NCBI RefSeq assembly: GCF_022808915.1
Contig: NZ_JAKZFS010000001.1
Span: forward strand, 1,008,644 to 1,072,643
Direction of reading: 5' to 3'
DNA from: Fundidesulfovibrio terrae
Lineage (GTDB): Bacteria; Desulfobacterota; Desulfovibrionia; Desulfovibrionales; Desulfovibrionaceae
DNA: 64,000 nucleotides
Part shown: positions 1 to 64,000 of the stretch, one piece after another
Position numbering within the stretch: the first letter of the stretch is position 1
Layout: the number at the start of each line of letters is the position of its first letter
Notes under the pieces: model-generated
What the model was told of the DNA's origin: nothing
The model's database searches: none
What the model saw: only the letters and a program-made list of their open reading frames with translations
Translations under genes and position numbers: made by a program

Positions 1-1
1 C

Positions 2-322
2 GGGGGGGGCTCGGTGACCCTGCCCGTGGACGCGGTGGTGGCGGCCATCGGCGAGATCGCCACGCCTCCCTTCGCTCGGGAGCTCGGGCTCGAGGAGGTG
101 CGCAAGGGCGAGGTGCACTGGCTGCACATGACGGCCATCGAGAACGTGTTCGTGGCGGGCGACGCCCTCACCGGGCCGAGCAAGATCGGCAAGGCGGTGT
201 ATTCCGGGCTTCGCGCCGCGCGCAGCCTGGCCAACTGGCTGGACCTCAAGGCCCAGGACCGCCTGAACGAGTACGCTTACGACGACCTGGTCTCCAAGGA
301 CGAGCCGGTGATCCGGAAATGA
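2..322 (+). CDS. FAD/NAD(P)-dependent oxidoreductase, C-terminal part (GltD-like)
   Basis: Partial gene: the window opens inside it and only the last 106 codons are present. The visible part carries the C-terminal FAD-binding signature of the GltD / pyridine-nucleotide-disulphide oxidoreductase superfamily, VFVAGDALTGPSKIGKAV, in which the Asp contacts the flavin ribityl chain and the following helix cradles the cofactor. An earlier DAVVAAIGE stretch fits the preceding NAD(P)-domain strand. The stop overlaps the start of the next gene (ATGA), so this flavoprotein is probably the electron partner of the polyferredoxin encoded there. The substrate cannot be judged without the N-terminal half. 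Confidence 0.8.
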   Translation, partial: GGGSVTLPVDAVVAAIGEIATPPFARELGLEEVRKGEVHWLHMTAIENVFVAGDALTGPSKIGKAVYSGLRAARSLANWLDLKAQDRLNEYAYDDLVSKDEPVIRK

Positions 323-822
323 GCGCCATGAAGACACTCTACATCGACTATTCCAAGTGCATCGGCTGCGAGACCTGCGAGTTCGTGTGCCGCTTCGTGC
401 ATGCAACCCCGCGCATCGTCATGACCCGCACCACCGACGGCATCATGATGCCCCTGTACTGCCGCCACTGCGAGGATCCCAACTGCGCCCGCGTCTGCAA
501 GAAGGGGGCGATCACCCGCGACGCGGGCGGGGCCATGGTCCTGCAGCCGCTTCTCTGCCGCGGCTGCGAGGGGCGAAACTGCATGCTGGCCTGCCCGTAT
601 GCGGCCATGTTCGAGACCGACAAGGGCGTGATGCTCACCAAGTGCGACCTGTGCGCCGAGCGCCGGGGGCGCGGCATGGGACCGGCCTGCGCGGACATGT
701 GCCCGTGCGGGGCGATATTTTTCGTGGAGACGTCGGAGCTTGAGGCCCTGCGGACCCCCGAGGCGGTTGAGGCCGAGGCCCGGGTGCTGGCCCACATCAA
801 GCCGCCCTCGAAGAAGGACTGA
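319..822 (+). CDS. Four-cluster 4Fe-4S ferredoxin-like electron carrier (CooF/HydN type)
   Basis: A 167-residue cytoplasmic iron-sulfur protein. Four cysteine groups are visible: CIGCETCEFVC near residue 14, CRHCEDPNCARVC near 48, CRGCEGRNCMLACP near 81, and CDLCAERRG followed by CADMCPCGAI near 108. This is the pattern of HycB/CooF/DmsB-type subunits that wire a catalytic subunit to a partner. There is no Tat signal, so it should act in the cytoplasm. The start chosen overlaps the upstream flavoprotein stop by 4 bases; an ATG nine bases later is an alternative. It ends only 4 bases from the stop of the convergent receiver gene, with no terminator between them. Confidence 0.88.
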   Translation: MSAMKTLYIDYSKCIGCETCEFVCRFVHATPRIVMTRTTDGIMMPLYCRHCEDPNCARVCKKGAITRDAGGAMVLQPLLCRGCEGRNCMLACPYAAMFETDKGVMLTKCDLCAERRGRGMGPACADMCPCGAIFFVETSELEALRTPEAVEAEARVLAHIKPPSKKD

Positions 823-826
823 GTCT

Positions 827-1204
827 TCAGTCCCGCCCCAGGAGCCGTTCGATGGCCTGGGCCATGAGCTGCGGATCCCCGCAGGGCTTGGGGAACACGT
901 CCTGCGGGGTGATGCCGAACGCGGCCAGCTCCTGCGGGAGCTCATAGTTCCATGAGCCGGTGTACACCACGAAATGCAGGCTGGGCCACGCCTCGTGAGC
1001 CCGGACGATGAATTCGTTGCCGCTCATGCCCGGCAGGCGCATGTCCACCGTGCAGGCGTCCACCCGCTCGCGCGCAAGCGTCTCCAGGCCCTCTTCGCCG
1101 CTGCCCGCGGTGAGCACCCGGTAGCCCATGTCCTCGAAGGCGTCGCGCAGGCAGCTTCTGAGCTGGGGCTCGTCGTCCACGATGAGGATGATGGCTCCCG
1201 GCAC
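827..1204 (-). CDS. Single-domain response regulator (CheY-like receiver)
   Basis: A 125-residue stand-alone receiver domain. The acidic pocket is seen in LIVDDEP at the N-terminus, the phospho-acceptor Asp in TVDMRLPGMSG, and the conserved Thr and Lys in VVYTGSW and FPKP. There is no output domain, so it would work by protein contact or in a phosphorelay. I chose a GTG start at 1204, which lies 4 bases after the stop of the kinase gene; a longer open frame runs back into the kinase but would give an unlikely Pro/Arg-rich leader. It is in one operon with that kinase, which is its probable phosphodonor. Confidence 0.85.
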   Translation of the reverse strand: MPGAIILIVDDEPQLRSCLRDAFEDMGYRVLTAGSGEEGLETLARERVDACTVDMRLPGMSGNEFIVRAHEAWPSLHFVVYTGSWNYELPQELAAFGITPQDVFPKPCGDPQLMAQAIERLLGRD

Positions 1205-1208
1205 GGCG

Positions 1209-3530
1209 TCAGACCCTCCCTCGGGGCAGGCGGATGGTGAAGGCCGTGCCCTCGCCCGGCCGGGAGCGCACATCCAGGGTGCCGCCGTAGGAGTTGGTCA
1301 CGATGAAGTAGGACACGGAGAGCCCGAGTCCCGTGCCCTCGCCCACCTGCTTGGTGGTGAAGAACGGCTCCAGGACGCGCTTGCGGGTCCGCTCGTCCAT
1401 TCCGGGGCCGTTGTCCTCGATGACCGCTTCCACGTGGTCTCCCGCCAGGCTGGTGGTCAGGCGGATGACCGGCGCCTCCCCGTCCCGGTAGGACTTGGCG
1501 GCCATGGCCTGGGCCGCGTTCTTGACGATGTTCAAAAACACCTGGACTATCTCGCTCTCCACGAAGAATCCCGACGGCCCGGTCGGATCGTACCGGCGCT
1601 CGAAGCGCACCTTCTTGATGTCGTAGTTGCGCTTGATGTCGTAGTCGCTCTGGGCCAGTTCCACGGCCTTGTCCATGAGCGTGTCCAGGCGCAGGGGAGA
1701 GCGTTCGCTCTGCCTGGGGCGGCTGAAGCTCAGCATGCTGCGCACGATGCGCGAGGCCCTGTGCCCGGCGTCCAGAACGTCCTGGATGTAGGTGAGGATG
1801 TGCCTGGCCTCCAGGTAGGCGGTCACCGCCTCCAGGCTTGTTCCCGCCTTTCGCGCGGCCTCGGCGTTGGCGGGCAGGTCCTTGGAGACGCGGCGCAGGG
1901 CGTTCTGGGCGCTGTGCACGATGATGCCCAGCGGATTGTTGATCTCGTGGGCCATGCCTGCCGCCAGGCCGCCGAGCGACATCATCTTCTCCGACTGGAC
2001 GACCATGTCCTCCATGTGCTTGCGCGAGGTTATGTCGGCGAAGACGATGATGCCCGCGATGATGCGCTCGTCACGGTCCCGGATGGGGCTGGCCGAAAGG
2101 AGGATCCAGCGCTCCTGGCCGTCGGCGCGCACCACGCGCATCTCCACGTTGTCGGAGGAGGTTCCGGTCAGCACGGTCTGGGCCAGGGGCAGCTCGGACC
2201 GGGAGCAGAGCGTGCCGTCGGGCAGGAAGCATTTCCAGGGGATGTCGCCGTCGCGCAGGTATCCGAGGGGCTGTTCCCGGCCGAATTCAATTCCCAGGAT
2301 GCGTTCGGCGGCCGGGTTGGCCAGGGTGATGGTCAGTTGCGGCGCCTCGGCCACCATGATCCCGGAGGGGCTGTGCTCGATGGCGGCGGCGAGCAAGGCC
2401 TTGGTCTTCTCCAGTTCCCGCTCCACGCGCTTTCTGGCCAGGATGGTGATGGAGAGCGCCCCGATGGCGGCGGCCATGAGGCCCATGGCCACGATCACCA
2501 CGGGAACGAGCTCCCTGTAGCGTTGGAAGATTGTCACGGGCTCGTTGATCAGGAGGCTGCCCTGGGGGAGCAGACCCGGGCCGATACGGAACCGGCGGAG
2601 CTGCTCCTGGTCGAACATGGTCTGGGTGGGAGGCTTGGTGTCCACAGGTATGTTCTGCTCGCCGGCCAGGAACCGCTGGGCGATCCTTGCCGCCTCCCTG
2701 CCCTGGAGCTTGCCCGAGAGCACCTGGCCGCCCACGGCTCCCTTGCCCACCAGGAAATCCCACATGACGAACACGGGCGTGGCGCACCCGGACGAGACCA
2801 GGTCCACCCCGAAGTCCGGGTAGATGCGGCCTGTGCGGTCCCGGCCGAAAGAGCCGAGGAGCAGGATCGTGTTCTTGGCCGAAGGGCCGCTGCAGGCCGC
2901 GAAGACGTCCTCCAGGACGGGATCGGCGGGAAACGAGACTGCCAGGCCCGGAAAGTGCCGCTCCACGGCCTTGCGGATGTCCTCCTTCTGGGCGTTGCCC
3001 GATTCCGTGTCCTCCACGAGCCCGATGACCCGGCGGGTTTCCGGCAGCACGGACAGGGCGGCGTGAAGAGTTCCGGCCGCGTCCACGTCCTCCACCACGC
3101 CGGACACCCGGTCCTGCCCGGCGATCATGTCGTCGGTGTAGCCATTGATGGCGCAGAAGACGATGGGAGCGCCCCCGAATATGGACTGGCGGTGCTTGAG
3201 CGCAAACTCCAGGGCCGCGTTGTCGGAGACGATCACCACGCCGAAGGACACGCCGGCGTATTTGCGCAGCATGGACTCGGCCGCGCGTTCGAGGTTTTCC
3301 GGGTCGGGGAAGCGCTTCCAGTCCAGCCATTCGACGAAGGGCTCGAAATGCGGGTCCTGGCGGCGGAATTCGGTGAAGATGCCGCTTTGGATCTCGTCGG
3401 TCCAGGGGAAGCCGGCATGGTAGGAGTGCAGGATGAGGACTTTGTCCGAAAAGCTTTCGGCCGCGGGACAGAGAGACGCCGAGGCGAGGAATGCGCAGAG
3501 CAGGGCGAGTCTGGAAAGGACAGCTTTCAT
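1209..3530 (-). CDS. Hybrid binding-protein/PAS sensor histidine kinase
   Basis: A 773-residue membrane kinase. After a signal/anchor (MKAVLSRLALLCAFLA) comes an extracytoplasmic ABC substrate-binding-like domain (PF04392 type; it opens LILHSYHAGFPWTDEI) of about 300 residues. A membrane helix (VVIVAMGLMAAAIGAL), a PAS domain, a HisKA dimerisation domain with AAGMAHEINNPLG, and an HATPase domain with EDNGPGMDE and GTGLGLSV follow. The ligand is unknown; related domains bind small organic molecules. The ATG at 3530 has an AAGG just upstream, and an in-frame start further up lacks one. Its phosphorylation partner is probably the receiver encoded 4 bases downstream. Its kinase core closely resembles that of the soluble kinase at 39786-41579. 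Confidence 0.88.
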   Translation of the reverse strand: MKAVLSRLALLCAFLASASLCPAAESFSDKVLILHSYHAGFPWTDEIQSGIFTEFRRQDPHFEPFVEWLDWKRFPDPENLERAAESMLRKYAGVSFGVVIVSDNAALEFALKHRQSIFGGAPIVFCAINGYTDDMIAGQDRVSGVVEDVDAAGTLHAALSVLPETRRVIGLVEDTESGNAQKEDIRKAVERHFPGLAVSFPADPVLEDVFAACSGPSAKNTILLLGSFGRDRTGRIYPDFGVDLVSSGCATPVFVMWDFLVGKGAVGGQVLSGKLQGREAARIAQRFLAGEQNIPVDTKPPTQTMFDQEQLRRFRIGPGLLPQGSLLINEPVTIFQRYRELVPVVIVAMGLMAAAIGALSITILARKRVERELEKTKALLAAAIEHSPSGIMVAEAPQLTITLANPAAERILGIEFGREQPLGYLRDGDIPWKCFLPDGTLCSRSELPLAQTVLTGTSSDNVEMRVVRADGQERWILLSASPIRDRDERIIAGIIVFADITSRKHMEDMVVQSEKMMSLGGLAAGMAHEINNPLGIIVHSAQNALRRVSKDLPANAEAARKAGTSLEAVTAYLEARHILTYIQDVLDAGHRASRIVRSMLSFSRPRQSERSPLRLDTLMDKAVELAQSDYDIKRNYDIKKVRFERRYDPTGPSGFFVESEIVQVFLNIVKNAAQAMAAKSYRDGEAPVIRLTTSLAGDHVEAVIEDNGPGMDERTRKRVLEPFFTTKQVGEGTGLGLSVSYFIVTNSYGGTLDVRSRPGEGTAFTIRLPRGRV

Positions 3531-3716
3531 CGGCCTTCCGAGCCGGCACGGCATGATGTCGCTTGGCGGAGCAAGCTCCGAATGCGCATGGAATACTCCC
3601 ATTCTCAATGCTTGTCATCTTTGCTATCGGATTTGCGCCGCGCGCAAGCCGATGCCAGGGGAGGACCGGATGTCGTTTGAGCGAGTCTTTTCATCGTTGC
3701 CTAGGGAAGCGCTCGG

Positions 3717-4388
3717 GTGAACCCCTTGCGCGAGATGCTCCGCGAGGGCGAGCGCGTGGTGGCCTTCACGGGCGGGGGAGGCAAGACCACGCTCATGCGC
3801 GCCCTGGCCAGGCAGCTGGCCGGGTGGGGGGCCAGGGTGCTCACCACGGCCACCGTGGACATCCAGCCGCCGCCCCGGAATTTCCTTCTGCTGGAGCACG
3901 CGTCCGGCGTTCCCTTCTACACGCACCTGCACGCGGGCCTGTCCATCGACCCGGCCACGGGGCTCCTGCGCGGCGTGGAGCCGGGCAGCATCCCGGAACT
4001 CATGGAGCGCTTCCGGGCGGACTACGTCCTGGTGGAGGCCGACCGCGCGGAAGGGCTTCCCCTGAAGGCCCCCTGGGCGGGAGGGGCCGCCGTGCCCGCG
4101 CGGGCCGACCTGGTGGTCGGCGTCATGGGCCTGGACGCCCTGGGCCGGGCGGCGGACCGCGAAACGGTGTGCGGGCCGGTGGCCTTTCTGCGCCTGACGG
4201 GGCTCGGCCCTGGAGCGCCCATCGGCCAGGACGCCCTGGAGGCGCTGGCCGGACATCCTGAGGGCCTGTTCGCGGGCTCCCCTCCCCATGCCCGGACCCT
4301 GGCCTTCCACAACAAGGCCGACACCTTCGATCCCGCCGGGACGGTCTACGGGTCGGCCCGCATGGGCTGGTTCCATGGGGAGCCCTGA
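3717..4388 (+). CDS. yqeC: YqeC family P-loop protein, selenium-dependent hydroxylase maturation
   Basis: A 223-residue soluble protein with an N-terminal P-loop, AFTGGGGKTTLMRAL (residues 15-29), followed by VLTTATVDIQPP and an Asp/Glu-containing strand VLVEADRAEGLPLK. This is the layout of the YqeC/EF3100 family, which in other bacteria is linked to maturation of selenium-dependent molybdenum hydroxylases. The molecular reaction is not established. The GTG start has AGGGA about nine bases upstream. It is transcribed divergently from the kinase gene; the 186 bases between the two starts must hold both promoters. A selenium link is notable because a probable selenoprotein gene lies at 57.7 kb in this window. 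Confidence 0.75.
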   Translation: MNPLREMLREGERVVAFTGGGGKTTLMRALARQLAGWGARVLTTATVDIQPPPRNFLLLEHASGVPFYTHLHAGLSIDPATGLLRGVEPGSIPELMERFRADYVLVEADRAEGLPLKAPWAGGAAVPARADLVVGVMGLDALGRAADRETVCGPVAFLRLTGLGPGAPIGQDALEALAGHPEGLFAGSPPHARTLAFHNKADTFDPAGTVYGSARMGWFHGEP

Positions 4389-4522
4389 AATCGCGCCGGA
4401 GTGTTACGTTTTGATGGCATCGCGCGGCCCGCGCCCAGGCACGGTTGACAACGGGCCGTCATATCCTCCAAGCAAGTATTGCGGGTGCTTGCGCCCGCGC
4501 CGCAATACCGAGAGGAAACCAC

Positions 4523-5191
4523 ATGACCCTGGAATTCGATCAGGAACTGGACCGGCTGCGTATCGACTCGCTACGCATGTTCTACATGGTGCGCGAATCC
4601 GTGGACAAGGCCCTTCGGGCGGTGCGCCTGCGTGACGCCGCCCTGTCGCAGGAGGTCGTGGACTTTGACGAGGCCATCGACAGTCTGGAATGCCAGAACG
4701 AGGCGTTGGGGCTCAGGCTCCTGGCTCTCAAGCAGCCCGTTGCCCGCGACCTGCGGTTGATCGTGGGCAGCATGCGCATCGCCTCCAACCTGGAGCGCAT
4801 GGGCGACGAGGCCGTGAACGTGGCCGAGCGCAACTTCGACCTGCTGGAGCGCTCCGAGGCCGTGGACGTGGTGTCCCTGTGGCGCATGGGCGAGATGAGC
4901 CTGGAGCTCATAGACAAGGCGGCCCGCGCTTTCGCCGACACCTCCCCCGAACAGGCCCAGGCCGTGCTCGAATGCTACGACGCCGCCACCAGCCAGCACA
5001 TGAAGGTCTTCCGGGACCTGACGGCGGTCATGATCCGCGAGGCCCGCATGGTGGAGCGCGCCGTGCAGCTCTCCTTCATGTCCTACAGCTTCAAGCGCAT
5101 CTGCGAGCGCTGCTTCAACCTGGCCGAGAGCGTCATCTTCATCGCCAAGGGCCTGGACGTGAAGCACTCGGGCGTGCCGCCCTGCGCCTAG
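4523..5191 (+). CDS. phoU: PhoU-like phosphate signalling protein
   Basis: A 222-residue, all-helical cytoplasmic protein with the two repeated three-helix bundles of PhoU. The metal-binding E-R-x-x-D motif is present in the first repeat (LERMGDEAVNVAER) and a degenerate version in the second (FKRICERCFNLAES). PhoU proteins dampen PhoR kinase signalling and limit Pst phosphate uptake. The length matches the family. No pst or pho genes flank it here, so a direct partner cannot be named. The ATG at 4523 has AGAGGA about eight bases upstream. The 134-base gap before it contains TTGACA (4445-4450) but no well-placed -10. Confidence 0.88.
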   Translation: MTLEFDQELDRLRIDSLRMFYMVRESVDKALRAVRLRDAALSQEVVDFDEAIDSLECQNEALGLRLLALKQPVARDLRLIVGSMRIASNLERMGDEAVNVAERNFDLLERSEAVDVVSLWRMGEMSLELIDKAARAFADTSPEQAQAVLECYDAATSQHMKVFRDLTAVMIREARMVERAVQLSFMSYSFKRICERCFNLAESVIFIAKGLDVKHSGVPPCA

Positions 5192-5216
5192 GGAATATTC
5201 CGCCTGGCACGAAAAA

Positions 5217-5248
5217 ACGTCCCGGCGGCCGCGAGGCCGCCGGGACGT
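5217..5248 (-). terminator. Rho-independent terminator between phoU and the DUF362 gene
   Basis: A 14-bp perfect stem (arms 5217-5230 and 5235-5248) around the loop GCGA. On the minus strand the stem runs into TTTTTT, so it terminates the DUF362 ferredoxin gene, whose stop is at 5273. It also lies just after the phoU stop, but the plus-strand side has no T run. Confidence 0.8.
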
Positions 5249-5272
5249 CTGCGTTTCCGGCCCGGAAGCGCC

Positions 5273-6370
5273 TCAGTGCGCCATGCCCGACGGGCAGGAA
5301 GGAGCCTTGAGGGAGATGGCCTTTTCCGGGCACATCTCCTGGCAGCAGAAGCAGGCGATGCAGGCTTTGGCGTCCACCACGGGCAGGCCGTCCACGAGCT
5401 CCAGGGCCTGGGCCGGGCACTGGTCCACGCAGGTGCCGCAGCCGGTGCAGCGGGCCGGATCGGCCTGGGGCCTGCACGCGGCGCGGTCGTCCAGCAGGCG
5501 CTGGATGCCGCCCATGTGGGCCATGGCCTCCTCGCCCAGGGGCGGCAGCTTGAAATCCGGTATGGGGATGAGTTCGCCGTCCAGGGTCACGTCAGCCGCG
5601 TCAAAGCTGCCAAGCCCCAGGGCCTTGGCCCGCCGGAGAAATCCCAGCTTGCCGGGGTCGGCCCCCATCATGCGCGCCACCACCGAATCCAGGGCAACCC
5701 CGTTGTCCGAGGCCAGCACGCGCCCGATCCAGCGCAGTTCCGTGGAGGCCGGGCCGTTGCCCTGCATGCCCAGCACCGCGTCCATGACGAAGAGGTCCGG
5801 CACGCGCAGGGCGAACACGTCGGCGATGAGGTCGTGGAAGCGGGCGTGTCCGCCCGAAAGCCGGTGCAGCTGCGCCTTGAGCGCGCCCGGGATGATGCCG
5901 TAGCTGTTCTTCACGGCGCCGGTCACGCCGGTGAGCCCGTGGGTCTTGAACTTGGGCACGGAGATGTACACGTCGGCGTCCATGACGGCCCGCGAGACGC
6001 TGACGTTCCCGCCGTATTCCTGGCGGAAGGGCACCTCCACGGCGTCCGCGCCGATGTTCACGTAGTGGCCGCGCGCGGCCTCCGCGAGCCCGCAGCGCTC
6101 GAAGCTTGCCTCATTGGCCCCGTAGCCCATGAGCCCGGGGTTGTCTCCCACGACGATGGAGGCGGGGTCGCGGGCCTCCACGCAGCGTACCACCGCTTCC
6201 AGAACGGCCGGATGGGTGGTGACGGCCTCCTCGGGGCGGGCCGGGCGCAGCACGTTGGGCTTTATGAACACCTTCTTCCCGGCCATGGGCACGGGGAAGA
6301 GCTCGAAGGCGCGTTCCACGGCCTTCCGGCAGTCCTGGTAGTCGGCGGGGTGTATCATGACGGTGGGCAT
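5273..6370 (-). CDS. DUF362 domain protein with C-terminal 2x[4Fe-4S] ferredoxin domain
   Basis: A 365-residue protein with two parts. Residues 1 to about 290 are a DUF362 domain (KVFIKPNVLRP, VVGDNPGLMGYG, YISVPKFKTHGLTG). The C-terminal 70 residues form a bacterial ferredoxin with CTGCGTCVDQCP and CIACFCCQEMCPEKA. DUF362-ferredoxin proteins are common in anaerobes; the biochemical role is unknown, and a redox function is inferred from the clusters. The ATG at 6370 has a perfect AGGAGG about eight bases upstream. Two more cysteines sit near the C-terminus. It is divergent from butyrate kinase (132-base gap), and its transcript ends at the hairpin at 5217-5248. Confidence 0.85.
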   Translation of the reverse strand: MPTVMIHPADYQDCRKAVERAFELFPVPMAGKKVFIKPNVLRPARPEEAVTTHPAVLEAVVRCVEARDPASIVVGDNPGLMGYGANEASFERCGLAEAARGHYVNIGADAVEVPFRQEYGGNVSVSRAVMDADVYISVPKFKTHGLTGVTGAVKNSYGIIPGALKAQLHRLSGGHARFHDLIADVFALRVPDLFVMDAVLGMQGNGPASTELRWIGRVLASDNGVALDSVVARMMGADPGKLGFLRRAKALGLGSFDAADVTLDGELIPIPDFKLPPLGEEAMAHMGGIQRLLDDRAACRPQADPARCTGCGTCVDQCPAQALELVDGLPVVDAKACIACFCCQEMCPEKAISLKAPSCPSGMAH

Positions 6371-6502
6371 GCGGGCGTTTCCTCCTGACTGAATGCCGGG
6401 GTCATACTCCACCTGCCGGGAGGGAGCAAACCCGGCGTGAAAGCAAGGGTGGCGAACCGGTTGACCCGGAGGGCGCTTTGCTCCACAAATGCGGGCAACA
6501 CC

Positions 6503-7597
6503 ATGCACGCGAGAATCCTGGCCATCAACCCCGGTTCCACCTCCACCAAGGCCGTCCTTTTCGAGGACGATACCCCCGTGCGTACCGTGGAGCTGGACCA
6601 CCCCGCCGCCGACCTGGCCCCGTTCGCCACGGTGCTGGACCAGCTGCCCCACCGCATGGAACGCCTCCTGAAGGAGCTCGGCCCTCCCGGGAAACTGGGC
6701 CACCTGGACGCGGTGGTGGGGCGCGGCGGATTCCTCGCCCCCATGCCCGGCGGGGCCTACGCCGTGGGCCATGCCATGCTTGCCGACCTGCGCGCCGCCC
6801 GATTCGGCGAGCACGCCAGCAACCTGGGCGCGTTCATGGCCCGCGAGATCGCGCTCAAGCACCACTGCCCCGCCCTGGTGGTGGACCCGGTGGTCACGGA
6901 CGAACTCATGGACAAGGCCCGGCTCACCGGGCTTCCCGAAATTTCCCGGCGCACCATCTTCCACGCCCTGGGCCAGCGCGGCGCGGCCCGCGAGGCGGCC
7001 AGGCGGCTCGGGCTCGACTACGCGCACGCCCGCTTCATCGTGGCCCACCTGGGCGGGGGCATCTCCGTGGGGGCGCACCTCAAGGGCCAGGTGGTGGACG
7101 TGACCAACGCCATGGACGGCGAGGGGCCGTTCAGCCCCGAGCGTTCCGGAGCGCTGCCCCTCCTGCCGGTGCTGGCCCTGATCGAGTCCGGAGCGTATTC
7201 CGTGGCGGAACTGAGGACCGTGCTCACCACCCGGGCTGGCCTGCGGGCCCACCTGGGCACGGCCGACCTGCGCGAGGCCTGCGCCCTGGCCGACGCCGGG
7301 GACGAAAAGGCCCGTCTGGTGCTGGACGCCATGGCCTACGCCATCGCCAAGGCCGTGGGGTCCATGGCCCCGGCCCTGGAGGGGCGGGTGGAGGCGGTGG
7401 TGCTGACCGGCGGCATGGCCCGCTCGACGCGCCTCACCCACGAGATCACCCGCCTTACGGCCTATCTCGGCCCCGTGGTGGTGGTCACGGGCCTTGAGGA
7501 GATGGCCGCCATGGCCAGGGGAGCGCTCCTGGCGCTCTCGGGCGAGCTGTCCATCCAGGAATATCCGCCGGTCAAGCCCGGAGGCGGCGCGGATTGA
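6503..7597 (+). CDS. buk: Butyrate kinase
   Basis: A 364-residue ASKHA-fold acyl kinase that interconverts butyryl-phosphate plus ADP and butyrate plus ATP, or acts on related short branched acids. It shows the N-terminal phosphate loop NPGSTSTKAVLF, the second glycine motif AHLGGGISVG, DVTNAMDGEGPFSPER typical of Buk, and the adenosine motif VLTGGMARS. The length is close to the family norm of about 355. The ATG at 6503 begins the conserved MHARILAINPGS. No phosphotransbutyrylase gene is next to it. Its TGA overlaps the TTG start of the following gene, so the two are probably translated together. Confidence 0.9.
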   Translation: MHARILAINPGSTSTKAVLFEDDTPVRTVELDHPAADLAPFATVLDQLPHRMERLLKELGPPGKLGHLDAVVGRGGFLAPMPGGAYAVGHAMLADLRAARFGEHASNLGAFMAREIALKHHCPALVVDPVVTDELMDKARLTGLPEISRRTIFHALGQRGAAREAARRLGLDYAHARFIVAHLGGGISVGAHLKGQVVDVTNAMDGEGPFSPERSGALPLLPVLALIESGAYSVAELRTVLTTRAGLRAHLGTADLREACALADAGDEKARLVLDAMAYAIAKAVGSMAPALEGRVEAVVLTGGMARSTRLTHEITRLTAYLGPVVVVTGLEEMAAMARGALLALSGELSIQEYPPVKPGGGAD

Positions 7598-8886
7598 CCT
7601 GGACGCCGCGTCTCAAGGCCCGATCCGGGCGCGTCCTGTCGCGTTTCGCCGCCTTGTGCGCGCTCCCCGTTCTTTTTTCGGCGGTCCTCGCCTCCGCCGC
7701 GCCGCCCTCCCAGCCCTTCGAGAATCCCTACAGCCTCCTGGCCTCGCGCATCCTGCCCAAGGCGCTTCTGTCCGGCCCGCACCACCGCGTGGAGGAGGCC
7801 GTGGAAAACGACGGCTACATGAACACCTACACCGTGCGTTCGCGCTTCGGCACATACCGGGTGGCGTCCTCGGCGCTTCTGGCCATGCGCGTGGACGAGT
7901 TCGCGGCCATGGCCGCCATGGACAAGGCCAACGGCGTGGAGGACTACGGCAAGGGCGTGTGGGACGGCGGCGCGGAATTCGTGAAGGGCGTGGCCAACCT
8001 GGTGGTGCATCCGGTGGACACCTTGGGCAACGCCGCCTCCGGGGTGGGCAGGCTTTTCGACCGCGCTGGCGAGAGCGTGAACGGTTCCCCGGCCAGCAGA
8101 TACGAGGACTCCACCGGGGCCAAGCTCACCGGCTTCGCCTCCAGCCGCCGGGAATACGCCCTGGCCTACGGCGTGGATCCCTATTCCACCAACCAGCGCC
8201 TGCAGGAGAAGCTACGCGCCGTCACCGGCCCGGGATACGCCGGGGGGCTCACCACCATGGGGCTCAAGGCCCTCATCCCGGGCGGCGTTGGCATCGCCGT
8301 GACCAGCGTCAGCGGGGTCAACTGGCTGGGCGGCGTGGACCTGTCCCAGCCCCCGGCGGATTTGCGCATGAGCAACCGGGCGATGCTTACGTCCATGGGC
8401 GTGCAGGATTCGGCGGTCAAGGCCTTCATGGACAACGCCGAGTTCACCCCCACCCAGCAGACGCTTCTGGTCAAGGCCTTGTCCGACATGCGCCGGGCCG
8501 GGGCCAAGTCGATTTTCGTCAAGCTCGCCGCCAGGACCAAGAACCAGGATCAGGCCCTGTTCCGCCAGCGCATGGCCCAGATGTACGCGGGCTACCACAA
8601 CAAGGTGGACGCCCTGAAGGGCTTCGTGGAACTGGGCGAGCTGACCGGGGCCGTGTCCTCGGCCGGGAAGCTGGTGCTGTGCTTTCCGCTGGACCATCTG
8701 TGCTGGACCGAGGCCCTGACCAGGCTGTGCCGGGGCGTGGACGAGGCCGTGGAGCGGCGCAACCCCACGTCGGTGGAGCTGTGGATCACGGGCACGGTGA
8801 GCCCGCTGGCCCGCAAGGTGCTGGAGGGGCGCAAATGGACCGTGCGGGAGAAGGCGGGCAGGGAGCTTCTGGGCGAGAGGATGTGA
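7594..8886 (+). CDS. Exported protein of unknown function
   Basis: A 430-residue protein that I do not recognise. The N-terminus has a signal peptide (basic LKARSGRVLSR, then ALCALPVLFSAVLASA, cleavage near ASAAPP). The mature part has a central glycine-rich stretch, GGLTTMGLKALIPGGVG, that could lie against a membrane, and helical Ala/Arg-rich regions. GKGVWDGGAEFVKGVANLV and the following HPVDTLGNAASG recall helical lipid-associated domains, but this is only a resemblance. The TTG start is supported by GGAGG eight bases upstream and by overlap with the buk stop (TTGA). It probably forms an operon with buk, but nothing visible explains a shared job. Confidence 0.7.
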   Translation: MTWTPRLKARSGRVLSRFAALCALPVLFSAVLASAAPPSQPFENPYSLLASRILPKALLSGPHHRVEEAVENDGYMNTYTVRSRFGTYRVASSALLAMRVDEFAAMAAMDKANGVEDYGKGVWDGGAEFVKGVANLVVHPVDTLGNAASGVGRLFDRAGESVNGSPASRYEDSTGAKLTGFASSRREYALAYGVDPYSTNQRLQEKLRAVTGPGYAGGLTTMGLKALIPGGVGIAVTSVSGVNWLGGVDLSQPPADLRMSNRAMLTSMGVQDSAVKAFMDNAEFTPTQQTLLVKALSDMRRAGAKSIFVKLAARTKNQDQALFRQRMAQMYAGYHNKVDALKGFVELGELTGAVSSAGKLVLCFPLDHLCWTEALTRLCRGVDEAVERRNPTSVELWITGTVSPLARKVLEGRKWTVREKAGRELLGERM

Positions 8887-9049
8887 TGCAGATATTCATG
8901 CACCCCGGTTGGGTTTGAACTCTTTTCTCGGATTGTCTCTCGGAGGGTCTTTGTTGCTGGAAGGGATGTTTATTGACACAGGGGAGCCTGTTTAGGTATT
9001 CACAAGTGATTTTTCTGTTTTTTATAAATATTTCCCTAGAGGGGGAGGT
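8887..9049. other. Left edge of the AT-rich island
   Basis: A non-coding gap between the exported-protein gene and the ATPase. Base composition changes from GC-rich to AT-rich at about 8920. No tRNA, integrase or clear direct repeat marks the junction. The right edge lies near 10365, at the terminator of the helicase gene. Confidence 0.55.
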
Positions 9050-10309
9050 ATGAAAGCTTCAGATGTTTTTACTCCTGGTAGATTCCCGTCAGTGACGTTC
9101 GTCAAGGATCATATCGAAGATAAGCAGGTCAGGCTGAAAGACATATTGGAAGCAGGTGCGACTGTTGTATCGCTCTCAGGGCCGTCAAAATCTGGAAAAA
9201 CTGTATTTGTAGAAAATACAGTAGGAAGAGATAATCTTGTTCACGTAACAGGGTCTGGCGTTGACTCCCCAGATAAATTGTGGATGCGCGTTTTTAACTT
9301 TCTCGAAACACCTTTAGCCCAAAGCGCTGCAACGGGAATCAATCTCTCAGGGACTTTATCAGGCAAGGCAGGCGGAGAAACAAACTGGCTGGTTGCAAAA
9401 GGTAAAGCTGAAGTCTCGGGATCTGCTTCGCTAGCCGTTACTAAATCTGAGACAAATGGGTATTCTATAGATTGTTTGCAAGTCTTGATCAAAGAGTTGA
9501 GTGGGACAGGATTGGTCCTTTTTATTGATGATTTTCATTATATGCCTCGTCAAGTTCAAGAGGATGTTTCTCGGCAGATTAAAGAAGCCATCAGGAATGA
9601 TGTGAAAATTGTATGTGCTTCTGTGCCGTATCATTCAGATGATGTTCTTCGGGCAAATCCTGATTTAAGTGGTAGGATTGAGCAGATTGACTTTGATTTT
9701 TGGAGAGAAGATTTTCTTGTAAAGATAGCAGAAAAAGGTTTTTCGAAATTATATATAGCATATGACAGTGATTTTATGTTAAGATTGGCTAGGGAGGCAG
9801 CTGGGTCTCCGCAGTTAATGCAGACGATTTGTCTCAATGCTTGTTTTGAGTCAGGACAGCGAGAGGCAGCTGAAGCTTGTTTTCGTTTGCCAAATACGGA
9901 TGATTTTTTTAGAAAAGTATGTATTCGTACGTGTTCTTCAGTTTTGTTTAATTCAGCATATGAAGCTATGAAGGAAGGTCCAAAGACAAGGGGTAATCAG
10001 CGTACGGCATATATATTAAAAGATGGTACAACATGCGATGTGTATCCGATAATTTTGCGAGCAATGGCAAATGATCCTCCAAAACTAACAATTCGATACT
10101 CAGATCTCCAAGAGCGAATTGGGAATTTGTGTTCAGGTGACACTCCAAGCGGTTCAAGTGTTACAGGGGCTTGTGATCATATGGCTCGTCTCGCTAATGC
10201 TGCTGCCCGGAATTGCATTATTGAGTGGGACTCTGAAAGTGACGTTTTAGATATTCGAGATCCTCATTTCTTGTTCTTCCTCAGATGGTCAGAATATGTG
10301 GAAAGGTAG
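9050..10309 (+). CDS. Solitary P-loop ATPase on an AT-rich island
   Basis: A 419-residue protein with a Walker A motif SLSGPSKSGKTVFVE (residues 42-56) and a Walker B motif LVLFIDDFHYM, followed by VKIVCASVPY resembling a sensor-1 strand. The C-terminal half looks winged-helix-like, ending in DPHFLFFLRWSEYV. The architecture resembles AAA+/STAND-type ATPases; no effector domain is recognisable. Codon use is strikingly AT-rich: the 60 bases from 9541 hold 26 G+C, against strongly GC-rich neighbours, a sign of horizontal transfer. The ATG follows GAGGGGGAGGT, a close but strong SD. TTGACA (8973-8978) and TATAAA (9023-9028) lie upstream but are not correctly spaced with each other. A defence role is possible but unproven. 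Confidence 0.72.
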   Translation: MKASDVFTPGRFPSVTFVKDHIEDKQVRLKDILEAGATVVSLSGPSKSGKTVFVENTVGRDNLVHVTGSGVDSPDKLWMRVFNFLETPLAQSAATGINLSGTLSGKAGGETNWLVAKGKAEVSGSASLAVTKSETNGYSIDCLQVLIKELSGTGLVLFIDDFHYMPRQVQEDVSRQIKEAIRNDVKIVCASVPYHSDDVLRANPDLSGRIEQIDFDFWREDFLVKIAEKGFSKLYIAYDSDFMLRLAREAAGSPQLMQTICLNACFESGQREAAEACFRLPNTDDFFRKVCIRTCSSVLFNSAYEAMKEGPKTRGNQRTAYILKDGTTCDVYPIILRAMANDPPKLTIRYSDLQERIGNLCSGDTPSGSSVTGACDHMARLANAAARNCIIEWDSESDVLDIRDPHFLFFLRWSEYVER

Positions 10310-10368
10310 ATATGTTTTGCGTGTGATTGTTTAATGTATTTATATTTTATGCATTTTCATGCAATTGA

Positions 10369-10401
10369 AAAACCCCTTCCGGCTTGGCCGGAAGGGGTTT
10401 T
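10369..10401. terminator. Bidirectional terminator between ATPase and helicase genes
   Basis: A 15-bp perfect stem (10369-10383 with 10387-10401, loop TTG) flanked by A runs on the left and T runs on the right. It serves the plus-strand ATPase gene (stop 10309) and the minus-strand helicase gene (stop 10435). Confidence 0.85.
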
Positions 10402-10434
10402 GTATTCTCTGGGAGCTGCGGTCGCCCGGAAGGC

Positions 10435-12228
10435 CTAGGCGGCCTGCCCGTTGCCGCCGCCCTGGCGGTTGCGGGAGCGGGCAGGGCGGTCGTAGCCGGG
10501 ACGGTCCTTGCCCTGGGCGTTGGCGCGGTTTCCGGAAGCGCCCTCGGGGGTGCGTCCGTAGAAGCCGCCGGCATTGCCGCCCGAACGGGGCTGCCTGGGG
10601 CGGTTGTCGCGGGTCCGGGCGTCCTGTCCGTTGCCGCTGGCGGCAGCGCGGGTGGTGTTCCCGGCGCGGTTGCCATCGGCCTCGCGCGCGGCCTGGCCGC
10701 CCTCGGCGATGGCGCCGTACTGGCGCTGGATCATCTCGTGCTCCATCTCGGCTTCGTAGCGTCCGTACGTGCCGTAGGAGGGCTGGGAGTAGTTCGCCGC
10801 CTGGCCGTAGGCTCCCTGGCCGCCCTGGCGCGGGGCGCGGGGGCTCCTGCCTCGGGGCTGGTCGCCGGAGGCGTTCCAGGCGTTGCCGATCTTTTCCTGG
10901 TTGCCGGGCTGGCCCCAGTTGGCGCGGGGCTTGGAGGAGCCGGCGGGGCCGCCCGAGCGCTCGCGGCGCTCCTGGGGACGGCGGGCCTGTCCGGAGTCGC
11001 CCTGGGCCTCGGAGGCGGGCCTGGCGTTGCGGGACTGGCCGCCACGGCCGCCCGCCAGGGGCGGACGATGGAACTCCATGTCGCGCTCGGGAGCGGCGGC
11101 GGTATAGTCGAATCCTTCCACCTTGCGGCGTTCGATGGGCTTGCCCAGCAGGCGCTCGATGGCCTTGACCATGGACACGTCCTCGCTGGTCATGAGCGAA
11201 TGGGCCTGACCTTCGCGCTCGGCGCGGCCGGTGCGGCCCACGCGGTGGGTGTAGGTCTCGGGGGTGTCGGGCAGGTCGTAGTTGATGACGTGGGCCACGC
11301 GGGACACGTCGATGCCGCGCGCGGCGATGTCGGTGGCCACCAGCACGCGGAACTTGCCGGTGCGGAAGCCGTCCATGGCCTTCTGGCGCTGGGTCTGGGA
11401 CAGGTTGCCCTGGATGCAGGAGGACTGGTGCCCGAAGCGGCCCAGCTGTTCGGCCAGGCGCTTGGCGCGGTGCTTGGTGCGGGTGAACACCAGCACGGAG
11501 CCTTCCTTGTTTTCTTCCAGCAGGGTCAGGAGCAGCTTGGTCTTGAGGTGCTGCTGCACGGGGTAGAGGCACTGCTCGATGGTGCAGGCCGGGGCCGTGC
11601 GGCCGATGCGCACCGTGGCCGGGTCGTTCAGGGTCTCATTGGCCAGGCCCCGGATGGAGTCGGGCATGGTGGCCGAGAAGAGAAGCGTCTGGCGCTCGGC
11701 GGGCAGCTTGGCCAGGATCTTCTTGATGTCGGGCAAGAAACCCATGTCGAACATGTGGTCGGCTTCGTCCAGCACCAGGGTCTCCACGCCGGAGAGGTTG
11801 GCGTTGCCCTGGTTCAGGTGGTCCAGCAGCCTGCCGGGGCAGGCGACCACCAGGTCGGCGCCGCGGCGCAGGTTGTTGGCCTGGGGCCCGAGGCCGACGC
11901 CGCCGTACACGGTGACGGAGCGGAAACGCATCCCCTTGGTCAGCTCGCGGGCGCTCTCGTGGATCTGTTCGGCCAGTTCGCGGGTGGGGGCGATGACCAG
12001 AGCGCGGGCTGATCCGCGCATAGGCTTGGGATTCTTGAGAAACCTGTCGATGATGGGCAGCAGGAACGCGGCGGTCTTGCCGGTGCCGGTCTGGGCCAGG
12101 CCCATCACGTCGCGGCCTTCCATGACATGGGGGATGGCTTCGGCTTGGATGGGGGTGGGGGTTTCATAACCCATGGCCTTGACGTTGGCGGAAACGGAAG
12201 CATGAAAATCGAAAGAGTCGAATTGCAA
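10435..12228 (-). CDS. DEAD-box RNA helicase with long disordered C-terminal tail
   Basis: A 597-residue RhlE/CsdA-type helicase that unwinds RNA duplexes in ribosome assembly, decay or cold adaptation. All core motifs are present: Q motif (FDSFDF...TPIQ), AQTGTGKT, PTRELAEQ, VLDEADHMFD, SATM, ARGIDV and HRVGRTGRAER. The last 200 or so residues are a Gly/Arg/Asn/Gln-rich low-complexity tail, probably an RNA-binding extension. I chose a TTG start at 12228 because AAGGA lies seven bases upstream and the Q motif begins immediately after; a longer reading to 12291 lacks conservation features. The upstream 295 bases up to upp are non-coding and may carry a long leader. Confidence 0.87.
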   Translation of the reverse strand: MQFDSFDFHASVSANVKAMGYETPTPIQAEAIPHVMEGRDVMGLAQTGTGKTAAFLLPIIDRFLKNPKPMRGSARALVIAPTRELAEQIHESARELTKGMRFRSVTVYGGVGLGPQANNLRRGADLVVACPGRLLDHLNQGNANLSGVETLVLDEADHMFDMGFLPDIKKILAKLPAERQTLLFSATMPDSIRGLANETLNDPATVRIGRTAPACTIEQCLYPVQQHLKTKLLLTLLEENKEGSVLVFTRTKHRAKRLAEQLGRFGHQSSCIQGNLSQTQRQKAMDGFRTGKFRVLVATDIAARGIDVSRVAHVINYDLPDTPETYTHRVGRTGRAEREGQAHSLMTSEDVSMVKAIERLLGKPIERRKVEGFDYTAAAPERDMEFHRPPLAGGRGGQSRNARPASEAQGDSGQARRPQERRERSGGPAGSSKPRANWGQPGNQEKIGNAWNASGDQPRGRSPRAPRQGGQGAYGQAANYSQPSYGTYGRYEAEMEHEMIQRQYGAIAEGGQAAREADGNRAGNTTRAAASGNGQDARTRDNRPRQPRSGGNAGGFYGRTPEGASGNRANAQGKDRPGYDRPARSRNRQGGGNGQAA

Positions 12229-12523
12229 AGGAAATCCTTGGGTTCGTGTTGCAAAGCGATGAGCAGGCGTGACGCGCTTTGCTGCAAACACGGTCAGGAA
12301 GGCTCACACGGGGGAATATTCGGTTCGGCAGGAACAGTCTGATTGGGATGGACGGGGCTTGCAGCTGGCCCTCGCCTCGCAGGCGGCATGCCGGGGCGCG
12401 TAAGCGCCAGACGGACATGTAGTCCTTTTCCGAGAGTTGTCAACTCCGGTCTTGACCATATTCGCCCGTTCTGCAAAAAATCGCGCGTTTGTACCCATAA
12501 CGTCAACAAATAAGGAGTGGATC
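12229..12523. other. Divergent promoter region, helicase / upp
   Basis: A 295-base gap between two divergent genes. It must hold both promoters and the helicase leader. A TAAGGAG SD precedes upp at about 12511-12517. I see no confident -35/-10 pair and no known riboswitch. Confidence 0.5.
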
Positions 12524-13150
12524 ATGCCGGTAACAGTGGTCGACCATCCCCTGGTCAGGCATAAGCTGGGCATCCTGCGCGAAGACGGCGTGAGCACCAA
12601 CAACTTCCGCGATCTGGCCAACGAAGTGGGACGGCTGCTCACTTACGAGGCCACCAAGGACCTCAAGACCGAAAAGAAGATGATCAAGGGGTGGAACGGC
12701 GAAGTCGAGGTGGAGCAGATCAAGGGCAAGAAGATCACCGTGGTGCCCATCCTGCGCGCGGGTCTGGGCATGATGGACGGCGTGCTGGACATGATTCCCA
12801 GCGCCAAGGTCAGCGTGGTGGGCATGTACCGCAACGAGGAGACCCTGGCCCCGGTGCGCTACTACGTGAAGCTGGCCAAGGAAATCCACAAGCGCACCGC
12901 GCTCATCCTCGACCCCATGCTGGCCACCGGCGGCACGCTCATCGCCACCATCGACCTGCTCAAGGAAGCAGGCTGCAAGAAGATCAAGGGTTTGTTCCTG
13001 GTGGCCGCGCCCGAGGGGCTGGCCCGGCTCGAGGCCGCCCACCCCGACGTGCACGTCTACGTGGCCGCCATCGACGAGAAGTTGAACGACGTCGGCTACA
13101 TCCTGCCCGGGCTGGGTGACGCGGGCGACAAAATCTTCGGCACGAAATAA
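12524..13150 (+). CDS. upp: Uracil phosphoribosyltransferase
   Basis: A 208-residue enzyme, exactly the E. coli Upp length, that converts uracil plus PRPP to UMP in pyrimidine salvage. Visible landmarks are the PRPP loop [28 protein letters not shown], and the C-terminal uracil-binding [16 protein letters not shown]. The ATG has TAAGGAG seven bases upstream. It is followed 12 bases later by a uracil permease gene, so uptake and capture of uracil are co-transcribed. Confidence 0.96.
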
Positions 13151-13162
13151 GGAGCGCTGTTC

Positions 13163-14410
13163 ATGGCCCAGACCCTTCCCACCGACTACCAGCTCAGGGT
13201 GCGCGACTTCCCCGTGGGCGCGCAGATGCTCTTCGTGGCCTTCGGCGCGTTGGTGCTCGTGCCCCTGCTCACCGGGCTCGACCCCAACGTGGCCCTGTTC
13301 ACCGCAGGCATAGGCACGCTCATCTACCAGGTGCTGACCAAGTTCCGCATCCCCATCTTCCTGGGGTCCTCGTTCTCGTTCATTGCGCCCATCATGCTGT
13401 GCATGAAGAACCACGGCATGGCGGCGACGCTCGGCGGGCTGGCTTCGGTCGGCATCATGTACATGCTGTTCGCCTTCCTCATCAAGATCAAGGGCACGGC
13501 CTTCCTGCAGCGCTACCTGCCCCACATCGTCACCGGCCCGGTGATCATGGTCATCGGCCTGATCCTGGCCCCGGTGGGCGTGTACATGGCCATGGGCAAG
13601 ACCGGCGACGGAGCCGCGGTGCTCTTCCCCGAGAACCAGGCCATGACCATCTCCATGATCTCGCTCGCCGTCACGGTGCTGGTGGCCATTAAGGGGCGCG
13701 GGATACTGAAGCTCATCCCCATCCTCTGCGGTATCGGCGCCGGGTACGCCACGAGCCTGTTCATGGGCATCGTGGACTTCGCCCCCGTGGCCGCCGCCCC
13801 CTGGTTCAAGCTGCCCAATTTCGTGGCCCCCACCTTCAACATGGACGCCATCCTGATCATCATGCCCGTGGCCATCGCCCCCATCATCGAGCACATCGGC
13901 TCGATCCTGGCCGTGGGGTCGGTTACCGGCAAGAACTACATCGACAACCCCGGCGTGCACCGCTCCCTCATGGGCGACGGCGTGGCCACCACCCTGGCGG
14001 GCTTTTTGGGCGGGCCGCCGCTGACCACCTACGCCGAAGTGACCGGCGCGGTGTCGCTCATCAAGATCTACAACCCGGCGCTCATGACCTGGGCGGCCGT
14101 CACCGCCGTGGGCCTGGCCTTCATCGGCAAGCTGGGCGCGCTTCTGCAGACCATCCCCTCCCCGGTCATGGGCGGCATCATGCTGCTTCTGTTCGGGGCC
14201 ATCATGGTGGTGGGCCTGAACTCCCTGGTGCAGGACGGCCAGGACCTGATGAAGCCGCGCAACATGGTCATCGTGGCCCTCATCGTGGTGCTCGGCATGG
14301 GCAAGATGAGCTTCTCCTTCTGGGGCGTGCACCTGGAGGGCATCGGCCTGGCCGGCGTTGCGGGCGTTCTGCTGAACGCCATCCTGCCACGGGACAGGGC
14401 GGAAGGTTGA
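13163..14410 (+). CDS. uraA: Uracil permease (NCS2 family)
   Basis: A 415-residue polytopic membrane protein of the UraA/PyrP branch, predicted to carry uracil by proton symport. It has about 14 hydrophobic segments, the NCS2 motif region TYAEVTGAVSLIKIYNP and the short-helix region GSSFSFIAPI. An AAGGAG precedes the ATG. The position directly after upp strongly supports uracil as substrate. Two hairpins follow the stop. Confidence 0.93.
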   Translation: MAQTLPTDYQLRVRDFPVGAQMLFVAFGALVLVPLLTGLDPNVALFTAGIGTLIYQVLTKFRIPIFLGSSFSFIAPIMLCMKNHGMAATLGGLASVGIMYMLFAFLIKIKGTAFLQRYLPHIVTGPVIMVIGLILAPVGVYMAMGKTGDGAAVLFPENQAMTISMISLAVTVLVAIKGRGILKLIPILCGIGAGYATSLFMGIVDFAPVAAAPWFKLPNFVAPTFNMDAILIIMPVAIAPIIEHIGSILAVGSVTGKNYIDNPGVHRSLMGDGVATTLAGFLGGPPLTTYAEVTGAVSLIKIYNPALMTWAAVTAVGLAFIGKLGALLQTIPSPVMGGIMLLLFGAIMVVGLNSLVQDGQDLMKPRNMVIVALIVVLGMGKMSFSFWGVHLEGIGLAGVAGVLLNAILPRDRAEG

Positions 14411-14429
14411 CCTGAAGAAGATATCCTGA

Positions 14430-14520
14430 CCGGGGCGGGCGGACCGCCTGCCCCGGGATAACGAATGCGGCGGGTGCCGGATCGGCGTGTAGGCGATCCG
14501 GCGCCCGCCGTCCTTGTTTC
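14430..14520 (+). terminator. Tandem hairpins ending the upp-uraA operon
   Basis: Two inverted repeats in a row. The first is a GC-rich stem at 14430-14456 with one G-U pair. The second has arms of 16 bases at 14469-14484 and 14494-14509, followed by TCCTTGTTTC. The second looks like the effective terminator, although its T run is imperfect. Confidence 0.6.
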
Positions 14521-14547
14521 CGGCAGTGGTGCGGCAGGGCGAGGCTC

Positions 14548-15045
14548 CTATGAGCCCGAGGCAGCTCCCACGACCTCCTTCAGATGGTCGATGTGGAATT
14601 GCATATGGTAATCCCCCAGGCCGAAGATCATCTGTTCCAGGGTCGGGTATTCCCCCAGCGGCGAGTCCTTGAGCATGGGGATGCTCGCTTTCCGGTCCAG
14701 CTGCTCCGGGGTCAGCCCCGCCGCGAACGCGGCGATTCCCTCGTATTCCTTTCCCGTCCCCGCAAGCAGTTGCGCGAAGGTCATCGCGGCCCTCTTGGGC
14801 GTGAAGAACGGGTTCTCGACCTCGAGGTCGATGGTGGGAGTGTCCTGGTCCAGGAAGACCTGGAGCAGGGGCATGTGCCCGGTGCCCTCGGGCCCCATGA
14901 GGTGGGAGAGAATCTCCTTGGGGGACCACCGCCCCGAGGGAGCCCGCGAGGCCGTGGCCTCGTCGATCCCGCCGCACGCCTTCTTCAGTTCCTCCAGCTT
15001 TTTCCGAACGCCCTGGGCCAATTGTTCGCCGGTCGCGGTCGCCAT
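14548..15045 (-). CDS. DinB-like four-helix protein
   Basis: A 165-residue protein with the DinB/YfiT fold pattern: an N-terminal helix ([18 protein letters not shown]), the [13 protein letters not shown] motif that normally supplies the first metal-ligand His, and a C-terminal [15 protein letters not shown] that supplies the others. Such proteins are metal-dependent transferases or thiol-linked enzymes of mostly unknown substrate. The ATG has AAGGAGG about eight bases upstream. It stands alone between two other minus-strand genes, 178 bases after gpt, so it may be independently transcribed. Confidence 0.75.
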
Positions 15046-15223
15046 GTCCGGGCCTCCTTCAAAATGAAAATGCGCAATGGGATCACCATTACGCATTTTT
15101 TCTCGTGTGTCGCAAGCAGGGAGTTGACCGGCCGGGGCTTCGCCCGAATCCCGCGAAGCCGTTGCCGGGGGAAGGCTGGAGGCTTTTCGCCTTGTCAGCC
15201 GGAGGCATTCTTCGTCTTAAGAC

Positions 15224-15715
15224 CTATTTCCCCTGCGCCGTCTTGGCGATGGGCTGGATGAACTGGGGCTCCGAATCCCAAGGAAACAGGATCCAGGTGT
15301 CCTGGCTGACCTCGGTGATGAAGGTGTCCACCAGGGGGCGTCCCTCGGGCTTGGAGTACACGGTGGCGAAGTGGGCCTTGGGCAGCATCTCGCGCACGGT
15401 CTTGGCTGTCTTGCCGGTGTCCACCAGGTCGTCGACCAGGAGCCAGCCTTCGCCGTCGCCCTCCACCCCCTTGAGCACCTTCACCGAGTCGCCCTGTTTC
15501 TGCCAGTCGTAGCTGGCGACGCAGATGGTGTCGATGAGGCGCACGTCCAGTTCGCGGGCGATGATGGCCGCCGGGATGAGGCCTCCCTTGGTGATGGCGT
15601 AGATGCCCTTCCAGGGGCCGAGCGCCATGAGCCGCCAGGACAACGCCTTGCAGTCGCGGTGCAGTTGGTCCCAGCTGACGGGGTACATGCGGTGGTAGCG
15701 TTCGGAATCGGCCAT
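15224..15715 (-). CDS. gpt: Xanthine-guanine phosphoribosyltransferase
   Basis: A 163-residue type I phosphoribosyltransferase that makes XMP or GMP from xanthine or guanine and PRPP. The PRPP-binding loop is [19 protein letters not shown], the purine-site end is [11 protein letters not shown], and the substrate-entry motif [16 protein letters not shown] matches Gpt of enteric bacteria. The ATG at 15715 has AGGGAG six bases upstream. A second minus-strand frame over the same bases has no recognisable content. It complements the upp-uraA pair in base salvage. Confidence 0.88.
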
Positions 15716-15928
15716 GACTGACTCCCTGGCGTGGTATGAATTCAGCGCGTGAGTATGGCATTTCCGGCTGTCGGGCAAGAGGGAGGGACAGCCTTCCCCT
15801 GGTGAGGTGCGCAATCATGAAACGGCAGTTAGTTCTTGCCTTTGGAAGTGAAAGGATGTAGGATTTAATAGTTTGAAAATATTGTCTTTTTTATGATTCC
15901 ACCTCACCCAGACCTCCAGGACGCGCCC

Positions 15929-17203
15929 ATGACCGTGGCCCAGCAGACACCAGCGGAAGATCAAGAGACCGCCGCCTGTTTTCTTTCCAGGCATCCCGTG
16001 TTCAACAAGAACAAGAAGGTCGTGGCCCATGATGTGGCCGCGCGGTCCTGCCTGGTGTCGCAGGACACCGACCGGGTCGACGCGGACGCCTTCTCCTGGA
16101 TGGTGAGCGACGGGGCGCAGGAGCTGCAGCATGTGCTGGAGGAGTCCGAAAAGCTCATGATCGCCATTCCGGACGTCATGCTCGACGCGCCGGAAGTGCA
16201 CATGCTTCCCATGGACTTCTGCCAGCTGGTGATAAGCCCTGAGCAAAGCTCTCGCGACAATCTTTCTGAATTGTTGGTTTTCTTCAGCGACTACGGCTAC
16301 GAGCTGGCCTTGCGTTTCCAGGGCTCGTGCCAGGCGTTCGGAGAGCTCATCAAGCACGCCGACACGGTGATCCTGGACCTGGCCCACTTAAAGCCCCTGG
16401 AACTGGCCAAGGAGCGCAAGTTCCTCAAGGGTTTCGAGGTGGCGGCCATGGTGGACAACGTGGACACCTGGGAGGCTTTCGCAGGCAGCAAGGCGCTCGG
16501 TTTCGACTATTTCCAGGGCAGTTTCTTCGGCCGGCCCGAGATCGTAAAGGGGCGCAAGCTCGCGGCCAGTTCGCTCACGCGCGTGGAGCTGATGGAGAAG
16601 CTCCTGGACGAGAACTCCACCTTCAAGGACATGGCGGCCATCATCGAGAAGGACGCCATGTTGAGCTACCGTCTGCTGCGCTTCGTCAATTCTCCGGGGC
16701 ATGGTCTCGGGCGCACGGTGACGTCCATCGAGCACGCCGTGGCCATCCTTGGCGACACGTCGTTCAAGCACTGGGCCATGATGGCCCTGGTGGCCAGCCT
16801 GGACGCCAGCGCCAAGGGCGAGGAGCTGGGATATCTGTCGCTGCAGCGCGCCAGCTTCCTGGAGCGGTTGGCCGCGCGGGCCACTGCTTCTCCGCTTTCG
16901 CCCAAGACGATGTTCCTGCTGGGCCTTTTTTCCCTGCTGGACGCCATGCTGGGCCAGCCCATGGACCAGCTGGTGGCCAACATGCCCATGGACCCGCGCA
17001 TCAAGGCGGCGCTGACGGGCGAGACCAACAGCCTTTCGCCGTGGCTTAAGCTCTTAAGCTGCGTGGACCAGAACCGCTGGTGCGACGTGGGGGCGATCCT
17101 CGCGGGACAGAAGGTCAGCCACTCGGGCGCGGCAAGGGATTACCTGGAGGCGTCCCGCTGGGCGCGCATCTGCTTCAACGCGGGCAAGCAGGAGAAAAAG
17201 TAG
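15929..17203 (+). CDS. HDOD domain signalling protein with degenerate EAL-like N-terminal domain
   Basis: A 424-residue protein of the YuxH type. The N-terminal half follows the EAL fold but lacks catalytic Glu and metal ligands; the hallmark GFDYFQGSFFGRP remains. The C-terminal half is an HDOD domain (LLDENSTFKDMAAIIEKD, LLRFVNSPGHG, LFSLLDAMLGQP). Such proteins are thought to be non-enzymatic c-di-GMP-related or stress-signalling adaptors. I prefer the ATG at 15929, which has AGGA seven bases upstream, over one at 15893 without an SD. It is a paralogue of the protein at 22782-24068. A dispersed terminator-like repeat lies just after the stop. Confidence 0.82.
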   Translation: MTVAQQTPAEDQETAACFLSRHPVFNKNKKVVAHDVAARSCLVSQDTDRVDADAFSWMVSDGAQELQHVLEESEKLMIAIPDVMLDAPEVHMLPMDFCQLVISPEQSSRDNLSELLVFFSDYGYELALRFQGSCQAFGELIKHADTVILDLAHLKPLELAKERKFLKGFEVAAMVDNVDTWEAFAGSKALGFDYFQGSFFGRPEIVKGRKLAASSLTRVELMEKLLDENSTFKDMAAIIEKDAMLSYRLLRFVNSPGHGLGRTVTSIEHAVAILGDTSFKHWAMMALVASLDASAKGEELGYLSLQRASFLERLAARATASPLSPKTMFLLGLFSLLDAMLGQPMDQLVANMPMDPRIKAALTGETNSLSPWLKLLSCVDQNRWCDVGAILAGQKVSHSGAARDYLEASRWARICFNAGKQEKK

Positions 17204-17212
17204 CGCTCCGGG

Positions 17213-17265
17213 CGCGAAGCCGAAAGGGGATTCCAAAGGGACTCGTCCCTTTGGCCGCCGGAGGC
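17213..17265 (-). repeat. Dispersed terminator-like repeat, copy A
   Basis: The core is a hairpin of CCAAAGGGAC (17233-17242) and GTCCCTTTGG (17245-17254) with the flank CCGCCGGAGGC at 17255-17265. On the minus strand it lies downstream of the amino-acid ABC operon, after that operon's own terminator. The other copies are at 25483, 35300 and 54204. Confidence 0.8.
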
Positions 17266-17304
17266 CTCATCTCCCTGCCTCCGTCTTCCAAAACGAAAAG
17301 AAGA

Positions 17305-17333
17305 AGGCGCCGGAAGCATTGCTTCCGGCGCCT
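17305..17333 (-). terminator. Terminator of the amino-acid ABC operon
   Basis: A 13-bp perfect stem (17305-17317 with 17321-17333), loop ATT. On the minus strand it runs into TTCTTTTCGTTTT. It lies 41 bases after the ATPase gene stop at 17374. Confidence 0.85.
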
Positions 17334-17373
17334 CAATTCTTGCCTCCGTCCGCGATCCTTTCGCGGCCCCGCC

Positions 17374-18138
<765 letters not shown>

Positions 18139-18139
18139 G

Positions 18140-19240
18140 TCAGCGTTGCTCATAGATGCCCACCCGCGCCTCGATGCGTTCGAAGACGAAGGTGAAGACG
18201 GTGGTGAAGGCCAGGTAGATCATGCCCGCCAGGATGATGGCCGTGACGTTGAAATAGGTGTTGAACATCTGGTCGGCGGCCCGCATGAGCTCCACCATGG
18301 CGATGGTGGAGACCAGGGCGGTATCCTTGATGAGCGCGGTGAATTCGTTGGCGATGGGCGGCACCAGGCGCTTGTATGTCTGCGGGACGATGACGCGGCG
18401 CATGGTCTGGGCGTAGGTCATGCCCAGGGCCTTGGCGGCCTCGGTCTGTCCGTGCGGGATGGACTCGATGCCTGCCCGGATGATCTCGGCCAGGTAGGCC
18501 GAGTAGTTGACCCCGAGCCCGATGAGCGCGGCCGACAGGGGCTTAAGCGTCACGCCCAGCGACGGCAGGCCATAGTAGATGAAGAAGAGTTGCAGAAGAA
18601 GCGGCGTCCCCCGGAAAAGCCAGATCACGAACCAGCACGGCGCGCGCAGCACCCGGTAGGTGCTGATGCGCCCCAGCGCGATCATGAGCCCGCCCAGGGG
18701 CGAAATGAGGATGGTGCAGAACACCAGGAGCAGCGTCATGCCCGCGCCGGTCACGAGCGAGGGCAGAAAGCGCAGGCAGTCCTGGATGAAGCGCTCCCAG
18801 GCGGGCATGCGTTCGCGCTCGATTGCGACGATGAGGTTCTTGGCTTCGGCGTGCTCGGAGTAGTGGGCCAGGACGTCGCGGGCTGCCTGGATGGCGCCCT
18901 CGAAGTCGTGGCGGGCGATGCGGATGCGGGCCACCTGCATGCGTGCCCCGGCGTATTCGCCCTCGTCGTCGTCCCCGGCGGGAGCGGGCACCTGCAGGTA
19001 GAAGGCTTCGGCGTCCTCGAGGCGTCCCTCGGCCATGGCGTCGCGGCCATCGCGCAGGAGCGTCTCGGTGTCGGCGGCCAAGGCCGGGATCGCAGCGGCG
19101 AGCTGCAACGCAGCGACAAGGACGGCCAGAAGCCGTCCGATGAATGCCCAATGGGGCCTGATGACTGATGTTGTGCCGCTCACGACGCGAAGCCCGCTGA
19201 AAGTTTGTGAGAGGGGGGCGCGGGAGGAAACTTTTTTCAA
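18140..19240 (-). CDS. Amino acid ABC permease with N-terminal exported TPR-like domain
   Basis: A 366-residue protein. The C-terminal 215 residues are a HisM/GlnP permease with the EAA loop (AKALGMTYAQTMRRVIVPQ) and NEFTALIKDTALVS. Ahead of it lie a signal-like helix (LLAVLVAALQLAAAIPALA) and about 95 helical residues with TPR-like repeats (LLRDGRDAMAEGRLEDAEAF; ARHDFEGAIQAARDVLAHY). Fusion of such a domain to a permease is unusual. The TTG start at 19240 has GGGAGG seven bases upstream, but the SD sits in a hairpin; GTG at 19183 is an alternative. Confidence 0.85.
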   Translation of the reverse strand: MKKVSSRAPLSQTFSGLRVVSGTTSVIRPHWAFIGRLLAVLVAALQLAAAIPALAADTETLLRDGRDAMAEGRLEDAEAFYLQVPAPAGDDDEGEYAGARMQVARIRIARHDFEGAIQAARDVLAHYSEHAEAKNLIVAIERERMPAWERFIQDCLRFLPSLVTGAGMTLLLVFCTILISPLGGLMIALGRISTYRVLRAPCWFVIWLFRGTPLLLQLFFIYYGLPSLGVTLKPLSAALIGLGVNYSAYLAEIIRAGIESIPHGQTEAAKALGMTYAQTMRRVIVPQTYKRLVPPIANEFTALIKDTALVSTIAMVELMRAADQMFNTYFNVTAIILAGMIYLAFTTVFTFVFERIEARVGIYEQR

Positions 19241-19255
19241 GAAGTTTCCTCCCGC
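19220..19255 (-). promoter_or_regulatory. Hairpin enclosing the permease SD and start codon
   Basis: A perfect 14-bp stem (19220-19233 with 19242-19255) whose loop contains the TTG start at 19240-19238. On the minus strand the 5' arm is the SD sequence GGGAGGAAACTT and the 3' arm is its complement within the first codons. It could lower translation of the permease relative to the binding protein, or act as a leaky terminator between them. Confidence 0.6.
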
Positions 19256-19279
19256 TCTTTGTCTTTTCTTATCCGGCTC

Positions 19280-20068
19280 TTACCACTTCTTGGGGTTGGC
19301 GATGTCCTCGCCGAACCACTTCTTGCTGATCTTGGCCATGGTGCCGTCGGCCACCATCTGGTCGAGGGTCTTCTGGACCATGTCCTTCAGGTCCTTGTCG
19401 GCCTTGCGGAAGGCCACGCCGAAGGGCTCCTTGGTGATGAAGCCGTGCAGCACCTTGTACTTGCCGGGGTTGGTGGCCACGAAGTAGCGGCCGGAGACGT
19501 TGTCGATGACCACGCCGGCGAGGCGGCCTGAATCCAGGTCCAGGAAGGCCTTGGGGTTGGCGTCGTATTCCTTCACCTCGGCGGGGGCCTTGGGCAGCTT
19601 CTTCACGGCTTCCACGGCGGAGGAGCCCTTCTGCACGCCGATGACCTTGCCGGCCAGGTCGTCGAAGCTCTTGGCCTTGCTGTCGGCCTTGAGCACCACG
19701 ATCTGTCCGTCCATGATGTAGGGCTTGGTGAAGAGCACCTTTTCGGCGCGCTCGTCGGTGATGGTCATGCCGTTCCAGATGCAGTCGAATTTCTTGGAGT
19801 CGAGCGACAGGATCACGCCGTCCCAGGCGGTGGGCTGCCAAACGATCTTGATGCCCAGGCGCTTGCCCAATTCCTCGGCGGCGTCGATGTCGAAGCCGAC
19901 GAGCTTGCCGTCATCCTTCTTGAAGCCCATGGGGGGGAAGGAGTCGTCAAGGCCGATGACCAGCTTGCCTTCCTTCTTGACCGCGTCCCAGGAGCCGTCT
20001 CCGGCATGGGCCAGTCCGGTAAAGCCGCACAAAAGAAGCGCCAGAGCGAGAGTCCAGATCCGTTTCAT
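19280..20068 (-). CDS. Periplasmic amino acid binding protein (SBP family 3)
   Basis: A 262-residue exported protein with signal peptide MKRIWTLALALLLCGFTGLAHA. Family-3 features are visible: LVIGLDDSFPPMGFKKDDGKLVGFDID, KFDCIWNGMTITDERAEKVLFTKPY and the C-terminal KKWFGEDI. It delivers a polar amino acid to the permease encoded next. The specificity cannot be read from sequence. The ATG has GAGGAGG upstream. The gap to the permease is only 39 bases and is almost filled by a hairpin, a common way to get more binding protein than permease. Confidence 0.92.
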   Translation of the reverse strand: MKRIWTLALALLLCGFTGLAHAGDGSWDAVKKEGKLVIGLDDSFPPMGFKKDDGKLVGFDIDAAEELGKRLGIKIVWQPTAWDGVILSLDSKKFDCIWNGMTITDERAEKVLFTKPYIMDGQIVVLKADSKAKSFDDLAGKVIGVQKGSSAVEAVKKLPKAPAEVKEYDANPKAFLDLDSGRLAGVVIDNVSGRYFVATNPGKYKVLHGFITKEPFGVAFRKADKDLKDMVQKTLDQMVADGTMAKISKKWFGEDIANPKKW

Positions 20069-20231
20069 GAATGCCTCCTCAAGATTGTGTGGTGCCAATC
20101 CGCCTGTCTTGCGCCCGTCGGTTCGGGCAAACCCAAAATCCCTATAGGATGGGCCGGGATGTGGCAAGTGGGTGACGGGGGCGCTTCGTGAAAAGGTTCC
20201 CGAGGCTGGGTGAGGGCCGGGAAAAGAAAAA

Positions 20232-20253
20232 GGCCCCGGCCGACGCCGGGGCC
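20232..20253 (-). terminator. Terminator of greA
   Basis: A 9-bp GC stem (20232-20240 with 20245-20253), followed on the minus strand by CCTTTTTCTTTTC. It lies 25 bases after the greA stop. Confidence 0.8.
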
Positions 20254-20277
20254 CCCTGATGGCGCTTTCGCCGCTGG

Positions 20278-20760
20278 CTATTCCTGCGGGCCGTTGAAGC
20301 AGATGGAGACGATCTCGTACTGGATCTTGCCGCGCGGGGCTTCCACGGTGATCTCGTCGCCGACCTCCTTGCCGATCATGGCCTGGGCCACGGGCGAGAG
20401 GATGGAGATGGAGCCCTTGCTGGGATCGTTCTCGTCGGGGCCGAGCAGGGTCCAGGTCTTGACCTCGCCGGTGTTGACGTCTTCGATCTCGACGGTGGCC
20501 CCGAAAATGGCCTTGTCGCCGTCAAGGGTGGCCAGATCGATGATCCGGCTGGTGGCCAGGCGGGACTCGACGTAGCGGATGCGCGCTTCGAGCATGCCCT
20601 GACGTTCGCGGGCGGCCTCGTAGCCGGCGTTCTCGCGCAGGTCGCCTTCCTCACGGGCTTCGGCGATGGCGGCGATGACGCCGGGGCGCTCCTTCTTGAG
20701 CTCTTCGAGTTCCTTTTCCAGGCGCTTGAAACCTTGGACGGAGATGGGGATCTGTTGCAT
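20278..20760 (-). CDS. greA: Transcription elongation factor GreA
   Basis: A 160-residue factor that enters the secondary channel of RNA polymerase and stimulates cleavage of backtracked RNA. The N-terminal coiled coil has the acidic tip region IAEAREEGDLRENAGYEAARERQ in part, and the C-terminal domain contains VSPVAQA-like ILSPVAQAMIGKEVGD. The length matches E. coli GreA (158). The ATG has GAGGA upstream. It has its own terminator, and the gene upstream is terminated as well, so greA is probably monocistronic. Confidence 0.95.
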   Translation of the reverse strand: MQQIPISVQGFKRLEKELEELKKERPGVIAAIAEAREEGDLRENAGYEAARERQGMLEARIRYVESRLATSRIIDLATLDGDKAIFGATVEIEDVNTGEVKTWTLLGPDENDPSKGSISILSPVAQAMIGKEVGDEITVEAPRGKIQYEIVSICFNGPQE

Positions 20761-20807
20761 TGCGATTCCTCGGCTTGTCCCGTTGGGACGCGGAAATAAA
20801 AAAGGGT

Positions 20808-20835
20808 GGCCCGGAGCCTTGCGGCCCCGGGCTCC
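20808..20835 (-). terminator. Terminator of the 20914-21417 gene
   Basis: GC-rich stem with arms near 20808-20818 and 20823-20835, loop TTGC, with one mismatch. On the minus strand it leads into CCCTTTTTTATTT. It separates the unknown gene from greA. Confidence 0.75.
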
Positions 20836-20913
20836 ATCTGGTGAAATTCTTTTTAACGCCGCCGGGCCCCATGGTCAAGAGGAGGGCGCAGGCGCGACCG
20901 GGGAGAGTCCCGG

Positions 20914-21417
20914 TCAGTGCGTCGCCTTGGAGCCCAGCTTCTCCTTGTATTCACGGGCCTTGGCCTGCCTGGCCTCCAGCACGGACTCCTCCACGCGCGA
21001 GAGCCTCGCGCAGAGCGCTGCGGCCACCTCGGCCATGCCCGCGCCACCCAGTTCCTCAATGTGCTCAAGGTCGTCGGCGATGACCTTTTCCATGCGCTCC
21101 GATTCCAGGAACATCACGTAGGCCAGGGCCAAGGCGGCGTTGTTCTCCTCGGAGCCGTCGCAGAGGATCTCCATCTGCTGCGGGTTGGCGGATTCGAAAA
21201 GCTTTTCCACGAACATGCCGATCCACTTCCGGTGCAGTGCGGGAAGAAGGGGCGGTACGACCTCGGCCACGCATGCAGCGGCCTGGCTGTTCATGTCGGG
21301 CCTTACGGCCCCTATGAGTTCCCGGATGGCCTCCTGGCGGCCGTCCTGGGCTTCAAGTGTGCGCTGATAAAGGACTTTGTGGATGTGCAGGCTGAACATC
21401 GCCAGGCGCGGATCCAT
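20914..21417 (-). CDS. Conserved-looking helical protein of unknown function
   Basis: A 167-residue soluble, almost entirely helical protein that I cannot assign. It begins MDPRLAMFSLHIHKVLYQR and has a Trp-Ile-Gly-Met segment (HRKWIGMFVEKLFESANPQ) and a Lys/Glu-rich C-terminus (EARQAKAREYKEKLG). No catalytic motif, signal peptide or membrane helix is visible. The ATG has AGGAGG about ten bases upstream and the gene has its own terminator, both of which support expression. It is divergent from the M20 peptidase (126-base gap). Confidence 0.7.
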   Translation of the reverse strand: MDPRLAMFSLHIHKVLYQRTLEAQDGRQEAIRELIGAVRPDMNSQAAACVAEVVPPLLPALHRKWIGMFVEKLFESANPQQMEILCDGSEENNAALALAYVMFLESERMEKVIADDLEHIEELGGAGMAEVAAALCARLSRVEESVLEARQAKAREYKEKLGSKATH

Positions 21418-21543
21418 GCTCGGGGGGCCTCCTGGTTTCGGTTACGGAAGACAGCAAAATAATGCAGCCGCTGCTTTGTGGCAACCCCTTGACACAGTAG
21501 GAAATTTCTTGCGGGCTCGTCTATATGGGGTCATGTTGCTCCC

Positions 21544-22611
21544 ATGGACACCATGCTGCGTGAAATCATCTGCCTGACACAAAAGCTCATCCGCTTCCCC
21601 TCCACCGCCTCGCAACCGGCGCAGCGCAAGGCTTGCGCGGATTTCATCGCCGCCTGGCTCGCTGACTGCGGCCTGGACCCGGCGCGCACGGAGCACGAGG
21701 GCGTGGCGTGCATATCGGCCATGCCCGAGCCTGGGCGCTGCCGGGTGCTTCTCATGGCTCACTTCGACGTGGTGGACGCCCCGGAGCGGCTTTTCGAGCC
21801 CGTGGAGGAGAGCGGCAGGCTGCACGGGCGCGGGGCCATCGACGACAAATACGCCGTGGCCACGGCCATGGTGCTCATGAAGCACCAGCACTTGCGGGGC
21901 GGTCCCGCACCGCTGGGCATCCTGCTCACCGGTGACGAAGAGGTCGGCGGGCGAAGAGGCGCCCGCCGGGCCTTGGAGGGGGTGTCGGCCGAGTTCGCCA
22001 TCGCCCTGGACGGCGGCGATCCGCAGAGCCTCGTGGTGCTGCAGAAGGGAGTGCTGCGCCTCGTGCTCACGGCCAGGGGCAAAGCGGCCCACGGGGCGCG
22101 GCCCTGGCTCGGCGTCAACGCCGTGGAGGCCCTCATGGCGGACCTGGCGGCCCTCAAATCCCTGTTCGCCCACGAGCGGGAGGACCACTGGAACCGCACC
22201 CTGAACATCGGCATGGTGGCCGGCGGCACGGCGGTGAACATGGTCCCGGCCGAGGCCAGGGCCTGGCTTGACGTGCGCTACACCGAAGACGACGATCCCG
22301 AAGCCCTGCTGGCGGAAATCCGGTCGGCGGTGCAGGGCGAGGTGGCGCTCGAGCGGCAGGACATCATGTTCCAGAGCGGCGATTCGCCTCTTTTCGAGCG
22401 CCTCCTGCGCCGCGCCAAGGGGGCCAGGCCGGCCAAGGCCCACGGGGCCAGCGACGCACGGTTCCTCTCGGAGCGTGGCATCCCCGGCGTGGTCTGGGGG
22501 GCGCAGGGGGGCGGTTCGCAGCATTCCGACGACGAATACCTGGATATCGCGAGCCTGGCGCACGTCGTGGCGGTCCTGTGGGACTTCCTGGACGACGCGC
22601 GCACGGACTGA
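21544..22611 (+). CDS. M20 family metallopeptidase / deacylase (ArgE/DapE/CPG2 type)
   Basis: A 355-residue zinc enzyme expected to hydrolyse an N-acyl or peptide bond. Metal and catalytic residues appear in order: MAHFDVVDAP (His and catalytic Asp), GRGAIDDKYA (bridging Asp), LLTGDEEVGG (catalytic Glu-Glu), IALDGGDP (Asp) and the late His in SQHSDDEYLD. The lid/dimerisation insert is present (AHGARPWLGVNAVEALMAD). The substrate is not predictable; no arg or dap genes are adjacent. The SD before the ATG is weak. TTGACA occurs at 21489 without a suitable -10. Confidence 0.85.
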   Translation: MDTMLREIICLTQKLIRFPSTASQPAQRKACADFIAAWLADCGLDPARTEHEGVACISAMPEPGRCRVLLMAHFDVVDAPERLFEPVEESGRLHGRGAIDDKYAVATAMVLMKHQHLRGGPAPLGILLTGDEEVGGRRGARRALEGVSAEFAIALDGGDPQSLVVLQKGVLRLVLTARGKAAHGARPWLGVNAVEALMADLAALKSLFAHEREDHWNRTLNIGMVAGGTAVNMVPAEARAWLDVRYTEDDDPEALLAEIRSAVQGEVALERQDIMFQSGDSPLFERLLRRAKGARPAKAHGASDARFLSERGIPGVVWGAQGGGSQHSDDEYLDIASLAHVVAVLWDFLDDARTD

Positions 22612-22781
22612 ACCGGTCCCAGGGTCGGTCACATTTCGGAATGAATCCTGTGCAACCGGACCTGTGCGGTCGGATTGTCTTTGCTCTTGACCCGTGTTGC
22701 GGTTGTTGTTCTTGTGATGGGGGGTCCCGGCTGGGCAACGGCGTTCCGGGGCGCAACAGACCAACGCAACGTGGGTGCCAC

Positions 22782-24068
22782 ATGCACGACAACGGATTTC
22801 CGCCCGGGGCGAGCGCGGATTCTCCGGCCGTGGATTTCGTCATGGCCAGTCAGCCGATTTTCTCGCGCGAAATGGGCGTGTTCGCGCACGAACTGCTCTT
22901 CAGGCATTGCCGCGGCGATGAGTGCGCGGTCATCACGGACTACGACGACGCCACCAACAGGATCATCGCCGACGGCTTCTCCCTGGCCAGCTCGCGCCTG
23001 GGCAAGAAGGGCAGGCTGTCGGTCAACGTGGGCTACGACAACATCATGTCCAAGTACGTCCTGGCGCTGCCGCCGGAGCGGGTCCTGCTGGAGGTGCCCG
23101 GCAACGCTCCGGCTCAGCCCGAGTTCCTGGCCGCATGCCGGGAACTCAAGGAGGCTGGCTACTGCTTCCTTGTGGACAACTACACGGCGGACAGCCCCGG
23201 CGTGCGGGAGCTGATGGGCATCGCCGACTACCTCAAGGTGCCCGTGGACGGGATGGACGGCCAGGCCGTGGCCCGGATCAGGAAGTCCTTCGCGGGCTTT
23301 AACGGCGGGCTGATCGCGTCTCGAGTGGAGAGCTGGGAGGCTTTCGAGGGCTGCAAGTTCCTGGGGTTCGACTATTTCCAGGGGTTCTTCTTCTCCTACC
23401 CCAAGGACATGGTGGGCAGGAAGATATCCTCGCACAAGACCGCCAGGCTCAACCTCATTCGCCTGCTTTCGGACGAGGATGCGGACCTTGCGCGCATCGT
23501 GGACGTCATCTCCACCGACCAGGCGCTCAGCGTGCGGCTGCTGCATTTCGTCAACTCTGCCGCCTTCTCGCTGGGCAACCGGGTGGATTCGCTCGCTCGG
23601 GCGGCCTCGCTGGTGGGGCTCGACACGCTTAAGAAGTGGGCCATGACTGCGGCGCTCTCCGACCTGGACCCCAGCGACAAGGGCATGGAGCTCTCCTATC
23701 GGACCATGCACGGCGCGATCTTCCTGTCCATGCTGGCCAGCAAGAACGTCCCGGGCGGGGCCGACGCCGAGACCCTGTACCTGTTGGGCCTCCTGAACAA
23801 CGTGGACGCGCTCCTGGGAATGAAGATGAAGGAAGTCGTGGACGCGATGCCCCTCAAGGCCACGGTGAAGCGCGCCCTGGTGCGCGACGGGCGCGAGCCC
23901 CTCACCCGGTTCCTCTCGCTTCTGGACTCGGTCTGGCGCAACCAGTGGAGCGAGGCTCGCTCGCACCTGGGAGAGGTGGGGGTCGCCCTGCCCAAGGCCG
24001 CCCAGCTGTTCATGCGGGCCGGGGAAGCCACGGGGGAACTGATGGCCTCGCTCGCGCAGACGCACTGA
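22782..24068 (+). CDS. HDOD domain protein with EAL-like N-terminal domain (YuxH type)
   Basis: A 428-residue signalling protein. The N-terminal EAL-derived domain has HELLFRHC in place of the EAL motif, then ALPPERVLLEVPG, FLVDNYTAD and the hallmark LGFDYFQGFFFSYP, so phosphodiesterase activity is doubtful. The HDOD domain follows (DADLARIVDVISTDQALSV, LLHFVNSAAFS, LGLLNNVDALLGM). The ATG at 22782 opens the conserved part. An open frame continues upstream to 22578 but overlaps the peptidase end and adds a Cys/Gly-rich stretch that looks non-coding. It is a paralogue of the gene at 15929 and is followed by a very strong terminator. Confidence 0.83.
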   Translation: MHDNGFPPGASADSPAVDFVMASQPIFSREMGVFAHELLFRHCRGDECAVITDYDDATNRIIADGFSLASSRLGKKGRLSVNVGYDNIMSKYVLALPPERVLLEVPGNAPAQPEFLAACRELKEAGYCFLVDNYTADSPGVRELMGIADYLKVPVDGMDGQAVARIRKSFAGFNGGLIASRVESWEAFEGCKFLGFDYFQGFFFSYPKDMVGRKISSHKTARLNLIRLLSDEDADLARIVDVISTDQALSVRLLHFVNSAAFSLGNRVDSLARAASLVGLDTLKKWAMTAALSDLDPSDKGMELSYRTMHGAIFLSMLASKNVPGGADAETLYLLGLLNNVDALLGMKMKEVVDAMPLKATVKRALVRDGREPLTRFLSLLDSVWRNQWSEARSHLGEVGVALPKAAQLFMRAGEATGELMASLAQTH

Positions 24069-24095
24069 ACCGGCGGGAGCGGCCTGCAAAACGAA

Positions 24096-24129
24096 GCCGG
24101 GAGCGTTCTGCAACGCTCCCGGCTTTTTT
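24096..24129 (+). terminator. Strong Rho-independent terminator
   Basis: A 12-bp perfect stem (24096-24107 with 24112-24123), loop CTGC, followed by six T. It ends the HDOD gene transcript. Confidence 0.92.
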
Positions 24130-24159
24130 CAGGTCCGGGGAATGCGGCCACTACGGGCG

Positions 24160-25014
24160 TTATTGGCGGAAGAATCTTTTCCGGGCCCGCGCAAGGCCCG
24201 CGCAGAGGGCGCCCGCGCCCATCAGGAGCATGGTGCCGGGTTCGGGCGTGGGAACCCTGGTGTGGTCGAAGAGCACGTCGTTGGCGCAGACCATGGTGAA
24301 GCCGAAGTTGATGTTCTGGCCCTTGAACGCGTTCAGGTCGATGCCGCCGTAGAGGGTCTTGCTCAGGTCCCAGGTAGAGGAGCCTGTGGCCACGGAACTC
24401 GATACCTTGGTAAGATCGTCGATCTTGTCCCATCCATCGTAGGAGACGGAACCCAGGTCCACGACGTCCGTATTGTAGTACGTGGTGACGTGTTTCTTCG
24501 TGGTCGAGTAGGGGAGCGTCGTATCCTGGATGGTGGTGGGATGCCAGTCGCGGTTCTCGGTGCCGCCGTAGAAGGCATTGTACTGTGTGAAGTGGCCGTT
24601 CGCGTCGTAGAGGGTCGCTGTCCCGTACTTCCATTTGTCGGACGACTCGTACAGGTGGTAGCCTGAACTGCTGCTCGCCTTGTGGATCACGTAGTCCCAG
24701 GCGTTGTCGTTGTCGACGTCGAAATACCAGTCTCCCGCGGCCAGTCCGTTCCAGAGGCCGTTCCAGCCGGGAGTGTTGTATTGGAGATCGGTATAGTTGA
24801 GCGTTATCGCAGTCAGCACGTGTTTGTCGTAGGTGAAGGTTCCGCCGGTGAGGTCCGGCACGCCGTTCTGGTCCTGGGTGGACAGCTCGGGCGTGTGCTT
24901 GAGGCCCGGCCAGACCTTGGCCGGGTCGCTGAAGGACACCGCACTGGCTTGGGCCGAGGTGAGGCAGAGAACCAGAAGTGCGAAGCCGAGTATTGTGGAC
25001 GATGATGTTTTCAT
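24160..25014 (-). CDS. PEP-CTERM sorting-signal surface protein
   Basis: A 284-residue secreted protein. The N-terminal signal peptide (MKTSSSTILGFALLVLCLTS) is followed by a Thr/Tyr/Asp-rich body. The C-terminus is a classic exosortase sorting signal: TPEPGTMLLMGAGALCAGLA and then the basic tail RARKRFFRQ. The family is cut by exosortase (EpsH) at the PEP motif and goes to the cell surface or exopolysaccharide matrix. No exosortase gene is in this window. The body repeats DNDNAWDY- and WDY/YDGWDK-like Trp-rich phrases suggestive of a beta-sandwich. A good sigma-54 promoter match lies 34 bases upstream of the start. Confidence 0.87.
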   Translation of the reverse strand: MKTSSSTILGFALLVLCLTSAQASAVSFSDPAKVWPGLKHTPELSTQDQNGVPDLTGGTFTYDKHVLTAITLNYTDLQYNTPGWNGLWNGLAAGDWYFDVDNDNAWDYVIHKASSSSGYHLYESSDKWKYGTATLYDANGHFTQYNAFYGGTENRDWHPTTIQDTTLPYSTTKKHVTTYYNTDVVDLGSVSYDGWDKIDDLTKVSSSVATGSSTWDLSKTLYGGIDLNAFKGQNINFGFTMVCANDVLFDHTRVPTPEPGTMLLMGAGALCAGLARARKRFFRQ

Positions 25015-25047
25015 ACATTCCCCGGAAGTTGATTTTTGTTCGGAGAA

Positions 25048-25063
25048 AGCAAATTTCGGTCCA
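25048..25063 (-). promoter_or_regulatory. Sigma-54 (-24/-12) promoter for the PEP-CTERM gene
   Basis: On the minus strand this reads TGGACCGAAATTTGCT, with GG and GC ten bases apart and TTGC at -12; it departs from the TGGCACG-N4-TTGCW consensus at only two places. Transcription would start about 23 bases before the ATG at 25014. PEP-CTERM genes in other bacteria are reported to be under sigma-54 and the PrsK/PrsR system, which fits. Confidence 0.62.
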
Positions 25064-25134
25064 TCGTTAACATGCTGATTTTACAAGAAAATATTTGTAG
25101 TTGGTGTTTTGAAATGGATGGTTTTGTCTTCTTC

Positions 25135-25332
25135 TGTCGGATTAGTTTACGTTTTGAAAATTGGCGAAAATAAAGCAAATTATTTCAGTATGTTTTGATA
25201 AATTAATTACAAGGCAAGATAGTCCGGGAATGTCGGATTGGTTTACAGTCTGAAATTATCGGACTTTAAAAAGAAAAGTATTTTCAGATGTATCAATAAA
25301 AACAATACACTATGCTAATCAGATAATCCGAC
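25135..25332. promoter_or_regulatory. Three GTCGGATT boxes upstream of the PEP-CTERM gene
   Basis: TGTCGGATTAGTTTAC (25135-25150) and TGTCGGATTGGTTTACA (25231-25247) are near-identical direct repeats with starts 96 bases apart. A third GTCGGATT lies inverted at 25325-25332. They sit at enhancer-like distances from the sigma-54 promoter and are candidate activator sites. The whole 25015-25482 stretch is otherwise AT-rich and non-coding. Confidence 0.5.
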
Positions 25333-25482
25333 TTAGAAGTGTTGGGAATGCTCGGCATGCCGCCGAAAACAAGTCTTGCGGTGCCGCTCGTTGCGCCCGC
25401 GTTTTGTCCGGCCAGCCCGGAACGATGTGATGGGAATCTTCCGTTGGGGGGGCAGCCCAGGGACCCTGACTACGTATTTTGC

Positions 25483-25611
25483 CGACGCGAAGCCATAAAG
25501 GATTCCAAAGGAACGACCATCGCGCAGGATGCGGAATGGGGCGCTGCTTTGCAGCGCCCCAAGAGCGCGGGCCAGGATGGCCCGAGTCAAGTTCCTTTGG
25601 CCGCCGGAGGC
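25483..25611 (-). repeat. Dispersed terminator-like repeat, copy B, with insertion
   Basis: It has the same CCAAAGGAAC (25505-25514) and GTTCCTTTGG (25591-25600) arms and CCGCCGGAGGC flank as the other copies, but the arms are 76 bases apart and enclose a second hairpin (25538-25547 with 25551-25560). On the minus strand it begins 18 bases after the creA stop, as expected for its terminator. Confidence 0.75.
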
Positions 25612-25629
25612 TCTTCCCCTTCTTCTCTC

Positions 25630-26076
25630 TTACCTGACGACCACCGTTGAGATCGCGTTCTTGGGCGACCCGGCGATGATCTTGCGGCTGATGGCCAGAT
25701 AGACCAGCGTCCTGCGCTTGGCGTCGTAGAGGCGGGTGATCTGGGTGTCCTTGAAGAGCGCGGACGTGCCTTCAGAGAACACCTTCTTTGATTTTGGCAG
25801 CTTCTCCGGCAGCGTGACCGGGCACATCTGGCGGCATTCCAGGGAGAACTCGGAGGGGTCTTCGGCCAGGCCAACCGTGCCGGAGATGCCGCCGGTGCGG
25901 GCCTGGGACAGGTAGCAGGTTATGCAGGGGAAGTCCGGGTCCTCGAAGGCGTAGACGCAGACCTTGTGGTTGGCCCCCAGCAGCTTCCATTCGGTGGTGA
26001 CGCAGTCGACCTCCTCGGCGCGAGCGGCGGCTGCGGCCAGGACGATGCACAGGGCGACTATGATGGCTCTCGGCAT
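25630..26076 (-). CDS. creA: CreA family exported protein
   Basis: A 148-residue protein with signal peptide MPRAIIVALCIVLAAAAARA. The mature part has the CreA signature: TEWKLLGANHKVCVYAFEDPD, ITCYLSQARTGGISG, AEDPSEFSLECRQ and KRRTLVYLAIS. CreA is periplasmic and of unclear function. Its name comes from the E. coli creABCD locus, but there is no creBCD here. Several Cys (VDCV, KVCVY, PCITC, ECRQMC) may form disulphides. The start at 26076 gives a normal signal peptide. Confidence 0.85.
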   Translation of the reverse strand: MPRAIIVALCIVLAAAAARAEEVDCVTTEWKLLGANHKVCVYAFEDPDFPCITCYLSQARTGGISGTVGLAEDPSEFSLECRQMCPVTLPEKLPKSKKVFSEGTSALFKDTQITRLYDAKRRTLVYLAISRKIIAGSPKNAISTVVVR

Positions 26077-26155
26077 GGTTGTACTCCCGTGGACGAGTCT
26101 TTTCTTCGCGAGGAGGATACCGCGCCGCGTCCGCTGGGTCGAGGGGCACGCGGAC

Positions 26156-28615
26156 CTAAGGGAGCGTTCCCCCGCCCGCGACGAGCTCCCCGGCGCTCTC
26201 GGCGTCAAGCGGTCGCGCGAACCAGTATCCCTGGGCGCTCTGGCAGCCCGCGTCGGCCAGGCTCGCGAGCTGCGCGGCGGTCTCCACGCCTTCCGCCACC
26301 ACGTCCAGCTCCAGGGTGCGAGCCAGGGAGACGATGGTGCGCACGATCTCGACGTTTTCGCGCTCGTCGCCGCTGACGAAGGAGCGGTCGATCTTGAGGC
26401 CGTCGATGGGAAAGCGCTGCAGGTAGGACAGCGAGGAGTAGCCCGTGCCGAAGTCGTCCACCAGGAGCTGGATGCCCAGGGCCTTGAGCTGGCCCAGCTT
26501 CTCGGCGGAGCTCTTGGCGTCGCGCATGATGACGCTTTCGGTGATCTCCAGCTTGAAGAGCTCCGGGGGGATGCGGCGCTTGGAGAGCCTGCGGCGCACG
26601 GCGTCCACCAGGTCGGTCTGGCGGAACTGCTTGCTGGAGATGTTCACGGTGAGGAAGAGATTCCGGGCCTGGAGGTGCTCCTCGCGCCAGAGGCTCAGCT
26701 GGCGCATGGCCTCGGCCAGCACCCACTCGCCCAGCGGGATGATCAGTCCGGTTTCCTCGGCCAGGGGGATGAACCGCGCCGGGGGGATCATGCCCCGCTC
26801 AGGATGGTTCCACCGCGCCAGCGCCTCGAACCCGAGCAGTTCGCCGCCCGGCACGCGCACCACGGGCTGGTAGTGCAGGACCAGATCGCCGTTCTTCAGG
26901 CCATGGCGCAGCTCGTTTTCCAGGCGCAGGTTTTCCACGGCCGCCTCGCGCATCTTTTGGGTGAAGGCCAGGCGGTCCTTGCCGGACTCCTTGGAGCGGT
27001 ACATGGCGGTGTCGGAGTCGCGCAGGATCTCCTCGGGAGTGGAATAGCCCTGGGTCCTGAGCACGATGCCGATGCTGGCTCCGCAGTAGACCTCGTTGCC
27101 GGAGATCTGGAACGGGCGGTCCAACACTTCCTTGATGCGGTCGGCCACCTCGATGACCTCACGCGTGGACGCGAACTCCTCCAGGAGCACGGCGAATTCG
27201 TCGCCGCCCAGCCTGGCCACGGTGTCAACGGAGCGCAGGCATGCCTCCAGGCGGCGGGCGATGCCCTTGAGCAGCATGTCTCCGGCCAGGTGGCCCAGGC
27301 TGTCGTTGATGCGCTTGAAACGGTCCAGGTCCAGGAGCAACACGGCGAAGTGGTAGCCGGGGCGGCGCTTGGAGCGCTCCATGGCCCGGCTCAGACGCTC
27401 CGTGAACAGGTTGCGGTTGGGCAGGCCGGTGAGGGCGTCGTGGAAGGCTTGGTGGGTGAGCTGCTCCTCGAAGTTTTTGCGCTCGGTGATGTCTTCGTAG
27501 ATGTAGTAGATGCCCTCGAGTCTGCCGGCGATGACGACGGGATATCCCAGCACCGACACGGGGATGCGCATGCCATTGCGTGCCTTGCGAATGGTCTGCC
27601 GGCTCACGGGTAGGCCCGCGTCGATGGTCCTGAAGAAGCTTTCGCTTTCGGCCATGAGGTCTTCGGGCACGATGAGGTGTCGGTTGAATTCCCCCACGAT
27701 GTCCTGCCTGTCGTGGCCGAAAAGCCGGACGAAAGCCGGGTTGACGTCCAGGATGCGCCCCTCGGGGCTCAGGAGGACCATGGCCTGGGGCGAGCCCTCG
27801 AAGAGCATCTTCAGAAGGGCTCGTTCGCGCTTCAGGGCCTCTTCGGCCTGTTTGCGGGCGGTGATGTCGGAGACCATGCCCTCGAAGTACGCCACCTGGC
27901 CGTTCTCGCCGCGCACGGCCCGGGCGTTCTCGCTGATCCAGATGATCGAGCCGTCCTTGCGGCGGATGCGCGATTCGAAATCCGTGACCTGGCCGGATGC
28001 GGTGACGGCCTGGACAAACTCGTCCCTGCGGCCCGGATCCACGTAGAGCTGGGCCTCGATGTCGCGCAGGCTGTCCATGAGGTCGCCGGGCGTATCGTAG
28101 CCGTAGATGCGCGCCAGGGCGGGGTTGGCGGCCAGGTAACGGCCCTCGGGGGCGGTCTGGAAGATGCCCTCGGCGGCGTGCTCGAAGATGGAGCGGTACT
28201 TGTCCTCGGCCTGCTGGAGGCTTTTCTCGGTTTCGCGCAGTTCCTGGATGTCCGTGTAGACGGCGAACATCAGGTCGTCGTCCGGGTTCTCGGAGGCCGG
28301 GAAGAGGGTCACCACCACCTGGAGCAGGCTGCCGTCGCGGCGCACCCGCGTGGTCTCCACCCTGGCCGAACCGTGCCGTGCCAGGGCCTCGGTCATCCCG
28401 GCCAGCTCGTTCTCCCTGCCCGGGGGGATGATGAGCCCGCGAAGCGACCTGCCTTCGATCTCGGCCAGCGGATAGCCGAAGAGATGTTCGAACGCCGCGT
28501 TCACCGTGAATACGGTGTCGAACCTGTCGATCAGGCACGCCGCGTTCGGTACCTTGTCGAACAGGTTCCGGAAGTACTGCCCGCACCTGCCCTTGAAATC
28601 GAAGATGACGCTCAT
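26156..28615 (-). CDS. PAS-PAS-PAS-GGDEF-EAL cyclic-di-GMP enzyme
   Basis: An 819-residue cytoplasmic protein. Three PAS domains span about residues 15-130, 137-265 and 270-390. A GGDEF domain with intact RLGGDEFAVLLEE (about 400-555) and an EAL domain (about 570-810) follow. The EAL catalytic and metal residues look intact: GFEALARW, TVNISSKQF, LEITESVI, VDDFGTGYSSLSYL, AEGVET and QGYWFARP. Both diguanylate cyclase and phosphodiesterase activity are therefore possible, switched by whatever the PAS domains sense. There is no membrane helix. The gene stands alone, 299 bases from the sigma-54 operon that runs the other way. Confidence 0.92.
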   Translation of the reverse strand: MSVIFDFKGRCGQYFRNLFDKVPNAACLIDRFDTVFTVNAAFEHLFGYPLAEIEGRSLRGLIIPPGRENELAGMTEALARHGSARVETTRVRRDGSLLQVVVTLFPASENPDDDLMFAVYTDIQELRETEKSLQQAEDKYRSIFEHAAEGIFQTAPEGRYLAANPALARIYGYDTPGDLMDSLRDIEAQLYVDPGRRDEFVQAVTASGQVTDFESRIRRKDGSIIWISENARAVRGENGQVAYFEGMVSDITARKQAEEALKRERALLKMLFEGSPQAMVLLSPEGRILDVNPAFVRLFGHDRQDIVGEFNRHLIVPEDLMAESESFFRTIDAGLPVSRQTIRKARNGMRIPVSVLGYPVVIAGRLEGIYYIYEDITERKNFEEQLTHQAFHDALTGLPNRNLFTERLSRAMERSKRRPGYHFAVLLLDLDRFKRINDSLGHLAGDMLLKGIARRLEACLRSVDTVARLGGDEFAVLLEEFASTREVIEVADRIKEVLDRPFQISGNEVYCGASIGIVLRTQGYSTPEEILRDSDTAMYRSKESGKDRLAFTQKMREAAVENLRLENELRHGLKNGDLVLHYQPVVRVPGGELLGFEALARWNHPERGMIPPARFIPLAEETGLIIPLGEWVLAEAMRQLSLWREEHLQARNLFLTVNISSKQFRQTDLVDAVRRRLSKRRIPPELFKLEITESVIMRDAKSSAEKLGQLKALGIQLLVDDFGTGYSSLSYLQRFPIDGLKIDRSFVSGDERENVEIVRTIVSLARTLELDVVAEGVETAAQLASLADAGCQSAQGYWFARPLDAESAGELVAGGGTLP

Positions 28616-28750
28616 AGTGCCCCGTGCCCTCCACCTGGCGCCGCGTGCCCGCGCGGCGGGGCGCGGCAGCGCCCCGGCCCGGAGCGTAGCGGAAAATCCC
28701 GCGCTTGAGAATATTGGCGGAAGGGTGCCCCCCGGCCATGCGGCGAGCCT

Positions 28751-28795
28751 TGGTGCTAACGCGTGTTGGCGCCGACGCCTTCCCCATTAGCACCA
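28751..28795. promoter_or_regulatory. Inverted repeat, candidate activator site for the sigma-54 operon
   Basis: TGGTGCTAA (28751-28759) is repeated in reverse as TTAGCACCA (28787-28795), centred about 110 bases before the predicted transcription start. This is the normal position for sites of a sigma-54 activator, and such an activator is encoded at 33865-35292. Confidence 0.5.
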
Positions 28796-28857
28796 GCCAG
28801 GGTGTCGAAAAGATAACGAATCGTATCATTTCAGCATGTTGAATTGGTGATGCGCTG

Positions 28858-28873
28858 TGGCATCGGCCTTGCT
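28858..28873 (+). promoter_or_regulatory. Sigma-54 (-24/-12) promoter of the stress/transport operon
   Basis: TGGCATCGGCCTTGCT matches TGGCACG-N4-TTGCW at all but two bases, with GG (28859-28860) and GC (28871-28872) exactly ten bases apart. The start codon is 42 bases further on, preceded by AAGGAGG. Confidence 0.75.
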
Positions 28874-28914
28874 CTAGGGGTTGCGTCACGACCCGGAGTT
28901 CAAGGAGGCAACAC

Positions 28915-29337
28915 ATGAATGTTCTCGTGGCCCACGACGGTTCGCCCCAGGCGGACAAGGCCCTGGAGGCGGCCGTCACGCTGGCGTCCGCCCCTGGCGG
29001 CAGACTCGACATCGTCAGCGTCGTGCCGGACCTATGCCTCTCCTCGGAGGAAATCTCCGTGGAGGACTGCAACTTGATCGCGGCCAGCCTGGCGACCGAA
29101 GCCAGGGGGCTCATGGCCAAGGTGGAGCAGGGGCTGTCCGGCAGGGGCGTATCCGCGCAGGTCCACATCCGGCACGGCCGCCCGGCCGAGGCCATCGCGG
29201 AGTGCGCCGCCGATCTCGGCAGCGATGTGGCGGTGCTTGGAAGCCACGGCAGGCACGGGGCGGCCAGGGCGCTCCTGGGCTCCGTGTCGTCGCGGGTGGC
29301 CGAGCTTGCCCGCTGCAACGTCTTCATCGTCAAATAA
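28915..29337 (+). CDS. Universal stress protein (UspA family)
   Basis: A 140-residue Usp domain: N-terminal NVLVAHDGSPQADKAL and the ATP-binding G-x2-G-x9-G-S pattern in GSHGRHGAARALLGSVSS. It is therefore probably of the nucleotide-binding type. It is the first gene of an operon with a sigma-54 promoter; an AAGGAGG precedes the ATG. The membrane transporter gene follows 13 bases later and another Usp-like gene closes the set, so these proteins may bind and control the transporter, as seen for some Usp-transporter pairs. The ligand is unknown. Confidence 0.88.
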   Translation: MNVLVAHDGSPQADKALEAAVTLASAPGGRLDIVSVVPDLCLSSEEISVEDCNLIAASLATEARGLMAKVEQGLSGRGVSAQVHIRHGRPAEAIAECAADLGSDVAVLGSHGRHGAARALLGSVSSRVAELARCNVFIVK

Positions 29338-29350
29338 GGAGTTTCGCGAA

Positions 29351-30460
29351 ATGGAAGACAGAGGCGTATTCGCAAAAATCGCCGCCATCCTCCCGGGGCT
29401 TGTGGTGATGGTGCTCACGCTTTACGCGCTACGCACCTGGGTCGAGCCCTGGATGGGCAAACAGGTGCTCTTCGGCCAGTCCGGGTGGCTCGTCAAATCG
29501 CTGCACCTCAACTACATCCTGCTGGCCATCATCGTGGGCATGCTCTACCGCAACCTGCTTTTCCGGGGAAAGATTCCGGACTGGGCGACCGAGGGCTTCC
29601 GCACCACGCGGCTGTTCATCAAGACCGGCGTCATCATGCTTGGTTCGCTCTACACCATCCAGGGCCTGGCCAAGGTGGGTGGCATCGCCATCGCGCTCAT
29701 TATGACCTTCGTGTTCGGCACCATCTTTTTCGTGATGTGGTTCGGCAAGCGCATCGGCATGGACCGCTCCATGATCGGCGTCATGGGCGCGGCCTGCGGC
29801 GTGTGCGGCGTGTCCGCCGCCATCGCCACCTCGCCCACGGTGCGGGCCAAGCCCGCCGAGGTGGCCCTGGCCATCGCCACCATTCTGGGCTTCGGCATCC
29901 TGACCATGTTCATAAGCCCCATCATCGGCAAGGCCGTGGGCTTCACCGACTACCAGTACGGCGCGTGGGTGGGCACGGGCATCCTGAACTCCGGACAGGT
30001 GCTGGCCACCTGCCTGGCCTTCAACCCCACCATCGCCCCGGGCACGGCCGTGGCCTACGGCGAGATCTGGAACGTGGTGCGCGTCATCTCGATCCCCTTC
30101 GTGGTCTTCTTCATCTGCCTCTGGTACTGGCGCGGCGAGGCCGAGGCCGAGCACGTCAGCCTCATGCAGATCATGAGCTCCAAGTTTCCCCTCTTCGTGC
30201 TGGGCTTCTTCGGCATGACCGCACTGTCCTCCCTGGACATGCTGGGCAAGGAAGGCTCCGTCACCCTGGCGCTCATGCGCGACTGGATGAGCTGGATCTT
30301 CGGTATCGGCCTGGTGGGCATCGGAGCCTACATCGACCTGGGCGAGATCAAGGCCGCGGGCGGCAAGCCCCTCAAGGTCGGACTCATCGCGGGCGCGGCC
30401 AAGTACACCCTGGCCTTCCTTCTCATCTATTTCTTCATCCCCAAGGAAGGGCCTTTCTAA
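29351..30460 (+). CDS. UPF0324/YeiH-type membrane transporter (putative sulfate exporter family)
   Basis: A 369-residue polytopic membrane protein with about ten hydrophobic segments. Family marks are GVMGAACGVCGVSAAIATSP, GAWVGTGILNSGQVLA and TALSSLDMLGKEG. The family is named 'putative sulfate exporter' in databases; transport of sulfate or a similar anion is not proven. In a sulfate reducer that activity would be of interest. The ATG at 29351 has AAGGAG about ten bases upstream. It lies between a Usp gene and a membrane-anchored lipoyl-like gene, all on one short-spaced transcript. Confidence 0.8.
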   Translation: MEDRGVFAKIAAILPGLVVMVLTLYALRTWVEPWMGKQVLFGQSGWLVKSLHLNYILLAIIVGMLYRNLLFRGKIPDWATEGFRTTRLFIKTGVIMLGSLYTIQGLAKVGGIAIALIMTFVFGTIFFVMWFGKRIGMDRSMIGVMGAACGVCGVSAAIATSPTVRAKPAEVALAIATILGFGILTMFISPIIGKAVGFTDYQYGAWVGTGILNSGQVLATCLAFNPTIAPGTAVAYGEIWNVVRVISIPFVVFFICLWYWRGEAEAEHVSLMQIMSSKFPLFVLGFFGMTALSSLDMLGKEGSVTLALMRDWMSWIFGIGLVGIGAYIDLGEIKAAGGKPLKVGLIAGAAKYTLAFLLIYFFIPKEGPF

Positions 30461-30474
30461 TCAAGGAGTGACGC

Positions 30475-30873
30475 ATGTCCGCCGAAGACAAGAAAAAGAA
30501 ACTCACCGTATTCAAGTCCGACCGCCACGAGGACCTGGCCGGGTGCGTGTTCGCCGGCCTGGTGGTGGTGATCGTCCTGACCTACATGGCCTTCTTCGTG
30601 AAGGAGGTCGACATCAAGGCCCCGGCAGATGGCAGGATCGTGGCCGTGAAAGCCGCCAAGGACGCCCACGTGAAGGAAGGGGACGTCCTCTTCTCCTACG
30701 AGACCAAGAAGAAGAAATTCGAGCACGGCCAGGTGCAGGAAGCCGTGGTCACGGTGGACTTCCAGGCCAAGGTGCCGGGCAAGATCCTCTCCATATCCAG
30801 GAAGGACGGCGACGCGGTCAAGAAGAACGACCTCGTGCTGGTCATGGACCACGAGTCCGGGACGCTGCCGTAA
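30475..30873 (+). CDS. Membrane-anchored biotinyl/lipoyl-like domain protein
   Basis: A 132-residue protein: a basic N-terminus, one membrane helix (CVFAGLVVVIVLTYMAFFV) and then a biotinyl/lipoyl-type hammerhead. The domain reads APADGRIVAVKAAKDAHVKE, GDVLFSYETKKKKFE and AKVPGKILSISRKDGDAV. The place of the modifiable Lys is occupied by ETKKK (compare ETDKA in lipoyl domains), so modification is possible, but the domain could equally be an unmodified HlyD-like hairpin. The ATG has AAGGAG eight bases upstream. Its stop overlaps the next gene's start (TAATG). It may be an accessory subunit of the UPF0324 transporter. Confidence 0.7.
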   Translation: MSAEDKKKKLTVFKSDRHEDLAGCVFAGLVVVIVLTYMAFFVKEVDIKAPADGRIVAVKAAKDAHVKEGDVLFSYETKKKKFEHGQVQEAVVTVDFQAKVPGKILSISRKDGDAVKKNDLVLVMDHESGTLP

Positions 30874-31316
30874 TGGCCGTGCTGCTCGCCCTGGACGAAT
30901 CGGCCCAGGCCATGGACGAGGCCCTCAGGATCGCGCGCGAGCGCGGCGAGGCCCTCACCGCCCTGTTCGTGCAGGACGCCACCTGGCACGACTACCTCGG
31001 CAGCGATTGGCTCTCCGGCTCCAACAGCCGCGGCGGTTACATCGAATGGGCCGCCGGGCACGACATCCGCGAGTCGGAGGAAGTACCCCGGCTCCTCCTG
31101 GAGAAGGCCGGAGACCAGAACGTGGCCGTGAAGGTGACGGCCGGGCGCGTGCCGGAGGAGATCCTCAAGGAACTGGGCGCGGGGGACTACTCCATGCTGG
31201 TCATGGCCCACCCCTTCCGGCGCGGCCTGGAAGTGCTGCGCGACACGGCCGGGAGCCTCCTGAAGAAGCTGCCGTGCTCGCTGCACCTGGTGCACGAGCC
31301 GGTCCCGGAAAAATGA
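30873..31316 (+). CDS. Universal-stress-like protein
   Basis: A 147-residue protein with the Usp fold pattern: N-terminal MAVLLALDESAQAMDEALRIA, VKVTAGRVPEEILKELGAGD and a C-terminal SMLVMAHPFRRGLEVLRDTAGSLL. The glycine nucleotide motif is degenerate, so ATP binding is uncertain. Its ATG overlaps the previous stop by one base. It is the fourth gene of the sigma-54 operon. A hairpin without a T run (31326-31351) follows the stop. Confidence 0.75.
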   Translation: MAVLLALDESAQAMDEALRIARERGEALTALFVQDATWHDYLGSDWLSGSNSRGGYIEWAAGHDIRESEEVPRLLLEKAGDQNVAVKVTAGRVPEEILKELGAGDYSMLVMAHPFRRGLEVLRDTAGSLLKKLPCSLHLVHEPVPEK

Positions 31317-31325
31317 TCCCGTGCC

Positions 31326-31351
31326 CGCCGGGCGGAGCTTTCCGCCCGGCG
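31326..31351 (+). terminator. Hairpin after the stress/transport genes
   Basis: An 11-bp perfect stem (31326-31336 with 31341-31351), loop GCTT, with no following T run. It could partly end the sigma-54 transcript before the kinase gene. Confidence 0.45.
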
Positions 31352-31368
31352 CGGCGCGCCTGCTCCGA

Positions 31369-31398
31369 TTGACACCCTGCCGGGGTGCGCCCTATCTC
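31369..31398 (+). promoter_or_regulatory. Possible sigma-70 promoter of the kinase/activator genes
   Basis: TTGACA (31369-31374) is followed after 18 bases by TATCTC (31393-31398), about 60 bases before the kinase ATG. The -35 is perfect and the -10 weak. It would let the two-component genes be expressed independently of the operon they control. Confidence 0.4.
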
Positions 31399-31457
31399 TG
31401 CGGCGCATCCTGCTGCGTCCCCGCCCGCGCGGCGCGCGCCCCCTCCCGAGGCACGTC

Positions 31458-33864
31458 ATGAAGAAAGCCAGACTCCAGACCAGGCTCCTCCTGCGGCTCT
31501 TGGCCGTTATGCTCGGCATCGGCCTGGTCTTCGGGCTGTCGCTCAACCACTACCTGCGCGTGCTTCTCGAGACCGAGGTGGCGGACAAGGCCGACCTCGT
31601 GTTCTCCAACGTCCTGGCCATGCAGACCTACGTGCGCGAGAGCCTGCGCCCCACAATGTTCGACATCCTGCCCCAGGACGGCTTCGTCATGGAGGCCATG
31701 TCCACCTCCTACGTCACACGCAAGGTCATGAGCGACTTGAACGGCGCCAAGGACAAGTTCACCTACCGCCGTGTGGCCCTGGACCCCCGCAACCCCGAAT
31801 ACGGGGCCAACGCCATGGAGGGCGGCCTCATCGCCCATTTCCAGGCCCATCCCGAGGCGCGCCAGGTAAACCGCTACTACACCCAGGACGGCCAGGAATA
31901 CTTCCTGACCGCGCGTCCCGTGGTCTTCGACGAATCCTGCCTGTCCTGCCACGGCAGCCCCTCGGCCGCGCCCAAGGTGCTGCTCACGCGCTACGGCTCC
32001 GAGCGTGGTTTCGGCCGCCACGAAGGCGAGATCGCCGGCCTGGACAGCATCATCATGCCCGTGGACAGCGAGGCCCGGGCCATAAGCCGGGTGCTCACGG
32101 GCTTCATTGTGGTCTTCGCCTGCGGCTGCGCGCTCATTCTCGGCACCAACCACCTGTTCTTCGACCGCATGACCGTTGTGAACATCGGCAGGCTGGCCGC
32201 GCTCATGCGCAGCCGCTTCCCTGCCGAGGCCGGGCGCACCCTGGACAATCCTCCCCGGCCCCCCCGCCGGGGAGGCGGCGAGATAGAGGGCATGATCGCG
32301 GACATGGAGCGTTTCGCCGATCACCTGCGCGACGCAAGGCAGCAGCTCAAGGACTACGCCGTCAACCTGGAGGGCAAGGTGCTCGAGCGCACCGCCGAGG
32401 CCCGGCGAGAGGCCGACGCCCGCAGCGCCGACGTGCGGCTGTTCCTCCACGTGCTGGAACTTTTCGTGAAAGGCGCGGACCGGGCGGCCTTGTTGGACCG
32501 GGCCCTGGAGGCCGTGGCCGGGCGCTTCGGCGCGGATGCGGCCGGGTTCAGCTGCTTCTACTCCATGAGCCAGCGCTGCTGGCCCGCCTCGAAACCTGTT
32601 CCGCCTCTTTCCGGTGCGGACCGCGAGGCCCTGTTCGACGGGCGGGGCGTGTTCGGGCCGGGGCTTGCCGTGGTGGGCGTTCACGCGGCGGGCACCGTGC
32701 GCGGCGCCTTGTCCCTGCGCTGGGACGGCGACGTGGAACTTTCGCCGCGGGAGCGCGAGGTGCTCGCGGCCGTGGGCCACCAGCTGGGCATCGCCCTGGA
32801 AAACCTGGAGGCCATGGAGAACCTGCTGCGTCAGAAAACGGTGCTGGAATCCATCTTCGAAGGCATCGCAGACCCCCTCTTTTTGCTCTCGGGCGCAGGC
32901 GAGGTGCTCCACGCCAACGAGAGCGCCAACCAGCTCCTGGCGGCCCTGGGCGGAGACGCGGGCCTTCTGGGTTTCGCCGCCCTGGCCGCCGAGACAGGCA
33001 GCGCCTCGGATGCGGCCATTTCCCAAGAGGTGCTCCTGCCCGGCAACCGCTCCCTCATCCTGCGGGCCTATCCGCTGGAGGCCCTGGGTGGGCCGGGCGG
33101 ACTGGGCCGGGCCATCGTCTACGCCCGCGACAACAGCGTGGAAAAGACCATGATGGCCAGGCTCCAGCAGAGCGAGAAGTCCCTGGCCCTGGGGCTTCTC
33201 TCCGCCGGACTGGCCCACGAGATCAACAATCCCCTGGGAGTCATTCTCTGCTACGCCCGCCTGCTCTGGGACGACGGCAAAAGCCCCCACGCCCCGGACC
33301 TGGACATCATCATCCGCTACACCCTCCAGGCCCAGAAGGTGCTCGAGGACCTCATGCGCTTCGCCAGGCCCAAGCCGGAGTCCGTGGGGCCGGTGGAGCT
33401 GGAACCCGCAGCCCGGTTCATCGCCCGTGTGTTCAAGGGCAAGGCCGCCAAGACCGGAATCGAGATCGTGACCGGCGTGCCGGACGGCCTTGCTCCCGTG
33501 CGGGCCAACGCCTCGGCCCTGGAACAGGTGCTCACCAACCTGCTCCTGAACGCCCTGGACGCCCTGGAAGAGCAGGCGGCGCAAGGCGGCGGGCGCGTCA
33601 GCATCGAGGCCCGCCAGGACAAATCTTCAGAGGAGGTCCTCCTCATCGTGCGCGACAACGGCCCCGGCATCCCCACGGAAAACCTGAGCCGCCTCTTCGA
33701 CCCCTTCTTCACCACCAAGAGCGTGGGCAAGGGCACGGGCCTGGGGCTCTCGGTGGTCTACGGCCTGGTGAGCGGCCTGGGCGGCCATATCGAGGCGTCA
33801 AACGACGGCGGGGCGGTATTCACCGTCCACCTGCCCGTCTGGGCCGACAGCCCGGAGGAATCCG

Positions 33865-33872
<8 letters not shown>
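31458..33872 (+). CDS. Haem-binding-type sensor histidine kinase (Tll0287-like, GAF/PAS)
   Basis: An 804-residue membrane kinase. A first helix (LLLRLLAVMLGIGLVFGLSL) is followed by an extracytoplasmic Tll0287-like domain with the c-type haem motif CLSCH near residue 156, then a second helix (VLTGFIVVFACGCALILG). A GAF-like domain, a PAS domain, HisKA (SAGLAHEINNPLGVILCYA) and HATPase (VRDNGPGIPTE, GTGLGLSVVYG) follow. A covalent haem would suit sensing of redox state or a gas. The stop overlaps the start of the sigma-54 activator by 8 bases, so that protein is its partner. The CxxCH points to the periplasm, where cytochrome c maturation occurs. Confidence 0.88.
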
Positions 33873-35292
<1,420 letters not shown>

Positions 35293-35299
35293 GGGAGAG

Positions 35300-35355
35300 G
35301 CCTCCGGCGGCCAAAGGAACTGCGTTCCTTTGGAATCCTTTTTAACTTCGCGTCG
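35300..35355 (+). repeat. Dispersed terminator-like repeat, copy C
   Basis: GCCTCCGGCGG (35300-35310), arms CCAAAGGAAC (35311-35320) and GTTCCTTTGG (35324-35333), then AATCCTTTTT and the conserved tail CTTCGCGTCG (35346-35355). Read in the direction of the activator gene, it has the form of a Rho-independent terminator. Confidence 0.8.
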
Positions 35356-35367
35356 AGGGCGGGAGGC

Positions 35368-38300
35368 TTACGGGCGCAACGGGAGCATCTCCCGGCCGCC
35401 CGCCATGGGGTCGGTCCTGGCCGCCAGCTGCTGCAGCGAATCCAGGTAGCCGTCGGCGTAGTCCAGGTAGAAGGCCAGCCCCTTGGAGAAGTTCTTGCCG
35501 AGCAGGCCATCCAGGAAGAGCTGGCTGATCTCGCGCTTGCGCAAAAGCACGTACTGCGAGGACACGAATATCTGGCGCGTCTGCGGGTCCATCTCCCGCA
35601 TGACCCGGCCCAGGGCGCTCCTGCCGCGTGGCTGGTACATCCAGAAATAGAGGAAATCCAGCGAGTTGACGATCACCGCGTTGGCCAGGTCGCTCTGCTG
35701 CCCGGACATGGTGTTCACGAACTGCTTGGGATCGGCCAGCATGGCCAGCACGTCGCTTTTGGGGAAGAGCACTTCCAGCCGCTCGTGCACCGACAGCATC
35801 TGGGCGATCTTCTCCTGGTAGTCGCGAAGCCGCTGGCGCATGTTGCTGTCGCGGTCCGTGATGCCCTCGATCACGGCGGCTACGGTGTCCGAGCACAGCT
35901 TGGAGATCACCGCCGCCCACTGCTGCAGCACGGCTCCGGCCGCAGCCGGGTCATGCGGCGAGATGGCCCAGGCCAGGGCAGCGCTTACGGCCATGGCCAG
36001 CGGAATGGAGAACGCGCTGCGCAGAAGGTTCAGGAAGGCCGCCTGCCGGGGCAGGCCGCGCACCAGGTTGTGCGTGCAGATGTAGGCCCCGTTGACCAGG
36101 GCCATGGTGGTGTAGAGCGCGGTGGCGTTGGTGGCCACGTTTATGCCCAGGCCCCTGTCCAGCAGGAGGGTCTTCACGAAGTAGTCCAGGAGCGGCACCG
36201 AGAAGCCGGTGTACAGCAGCGAATCCGCCAGCCTGCTCCAGCTCACGTAGTCGTTCCAGCGCAGAAGCGGCGTGCGTGCCAGTCCCCCCGCGCCCAGCAC
36301 CGACTGGATGATGTTGCGAAGCCCGGTGATGCCGAACCAGATGAAGCCCCCCAGCCAGCTGAGCACCCACCAGTCCTTGGTGAAGAAGAAGGTCAGGAAG
36401 GCCGGGATGAACCCCGCCACCACCTTCAGGATGTTCTTGAAATGGTTGTTGCAGTAGGGCCAGGATTCGAGCGTCCTCTTGTGGGACCGGGGCTCGCTTT
36501 GGAGCTCGAAGTTGTTGCCGCAGCCCTTCTTCACTCCCCCCATGATGAGGATGTTGCTGTCGCCGTCCGGCGTGGGAAAGAAATCCTTGCAGCGGAAATC
36601 CCTGCGGGGCTTGTAGCCCAGGCGCCTGAGGCACTGGCGGCTGCGGGCGAACTTGAAGGCCTCGTCAATGATGGGGTTGGTGCTCTCGCGCGGCTCGTAG
36701 ACCACGCGCGGCTCAACGGTCATGCCCACCACCATGGCCGGGTTCCTGTCCCGGCCTTTGCCCCGCACCTCTCGCAGGGCGGCCGGGGGCAGAGTCTCGC
36801 GGGCCACCAGGCCCATGCCGTGTCCCCTGCAGGACTGGCCCGTGGAGTCCGAGCCGATGGAGGTGCGCAGCGGGGTTTCCCGGTAGTGGCCGTGCAGGGC
36901 GGGTACGTTTTCCAGGATGCGGGCCATGCGCTCCAGGCGGTCGGCGCTCCCGGGGGAGGGATCGGCCTCGAGCTCGGCCATGCGGTTCATGACCCAGCGT
37001 TTGAGCGGCATGACGCTCTTGGCGTTGATGATCTGCTGCAGCAGGGCCACCCGGGCGGAGTCCCGGGCCGCGCCCAGGGCTGAGTTCTTGAGGTTCACCA
37101 CCTCCAGGTGGGTGATGCGGCCCGCGCAGTCGTGCAGGACCTCCAGCACGTCGTCGCATTCCAGGTCCTGCTGGTTCAGGATGAACCGGCTGCCCACGCG
37201 CAGGGAGGTTATCTCGTCGATGAGCCTGGCCGGGGGTTGGGCCGCGCAGTAGAGCGGGGCGGTGTCCGAGGCCTCTTCGGCGTTTGCGGAGCTGGAGGTG
37301 TCCGGGGGAGCCGGGGTCTCGGGCGAGACCAGGGCGTCCAGATAGTCGTCCACGATGGCCTCGGCGTCCAGGATGTTCATTTCCTCGACCAGGCCCTCGA
37401 TGCGCGCCTTGTCTTCACGGCTGTCCGCGCCGAAGTATTCCTGCTGCAGTTCGGTGAAGCGCGCGAGCAGGTGGGGATGGATGTGGGCGTGCAGGTACTT
37501 GCCCAGGTGCAGAAGCGACGCCTGCCCGGAGCCGATGTATTCCAGGAAGCGCTCCCGGGACGCGGGCGGGATGTCCATGCCGAAGTAGGAGTTGAAGTCG
37601 GGCAGGACGTTGGCGTTGAACCCGTCCAGCACGTGCAGCAGTTGCTCCTCGTGCAGCCTGGCCAGGCCGCGCCCTTGCTCCATGAACCGGGCCATGGCCG
37701 GTTCGCGCAGGAACCCCAGGAAGTCGGCCGGGCCGCGAAATCCCTTGGGCACCCAGATGACCTTCACCTGCTTTAAGTCGAAGCGGGTAATGAACTCGAT
37801 GCCGATGCGCACCGAGATGCCCATGATCTCGGCTGCCTGGAGCAGTTCCTCGGCAGCCCCGGGCGGCACGAAGTGGTAGTAGATCACCGTGAGGTGGCGG
37901 ATGCCCTTGATCCAGGCGTCCATGATCAGGTGCGTGGCGGACTTGCGCCCCTTGGTGTTGGCGTCGTGGACGTGGTTGTCGAAGCAGATCTGCACCCAGT
38001 CCTCGGGCATGGGCAGCAGGCGGTAGAGCCTGAGCTGGCGGGCGATGACCCGCGGCTTGCCCGTGGCGGCCATGCGGAAGTCGTGGGCCAGCTCCAACTG
38101 GCGGCGGCGGTCGCCGGTGGTGCGCACCAACTCCTTCATGATCTGCATGAGCACGCGGGCGGTGTTGCGCCGAAGATAGGTGACGGAGGCGTTCATGGCC
38201 TCGTCGCGTAGCGCCCGCAGGGCGTTGATGCGGTCGTGGGCCTTTCCGATCTCCAGGGATCCGAGCATGTTGGCCGCGGCGTAGGCGATGCGCAGGCCCT

Positions 38301-38469
38301 GGGAGGCGGCCAGCTCCTTCACCCCGCGCGGGTGCAGGTAGGGGGCGAGCAGATGCTTGAAGCCGGAGAGGTCTTCGCGGCCGAGAACGTCGCCCACGAT
38401 GCCCAGGAGCTCGTAGTCCTTGCGGTCGAAGAGCAGTTTTTCAGGCAGTGCGTGGGTGCGTGGTTCCAT
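35368..38469 (-). CDS. Giant PHP-like membrane protein of unknown function
   Basis: A 1033-residue protein. Residues 1-150 are helical. Around residues 160-225 is a PHP-phosphoesterase-like stretch (ICFDNHVHDANTKGR, AWIKGIRHLTVIYY, VRIGIEFI) with an HxH pair but an incomplete metal set. A Pro/Ser linker near 385-405 is followed by a cysteine-bearing middle region (CRGHG; KKGCGNN; YCNNHF). Four or five hydrophobic segments lie at about 681-840, and a helical tail closes the protein. An enzymatic or carrier role cannot be read from this. The SD before the ATG at 38469 is weak. It is convergent with the sigma-54 activator gene. Confidence 0.7.
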   Translation of the reverse strand: MEPRTHALPEKLLFDRKDYELLGIVGDVLGREDLSGFKHLLAPYLHPRGVKELAASQGLRIAYAAANMLGSLEIGKAHDRINALRALRDEAMNASVTYLRRNTARVLMQIMKELVRTTGDRRRQLELAHDFRMAATGKPRVIARQLRLYRLLPMPEDWVQICFDNHVHDANTKGRKSATHLIMDAWIKGIRHLTVIYYHFVPPGAAEELLQAAEIMGISVRIGIEFITRFDLKQVKVIWVPKGFRGPADFLGFLREPAMARFMEQGRGLARLHEEQLLHVLDGFNANVLPDFNSYFGMDIPPASRERFLEYIGSGQASLLHLGKYLHAHIHPHLLARFTELQQEYFGADSREDKARIEGLVEEMNILDAEAIVDDYLDALVSPETPAPPDTSSSANAEEASDTAPLYCAAQPPARLIDEITSLRVGSRFILNQQDLECDDVLEVLHDCAGRITHLEVVNLKNSALGAARDSARVALLQQIINAKSVMPLKRWVMNRMAELEADPSPGSADRLERMARILENVPALHGHYRETPLRTSIGSDSTGQSCRGHGMGLVARETLPPAALREVRGKGRDRNPAMVVGMTVEPRVVYEPRESTNPIIDEAFKFARSRQCLRRLGYKPRRDFRCKDFFPTPDGDSNILIMGGVKKGCGNNFELQSEPRSHKRTLESWPYCNNHFKNILKVVAGFIPAFLTFFFTKDWWVLSWLGGFIWFGITGLRNIIQSVLGAGGLARTPLLRWNDYVSWSRLADSLLYTGFSVPLLDYFVKTLLLDRGLGINVATNATALYTTMALVNGAYICTHNLVRGLPRQAAFLNLLRSAFSIPLAMAVSAALAWAISPHDPAAAGAVLQQWAAVISKLCSDTVAAVIEGITDRDSNMRQRLRDYQEKIAQMLSVHERLEVLFPKSDVLAMLADPKQFVNTMSGQQSDLANAVIVNSLDFLYFWMYQPRGRSALGRVMREMDPQTRQIFVSSQYVLLRKREISQLFLDGLLGKNFSKGLAFYLDYADGYLDSLQQLAARTDPMAGGREMLPLRP

Positions 38470-38637
38470 GTTCGCGCCGGGCGTGTTCTCGTGGGTTCTA
38501 ACGTGCCGATATAAAAATCATTCCCTTTGATCGCGCGGGATGTCAAGCGGCGAGGGCCGTCCGGAGTGCTTCTTGACCGCGCGGCGGGATGGTTCTAGGC
38601 CGAAGCCTTGGCGTAAACCTCCACAGACAGGCTGGCC

Positions 38638-39300
38638 ATGTTCGGCATTCATGATTTCGCGCTTTTCGTCGTCTCGGGGATTCTGCTCAACCTGACTCCC
38701 GGCCCGGACACCCTCTACGTGGCCGCGCGCGGCGCGTCCCACGGGTTCAAGGGCGGGGCCGTGGCTGTGCTGGGCATCACCACGGGCTGCTTCGTGCACA
38801 TCCTGGCTGCGTCGCTCGGGCTCTCGGCGGTGCTGGCCACTTCGGCGGCTGCCTTCACCGTGGTCAAGCTGGCCGGAGCGGCTTACCTGCTCTACACCGG
38901 CCTGTCCATGCTGCTCGCCAGGAAGCGGGGCGGCCAGGATGCCCAAGTCCCCGGGGCCGCCCAGGCTGCCGGTTCGGCCGCCGCTCCGGCGGCCCTGCGC
39001 CGGGTGTACGCCCAGGGCTTTCTCACCAACGCCTTGAACCCCAAGGTGGCCCTGTTCTTCCTGGCCTTTTTGCCCCAGTTCATCGACCCGGCCGCGCCAG
39101 AAAAGGGCGTGGCCTTCTTCATCCTGGGCTGCGTGGTTGATTTCACGGGCGCGGCCTGGATGCTCGCCCTGGCCTGGATGTCGGCCCGGGTGGCCCGGGG
39201 AGTGGCCGTGGGCGGGCGCGCTTCGGCCTGGTTTTCGCGCATCGCCGGCGGGCTGTTCGTGGCCCTGGGCGTACGCCTGGCCCTGGCGGACAACGGCTGA
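38638..39300 (+). CDS. LysE/RhtB family amino acid exporter
   Basis: A 220-residue inner-membrane protein with about six helices. The family mark is the N-terminal LLNLTPGPDTLYVAARGASHGFKGG-type motif (PGPDTLYV with the following Gly-rich turn), then GFLTNALNPKVALFFLAFLPQF. Members export amino acids or derivatives. The loop after helix 3 carries an Ala/Gly-rich insertion. It stands alone, divergent from the giant membrane protein. A hairpin separates it from the convergent MoaE-like gene. Confidence 0.88.
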   Translation: MFGIHDFALFVVSGILLNLTPGPDTLYVAARGASHGFKGGAVAVLGITTGCFVHILAASLGLSAVLATSAAAFTVVKLAGAAYLLYTGLSMLLARKRGGQDAQVPGAAQAAGSAAAPAALRRVYAQGFLTNALNPKVALFFLAFLPQFIDPAAPEKGVAFFILGCVVDFTGAAWMLALAWMSARVARGVAVGGRASAWFSRIAGGLFVALGVRLALADNG

Positions 39301-39306
39301 GAACGT

Positions 39307-39340
39307 CCGCGTCCAGCCGGGGCTCCCGGCCCGGACGCGG
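39307..39340. terminator. Hairpin between convergent genes
   Basis: A long GC-rich inverted repeat: outer arms 39307-39314 and 39333-39340, with an inner GCCGGG/CCCGGC. It has no T run on either side, so it is a weak terminator candidate for both the LysE and MoaE-like genes. Confidence 0.5.
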
Positions 39341-39341
39341 T

Positions 39342-39710
39342 TCAGGAAACGCTCAGGTGTTCGGTCTTGCCGATGGCCTCGGCCTTGATGCGGTTCAGGG
39401 CTTCCAGGAGGATGGGGGAGACGTTCTCGCGGATGTCGCCCGCCACGATGATGAAGAGCAGGTCGTCGCCGGGCGTGAACACGCCGGACTTGGCCTCGGC
39501 CATGACCGTGAAGATGCCGGGCTTTTGCGAGAGTTCCTTGCAGATGGCCTCGATCTTGGCCTGGTCCGGATGGACCTCCAGGCGCTCCACGGCGTGGCCG
39601 CCCTGGCGCGAACGGGCGCGGACCACGCCGTTGTGCACCAGCACCATGCCCACCTTTTCGGTGAAGCCGGGCTTTTTCTTCAGTTCGGCGATTTCGCGGG
39701 AAATATCCAT
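39342..39710 (-). CDS. MoaE-like protein (molybdopterin synthase large-subunit family)
   Basis: A 122-residue protein resembling MoaE: an early GMVLVHNGVVRARSRQG in place of the GAVVTFVGTVR region, a conserved-type LEVHPDQAKIEAICKEL helix and GIFTVMAEAKSGVFTPGDDLLFIIVAGDIRE. The usual catalytic Lys region (IWKKE) is not evident; the end reads ALNRIKAEAIGKTEHL. It is therefore family-related but may not be a working molybdopterin synthase subunit. The ATG has AAGGAGG upstream. It starts 75 bases after the soluble kinase gene and may be the last gene of the corrinoid operon. Confidence 0.7.
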   Translation of the reverse strand: MDISREIAELKKKPGFTEKVGMVLVHNGVVRARSRQGGHAVERLEVHPDQAKIEAICKELSQKPGIFTVMAEAKSGVFTPGDDLLFIIVAGDIRENVSPILLEALNRIKAEAIGKTEHLSVS

Positions 39711-39785
39711 GTCGGGCCTCCTTGAGGGCTTGGTCGTTGGGGCGTTGCTGCGTCCGGCGATTCCCGCGTGGACGGCCTTGACGTC

Positions 39786-41579
39786 TTACGGGGCCTTGGG
39801 GGGATCGTCCAGGCTGAAAGTCCTTCCCGGGGCGCTTGCCCCGCGCGGCCTGTGCGTAAGCGGAAGCCGGATCACGAACCGTGCTCCCCGGCCGGGCGAC
39901 GACTCCAGTTCGATGGTCCCGTTGTGGTTGCTGGTGATGATGAAATACGACACGGACAGGCCAAGGCCCGTGCCAACGCCCGGGGGCTTGGTGGTGAAGA
40001 ACGGCTCGAACGCCTTGCGGCGGGTCTTTTCGTCCATGCCCGGGCCGTTGTCCTCGATCTCGACGCGTATGTTGTTCGGTTCGAGCCTGGTCCGCAGGAC
40101 GATGGTGGGCGCGGGGGCGTCCTCCAGGCGTTCGGCCATGGCCTGGGCCGCGTTGCGCATGATGTTCATGAACACCTGCTCCAGCTGGCCTTCCACGCAC
40201 GGCACGGAAGGGATGCCTGGCGCAAAGTCCCGCACGATCCGGATGTGGCGGAAGTCGTAGCGCTTCTTGAGGTCGTAGTCGCTGGCGCACAGGGCCAGGG
40301 CCTTGTCCAGGATGGCGGCCACGTCGCCGGGGCAGTTGCCGGAGCCTCCCTGACGGCAGAAGGCCAGCATGTCCTGCACGATCCTTGCGGCGCGCCCCGC
40401 CGAGTCGCGCACGGATGCGATCAGCTCGAACACCTGCCTGGAGCGGCAGTATTCCTGGATCGAGCCCAGGCCGCAGCCGCTCTCGGCGGCGGCCGCCCGG
40501 TTGGCGGGCGTGTCGTTGGAGAGGCGCATGGAAAGCACCTGGGCGCTCTGCAGGATGCCGCTCAGGGGGTTGTTGATCTCGTGGGCCATGCCCGCCGCCA
40601 GCCCGCCCACGCTCATCATCTTTTCCGTCTGGAGCATGGCCTCCATCATGCGCTTTCGCTCGGTGATGTCGGTGTGCGCCCCGGCCATGCGCACCACCTC
40701 GCCCTGTTCGTTCTTCAGCGACGCCCCCCGGCCGAGAACCCAGCGGTAGCTCCCGTCCTTGTGGCGCATCCGGTATTCAATCTCGAACGACGGCGTCTCG
40801 CCGTCCGCGCAACGCATGTTCGCCCGCATGGCGCGGTCGAGGTCGTCAGGGTGGATGCGGCTTTTCCACGCCTCGGCGTTGTTTTCCAGTTCGTCCGGGC
40901 CGAAGCCGATGATCTCCTTCCAGCGCGGGGAGAAGTACACCTCGCCCGTGCGCAGGCTCCAGTCCCAGATGCCGTCGTTGGTCCCCTGCATGGCCAGGAC
41001 GTAACGCTCCTGGCTTTCCCGGAGCGCTTCGTAGGCGTCGGACAGTTCCCGCGTGCGCCGGTCCACCTGCTTCTCCAGGCCCGAGTACAGGGCGGCGTTG
41101 CGCAGTATCAGCGCCAGCACCGGGCCCAGCTTGTCCAGGGTCTCCAGGATGCTCCCGATGCTCCCGGTGTCCATGAGGTCCAGAAGGAGCATGACGCCCA
41201 CGCGGTTTCCGGTATACTCTAGGGGGATGACCACCGACTCGCCCAGGCCCAGTTCACGCAGGATGTCCCCGATCTCCCCGAAGCCGTCCGGGCGGAAGAC
41301 CGTGGCCCTGTCCAGGCCGTGGCTCAAGCGGGCCAGGCGGTCGATCTCGGGCGTCTCACCCAGGGCGCGTCGCCGCAGGGGCACCGAGGCGACCATGCGG
41401 TGATGGTCCAGCCCGGAATGCTCGGAACATTCCAGGATGAACACCGTGCGCACGCCGATGAGCCCGCGCACCTGGGTGGCGATGTACTCGCCGCACTTGC
41501 CCGGATTGCTGGCCAGGGCCATGATGTTGATGACCAGATCGGAAAAGAGTTCGGAGAACGCCGCCTGCTCCTTGTTCAT
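39786..41579 (-). CDS. Soluble GAF/PAS histidine kinase of the corrinoid cluster
   Basis: A 597-residue kinase without a membrane helix or signal. A GAF-like domain (about residues 25-190; VRTVFILECSEHSGLDHHR), a PAS domain (WDWSLRTGEVYFSPRWKEI), HisKA (AAGMAHEINNPLSGILQSAQ) and HATPase (EDNGPGMDEKTRR, GTGLGLSVSYFII) follow in order. Its ATG overlaps the stop of the DUF1638 gene (ATGA), so it is translated with the methyl-transfer proteins. No response regulator is adjacent. The kinase core is very like that of the kinase at 1209-3530, including the SDYDLKKRYD stretch, which suggests they are paralogues. Confidence 0.88.
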   Translation of the reverse strand: MNKEQAAFSELFSDLVINIMALASNPGKCGEYIATQVRGLIGVRTVFILECSEHSGLDHHRMVASVPLRRRALGETPEIDRLARLSHGLDRATVFRPDGFGEIGDILRELGLGESVVIPLEYTGNRVGVMLLLDLMDTGSIGSILETLDKLGPVLALILRNAALYSGLEKQVDRRTRELSDAYEALRESQERYVLAMQGTNDGIWDWSLRTGEVYFSPRWKEIIGFGPDELENNAEAWKSRIHPDDLDRAMRANMRCADGETPSFEIEYRMRHKDGSYRWVLGRGASLKNEQGEVVRMAGAHTDITERKRMMEAMLQTEKMMSVGGLAAGMAHEINNPLSGILQSAQVLSMRLSNDTPANRAAAAESGCGLGSIQEYCRSRQVFELIASVRDSAGRAARIVQDMLAFCRQGGSGNCPGDVAAILDKALALCASDYDLKKRYDFRHIRIVRDFAPGIPSVPCVEGQLEQVFMNIMRNAAQAMAERLEDAPAPTIVLRTRLEPNNIRVEIEDNGPGMDEKTRRKAFEPFFTTKPPGVGTGLGLSVSYFIITSNHNGTIELESSPGRGARFVIRLPLTHRPRGASAPGRTFSLDDPPKAP

Positions 41580-42178
41580 GCGAGTTTCTCCCCGTCCACG
41601 GCCAGGGCGGCCAGGGCTGCGTCCACGGCGGCTTGCAGGTGCGTCAGACCCGTGGGGAGCACCTCCACGGGCATGCCCAGGAATGAGGCGATATCGTCCA
41701 GGGTGCGGTGCGGCACCGCATGCACGCCCGTGTCCAGGTAGACGGCGCGCTTCATCATGTCGTGCATGAACTCCCTGGCCAGGGACTGCTGCGAGAAGCC
41801 CATTTCGTGCTTGAAGACATCCTCCCAGCGCCCGGCCCATTCCGGCATGAAGAAGAACGCCCCTTCCCGGCGCAGGCTCCGGTAGCGTTCCCGCCCGAGC
41901 ACGATTTCGCAGCAGTTGAGCCCCTGGACCTTGCGCACGCCCTCCCGGCGCGCAAAATCCAGCATGTGGGGGCTGCAGTCCCCGTAGACCAGCGCCAATC
42001 CGCCCGGGCGGCCGCGTGACAGCATGCCGTCAAGCGCGCCGTCCAGGGCGTCCGGGCGCATGTGCAGCATGGAGTCCAGGGTGACGGTCTTCACGCCCCG
42101 CGCGCCGTATCCGAGGGCTTCCAGCTCCTTTTTGAAGATGCCGCACGCGACCACGGCCGGAGCGGATGCGTGGCTCAC
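41576..42178 (-). CDS. DUF1638 family protein
   Basis: A 200-residue cytoplasmic protein with the DUF1638 layout: VVACGIFKKELEAL at the N-terminus, VTLDSMLHMRPDALDGAL, ALVYGDCSPHML and a later QGLNCCEIVLGRERYR. The conserved cysteines (ACG, GDCS, NCCE) and His suggest metal or cofactor contact. The family is usually found near corrinoid methyltransferase genes in anaerobes; its reaction is not known. Both its ends overlap neighbouring genes by 4 bases: the methyltransferase upstream and the kinase downstream. Confidence 0.8.
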   Translation of the reverse strand: MSHASAPAVVACGIFKKELEALGYGARGVKTVTLDSMLHMRPDALDGALDGMLSRGRPGGLALVYGDCSPHMLDFARREGVRKVQGLNCCEIVLGRERYRSLRREGAFFFMPEWAGRWEDVFKHEMGFSQQSLAREFMHDMMKRAVYLDTGVHAVPHRTLDDIASFLGMPVEVLPTGLTHLQAAVDAALAALAVDGEKLA

Positions 42179-43197
42179 GAGGGGCTCCCGTCCGAAAACA
42201 CCGCGTTCCGCACGGCCAGGATGTTTTCAAGCGGCGTGCCCATGGGGACGTCGGCGCTGGTCGTGGCCAGTATGAACCGGGGATCGTCCTGCCTGTCCTG
42301 AAGAACGTCCAGAACCCGGCGGCGGATGGCCTCCGGAGTCCGCCCCGGCATGTGCGGCCCGCTGAGCCCGCCCAGGAGCACGGGATCCGGCCCGAGGGAC
42401 TGCCTGGCCTGGGCGAAGCTGTCGCGCTCGTCCAGCACGAAGCCCAGGAGGTTGGGGACGTCCTTGAAAAGATCCAGGTGCCGCGAAAGCGGGATGCCGC
42501 CGTGGTGGAAGATCACCGGCCCGGGCGCGTTCCCGAAGGCCTCGCGCAGAACCGGCATCACCGTGGTCCCGGCCAGCTCGGGGTTCATGATCTGGGGGTT
42601 GCAGAACATGACCGGGGTGACGATGCACGTGGCGCCGGCGGCCAGCAGGGCCGAACCCATGGCGTGGAAATGGCTCACGGCGACGTGGAGGACGTCCCTG
42701 GCCGCTTCCGGCTCGAACAGCAGAATCTCGAGCCAGCGCTCGATGCCCAGGATCATGGCCGCCAGGTCCGTGGGCGCGGTCAGGATGCCCGCCAGGGGAA
42801 CCCCCGGCCCGAACTCCCGGGACATCAGGCGCACCGACTCCACCAGATAGGCCAGTCCCGGGTCGGACTCCACGTCCACGGCCTTGAGGGCGCGCAGCCC
42901 TGCGTCGTCCCGGATGGCGGGCTTTTTGACGTTGGGGGGACCGTTCTTCTGGGGGGCCAGCTCGCAGCCGAAGGCCCGGCCCTCCAGGGGTAGGACGAAG
43001 GGACTGAAGAGGATGTCGGGGCCGATGGAATCCAATACCGCCCGCTGGCCTTCCAGATAGCGTTCGGGGACGCTGTGGTAGAGGTCCAGGGGGCAGCCCG
43101 TCAGGGCGGCTCCGTACAGGCTCAGGGTGAGGGTGAAGGCCCGCCGGTCGGCGGGTTCGCCGGTGACGGCCGCGAAAACGCGCTGGGTGGAGTTCAC
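42175..43197 (-). CDS. Uroporphyrinogen decarboxylase-family methyltransferase (MtaA/MtbA-like)
   Basis: A 340-residue TIM-barrel protein of the UroD superfamily, branch of methylcobamide methyltransferases that move a methyl group between a corrinoid protein and an acceptor. Visible marks are FGCELAPQ, GILTAPTDLAAMILG, VIFHHGGIPL and MGTPLENILAVRN. The zinc ligands expected in MtaA/MtbA (His-x-Cys and a later Cys) are not obvious: the sites read FHHG and ATTSADVP. The acceptor may differ or the zinc site may be changed. The GTG start at 43197 overlaps the corrinoid protein stop (GTGA). Confidence 0.82.
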   Translation of the reverse strand: MNSTQRVFAAVTGEPADRRAFTLTLSLYGAALTGCPLDLYHSVPERYLEGQRAVLDSIGPDILFSPFVLPLEGRAFGCELAPQKNGPPNVKKPAIRDDAGLRALKAVDVESDPGLAYLVESVRLMSREFGPGVPLAGILTAPTDLAAMILGIERWLEILLFEPEAARDVLHVAVSHFHAMGSALLAAGATCIVTPVMFCNPQIMNPELAGTTVMPVLREAFGNAPGPVIFHHGGIPLSRHLDLFKDVPNLLGFVLDERDSFAQARQSLGPDPVLLGGLSGPHMPGRTPEAIRRRVLDVLQDRQDDPRFILATTSADVPMGTPLENILAVRNAVFSDGSPS

Positions 43198-43877
43198 GGC
43201 GCGACCTCCGGTGCCAGCGCCAGCGACCGGGCCAGCAGGGAGTCGAACAGCGCCGGGGCCTGGAGGGCGCTCTCGGCCGTGCCGTCGCCGCCCACCTCCT
43301 GGACCAGTTCCGGGCGCAACCTGAAGATCGCTCCTCCCACCGCCAACTGGATGCGTCCCTCGAGCCCCCTGCGGGCAAGCTCTTCGCGGACCGACCGGAT
43401 GTTCATGGCCGTGGAGAGCATCATGGCCGAAGCCCCCACCACCCTGGCCCCGGCCGATACGGCCCGGTCCACCAGGTCGGCCGCGCAGACGTCGTCGCCC
43501 ATGTCGATCACGTCCCAGCCTGCGGAGCGCAGGAACACGCCCACCAGCTTGCGGCCCAGGGCGTGGAAGTCGTCCTCGATGCAGCAGAGCACCGCGGGGC
43601 CCTTGCGCTCCCCGGACCACTGCTCCCCGCTGCGGGCGGCGGTCATGAGGACGTCCTCCGCCACCTTCCCGGCCACGTATCCCTGGGCCAGGGATATCCG
43701 TTCCGCCATCCAGTTCTCGCCGATGCGGGTCAGCACCGGTTCCAGCAGGCCTGAAACCATGTTCTTGAACCCCGTGCGTCCGGCCGTGGCGAGCAGGACA
43801 TCCACGGCCTCCGCGCGCCTGGCGGTGATGATCAGGTCGTAGAGCTCCTGGGCTGGATCGGAAAGAGGATGGGCCAT
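43194..43877 (-). CDS. Corrinoid (B12)-binding protein
   Basis: A 227-residue two-domain protein like MtbC/MttC. The N-terminal helical cap (about residues 10-90) is followed by a Rossmann-type B12 domain. The lower-ligand motif D-x-H-x-x-G is present as DDFHALG, with later VGASAMMLSTAMN and AVGGAIF contacting the nucleotide tail. It carries a methyl group or acts as a B12 sensor. The ATG at 43877 has GGGAG six bases upstream and opens an operon with the UroD-like, DUF1638 and kinase genes, joined by 4-base overlaps. A weak promoter (AAGCAA/ACGATA boxes on the plus strand, 43922-43950) lies upstream. Confidence 0.88.
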   Translation of the reverse strand: MAHPLSDPAQELYDLIITARRAEAVDVLLATAGRTGFKNMVSGLLEPVLTRIGENWMAERISLAQGYVAGKVAEDVLMTAARSGEQWSGERKGPAVLCCIEDDFHALGRKLVGVFLRSAGWDVIDMGDDVCAADLVDRAVSAGARVVGASAMMLSTAMNIRSVREELARRGLEGRIQLAVGGAIFRLRPELVQEVGGDGTAESALQAPALFDSLLARSLALAPEVAP

Positions 43878-43921
43878 GCGATTCTCCCGAGCCGACTTTT
43901 GACGGAAAAAGGCTGATTGGA

Positions 43922-43950
43922 ACGATAGGCAATAACTGCGGGCGAAGCAA
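43922..43950 (-). promoter_or_regulatory. Possible sigma-70 promoter of the corrinoid operon
   Basis: On the minus strand TTGCTT (43950-43945) is followed after 17 bases by TATCGT (43927-43922), 45 bases before the start codon. Both boxes are partial matches. Confidence 0.33.
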
Positions 43951-43973
43951 TGCCCGGGCGCATTTCTCACTCC

Positions 43974-44001
43974 TTGATTAATGCGGCTGGCGGGATATAC
44001 T
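43974..44001 (+). promoter_or_regulatory. Sigma-70 promoter of the substrate-binding protein gene
   Basis: TTGATT (43974-43979), 16-base spacer, TATACT (43996-44001). The predicted start of transcription is about 20 bases before the ATG at 44027, leaving room for the GGGAGGA SD. Confidence 0.55.
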
Positions 44002-44026
44002 CGACCTGAAATGAGGGGAGGAACTC

Positions 44027-45196
44027 ATGCGCAGGGGGCTGATCGTTCTTGCAACGGCGTTGGCGCTGGTGTTGTCGTGCGGAGCCCGGGCCTCCAAGAC
44101 GGATCTGACCGCTCCTCTCACCAAGAACGGCGCGAAATGGCGCATCGGATACATGGAAGGCGGGGTCTACGGCAATTATTTGTGGAATCTCAGAGCGCTG
44201 GCGCTGGGCCTTAGGAAGCTGGGATGGATCGAGACGCCCGCGGAGTTCGAACGGATGCACTTCCGGGACGAGAAGGAGCTATGGGAATGGCTCGGCGCGA
44301 ACGCCGCGAGCCGCTACCTCGAGTTCGTCCAGGACGCCTTCTGGTCCGCCGGCTGGGACAAGGAGCGCCGCGCGGTCAACAAGGAAGAGGCCATCGTCCG
44401 CTTCAACCGGGACAGGGATCTGGACGCGGTGGTGGCCATGGGCACCTGGGCCGGGCAGGACCTGGCCAACGACCTCCACACCGTCCCGGTGCTGGTGCTG
44501 CAGTCGGGCAACGCCGTGCAGTCGGGCATCGTCAAGGGCGCGGCGTACTCGGGCTCGCCGCATGTCTTCGCCCACTGCGATCCTGACCGCTACAAGCGCC
44601 AGGTGCGGCTCTTCCACAACCTGGTCGGCTTCAAGAAGCTGGGCGTGGCCTTCGAGGATACGCCGCACGGGCGCGTGTACGCCGCCGTCGATGACGTTCG
44701 GGATGTCTGCCGCCAACTCGGCGTGGAGGTGGTGGAATGCCACACCGTCACCAACACCACCGACCTCTCCCAGGCAGTGGAGAGTTACCGGGCCTGCCAC
44801 GAGCGTCTCGCCGGCCAGGTGGACGCCATGTACATCACCAATTCCATCGTGGTGAAGGCCGAAACCCTTCCGGGGCTACTTGAGCCGTTCAAGGCCGCCA
44901 AGGTGCCCACCTTCGCCCAGACGGGGTTCGACGCCGTCCGCTGGGGGGCTCTCTTGAGCATCTCCCAGGGGGACCCCAGGAGCACCGGGATGTTCTACGC
45001 CAGGACGCTCTCCCAGGTGCTGCACGGCGTCCCGGCGGGGGACCTCCCCCAGGTGTTCGAGGACACGTCGCACTTCGGGCTCAATTTGGACACGGCCAAG
45101 GCCATCGGCTTCGACCCTCCGGCGGGCCTGTTGGTCGCCGCGGAGGTCGTCTCGTCTTCCCCTGGAAGTTCCCCTGAAAGCGGGGCGGCCCGCTGA
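44027..45196 (+). CDS. Exported ABC-type substrate-binding protein (PF04392-like)
   Basis: A 389-residue protein with an N-terminal signal (GLIVLATALALVLSCGARA). The body follows the PF04392 family: WRIGYMEGGVYGNYLWN, a late KRQVRLFHNLVGFKKLGVAF, VDAMYITNSIVVKAETLPGL, VPTFAQTGFDAVRWGALLSI and the closing GLNLDTAKAIGFDPP. The family often binds small organic ligands. No permease or ATPase gene is adjacent, so it may act as a sensor component. It is divergent from the corrinoid/kinase operon. The same fold is fused to a kinase at 1209-3530. The ATG has GGGAGGA upstream. Confidence 0.85.
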   Translation: MRRGLIVLATALALVLSCGARASKTDLTAPLTKNGAKWRIGYMEGGVYGNYLWNLRALALGLRKLGWIETPAEFERMHFRDEKELWEWLGANAASRYLEFVQDAFWSAGWDKERRAVNKEEAIVRFNRDRDLDAVVAMGTWAGQDLANDLHTVPVLVLQSGNAVQSGIVKGAAYSGSPHVFAHCDPDRYKRQVRLFHNLVGFKKLGVAFEDTPHGRVYAAVDDVRDVCRQLGVEVVECHTVTNTTDLSQAVESYRACHERLAGQVDAMYITNSIVVKAETLPGLLEPFKAAKVPTFAQTGFDAVRWGALLSISQGDPRSTGMFYARTLSQVLHGVPAGDLPQVFEDTSHFGLNLDTAKAIGFDPPAGLLVAAEVVSSSPGSSPESGAAR

Positions 45197-45402
45197 CGAA
45201 GCGCATCGCGCCCGCCCTGCGGCGTCCGGTGGGGGCGAAGGAACAGGCGGGAGCCCCTTCCGAGGGATAACCGCGCGCAGTGCGCCGCGACGAGGTTCCT
45301 TGACTGGGCGCGGGCAGGGGAGAGCCAGGCCGGGCGAACCGACTGGCGCAGTTGGTGCGTAACTTGCTTGAAGGCGGTATCGCCGCTGGCGGGAGGTGCC
45401 TT

Positions 45403-46029
45403 TTGCCGATCCGTTCACCACAGGGACGACTGACGTACTGGTGGCTCCCTCTTCTCGAGAAGGCATACGCCGTCATGGACCAGGCCACCCGCGTTGGCCT
45501 TGAGCGGATGGCGCTCAGGCACGACTCGAAGCTCGCCTGTCGTTCCGGGTGCGCCCGCTGCTGCCGTGGAGTCATTCCGGTCAGCGCTCCGGAGCTTGCG
45601 GGGGCATTCCGGTTTTCGGCGCAGCATTGTTCCGGTGGGGACCGCGTCAGGATCGACCATCGCCTGCACCTTCGGGACCAGGGAGAGTGCCCGTTCGTGC
45701 TCGATGAGCGATGCGCGATATATCCGGCGAGGTTTTTCGCCTGCCGTCAATTCTTCATGTTCGGGAAGGCCTGCACCGCGGACGAGAACGTCTGGGAGAC
45801 CAGGCACGACGATATCCCCCATCCCGACTATCCCATAAAGCAGAAGGCGCTTGCCTTGCTGGCCGCGATTTACGGTGTCGAGTCCAGGGAGGCGGCCGAC
45901 GCGCATTTCCTCGAACACTTCATAAGAGATGTTTCTGCTCCGCTGCATCTGTGGAACATGAGCCAGCCCGGAGCCATCATCGCCGATGTAGAGGAAAGGC
46001 GTTTGCATTATCGCCGCGCCGGGTCCTGA
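45403..46029 (+). CDS. YkgJ-type cysteine-cluster protein
   Basis: A 208-residue cytoplasmic protein of the YkgJ (zinc/iron-chelating) family. The cysteine cluster is seen as LACRSGCARCCRG near residue 50, then ECPFVLDERCAIYPARFFACRQF. It probably binds a metal ion or Fe-S cluster; the function is unknown. I chose a TTG start at 45403 because GGAGG lies six bases upstream; frames starting earlier (45352) have no SD. The 206 bases before it are non-coding, with nothing recognisable. A terminator follows about 100 bases after the stop. Confidence 0.75.
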   Translation: MPIRSPQGRLTYWWLPLLEKAYAVMDQATRVGLERMALRHDSKLACRSGCARCCRGVIPVSAPELAGAFRFSAQHCSGGDRVRIDHRLHLRDQGECPFVLDERCAIYPARFFACRQFFMFGKACTADENVWETRHDDIPHPDYPIKQKALALLAAIYGVESREAADAHFLEHFIRDVSAPLHLWNMSQPGAIIADVEERRLHYRRAGS

Positions 46030-46128
46030 CCTGGCCCGGGCCGCCCGGAGCGCGGGGATGCGCTCTTGAGGGAGACCGCAGAACACCAACAGCGGGTCTG
46101 CGATCGAGACGCATGTTCAAGCCCGGCG

Positions 46129-46153
46129 AAAGCCCCGCTCCGGCGGGGCTTTT
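46129..46153 (+). terminator. Terminator after the YkgJ-type gene
   Basis: A 10-bp stem (46129-46138 with 46143-46152), loop TCCG, followed by a short T run. It separates the YkgJ-type gene from the small DUF4177-like gene. Confidence 0.75.
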
Positions 46154-46218
46154 CATCTTCACCCCATCCCTGGTATCGGGTGCCTGCCTGATCTTAAACC
46201 GAACCAGAAGGAGGAGAC

Positions 46219-46434
46219 GTGGAAGAGCAGCAGGAATACGAGCCGGTTTATTCGTGCGTGGTCGTCGAATTCGACACGCCGCGGCACGCCATGGAGTCGG
46301 CAAAGCTATTCAATTCCAAGGTGGCCGACGGCTGGGAGTTGTTCGACATCACGACCTATCCTCCCGACTCGTCGGGGAAGATATTTGAGCGGTATACTTT
46401 CAGGAGCAGGCCCGGGTACAAGCCCAAATCCTGA
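46219..46434 (+). CDS. Small DUF4177-like protein
   Basis: A 71-residue protein with the DUF4177 layout: a strand (YSCVVVEFDTP), a helix (ESAKLFNSKVADGW) and ELFDITTYPPD followed by a final strand (FERYTFRSRPG). The central GWEL motif matches the family. The function is unknown. The GTG start has AAGGAGGAG immediately upstream at good spacing. Confidence 0.72.
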   Translation: MEEQQEYEPVYSCVVVEFDTPRHAMESAKLFNSKVADGWELFDITTYPPDSSGKIFERYTFRSRPGYKPKS

Positions 46435-46490
46435 CTTTCCAGGCGTAAGAAGGCGGGACAGGGGCGTGACACATCCACCCGCCAACGAAA

Positions 46491-46520
46491 AAGGGTTCCG
46501 GACTTTCATCCGGAACCCTT
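46491..46520 (-). terminator. Terminator of the tRNA-Asn gene
   Basis: A 12-bp perfect stem (46491-46502 with 46509-46520), loop CTTTCA, followed on the minus strand by TTTTCG. It lies 8 bases after the tRNA 3' end. Confidence 0.82.
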
Positions 46521-46528
46521 GTTCTTGC

Positions 46529-46604
46529 TGGCTCCTCGGGGGTGACTCGAACACCCAACCTAGTGGTTAACAGCCACCCGCTCTGCCGATTGAGCTACCG
46601 AGGA
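46529..46604 (-). tRNA. tRNA-Asn (anticodon GTT)
   Basis: Read on the minus strand, 76 bases including the encoded CCA. The acceptor stem TCCTCGG pairs with CCGAGGA, the discriminator is G, the anticodon loop is CTGTTAA and the T loop is TTCGAGT. All arms close in a standard cloverleaf. Confidence 0.97.
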
Positions 46605-46643
46605 ACTCTGCGCCGTTAGGGGTGCCCCTTGCGGCGGAAGGAC

Positions 46644-46672
46644 CGTTTATGTGAAACATGCCCCCCAGTCAA
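46644..46672 (-). promoter_or_regulatory. Sigma-70 promoter of tRNA-Asn
   Basis: On the minus strand TTGACT (46672-46667), 17-base spacer, TAAACG (46649-46644). It lies about 40 bases before the tRNA 5' end. Confidence 0.5.
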
Positions 46673-46775
46673 CCAGTTTTTTTCATTCCGTCACCGTTTC
46701 TTGACGCTCCAGGGGTTTTGACTTAGGTCAGGGCCGATTCGATTCGACCTTCTTTTTCGACCACGGAGTGTTCCT

Positions 46776-48371
46776 TTGGCATCCCAAGACAAGCCCCGCC
46801 GCCGCGATTTCAAGCTCCCGGTGAAATCGGACAAGGCAGAGCGGTTCTATCCCCTGCTCGAAGCCCTCGCCAACCGTGACGAGTTGAACGAAGTCCTCAA
46901 GAACCGGGTGGCCAAGGCCGTCCAGCTTCTCGACGGGGACATTCCTCTTTATCCCAACGATTTCGTCAAGGCCGACGACATCGGCCGCACCATGGCCGAG
47001 CACGACGCCCTGGACGAGGAGGCCCTTCAGGCCCTTACGGCCGAGTTCTCCCTGGCCGGGCGCATCGTGGCCCTGCGTTCCTTCGGCAAGGTGGCCTTCT
47101 TCCACATGCAGGACGCTTCGGGCCGCCTGCAGTGCTACGCCTCCCGCGAGGACATGGGCGAGGCCGTCTACGCGGTGTTCAAGAAGTTCGACATCGGCGA
47201 CATCGTGGGCGTCACCGGCAGGCTCTTCCGCACCAAGACCGGCGAACTGACGCTTAGCTGCAAGACGGCCAAGCTGCTGTCCAAGTCCATGCGCCCCCTG
47301 CCCGAGAAGTACCACGGCCTGAAGGACATGGAGATCCGCTACCGCCAGCGCTACGTGGACCTCATCGTCACCCCGCGCACGGCCGAGATCTTCAAGATAC
47401 GCACCCGGATCGTCTCCGGCCTGCGCCGCTTCCTGGATGAGCGCGGCTTCGTCGAGGTGGAGACGCCCATGATGCAGTCCATCCCCGGCGGTGCGGCGGC
47501 CAAGCCGTTCCTGACCCACCACAACGCGCTGGACCTGCAGCTCTACATGCGCATCGCGCCGGAGCTCTACCTCAAGCGCCTGCTGGTGGGCGGCTTCGAG
47601 AAAGTCTACGAGGTGGGCCGCAACTTCAGGAACGAGGGCATCTCCACCCGGCACAACCCGGAATTCACCATGTGCGAGTTTTACTGGGCCTACGCCCGGT
47701 TCGACGACCTCATGGACCTGACCGAACAGATGTACGCCACCCTGGCCCAGGACGTGTGCGGCACCACCAAGATCACCTACCAGGGCCACGAGATCGACCT
47801 CACCGCCGGAACCTGGCAGCGCGTGGACTTCTACGAGTCCCTGGAGAAGATCGGCGGAGTGTCCCCTGAGATCTTCCGCGACTACGAGGCCTGCAAGGCC
47901 CACGTGCTCAAAAACGGCGAGAAGGTGCTCAAGGGCGAGAAGCTGGGCAAGCTCCAGGCCAAGCTCTTCGATCTGTTCGTGGAGCCCAAGCTCATCCAGC
48001 CGCACTTCATCTACGGCTACCCCACGGACATTTCGCCCCTGTCGCGGCGCAACGAGGCCAACCCCGAGGTCACCGACCGCTTCGAGCTCTTCATTTCGGG
48101 CCGGGAGATGGCCAACGCCTTCTCCGAACTCAACGACCCCGTGGACCAGCGCCTGCGCTTCGAGGAGCAGGTGGCCGAGAAGGCCGCCGGCGACGACGAG
48201 GCCCACTACATGGACGAGGACTACGTCCGCGCCCTGGAGTACGGCATGCCCCCGGCCGCGGGCCAGGGCATCGGCATCGACCGCCTGGTGATGCTGCTGA
48301 CCGATTCCGCCTCCATCCGCGAGGTCATCCTGTTTCCGCTGCTCAAGCCGGAGGGCGCGCCAGCCGAATGA
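46776..48371 (+). CDS. lysS: Lysyl-tRNA synthetase, class II
   Basis: A 531-residue enzyme that charges tRNA-Lys. The N-terminal OB-fold anticodon domain ([19 protein letters not shown]) is followed by the class II core: motif 1 in [17 protein letters not shown], then [10 protein letters not shown], motif 2 in [15 protein letters not shown] and motif 3 at the end in [16 protein letters not shown]. The N-terminus has a 20-30-residue extra stretch rich in charged residues. A TTG start at 46776 is supported by GGAG at suitable distance and by the conserved length. It overlaps the lolE start by 4 bases and leads the envelope operon. Confidence 0.96.
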
Positions 48372-49597
48372 AATTCGAACTCTTCATCGCCCTCAGATAC
48401 CTGCTGACCAAGCGGGAACACTCGTTCATATCGGTGATCTCGCTCATGTCGGTGCTGGGGGTGGGACTTGGCGTAGCCGCTCTGATCGTGACCATGTCCG
48501 TGATGAGCGGCTTTTCCACGGAGTTCCGCGACAAGCTCCTGGGTCTTTCCTCGCACGTCATCGCCGGGGTGTCGGGCGCGCCGCTGCGCAACTTCCCCGC
48601 CCAGATGGAGAAGGTGGCCTCCATCGAGGGCGTCTCGGCCGTGACTCCAATCATCTATTCGGAAGTGATGCTCTCCAAGGCGGGCGCGCCCAAGGGCGTG
48701 ATCCTGCGCGGCATCGACCTGGATTCGGCGCGGGGCGTGCTGACCATCCACAAGGACATGGTCGACGGGCGCCTGGAGGATCTCGGCGCGGATTCCGCCG
48801 TGCCCGGCATTCTGCTGGGCTACGAGCTGGCCTCGCGCCTGGGGGTCAACGTGGGCTCCACGGTGAACGTGCTCACGCCGTCGCTTCGCGGCTCGGCCGT
48901 GGGATTCACCCCCAAGGTGAAAATCTTCCAGGTTGTGGGCCTCTTCAAGACGCACATGTACGAGTACGACTCCTCCTCGGCTTTCGTGTCGCTCACGGCC
49001 GCGCAGGAAATGCTCGGGTTCAAGTCGGACGCCGCCATGTACCTGGACGTGCGCCTGCACGACCCGGACGAGGCTCCGGCCATCTCCTCGGAAATACTCA
49101 AGAAGCTCGGCGGCATGCCCTATTACGTGCGCACCTGGATCGACATGAACGGCAACATCTTCGCGGCGCTCAAGCTGGAGAAGGCCGGGATGTTCGTGGT
49201 GCTCATCATGATTGTGCTGGTGGGCTCGTTCTCCATCATCACTTCGCTCGTGCTCCTGGTGATGGAAAAAACCCGTGATATCGCGATACTTATGTCCATG
49301 GGGGCCACGGCCGATTCCATCCGGCGTATCTTTTTGCTCCAGGGCTGCATCATAGGCGGTGTGGGAACGATCATGGGATACGTCTTGGGACTCGGGGCGG
49401 CGCTGGCCATCCGGGAATTCCAGTTCATCAAGCTGCCGCCCGACGTCTACCCCATGGACACCATTCCGGTGCGCCTGGAGTGGGTGGACCTCACCGCTAT
49501 CGGGATCACCGCGTTTCTTCTGTGCTTCGTCTCCACGCTGTATCCGGCCAGCAAGGCCGCCTCGCTCAAGCCCGTGGAGGCCCTGCGCCATGACTAA
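48368..49597 (+). CDS. lolE: Lipoprotein-releasing ABC permease (LolC/LolE type)
   Basis: A 409-residue inner-membrane protein with the four helices of LolC/E: one at the N-terminus (HSFISVISLMSVLGVGLGVAA) and three near the C-terminus, with a large periplasmic domain between. It extracts mature lipoproteins from the inner membrane for transfer to the outer membrane. Only one permease gene is present, so a homodimer (LolF-like) is inferred. The start overlaps lysS (ATGA) and the end overlaps lolD by 8 bases, so all three are translated together. Confidence 0.92.
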   Translation: MKFELFIALRYLLTKREHSFISVISLMSVLGVGLGVAALIVTMSVMSGFSTEFRDKLLGLSSHVIAGVSGAPLRNFPAQMEKVASIEGVSAVTPIIYSEVMLSKAGAPKGVILRGIDLDSARGVLTIHKDMVDGRLEDLGADSAVPGILLGYELASRLGVNVGSTVNVLTPSLRGSAVGFTPKVKIFQVVGLFKTHMYEYDSSSAFVSLTAAQEMLGFKSDAAMYLDVRLHDPDEAPAISSEILKKLGGMPYYVRTWIDMNGNIFAALKLEKAGMFVVLIMIVLVGSFSIITSLVLLVMEKTRDIAILMSMGATADSIRRIFLLQGCIIGGVGTIMGYVLGLGAALAIREFQFIKLPPDVYPMDTIPVRLEWVDLTAIGITAFLLCFVSTLYPASKAASLKPVEALRHD

Positions 49598-50273
49598 CGT
49601 CCTGTATCGCCTGCGCGGCCTGGGCAAGGACTATCCCGGTCCGGAGGAGCCCGTGCGGGTGCTGGGCGAAATCGACTTGGACATCGAGGCCGGGGAGTCC
49701 GTGGCCATCATCGGCGCCTCGGGGTCGGGCAAGTCCACGCTCCTGCACATGCTGGGCGCCCTGGACACCCCCAGCCGGGGGACGGTGCACTTCGACGGGC
49801 GCGACATCTCGACCCTGCGCCCGGCCGAAGCGGCCGCGCTTCGCAACCGGGACATCGGCTTCGTGTTCCAGTTCCACCACCTGTTGCCGGAATTCACGGC
49901 CCTGGAAAACGCGGCCATGCCCGGCCTCATCGGCGGCATGCCCCAGGCCGAGGCATTTGACAAGGCTCGCCATGCTTTAGGGCTTTTAGGGCTTGAACAA
50001 AGGCTGCATCACAGGGTAACAACCCTGTCCGGCGGAGAGCGGCAGCGAGCCGCTATCGCCAGGGCCGTGCTGCTCGGACCCAAGGCGCTTCTGGCCGACG
50101 AGCCCACGGGCAATCTCGACGAATCCACAGGCCAACGCGTAGGCGAGCTTCTGGCCCGCCTGAACGCCGAACTCGGCATGACCCTCGTCGTGGTCACTCA
50201 CAACCATAACCTGGCCCAACTCATGGGCCGACGGATGGAATTGCATGGCGGAGAACTCAATGCGCGGCCTTAA
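49590..50273 (+). CDS. lolD: Lipoprotein-releasing ABC ATPase LolD
   Basis: A 227-residue ABC ATPase that powers the LolE permease. Walker A is GASGSGKSTLLHMLGALD, the Q-loop and LolD hallmark is FVFQFHHLLPEFTALEN, the signature is TLSGGERQRAAIARA and Walker B is LLADEPTGNLDE. The ATG at 49590 overlaps the lolE stop. The stop at 50273 overlaps the bamA start. The gene order lolE-lolD-bamA joins the two outer-membrane delivery routes in one operon. Confidence 0.95.
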   Translation: MTNVLYRLRGLGKDYPGPEEPVRVLGEIDLDIEAGESVAIIGASGSGKSTLLHMLGALDTPSRGTVHFDGRDISTLRPAEAAALRNRDIGFVFQFHHLLPEFTALENAAMPGLIGGMPQAEAFDKARHALGLLGLEQRLHHRVTTLSGGERQRAAIARAVLLGPKALLADEPTGNLDESTGQRVGELLARLNAELGMTLVVVTHNHNLAQLMGRRMELHGGELNARP

Positions 50274-52941
50274 GCTGAACGGTCTGACACTGGCTTTCCT
50301 CGCTCTTGCGCTGCTTGGCTTCTCGGGACAGGCCCTGGCCCAGTCCTCAGCCAAGGTGCTGGTGCTTCCCTTCACGATCAACGCCCCGGGCGACAAAGAC
50401 GCCCTGCGCAAGAGCGTGAGCAAGCTCCTGGCCGAGCGCCTGAAGCAGCAGGGCGTCACCGTTGTTGACGGCGCCTCCAAGGGCAAGAAGACCGTCACCT
50501 CGGCCGCCGAGGCCCGCCAGGCCGCCAAGGCCGCCGGAGCGGTCACCGCCGTCTACGGCACCCTGAACCAGGTGGGCGACACCATCTCCATCGACGCCGC
50601 TTCCGTGGCCGCGACCGGCTCCTCCGAGCCCGCCGCCGTCTACGTGACCCGCCCCGGCATGATGGAACTGTCTTCCGCCGTGGACGAGCTGGCCCAGAAG
50701 ATCAAGATCGATTCCGCTCCCTCCGCCTCTTCGGCGGCCGGTGCCGTCTCCGGCGAGAAGGTCGCCGAGGTCGACGTCGAGGGCAACAACGCCCTGGAAA
50801 AGGACGTGATCCTGCTCAAGGTCAAGACCCAGGCGGGTGAACCCTTCGACTCCAAGACCGTCAACGACGACCTGAAGCGCCTCTTCGAGCTGGGCTACTT
50901 CGACGATGTGCAGATCCGCATGGAAGACGCCCGCGGCGGCAAGCGCGTGGTGTTCGTGGTCAAGGAAAAGCCCCGCATCCAGGCCGTGAGCGTGGTGGGC
51001 AACTCCGAGATCAAGAAGGACGACATCCTCGAGGCCATGGGCACCAAGGCCGGGTCCGTGCTCAACATGCAGGTGCTGGCCGACGACCTGGAAAAGGTCC
51101 GCGAGCTCTACCGCAAGAAGGGCTACTACCAGACCACCGTCGAGTACAAGCTGGAGCAGACCGACCCGCGCATGGCCCGGCTGAACATCGTGGTCAAGGA
51201 AGCCCAGAAGCTCTACATCAAGAAGATCACCATCAACGGCGCCAAGCAGGTCGATCCCTCCGACCTCAAGGACCAGATGGGCCTCAAGGAGAAGAACTTC
51301 CTCTCCTGGATCCTGCAGACCGGCGTGCTCAAGGAAGAACTGCTCGAGCGCGACTCGGCCGCCATCGAGAACTACTACACCAACCACGGCTTCATCGACG
51401 CCCGCGTGGGCCAGCCCCAGGTGGATATCAAGGACGACGGCATCTACATCACCGTCCAGGTGGAAGAGGGTGACCGCTACAAGATGGGCAACGTCGGCTT
51501 CAAGGGCGACCTGCTGCTCGACGAGAAGAAGCTGAACGAAATCATCAAGCTGTCCGAGCTCTCCAAGAAAAAGGAGTTCTTCGACCGCTCCGTGGTGCGC
51601 GAAGACATCACCAAGCTCAACGAAGCCTACTCCGACATGGGCTACGCCTTCGCCGAGACCGATGTCGACATGCAGAAGCGCGGCGACGAAAAGATCGTGG
51701 ACCTGACCTACATCCTCAAGAAGGGACAGAAGGTCTACGTGCGCCGCGTCACCGTGGAAGGCAACGACCGCACCCGCGAGAACGTCATCCGCCGCGAACT
51801 GCGCCTCTCCGACGGCGACCAGTTCTCCGGCACCAAGCTCAAGCGCTCCAACGAGCGCCTGAACAAGCTTGACTACTTCGAGAAGGTCGACGTCGAGACC
51901 GTCCCCACCGAGAACCCCAACGAAGTGGACATCCGCGTCAAGGTCAAGGACAAGAACACCGGCTCCATCTCCGCCGGTATCGGCTACTCCACCTACGACT
52001 CCGTGTTCGTGGGCGGCTCAGTGGAGGAACGCAACCTCTTCGGCAAGGGCTACCACGCCCAGTTCCAGGGCATGTTCTCCGGCGTCACCAACCGGTTCAT
52101 GGCCTCCTTCACCAACCCGGCCGTGTACGACTCCAACCTCTCGGCGGGCGTGGACGCCTTCAGCACCTTCCGGCGCTACTCCGACTACTACAAGCAGTCC
52201 CAGGGAACCATCGTCCGCTTCGCCTACCCGCTGGGCGAATTCACCACCCTGCGTTGGGACTACCGCCTCACCCGCGACGACGTGTACCACACCAACTACT
52301 ACTCCGCGTCCATCATCCGGGAGTCCAAGGGCATCCACTGGACCAGTTCCGTGCTGGTCGGCATCACCCGCGACACCACCGACAGCCGCACCAAGCCCAC
52401 CAAGGGCACGGTCAACGACTTCTCCACGGAGTACGCCGGCCTGGGCGGCGACCGCGGCTTCATCAAGGAATTCTACAGCTTCAACTACTATCGCCCCCTG
52501 TTCTGGGAGACCGTGTTCCACGTTCGCGCCCAGACCGGCTTCCTGTTCCAGAACGGCTTCGGCGACGTCCCCGTCTTCGAGCGCTTCTATCTGGGCGGCA
52601 TCGGCAACATCCGCGGCTACGAGACCGACAAGATCTCCCCCAAGGACCATGTCACCAACGAACGCATCGGCGGCGACACCATGTACTTCGCCAACCTCGA
52701 GTACATCTTCCCCGTCAGCAAGCAGTACGGCGTCTACGGCCTGGGCTTCTTCGACGCGGGCAACAGCATCTACCGCATGCGCGACGGGTTCAACCTCTCG
52801 TTCGTCAAGTCGGTGGGCGCCGGCGTCCGCTGGTTCTCCCCCATGGGCCTGATCCGTGTCGAGGCCGGTTACGGACTGGATGAAATCCAGCACAGCCAGC
52901 AGCGTTTCCAGGTTGGTTTCACCATGGGGCAGACGTTCTAA
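50260..52941 (+). CDS. bamA: Outer membrane assembly factor BamA with extra N-terminal domain
   Basis: An 893-residue outer-membrane beta-barrel assembly protein. A signal peptide (LAFLALALLGFSGQALA) is followed by about 130 residues resembling a TolB-N/FlgO-like domain (VLVLPFTINAPGDKDALRKS), which standard BamA lacks. Five POTRA repeats follow from about residue 165 (AEVDVEGNNALEKDVI onward). The C-terminal barrel holds the inner motif GGIGNIRGYETD and ends in Phe. The usual length is near 800. The ATG at 50260 has GGAG six bases upstream; one at 50245 is less likely. It overlaps lolD. Confidence 0.95.
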   Translation: MRGLKLNGLTLAFLALALLGFSGQALAQSSAKVLVLPFTINAPGDKDALRKSVSKLLAERLKQQGVTVVDGASKGKKTVTSAAEARQAAKAAGAVTAVYGTLNQVGDTISIDAASVAATGSSEPAAVYVTRPGMMELSSAVDELAQKIKIDSAPSASSAAGAVSGEKVAEVDVEGNNALEKDVILLKVKTQAGEPFDSKTVNDDLKRLFELGYFDDVQIRMEDARGGKRVVFVVKEKPRIQAVSVVGNSEIKKDDILEAMGTKAGSVLNMQVLADDLEKVRELYRKKGYYQTTVEYKLEQTDPRMARLNIVVKEAQKLYIKKITINGAKQVDPSDLKDQMGLKEKNFLSWILQTGVLKEELLERDSAAIENYYTNHGFIDARVGQPQVDIKDDGIYITVQVEEGDRYKMGNVGFKGDLLLDEKKLNEIIKLSELSKKKEFFDRSVVREDITKLNEAYSDMGYAFAETDVDMQKRGDEKIVDLTYILKKGQKVYVRRVTVEGNDRTRENVIRRELRLSDGDQFSGTKLKRSNERLNKLDYFEKVDVETVPTENPNEVDIRVKVKDKNTGSISAGIGYSTYDSVFVGGSVEERNLFGKGYHAQFQGMFSGVTNRFMASFTNPAVYDSNLSAGVDAFSTFRRYSDYYKQSQGTIVRFAYPLGEFTTLRWDYRLTRDDVYHTNYYSASIIRESKGIHWTSSVLVGITRDTTDSRTKPTKGTVNDFSTEYAGLGGDRGFIKEFYSFNYYRPLFWETVFHVRAQTGFLFQNGFGDVPVFERFYLGGIGNIRGYETDKISPKDHVTNERIGGDTMYFANLEYIFPVSKQYGVYGLGFFDAGNSIYRMRDGFNLSFVKSVGAGVRWFSPMGLIRVEAGYGLDEIQHSQQRFQVGFTMGQTF

Positions 52942-53050
52942 GAACCGCTTGACATTCGACGCAAAAGGGTATGTGAGCATCGCCTCGGGGTCGGGGTGGC
53001 CCCAAGGCGATGGACAGCAACCGCTTGGAGATCAAAGGAGAATATGAGAA

Positions 53051-53572
53051 ATGCGTAACCTGCTGAAATATTTGGTTCTCTCGGCCGTGATCATGGCCAT
53101 GCCCGTCCTGGCCCAGGCCGCCGATAAAATCGGCGTGGTCAACTCCCAGGACGTCGTGATGAATTCCGAGGCCGGCAAGCGCGCCATGCAGGAGCTCCAG
53201 AACAAGGCTAACGCCAAGCAGCAGGAACTCACCCGTCAGAGCGACGAGCTCAAGAAGATGGACGAGAACTTCCGCAAGCAGAGCGTGACCCTCTCCGCCG
53301 AGGCCAAGGCCAAGATGCAGAGCGAGATGGAAACCAAGTTCAAGAAGATGATGGACGACCAGAACACCTTCAACCAGCAGATGGGCCAGGAGCAGACCAA
53401 GGTGCTCGAGCCCCTGATGAAGGTCTTCGACCAGGTCGTTGCCGAGTACGCCAAGAAGAACGGCTTCAGCATGATCGTGGAGCGCCGCGCCGTCCTCTTC
53501 GTGGGCAGCGGCCTCGACGTGACCGCCGACATCACCAAGGACTTCGAAGCCGCCGCCAAGCGCGGAAAATAA
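53051..53572 (+). CDS. skp: Periplasmic chaperone Skp (OmpH)
   Basis: A 173-residue exported chaperone that holds unfolded outer-membrane proteins on their way to BamA. It has a signal peptide ending LAQA, then IGVVNSQDVVMNSEAGKRA and the long coiled-coil tentacles rich in Lys/Glu/Gln. The C-terminal strand VFVGSGLDVTADITKDF matches the trimerisation body. AAAGGAG lies about ten bases before the ATG. It follows bamA with a 109-base gap and is closed by a strong terminator. Confidence 0.92.
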   Translation: MRNLLKYLVLSAVIMAMPVLAQAADKIGVVNSQDVVMNSEAGKRAMQELQNKANAKQQELTRQSDELKKMDENFRKQSVTLSAEAKAKMQSEMETKFKKMMDDQNTFNQQMGQEQTKVLEPLMKVFDQVVAEYAKKNGFSMIVERRAVLFVGSGLDVTADITKDFEAAAKRGK

Positions 53573-53589
53573 CGACCGATTGTGAGTCA

Positions 53590-53624
53590 GGCGGCTTCCC
53601 GGACAGGGGAGCCGCCTTTTTTTT
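53590..53624 (+). terminator. Strong terminator between skp and fabZ
   Basis: An 11-bp stem with one G-T pair (53590-53600 with 53606-53616), loop GGACA, followed by eight T (53617-53624). The fabZ ATG is only 17 bases beyond the T run. Confidence 0.9.
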
Positions 53625-53641
53625 ACCCCAAAGGAGGCGAC

Positions 53642-54094
53642 ATGGACCAGCTGCCCATCCCCTTCACCAAGATTCTTGAACTGCTGCCGCACCGCTACCC
53701 GTTCCTCCTGGTGGACCGGGTCATCTCCTACGAGAAGGAGACGTCCCTCACCGCCATCAAGAACGTGACCTTCAATGAGCCCTTCTTCCAGGGCCACTTC
53801 CCGGATAAGCCGGTCATGCCCGGCGTGCTGCTCCTGGAAGCCATGGCCCAGGCCGGAGGGCTGCTCCTGGCCTTGTCGCGAGAAGGGCTCGGCGACAAGC
53901 TCTTCATGTTCACCGGCATCAACAACGCCAAATTCCGCAAGCCCGTCACCCCCGGCGACCAGCTCACCCTGACCTGCTCCAACGTGAAGCAGAAGCTCTC
54001 CCTCTGGCGCATGCAGGGACGCGCTACGGTGAACGGCGAGCTGGCCTGCGAAGCCGAACTGACCGCCGCAATAGTCGATCGGGCCAAGCTGTAG
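53642..54094 (+). CDS. fabZ: 3-hydroxyacyl-[ACP] dehydratase FabZ
   Basis: A 150-residue hot-dog-fold enzyme that dehydrates 3-hydroxyacyl-ACP in fatty-acid elongation. It shows the opening [16 protein letters not shown], the catalytic His in [23 protein letters not shown] (His and the later Glu), and the closing [13 protein letters not shown]. The ATG has AAGGAGG upstream. The gene sits directly behind a strong terminator, so it is expressed by read-through from skp or from a promoter inside skp. The lpxA/lpxD genes that often accompany fabZ are absent. Confidence 0.96.
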
Positions 54095-54143
54095 GGAAAT
54101 GAGGCGTTCGCTGGTCTAAGGACGGCGATATTCAAAAAGCAAA

Positions 54144-54175
54144 GGCAGGGAGCGCGGCATTGCGCGCTCCCTGCC
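54144..54175 (+). terminator. Terminator of fabZ
   Basis: A 13-bp perfect stem (54144-54156 with 54163-54175), loop GCATTG, followed by TTCTTTCTT. On the other side, A-rich bases make it usable from the minus strand too. Confidence 0.85.
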
Positions 54176-54203
54176 TTCTTTCTTGGCAAAACTCGCATCG
54201 ATC

Positions 54204-54257
54204 GACGCGAAGCGAAAGGGGATTCCAAAGGGACTGGTCCCTTTGGCCGCCGGAGGC
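54204..54257 (-). repeat. Dispersed terminator-like repeat, copy D
   Basis: Arms CCAAAGGGAC (54225-54234) and GTCCCTTTGG (54237-54246), flank CCGCCGGAGGC (54247-54257), tail CGACGCGAAG (54204-54213). On the minus strand it starts 3 bases after the threonine aldolase stop. Confidence 0.82.
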
Positions 54258-54260
54258 TTC

Positions 54261-55292
54261 TTACCTCAAAGCCTCGCGCAGGGCAGCGGCGAACGCCCGC
54301 ACGTCCTCCTCGGTGGTGTCGAACGAGCACATCCAGCGCACTTCGGGCGCGTCGGCCGGTTCAGGGTTCCATACGTAGAAGAAGTACTGCTCCTGCAGTG
54401 CGGCCACGGCCCTGGCTGGGATGCTGGCGAAAACGGCGTTGGTCTCCACCTTGCGGGTGATGGTCACGCCGGGGACCTCTTTGCACAGATCTGCCAGCAG
54501 ACGCGCCATGGCGTTGGCGCTCCCGGCATTGTCGCGCCAGAGGCCGTCCGTGAGCATGGCTGAAAACTGGGCCGAGATATAACGCATCTTGGAGGCCAGC
54601 TGCATGCCTTGTTTGCGGATGAACTTGAATTCGCGGGCGAGCTCGGGGCGGAAGAAGACCACGGCCTCGCCGTACATCATGCCGTTCTTGGTGCCGCCGA
54701 AGCTGAGCACGTCCACGCCGCAGTCGCGGGAGACCTGGCGCAGGGTCAGGCCGAGTGCGGATGCGGCGTTGGCGATGCGCGCGCCGTCCATATGCAGGAA
54801 CATGTTGTTGGCGTGGGCGGCGTCGGCCAAGGCCCGGACCTCGTCCGGGGTGTAGACGGTTCCGAGTTCCGTGCATTGGGCGATGGAGACCACGCGCGGC
54901 TGGTTGTGGTGCTCGTTGCCCACGTCGTGCAGGGCGTGGCGCAGGTCGTCCGGCCGCAGCTTGCCGTCGGGCGTGGGCACGGCGACGAGCTTGCAGCCGA
55001 CCATGCGTTCGGGCGCGCCGCATTCGTCCACGTTGATGTGGGCCGAGCGGGCGCAGATGACCGAATTGAAGGACCGGGCCAGGGTGTTCAGGGAGAGGAC
55101 GTTGGCGGCGGTGCCCAGAAAGACGAAATAAACGCGGGCGTCCTCGCCGAATTCACGGCGGAAGGCGGACTGGGCGTCGCGGGTCCAGGGATCGTCGCCG
55201 TAGCCCACGGCGTGTCCGGTGTTGGCGTCGGTGATGGCTTTGAGGATCCGGGGATGGACGCCTGAGTTGTTGTCGCTGGCGAAGCTGCGCAT
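54261..55292 (-). CDS. ltaE: Low-specificity threonine aldolase
   Basis: A 343-residue PLP enzyme that splits L-threonine or L-allo-threonine to glycine and acetaldehyde. It opens with [17 protein letters not shown], has [16 protein letters not shown], the cofactor-contacting [15 protein letters not shown] and the PLP-binding Lys in [15 protein letters not shown]. The ATG at 55292 has AAGGA seven bases upstream; the open frame continues further but into Pro/Arg/Ser-rich non-coding sequence. A dispersed terminator-like repeat follows the stop. The HD-GYP gene lies upstream on the same strand, 100 bases away. Confidence 0.9.
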
Positions 55293-55392
55293 GGGAATGT
55301 CCTTGGTCTGTGACGGTGGATGCGGTTCGGGGAAAGATGCTTGGCGCGTGGTTCTGCGCGGCGGGCCTTTGTGGCGGCAAGCCGTAGGCGCG

Positions 55393-57135
55393 CTAGGTCT
55401 GTGGGTTGCCGCTGGAGAGGACAAAATCCTCGTGCATGGCCATGCGCAGGGACTGGGCCTCGATATCGTCGATATGGCGGACCATGAGGCGCACGAGCCG
55501 GTCGTCGAGCTTGCCCTGTCCCGCTTCGTCTTCAAGCACGAGCAGGGCTTTTTCCTTGGGAAGCGCGGGCTTGTAGTGCCGTTCCATGGTGATGGCGTCG
55601 TAGATGTCCACGATCATGAGGACGCGGGCAATGAGCGATATTTCGCCGCTCTTGAGACCGGAGGGGTATCCCGATCCGTCCAGACGTTCGTGGTGCTGGC
55701 TGATGGCGCAGAGCAGGTTGCGCATGTGCTTGGGGAAGGGGATGTGCTGGAGGATGCGGTAGCTTTCGGTGGGGTGGCGTTCGATCTCCCGGCGTTCGGC
55801 AGGGAGCAGGTTCCCCCGGGGCACCAAAAGCGCCAGCGATTCCTCTTCGGAGAGCACGGGAACGGATTTTCCGTAGGCGGTGATCTCCTGTCCGGAGAGC
55901 TCCACTACCAGCGAGGCGTCGTCGCGGCTGATGGTGTCGGAGCGGTTGATGCGCCGCAGCTGTTCGAAGTCCTCCTGCCATTGCGAGCCGGAAAGCTCGG
56001 AGAGCAGGGCCATGCGCATGCCGATGATGGTCATGTGGCTGTCGGGCAGCCGGGAGCCCTTGGTGAGCACCTCTTCGCGCACGCCGATCTTGCCCACGTC
56101 GTGCAACAGCCCCGCGTAGTAGATTTCGGTCAGGTTGGCGTCGTCGAAGGTGACGTCGGGGAAGAATTCCTCATCCCGGTGCACCACCTGGGCGAGTGCG
56201 GCGGCCAGCCGGGCGACGCGGTGGGAGTGGCCGGCGGTGAAGGGGTCGCGGGCGTCGATGGCCGTGGCCAGGGCCTGGAGCAGGGCCTGGAGCAGCTTCT
56301 GGATGTCCTCGAAGTGGACGGCGTTGCCCATGGCCGTGCCCGCCACGGAAGCCAGGGTGGTGACGTACTGGAGGTGCTTGGCCTCGATGTGCACGTCCCG
56401 GGCCGTGGCCAGCACCAGTGCGCCCACGCGGGACTCGGCGGCTACGATGGGGGCGGCCAGCAGGGCCTTGATGCCCGGGACCTCGCCATGCCAGCGGGCG
56501 TCGGCGTCCAGGTCGCTTATGATTTCGCCCTTGCCGCCGCGCATGATGTCGGCGAACAGCGTGCCGGAGGCGATGCGCTCCAAGTGGTGCTCCTTGGCCG
56601 GGCCGAAGGAGGCGAAGGGCATGGTGTATTCCGAGCCGTTCTCGCGCAGGAAGATCACGCCCATTTCGGTGGGGAGCGTGCCGGACTGGCACTCGGCCAG
56701 AAGCGCCCGGCCCACGTCGCGCAGCCGAAGCGAGGTGTTGAGCCCCACGGTGGCCCGGTGCAGCAGGGAGAGCTCACGGTATTTCTGGAGCGTGTCGCAG
56801 GCCAGGGCGCGCCGGGCCTCGTCCTGCCTGAGAAGCAGCTCCAGGCTCTGAGCCAGGAAATCCGCGACCTGCTGGACGTTTCCGGTCTGGAAATGGGAGC
56901 CGGACGGCTCCAGCGGCGCCACGACCACGTGCCCCACCGGGGAGCCGTTGGAGGAGAAAGAGGAACTGAAGCGTACCGCGCCGGGGCGGTCCAGGTGGTC
57001 CTCGGTGAGCCCCAGGGAGGCGAGCAGCGCGCGCCCCTGGACCACACCCAGGCCCCAGCCCGGTTCGAGCAGGGCCTTGGCCTTTTCCAGCAGGGGGATC
57101 AGGTCGTGGTTTCTGAGGAATCTGCGCAAAACCAT
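55393..57135 (-). CDS. GAF/HD-GYP cyclic-di-GMP phosphodiesterase
   Basis: A 580-residue cytoplasmic protein. An N-terminal region of about 150 residues of unknown fold is followed by a GAF domain (about 150-290; MGVIFLRENGSEYTM, LLAAPIVAAESRVGALVLA). The HD-GYP domain holds FTAGHSHRVARLAAALA, the metal pair LLHDVGKIG and the HHERLDGSGYPSGL loop. An insertion of about 90 residues separates LLHDVGKIG from the GYP loop, longer than usual. It degrades c-di-GMP if active. It starts 29 bases after the receiver gene, which is probably its regulator. Confidence 0.88.
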   Translation of the reverse strand: MVLRRFLRNHDLIPLLEKAKALLEPGWGLGVVQGRALLASLGLTEDHLDRPGAVRFSSSFSSNGSPVGHVVVAPLEPSGSHFQTGNVQQVADFLAQSLELLLRQDEARRALACDTLQKYRELSLLHRATVGLNTSLRLRDVGRALLAECQSGTLPTEMGVIFLRENGSEYTMPFASFGPAKEHHLERIASGTLFADIMRGGKGEIISDLDADARWHGEVPGIKALLAAPIVAAESRVGALVLATARDVHIEAKHLQYVTTLASVAGTAMGNAVHFEDIQKLLQALLQALATAIDARDPFTAGHSHRVARLAAALAQVVHRDEEFFPDVTFDDANLTEIYYAGLLHDVGKIGVREEVLTKGSRLPDSHMTIIGMRMALLSELSGSQWQEDFEQLRRINRSDTISRDDASLVVELSGQEITAYGKSVPVLSEEESLALLVPRGNLLPAERREIERHPTESYRILQHIPFPKHMRNLLCAISQHHERLDGSGYPSGLKSGEISLIARVLMIVDIYDAITMERHYKPALPKEKALLVLEDEAGQGKLDDRLVRLMVRHIDDIEAQSLRMAMHEDFVLSSGNPQT

Positions 57136-57164
57136 GTGGATGAACGTCTCACGGAGCCGCGGCG

Positions 57165-57554
57165 CTACCTTGGTATGCCCAGCAGGGATCTGGCGGTGTC
57201 CAGGACCTCGTCGGGATCGAAGGGTTTGGTCATGTAGAGCTTCGCGCCAAGTTCGAGCCCCTGGCGACGGTCCACCTCCTGGCCCTTGGCCGTGAGCAGG
57301 ACGATGTTCAGGGCTTTTCCCAACGCCGGATCTTCGTTGAGTTTGCGGCACACTTCGTAGCCGCTCAGCTTGGGCATCATGATGTCGAGGAATACGAGGT
57401 CTGGCTTTTCCCGGCGGATGAGCGCGAGCCCTTCCTCACCGTTGGACGCCGTGACGATGCTCACGCCGTGCTCTTCCTCAAGATCCTCGAGGGTTTGTTC
57501 AAGGAGCATCCGGATATGTATTTCGTCGTCGACGATGAGAATCTTGCCGGGCAT
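57165..57554 (-). CDS. CheY-like response regulator
   Basis: A 129-residue receiver domain: ILIVDDEIHIRMLLEQ, phospho-acceptor Asp in LVFLDIMMPKLSGYEV, then IVLLTAKGQEVD and the conserved Lys in YMTKPFDPDEVL. It has no output domain. The ATG at 57554 has AAGGAG upstream. It is 29 bases upstream of the HD-GYP gene on the same strand, so it may control that enzyme by direct contact. No cognate kinase is adjacent. Confidence 0.92.
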   Translation of the reverse strand: MPGKILIVDDEIHIRMLLEQTLEDLEEEHGVSIVTASNGEEGLALIRREKPDLVFLDIMMPKLSGYEVCRKLNEDPALGKALNIVLLTAKGQEVDRRQGLELGAKLYMTKPFDPDEVLDTARSLLGIPR

Positions 57555-57649
57555 CAAGGCTCCTTCCGATGGGCGTGCGCGCTTTGTGAAGCCAGCATAC
57601 GCCAAATGACGGCGAAGGTGAAGAGCCCTGAAACGGGGTACGGAGGGGA

Positions 57650-57676
57650 AAGGGCGGCGGTGACCCCGCCGCCCTT
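57650..57676 (-). terminator. Terminator of the Sec-containing HesB-like gene
   Basis: An 11-bp perfect stem (57650-57660 with 57666-57676) with a short T run on the minus strand (CCCTTTCCCC). It lies 11 bases after the stop at 57688. Confidence 0.6.
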
Positions 57677-57687
57677 CATGCAACGAT

Positions 57688-58008
57688 CTAGTGGCCGGAG
57701 CAGGAGCCGGTGGAGCAGGAACTGCCGCATCCGCCGCCGCCGAGTTCCAGACTCGAGTTGATCTGGAAGCCCATGTAGGAGAGGTCAACCGTGATGGGTT
57801 GAGCCTTGCTCATCAGTTCCTTGTCAACAATGAACGTATAGCCGTCGGCATCGAACACGTCGTCAGTATCTTTTGACTCGTCCAGAGCCAATGCCAGCCG
57901 GGGGCCAGCTCAGCCACCTGAGGAAAGGTACACGCGGATGGGGGATTTCTCCTTGTCCGCGAAGTACGAATCAAGCTGCTTCTTTGCAGCTTCGGTGAGG
58001 GTAAACAT
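57688..58008 (-). CDS. HesB/IscA-like protein with in-frame TGA, probable selenoprotein
   Basis: A 106-residue protein if the TGA at codon 33 (57912-57910) is read as selenocysteine. The frame is intact on both sides: MFTLTEAAKKQLDSYF ... RVYLSSGG, TGA, AGPRLALALDES ... LELGGGGCGSSCSTGSCSGH. The neighbouring paralogue has Cys at exactly this place (LSSGGCSGPRL), and IscA-type proteins have their first metal-binding Cys there. HesB-like selenoproteins are known in other bacteria. AGGAGG lies five bases before the ATG. A 7-bp hairpin with two G-U pairs directly follows the TGA; whether it is a working SECIS is untested. Its role is probably Fe-S or metal handling. Confidence 0.82.
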
Positions 58009-58116
58009 GGGAGCCTCCTGGGAAGTTTGCATCGTCGTGATAGGTAAGCTCCGTGTGGGTGTTTGTCAAATGTTGGGATTATCTATGAGTTGTATTGGTG
58101 ATCGCGGCTAAAATGG

Positions 58117-58208
58117 CCAAGCCCCGCCAGGCTGGCGCCTGGCGGGGCTTGGGAGGCAGATAAGAAGACTCCCGGAGCGCTTTGCAATGGGCGAAAGCAC
58201 TCCGGGAG
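58117..58208 (-). terminator. Tandem hairpins between the two HesB-like genes
   Basis: Two inverted repeats: a 15-bp perfect stem (58117-58131 with 58138-58152) followed on the minus strand by CCATTTTAG, and an imperfect one spanning 58169-58208. They end the Cys-form gene transcript. Confidence 0.75.
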
Positions 58209-58221
58209 CGGGTCCGTACGT

Positions 58222-58539
58222 CTAGGAGCAGCTGCCGCCGGAGCAGGAGCAGCCGCCGCAACCGCCGCCACCGAGTTCCAGGCTGGAATCAACGCTGAAA
58301 CCGGAGCAGGCGAAGTCGATGGTGAGGGGCTTGGCCTTTTCGAGCAGCTCCTTGTCCACGACGATGGAGTATCCGTCGACCTGGAACACATCGTCGGAAT
58401 CCTTGGGCTCGTCCAGGGCCAGGGTGAGCCTGGGGCCGGAACAGCCGCCGCTGGAGAGGAACACGCGGATGGGCGCTTTTTCGTTTTCCGCGAAGTAGGC
58501 GTCGAGTTGGGTCTTGGCGGGCTGGGTGACAGTGACCAT
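58222..58539 (-). CDS. HesB/IscA-like protein, cysteine form
   Basis: A 105-residue paralogue of the downstream Sec-containing protein. It opens MVTVTQPAKTQLDAYFAEN, has IRVFLSSGGCSGPRLTLALD with the first metal-binding Cys, and ends in a Cys/Gly tail (LELGGGGCGGCSCSGGSCS) that supplies the other ligands. Proteins of this fold carry or deliver iron or Fe-S clusters. The extra C-terminal Cys-rich tail is not in IscA itself. A CGGAGGATTG SD precedes the ATG. It is separated from the Sec form by 213 bases with two terminator hairpins, so the genes are probably transcribed separately. Confidence 0.87.
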   Translation of the reverse strand: MVTVTQPAKTQLDAYFAENEKAPIRVFLSSGGCSGPRLTLALDEPKDSDDVFQVDGYSIVVDKELLEKAKPLTIDFACSGFSVDSSLELGGGGCGGCSCSGGSCS

Positions 58540-58683
58540 GCAATCCTCCGTGAATGCGATTCTCTGGCTAATGTAGTAGGTCCGGGGAGGGGGTTGGTCA
58601 AATACGAATCCGTGATGCGCCGGTTTGCCTTGGCCGGTGAATTCGGATAGAAACTATAAAAAACAGCAATGCTTGGAAGGGTC

Positions 58684-59232
58684 ATGAAGCGTCAGAAAAT
58701 AGTGATGAACGGCAAGGAAATGTCACGCACCCTGGAGCGCCTGGCCTTTGAAATCCTGGAGCGCCACGGCGAGTGCACGGAACTGGCCCTGCTCGGCGTG
58801 CAGCGCCGGGGAGTGGAGCTGGCCCAGCGCCTCAAGCGGATCCTGGAGTCGCGCCTGGGCTGCGAGCTGCCCCTGGGCAAGCTCGACATCAACCTCTACC
58901 GCGACGACTGGACCAACCTGGCCCACCAGCCCCAGATCAACCAGACCGACATCCCCTTCAGCCTGGACGGACGCAAGCTCATCCTGGTGGACGACGTGCT
59001 CTATTCCGGGCGAACCGTGCGCGCAGCCCTGGAGGCCATTCTGGATTTCGGCCGCCCCCGCAAGGTGGAGCTCCTGGTCCTGGTGGATCGGGGGCACCGC
59101 GAGCTGCCGGTGCAGGCCGACTACATGGGCAAGCTCCTGCCCACCTCCCGCGACGAGCGGGTGGACGTGTACGTGAAGGAGCTCGACGGCGAGGACAAGG
59201 TCCGCCTGGCCGGCGAGGACCCGGCCTCGTGA
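58684..59232 (+). CDS. pyrR: PyrR bifunctional pyrimidine regulator / uracil phosphoribosyltransferase
   Basis: A 182-residue phosphoribosyltransferase-fold protein. The PRPP loop is LILVDDVLYSGRTVRAALEA, and the PyrR pattern is seen in LLGVQRRGVELAQRLKRIL, KLDINLYRDDW and DRGHRELPVQADYMGK. In many bacteria it binds pyr mRNA leaders; in others only the weak UPRT activity is used. No pyr operon or leader attenuator is visible here. I chose the ATG at 58684, with GGAAGG just upstream; one at 58669 is possible. Its TGA overlaps the GTG of the next gene. Confidence 0.9.
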   Translation: MKRQKIVMNGKEMSRTLERLAFEILERHGECTELALLGVQRRGVELAQRLKRILESRLGCELPLGKLDINLYRDDWTNLAHQPQINQTDIPFSLDGRKLILVDDVLYSGRTVRAALEAILDFGRPRKVELLVLVDRGHRELPVQADYMGKLLPTSRDERVDVYVKELDGEDKVRLAGEDPAS

Positions 59233-59585
59233 GGCGGGCCGCCTGGGGCGCACTGCTGCTTGCCTCCGTGCTCGCCGCCTGGGGCTGTTCACGCGTGGAG
59301 GAGTACCCCCCGCAGGAGGTGGACGAGTTCCTGCGGGGCTGCGAGGAGGCCGCCGTGGACAAGCTCAAGGACCAGGGCGGTTCCGAGGAGGCCACTCGCG
59401 CCAAGGCCCGGCAGTACTGCGCCTGCGCCGCCGAGAAGGTCCAGAAGGTCATCAGCTACAAGGATTTCAAGAAACTGAACTCCAAGAGCCTGGACCAGCC
59501 CTCCGCCGATTCCGCCCCGGTGCGCAAGATGTTCGAGATCGTGGCCCAGTGCCAAGCGGAGATTCTGGGACAGGCCAAGCCCTGA
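59229..59585 (+). CDS. Small exported protein, possible lipoprotein
   Basis: A 118-residue protein. The N-terminus RRAAWGALLLASVLAAWGC has the form of a lipoprotein signal, but the lipobox (AWGC) is poor because of the Trp at -2. The mature part is helical with a pair of cysteines (CACAAEKVQKV) and further Cys (LRGCEEA, AQCQAE). I do not recognise it. The GTG start overlaps the pyrR stop by 4 bases (GTGA), so the two are co-translated. Confidence 0.65.
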   Translation: MRRAAWGALLLASVLAAWGCSRVEEYPPQEVDEFLRGCEEAAVDKLKDQGGSEEATRAKARQYCACAAEKVQKVISYKDFKKLNSKSLDQPSADSAPVRKMFEIVAQCQAEILGQAKP

Positions 59586-59646
59586 TTTCCGGGCGGCGGC
59601 GTATCTTCGCGCCCTTGCCCGCGTTCTTCTCAGCGAGCGGGTTTCG

Positions 59647-61245
59647 TCAGCTGGGCCGGTCTCCGCTTGAGGGGCTCGTGCGGGCCTCGCCCAGACGGAG
59701 GATGGACCCGGCCAGATCCTTGTATCCAAGCATGGAGAACGCCTGGGCCAGAACGTCGAACACCTCGCGGGACGCGGGCTCGCACGCGCGCATCCGTTCC
59801 GCGAGCTTGCCCAGGCAGGCCCGCGCCTGCTTCTCTCCCGCCACCTCTCTTGATCCCTCTTCCGGCTCGCCGCCGCCCAGCACCGTGAAGAAGGCCGACA
59901 TGGACTCCACCAACAGGGGGTCAGTTTCCGGTTCGGGCTGGATCAGAGCCAGCAGCTTGCCCGCCTCGACGAAGTGTCCTTCGGTGGCTTCCAGCCGCGA
60001 CAAGCGCAGCACGTCCAAGGAATACTCGTGCAAGTCAGGAATGGGGCTGGCCTTGAGGCATTCCACGGCCTTGGCCAGGCTGGCTTTTTCGTCATCCGTC
60101 CTGTTTTTCTTCATGAATTCCTGGGCGTTCCATCGGTGGATCCGGGCCTTGAAATTCAGAAGCGTCGCCCTGACCGCCGGGACGGCCGGACGCGACAGGC
60201 GAGCGTCCACGGGCGCGAGGGATTTCTCGCCCTGGCCCAGCCGGTACAGGACCAGCGCCAGGCGCATGGGGGGCAGCTCCGCGTCGGGGTCCAGGGCGGC
60301 GGCCGTCCGGTAATGCCTTGCCGCCGCGACCGGATTCCTGTCGCCCTCCAACTGGGCGCCCAGGAGCATGTGCATCCCGCTCAGGCCCGGTCCCGTGCCG
60401 GCTCCTCGCGTCCGGGCCTTGCGCAGCACCCACGGCGTCGCCGCCTCGATCCCGCCCGTGAGCATGGCGCACTGGGCCATGCCGTCCAGGGAGTCCATGC
60501 CGTTCGGGTCCGTGGCGAGGGCCTTTTTGAAATACTCCTCGGCGTCGGTGTACTGGCGGGAGACGTACAGCAGCCAGGCGTGCATGTTGAGCGCAAGATA
60601 GGACCTAGGCGCCTTGTCCGCCGAACGCCGCGAGAGTTCCAGGTCCAGGTAGGACCGTCTGCCCAGGTGCGAGAACACCATGTAGGACCCGTAGGAGAGC
60701 CCGAAGGCGCGTAGCGCGCCGGAGGTGCCGGTGATGGGGGTAAGGGCCTTGGCCGCCTGCTCCGGCGGGAAGGCGAGGCCCGCGTCGCTCCCCAGGAAGT
60801 CAATGAGGGCGCGGCGGCAGGCCACCAGGCCCATCTGGGCGTCGATGGGGAGCGTGGCGGTGAAGGTCTTGCCCCGCTTGATGTCCAGGAGCCAGACCTG
60901 CGCCTGGAGCCCGGGCAGGATGCGCCCACCGAGCACGTAGCGCGCCCCTTCGCGGGCGGCCCCGGCCAAGGGCTCCCGCCAGGGGCGCTTGCCCAGCATG
61001 TAGGACTGCAAGTCCCCGGCGGTGGGGAAAGGCCCGCCCATGTGGCGCAGGAGATAGGTCTCCTCCACGGCCGGGTGCAGGGCCAGGAGGTTCTCGATGA
61101 CGTTCTGCATCGCCGGGCCGAGGCCGTCGTAATCCGTGCCCTCGGCGGGCTGCAGGGGCAGCACCAGGGCGCGGTCGGCCGCGCCGGCCTGGGTGGCGCA
61201 AAGGAGCACAAGGGCGCAGAGCGCGGCGGCTTTCAGGCTCGGCAT
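59647..61245 (-). CDS. Exported TPR-rich protein of unknown function
   Basis: A 532-residue protein with a signal peptide (LKAAALCALVLLCATQAGA). Residues 25-150 resemble a TolB-N/FlgO-like domain (ALVLPLQPAEGTDYDGLG, GARYVLGGRILPGLQAQVWL), like the extra domain on BamA in this window. From about residue 200 come helical TPR-like repeats (YLALNMHAWLLYVSRQYTDA, EEYFKKALATDPNGMDSLDG, VAAARHYRTAAALDPDAELP). It is probably periplasmic. It starts 14 bases after argB, so it is likely on the hslV-hslU-argB transcript. Confidence 0.72.
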   Translation of the reverse strand: MPSLKAAALCALVLLCATQAGAADRALVLPLQPAEGTDYDGLGPAMQNVIENLLALHPAVEETYLLRHMGGPFPTAGDLQSYMLGKRPWREPLAGAAREGARYVLGGRILPGLQAQVWLLDIKRGKTFTATLPIDAQMGLVACRRALIDFLGSDAGLAFPPEQAAKALTPITGTSGALRAFGLSYGSYMVFSHLGRRSYLDLELSRRSADKAPRSYLALNMHAWLLYVSRQYTDAEEYFKKALATDPNGMDSLDGMAQCAMLTGGIEAATPWVLRKARTRGAGTGPGLSGMHMLLGAQLEGDRNPVAAARHYRTAAALDPDAELPPMRLALVLYRLGQGEKSLAPVDARLSRPAVPAVRATLLNFKARIHRWNAQEFMKKNRTDDEKASLAKAVECLKASPIPDLHEYSLDVLRLSRLEATEGHFVEAGKLLALIQPEPETDPLLVESMSAFFTVLGGGEPEEGSREVAGEKQARACLGKLAERMRACEPASREVFDVLAQAFSMLGYKDLAGSILRLGEARTSPSSGDRPS

Positions 61246-61259
61246 GGCGCGGCGGACGG

Positions 61260-62147
61260 TCAGCGCTTCATGCGCACTTCCGTTCCGACCCCCTGCTTGG
61301 TGAAGAGTTCCAGGATGATCGAGTTTTCCACACGGCCGTCAACGACATGGGCCTTCTCCACGCCCGACTGCACGGCCTCCATGCAGCACTTGAGCTTGGG
61401 GATCATGCCGCCCTTTGCCACGCCATCCTCGATGGCCTGGCTGGCCTGGCGCAGGTCCATGGATTCGATCAGCTTGCCGCTTACGTCCAGCACGCCGGCC
61501 ACGTCGGTCAGGAGGATCAGACGGCGCGCGCCGAGCGCCTGGGCCACGGCCCCGGCTGCGGTGTCGGCGTTGATGTTGTAAGTGCGGCCCTGGTCGTCCA
61601 CGCCCACGGGAGCGATCACCGGGATCACGCCGGAGTCGGTCAGCGAGCGGATGAGCGAGGCGTTGACGTGCACCGGCTCGCCCACGTTGCCCAGGTCGAT
61701 GATCTCGGGCGGGGCGTCCTCGCGGGTGAGCACCATCTCCAGCTTTTTCACCTTGATGAGCCAGCCGTCTTTTCCGGAGAGCCCCACGCAGGTGCCGCCG
61801 TGCAGGTTGATCAGGTTGACGATTTCCTTGTTCACGCGCCCCACCAGCACCATCTCCACCACGTCCATGGTGGCGTCGTCGGTGACGCGCAGCCCCTCGC
61901 GGAACTGGGACTCGATGCCAAGCTGAGTCAGCATCTTGCCGATCTGCGGGCCGCCGCCGTGCACGATCACCGGGTTCACCCCGATGTACTTGAGCAGCAC
62001 CACGTTCAGGGCGAAGCTCTTCTTCAGGGCCTCGTCCTTCATGGCGTGACCGCCGTACTTGATGACCACGGTCTGGCCGTGGAACTTGCGGATGTAGGGC
62101 AGCGACTCCAAAAGCACCCGGGCCTGGGTGTGGGCGAGATTTTCCAT
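61260..62147 (-). CDS. argB: Acetylglutamate kinase
   Basis: A 295-residue amino-acid kinase that phosphorylates N-acetylglutamate in arginine synthesis. Landmarks are [74 protein letters not shown] and [27 protein letters not shown] split across the C-terminal half. The N-terminal helix [20 protein letters not shown] is of the arginine-inhibited hexameric type, so feedback control by arginine is likely. It begins 11 bases after hslU. Confidence 0.96.
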
Positions 62148-62158
62148 GGCGGTATCCT

Positions 62159-63526
62159 TTAGAGAATGTAGCGGGTCAGGTCGCGGTCCTCGGCCACGTC
62201 CTTGAGCTTGTCCCTGACGTAGGCGCGGTCGATGACAACCGTCTCCCCGCCCCGGTCCGGGGCTTCGAAGGACAGGTCCTGCACGATCTTCTCCATGATG
62301 GTATAGAGCCTGCGCGCGCCGATGTTCTCGGTCTCGTCGTTGACCTTCTGGGCGAAGGAGGCCATCTCGTCCAGCCCCTCCAGGGGGAACTCGATGTTCA
62401 CGTTCTCCGTGGCCAGGAGGGCCTTGTACTGCACGGTGAGCGAGTTCTGCGGCTCGGTGAGGATGCGCAGGAATTCGTCCTTGCCCAGGGCCGAGAGCTC
62501 CACGCGCAGCGGGAAGCGCCCCTGCAGCTCGGGCACCAGGTCCGAGGGCTTGGAAAAGTGGAAGGCCCCGGCCGCGATGAACAGGATGTGGTCGGTCTTG
62601 ACCATGCCGTACTTGGTGTTGACCACGCAGCCTTCCACCACGGGCAAAAGGTCCCGCTGCACGCCTTCGCGGGACACGTCCGGCCCCGACCCGCCCTGGG
62701 AGGAGCGGCCGCAGATCTTGTCTATCTCGTCGATGAACAGGATGCCGGTCTGCTCCACGCGTTCCCGGGCGGATTCGGCCACCTTGTCCATGTCCACCAG
62801 CTTCTCGGATTCCTCGGCGATGAGGATGTCGTAGGCCTCGCGCACCTTGAGCTTGCGGGCCTTCTTCTTCTGGGGGAACACCTTGGAGAACATGTCCTTG
62901 AACTGGCTCCCCAACTCTTCCATGCCCGGCATGGCCATGATCTCCACGCTGGGGGAGGGCACGGTGACGTCCATCTCCACCTGCTTGTCGTCGAGCGCCC
63001 CTTTTCGCCAGAGCTGCCTGAGCTTCTCGCGGGTGGATTGGGCCTCCTCGGCGGCGGACGCGGGCACGGCGGGCTGGGCTCCGCCGTAGAAGGCGGCCTC
63101 GCTCTGCCGCGAGGCCGGGAGGAGCAGGTCCAGCAGGCGTTCCTCGGCGGACTTCTCGGCCTTGACGCGCACCTTCTCGGCCTCTTCCTGGCGCACCAGC
63201 TGCACGCCGAGTTCCATGAGGTCGCGCACCATGGACTCCACGTCGCGGCCCACGTAGCCCACCTCGGTGAACTTGGTGGCCTCCACCTTGTGGAAAGGCG
63301 AACCGGCGAGCTTGGCCAGGCGGCGGGCGATCTCGGTCTTGCCCACGCCGGTGGGGCCGATCATGAGGATGTTCTTGGGCGCGATCTCGTCGCGCAGGGC
63401 CGGATCGATCTGCTGGCGGCGCCAGCGGTTGCGCATGGCTATGGCCACCATGCGCTTGGCCGGATTCTGGCCCACGATGTATTTGTCGAGCTCCGAGACG
63501 GTCTCGCGAGGGGTGAGCGTGTTCAT
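62159..63526 (-). CDS. hslU: ATP-dependent protease ATPase subunit HslU
   Basis: A 455-residue AAA+ unfoldase that feeds substrates to HslV. It opens [17 protein letters not shown], has Walker [20 protein letters not shown], the pore-loop [17 protein letters not shown], the intermediate I-domain, Walker [25 protein letters not shown] and sensor-2 [14 protein letters not shown]. The C-terminus RYIL is the HslV-docking tail. The I-domain has a charged insertion. The ATG at 63526 overlaps the hslV stop (ATGA). An open frame extending to 63805 overlaps hslV and is not used. Confidence 0.97.
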
Positions 63527-64000
63527 TGTCTGTCCACGGTCTCCAGGACGATGTTGGAATTGGTGAAGACGCACAGTTCGGCGGCGATGTCCATGGCCTT
63601 GCGGGCGATGTCCGCCGCGCCGATGTCCGTGTTTCGCGCCAGGGCCCGGGCCGCGGCCAGGGCGTAGGTCCCGCCGGAGCCGATGGCCGCCAGGCCGTCG
63701 TCGGGCTCGATGACGTCGCCTGCGCCTGTGAGGATCAGGATGGTTGCGGCGTCGGCCACCAGCAGCATGGCTTCGAGCTTGCGCAGGAACTTGTCCTTGC
63801 GCCAATCCTTGGCCAGCTCCACGGCGGCGCGGGTGAGGTTGCCGGAGAACTCCTCCAGCTTGGCCTCGAAGCGCTCGAAGAGGGTGAAGGCGTCGGCGGT
63901 GGAGCCCGCGAACCCGGCCAGGACCCGGTCCTTGTACAGGCGGCGCACCTTGCGGGCCGTGTGCTTCATGGCCACGGCCTGTCCGAAGGTCACTTGTCCG
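63523..64000 (-). CDS. hslV: ATP-dependent protease peptidase subunit HslV, partial
   Basis: Only the last 158 or so codons are present; the gene runs off the right end of the window, so the N-terminal catalytic Thr is missing. The visible part is a typical Hsl[61 protein letters not shown] and [16 protein letters not shown]. It forms the proteolytic chamber of the HslUV complex. It is the upstream partner of hslU, with a 4-base overlap, and the likely head of the hslV-hslU-argB transcript. Confidence 0.95.

What the first reader, a model, noticed from the sequence alone, without database searches (positions are those of the whole stretch)
57688..58539. Tandem HesB/IscA-like pair, one Cys and one probable selenocysteine form
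The gene at 57688-58008 has a single in-frame TGA (57912-57910) exactly where its neighbour at 58222-58539 has the first metal-binding Cys (SSGG[Cys]SGPRL against SSGG[TGA]AGPRL). Both flanks stay in frame and conserved, and the SD is perfect. HesB-like selenoproteins are a known family, but a side-by-side Cys/Sec pair offers a natural comparison of two metal-site chemistries. A yqeC gene at 3.7 kb also points to selenium use. A 7-bp hairpin directly follows the TGA, though its loop lacks the usual GU-type apex.
Basis: partly seen in the sequence, partly recalled or inferred. Interest (0 to 1): 0.85.

Follow-up and report, generated by a model that had tools for sequence, protein, structure and literature searches.

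The report
Paired selenium and sulfur IscA-like proteins
Two neighbouring genes encode closely related iron-sulfur-type proteins, one carrying selenocysteine and the other ordinary cysteine at the same key position; the selenoprotein belongs to a known family, but this side-by-side pairing recurs across a whole bacterial family and seems to have been remade or overwritten several times.

Summary
In detail: gene 57688-58008(-) has one in-frame TGA (57912-57910) exactly where its neighbour 58222-58539(-) has the first conserved Cys. The TGA is almost certainly selenocysteine. The genome has selA, selB, tRNA-Sec (UCA) and a selD that itself carries an in-frame UGA. A different hairpin at +19 to +37 (core GGCUC-UGGAY-GAGYC) has its core invariant in 87 of 87 distinct Sec copies and its five pairs intact in 1 of 92 Cys copies, and the signature recurs across the phylum. 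Both proteins belong to NCBIfam NF038090 (IscA_HesB_Se) and adopt the IscA fold; a Desulfovibrio vulgaris member (DVU_1382) was listed in 2007. What I did not find described is the pattern: in 72 sampled loci, nearly all Desulfovibrionaceae, Sec and Cys copies are neighbours (70 within 500 nt), usually beside pyrR. The Sec copies do not form one clade (p-AU 2e-5), so one ancient duplication with separate descent cannot explain the pairs; repeated Sec-to-Cys duplication, gene conversion, or both are needed. In the window's genus each gene looks separately transcribed, which fits, but does not show, a selenium-dependent isoform switch.

The parts
57688..58008 (-). Sec-form IscA/HesB-like gene (106 aa, U33)
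   Evidence: translated with TGA=U; NF038090 130.8 bits, cut-off 85; PF01521 31.9 bits
57910..57912 (-). in-frame TGA, selenocysteine codon 33
   Evidence: sequence; TGA in all 87 distinct Sec-form relatives, with an invariant downstream hairpin; selABCD in the genome
57873..57891 (-). candidate bacterial SECIS hairpin UUGGCUC-UGGAC-GAGUCAA, +19 to +37 after the TGA; invariant core at +21 to +33
   Evidence: fold; core in 87/87 Sec copies and 4/92 Cys copies; all 5 core pairs in 87/87 and 1/92; hairpin in the predicted fold 87/87 against 6/92
58014..58019 (-). Shine-Dalgarno AGGAGG of the Sec gene
   Evidence: sequence; AGGAGG aligned in all six genomes of the genus
58040..58069 (-). putative promoter of the Sec gene: TTGACA, 17 nt, TACCTAT
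   Evidence: TTTGACAAA and the -10 block conserved in six genomes of the genus; missed by the stricter consensus scan
58117..58152 (-). strong hairpin between the two genes, followed by CCATTTTAG, terminator-like
   Evidence: fold z-score -6.8 for the whole stretch 58100-58225
58168..58209 (-). second strong hairpin after the Cys gene, followed by TCTTCTTAT, terminator-like
   Evidence: fold
58222..58539 (-). Cys-form IscA/HesB-like paralogue (105 aa, C33)
   Evidence: NF038090 123.3 bits; only the two members of this family in the genome
58573..58601 (-). putative promoter of the Cys gene: TTGACC, 17 nt, TACTAC
   Evidence: TATTTGAC block conserved in six genomes of the genus
58669..59232 (+). 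divergent neighbour pyrR, shared by most related loci
   Evidence: NF003549 238.5 bits, cut-off 138; homologous flanking family in 67 loci

Best explanation
The TGA is read as selenocysteine by SelB and tRNA-Sec with the help of the hairpin at +19 to +37, giving a full-length A-type-carrier-like protein of the IscA/HesB_Se subfamily in which the first metal-binding Cys is Sec (selenium step strongly supported by sequence, not measured). The neighbour is a Cys version of the same protein. The pair are the only clear members of the A-type carrier superfamily found in the genome, so they probably bind or pass on iron or an Fe-S cluster through Sec/Cys33 and C-terminal cysteines (inferred from family and fold). 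The two genes look like separate transcription units, so the Cys copy most likely serves when selenium is short or under other conditions (inferred). Across the family, Sec/Cys pairs do not descend from one duplication with both lineages kept apart: Cys copies arose from, or were overwritten by, Sec copies more than once.
For: Sec machinery complete: selB 360.5 bits, selA 608.8 bits, tRNA-SeC anticodon tca, selD 337 bits with its own UGA in SAG-U-AAK. SECIS: core GGCTCTGGAYGAG in 87/87 Sec and 4/92 Cys copies; Ala codon GCT 87/87 against 9/92, Leu CTG 87/87, Glu GAG 87/87, although the Sec genes as wholes use mixed codons. The stem extension keeps pairing in two different ways, UU..AA or bulged CGC..GCG, in most copies. 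The signature occurs in 205/348 genomes of the order and, slightly loosened, in 122/395 of the phylum, reversed control 0. Family NF038090; IscA fold, best hits 1x0g, 1r94, 1s98; C94, C98, C103 conserved. Genome: only two NF038090 members; PF01521 reached E <= 0.001 only at the Sec gene; a NifU_N scaffold protein is present. Pairing in 72 loci, 70 within 500 nt. One clade of Sec copies rejected, lnL 252.7 lower, p-AU 1.9e-5. One Cys copy (L019, TGT) keeps the complete SECIS, a trace of Sec-to-Cys change. Promoter- and terminator-like elements between the genes.
Against: No protein or selenium measurement. No evidence was found that either gene responds to selenium. Fe-S function rests on family and fold; the C-terminal Cys region has low model confidence. 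The promoter scan with strict consensus found none. The tree rests on about 92 columns. In 16 of the sampled distinct loci only the Sec copy and in 19 only the Cys copy was seen nearby, so the pair is common, not universal.
Confidence: 0.75

Rival explanations
1. The TGA is a real stop or a sequencing error, so the gene is a decaying pseudogene of the Cys copy.
For: One in-frame stop next to an intact paralogue is what a young pseudogene looks like; standard table 11 reads a stop.
Against: Same TGA at the same codon in 87 distinct sequences, with conserved protein sequence on both sides (mean column entropy 1.16 bits in Sec copies against 1.62 in Cys copies), an invariant SECIS and complete selABCD.
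Confidence: 0.02
2. One ancient duplication gave Sec and Cys paralogues that have been kept apart ever since, and the mixed tree is an artefact of short, fast-evolving sequences.
For: Nearly the same gene neighbourhood (pyrR) throughout; only 92 columns; long branches among the Cys copies.
Against: AU test rejects a Sec clade (p 1.9e-5, 0% of bootstrap trees); starred branches alone force at least 9 changes; gene order differs (Cys first then Sec in 13 distinct loci, Sec first in most others).
Confidence: 0.12
3. The two copies arose once, but gene conversion between the tandem genes keeps homogenising them while selection keeps UGA+SECIS in one and Cys in the other.
For: Mosaic identity in some pairs: L132 and L029 reach 93-98% nucleotide identity in parts of their 3' halves with runs of 44 and 38 identical bases; excess of clustered synonymous identity, p<0.01 in 3 of 72 pairs against 0.6% of 700 control pairs.
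Against: The excess is small and most pairs show no tract; changed gene order needs rearrangement or new duplication as well.
Confidence: 0.35
4. The two proteins have different jobs (neofunctionalised) and the Cys copy is not a selenium-shortage stand-in.
For: Cys copies differ from Sec copies at several positions (Y78 in Sec copies, mixed in Cys; E44-P45 in Sec; more C-terminal cysteines in Cys copies), and some neighbours have lost the first Cys altogether (E, A, D, S or L at 33).
Against: Overall the two forms keep the same core motif and subfamily; no functional data either way.
Confidence: 0.35

Closest known systems
NCBIfam NF038090 IscA_HesB_Se (IscA/HesB family protein)
   Same: Both window proteins score far above the curated cut-off over the full length.
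   Different: The model is for the single protein; the tandem Sec/Cys pairing is not part of what it tests.
HesB-like selenoproteins of bacteria, e.g. DVU_1382 of Desulfovibrio vulgaris (PMC1914089) and the 11 HesB-like selenoproteins counted in PMC1794560
   Same: HesB-family frame with an in-frame TGA; D. vulgaris and D. desulfuricans are listed as having one.
   Different: The passages read here do not report a neighbouring Cys paralogue, nor repeated origin of pairs.
A-type carriers IscA/SufA/ErpA (PDB 1x0g, 1r94, 2d2a)
   Same: Fold and the first Cys motif GG-C-xG.
   Different: Far below the IscA, SufA and ErpA equivalog cut-offs; the C-terminal motif is typically GC-x(2-3)-C, not the IscA CGC.
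Sec/Cys isoform switch of Methanococcus maripaludis (PMC11097638)
   Same: Parallel Sec and Cys isoforms of one protein in one cell; that organism also has a 75Se-labelled HesB-like selenoprotein of unclear function.
   Different: There the switched isoforms are methanogenesis enzymes under a known repressor (HrsM); here the pair is an A-type-carrier-like protein and no regulator is known.

Membership tests
selenoprotein gene (bacterial) | in-frame UGA aligned with Cys of homologues, conserved coding on both sides | tested here: met
selenoprotein gene (bacterial) | bSECIS stem-loop shortly after the UGA with a G early in the apical loop | tested here: met
   core hairpin at +21 to +35, loop UGGAY, 87/87 Sec copies; the rule on the loop G is from general knowledge; bSECISearch itself was not available
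selenoprotein gene (bacterial) | SelA, SelB, SelC, SelD in the genome | tested here: met
selenoprotein gene (bacterial) | full-length product containing Se | not testable with these tools
   needs 75Se labelling or mass spectrometry
NF038090 IscA_HesB_Se | score above the curated cut-off (85 bits) | tested here: met
   130.8 and 123.3 bits
TIGR01911 HesB_rel_seleno | score above the curated cut-off (66.35 bits) | tested here: not met
   32.8 and 32.1 bits
canonical IscA / SufA / ErpA | score above the equivalog cut-offs | tested here: not met
   at most 34.7 bits against cut-offs of 117 to 181
A-type carrier superfamily (PF01521) | Pfam gathering score and IscA fold | tested here: met
   31.9 and 29.7 bits against 26.3; IscA, SufA top fold hits
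A-type carrier superfamily (PF01521) | binds iron or an Fe-S cluster and passes it on | not testable with these tools
   needs purified protein

The most novel reading that the evidence does not exclude
Desulfovibrionaceae repeatedly create and keep tandem Sec/Cys isoform pairs of their only A-type carrier, with gene conversion homogenising the two copies everywhere except at the Sec codon and SECIS, and with separate promoters that switch isoform by selenium supply.
Probability: 0.15. Interest if true: 0.75.

Novelty: new variant of a known kind. Interest (0 to 1): 0.48.

Why it matters
The job of HesB-like selenoproteins is still unclear. Here nature supplies matched Sec and Cys versions of the same small protein side by side, each apparently with its own promoter, and some 70 loci to compare. 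That makes it possible to ask directly what selenium adds at a metal site, and how a UGA codon with its SECIS is gained, lost and protected during gene duplication.

Tried and rejected
Rfam scan around the genes gave only matches below gathering scores. The hairpin directly after the TGA was tested as the SECIS and set aside for lack of conservation. A strict sigma-70 consensus scan found no promoter; conserved blocks in six genomes of the genus were used instead. Rooting the tree with Sec forms from other families of the phylum failed: the outgroup did not stay together and long branches met, so direction of change rests on the one fossil SECIS and on the phylum-wide Sec signature. A distance test of whether Cys copies evolve faster was not clear-cut (35 of 72), although protein entropy is higher among them. 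The gene-conversion scan gave only a weak excess. Papers on DVU1382 beyond the 2007 list were not found.

Full report
What is in the window. On the minus strand, 58222-58539 encodes a 105-residue protein with the motif SSGGCSGPRL, and 57688-58008 encodes a 106-residue protein with SSGG[TGA]AGPRL; the TGA is at 57912-57910, codon 33. They are 68% identical. Both match NCBIfam NF038090, IscA_HesB_Se, far above its cut-off (130.8 and 123.3 bits against 85) and Pfam PF01521. They are the only two NF038090 members in the genome. A PF01521 search of the genome at E <= 0.001 found only the Sec gene and nothing over the curated cut-off, so no canonical IscA, SufA or ErpA was seen; a NifU_N protein is present at 173 bits. 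The nearest named relative is Fundidesulfovibrio agrisoli, family Desulfovibrionaceae.

Is the TGA selenocysteine? The genome carries selB (360.5 bits), selA (608.8 bits), a tRNA-Sec with anticodon tca and selD (337 bits), whose own active site is encoded with an in-frame UGA (SAG-U-AAK). I collected 87 distinct TGA-bearing and 92 Cys-bearing relatives. After the TGA, the stretch +21 to +33, GGCTCTGGAYGAG, is invariant in 87 of 87 Sec copies, down to synonymous positions (Ala GCT 87/87, Leu CTG 87/87, Glu GAG 87/87), while Cys copies use varied codons there (GCT in 9 of 92); the core occurs in 4 of 92 Cys copies and its five base pairs are all intact in 1 of 92. It folds as a hairpin with loop UGGAY in 87 of 87 Sec copies and 6 of 92 Cys copies, and its lower stem is often kept in one of two alternative ways, UU paired with AA or a bulged CGC paired with GCG. 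In the window the hairpin is UUGGCUC-UGGAC-GAGUCAA, 57891 to 57873. Position and loop fit what is generally known of bacterial SECIS elements (general knowledge). A search for TGA plus this signature hit 205 of 348 genomes of the order, nearly all in the window's own family, and 122 of 395 sampled genomes of the phylum with a slightly looser pattern; the reversed control pattern hit none. I regard Sec decoding as established short of a direct measurement.

What the pair is. AlphaFold gives a confident core (mean pLDDT 82; the Cys-rich tail after residue 91 has low confidence) whose best structural matches are IscA and SufA. Residue 33 is the first conserved Cys of the family; C94, C98 and C103 are conserved in the tail. 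By family and fold these are A-type-carrier-like proteins; that they handle iron or Fe-S clusters is inference.

Prior knowledge. A HesB-family TGA gene of D. vulgaris, DVU_1382, was listed in 2007 (PMC1914089), and HesB-like selenoproteins of D. vulgaris and D. desulfuricans were counted in 2006 together with Sec-to-Cys conversion events in the family (PMC1794560). In Methanococcus a HesB-like selenoprotein was seen by 75Se labelling and its function is called unclear (PMC11097638). A-type carriers were reported absent from many Delta-Proteobacteria (PMC2682760). So the gene is a new member of a known selenoprotein family.

What I did not find described. Among distinct sampled loci, 72 hold both a Sec and a Cys copy on the same strand, 70 of them within 500 nt. 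Most lie beside a divergent pyrR (identified in the window; homologous flank in 67 loci). Order varies: Sec then Cys in most, Cys then Sec in 13 loci including the window's genus. The sample was taken from best-scoring matches, so these are not frequencies; 16 loci showed only Sec and 19 only Cys. A tree of 54 proteins needs 14 changes between Sec and Cys, and holding all Sec copies together is rejected (lnL 252.7 lower, p-AU 1.9e-5). In several lineages the Sec and Cys copies of one genome are each other's sister. Hence the pairs were either made several times or are homogenised by gene conversion. For repeated origin: varied order, and one Cys copy (L019, TGT) that still carries the complete SECIS. 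For conversion: some pairs have long nearly identical 3' stretches (L132, L029) and there is a small excess of clustered synonymous identity over control pairs. I cannot separate the two.

How it may work. In the window two strong hairpins, each followed by a T-rich tail, lie between the genes. Across six genomes of the genus, TTGAC-type -35 blocks are conserved upstream of each gene, with a conserved -10 block before the Sec gene, and hairpin-plus-T elements separate the pair in many other genera. Separate transcription is therefore likely, and a switch from Sec to Cys isoform under selenium shortage, as in Methanococcus, is the simplest functional guess. It is not shown. The consistent differences between the forms and the further loss of Cys33 in a third tandem paralogue in some genomes leave room for different functions.

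Verdict. Observation confirmed; interpretation supported, with the SECIS relocated. Family known, tandem pairing widespread and evolutionarily restless, function open.

Noticed in passing
L036, L038, L039, L040, L042, L045, L048, L056, L082, L092 (downstream of the Sec and Cys genes): A third tandem paralogue in Solidesulfovibrio-like genomes has lost the first Cys (E, A or D at position 33) but keeps cysteines near its end; L105, L111, L113 have an S form before the Sec gene.
   Followed up: partly
L019:2151-2465(-): Cys copy with TGT that still carries a complete SECIS hairpin, an apparent fossil of a Sec-to-Cys change; the Cys copy of its relative (L020:1501-1812) has lost the hairpin.
   Followed up: partly
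window 3717-4388(+): yqeC (TIGR03172), selenium cofactor biosynthesis, suggesting a second use of selenium in this genome.
   Followed up: partly
L050 (own genome C1:1243285-1244208): selD is itself a selenoprotein gene (in-frame TGA in SAG-U-AAK), next to a LysR-like regulator frame.
   Followed up: no
genomes G475 and G610: Three places with the TGA+SECIS signature in one genome, so some relatives may carry several Sec forms.
   Followed up: no
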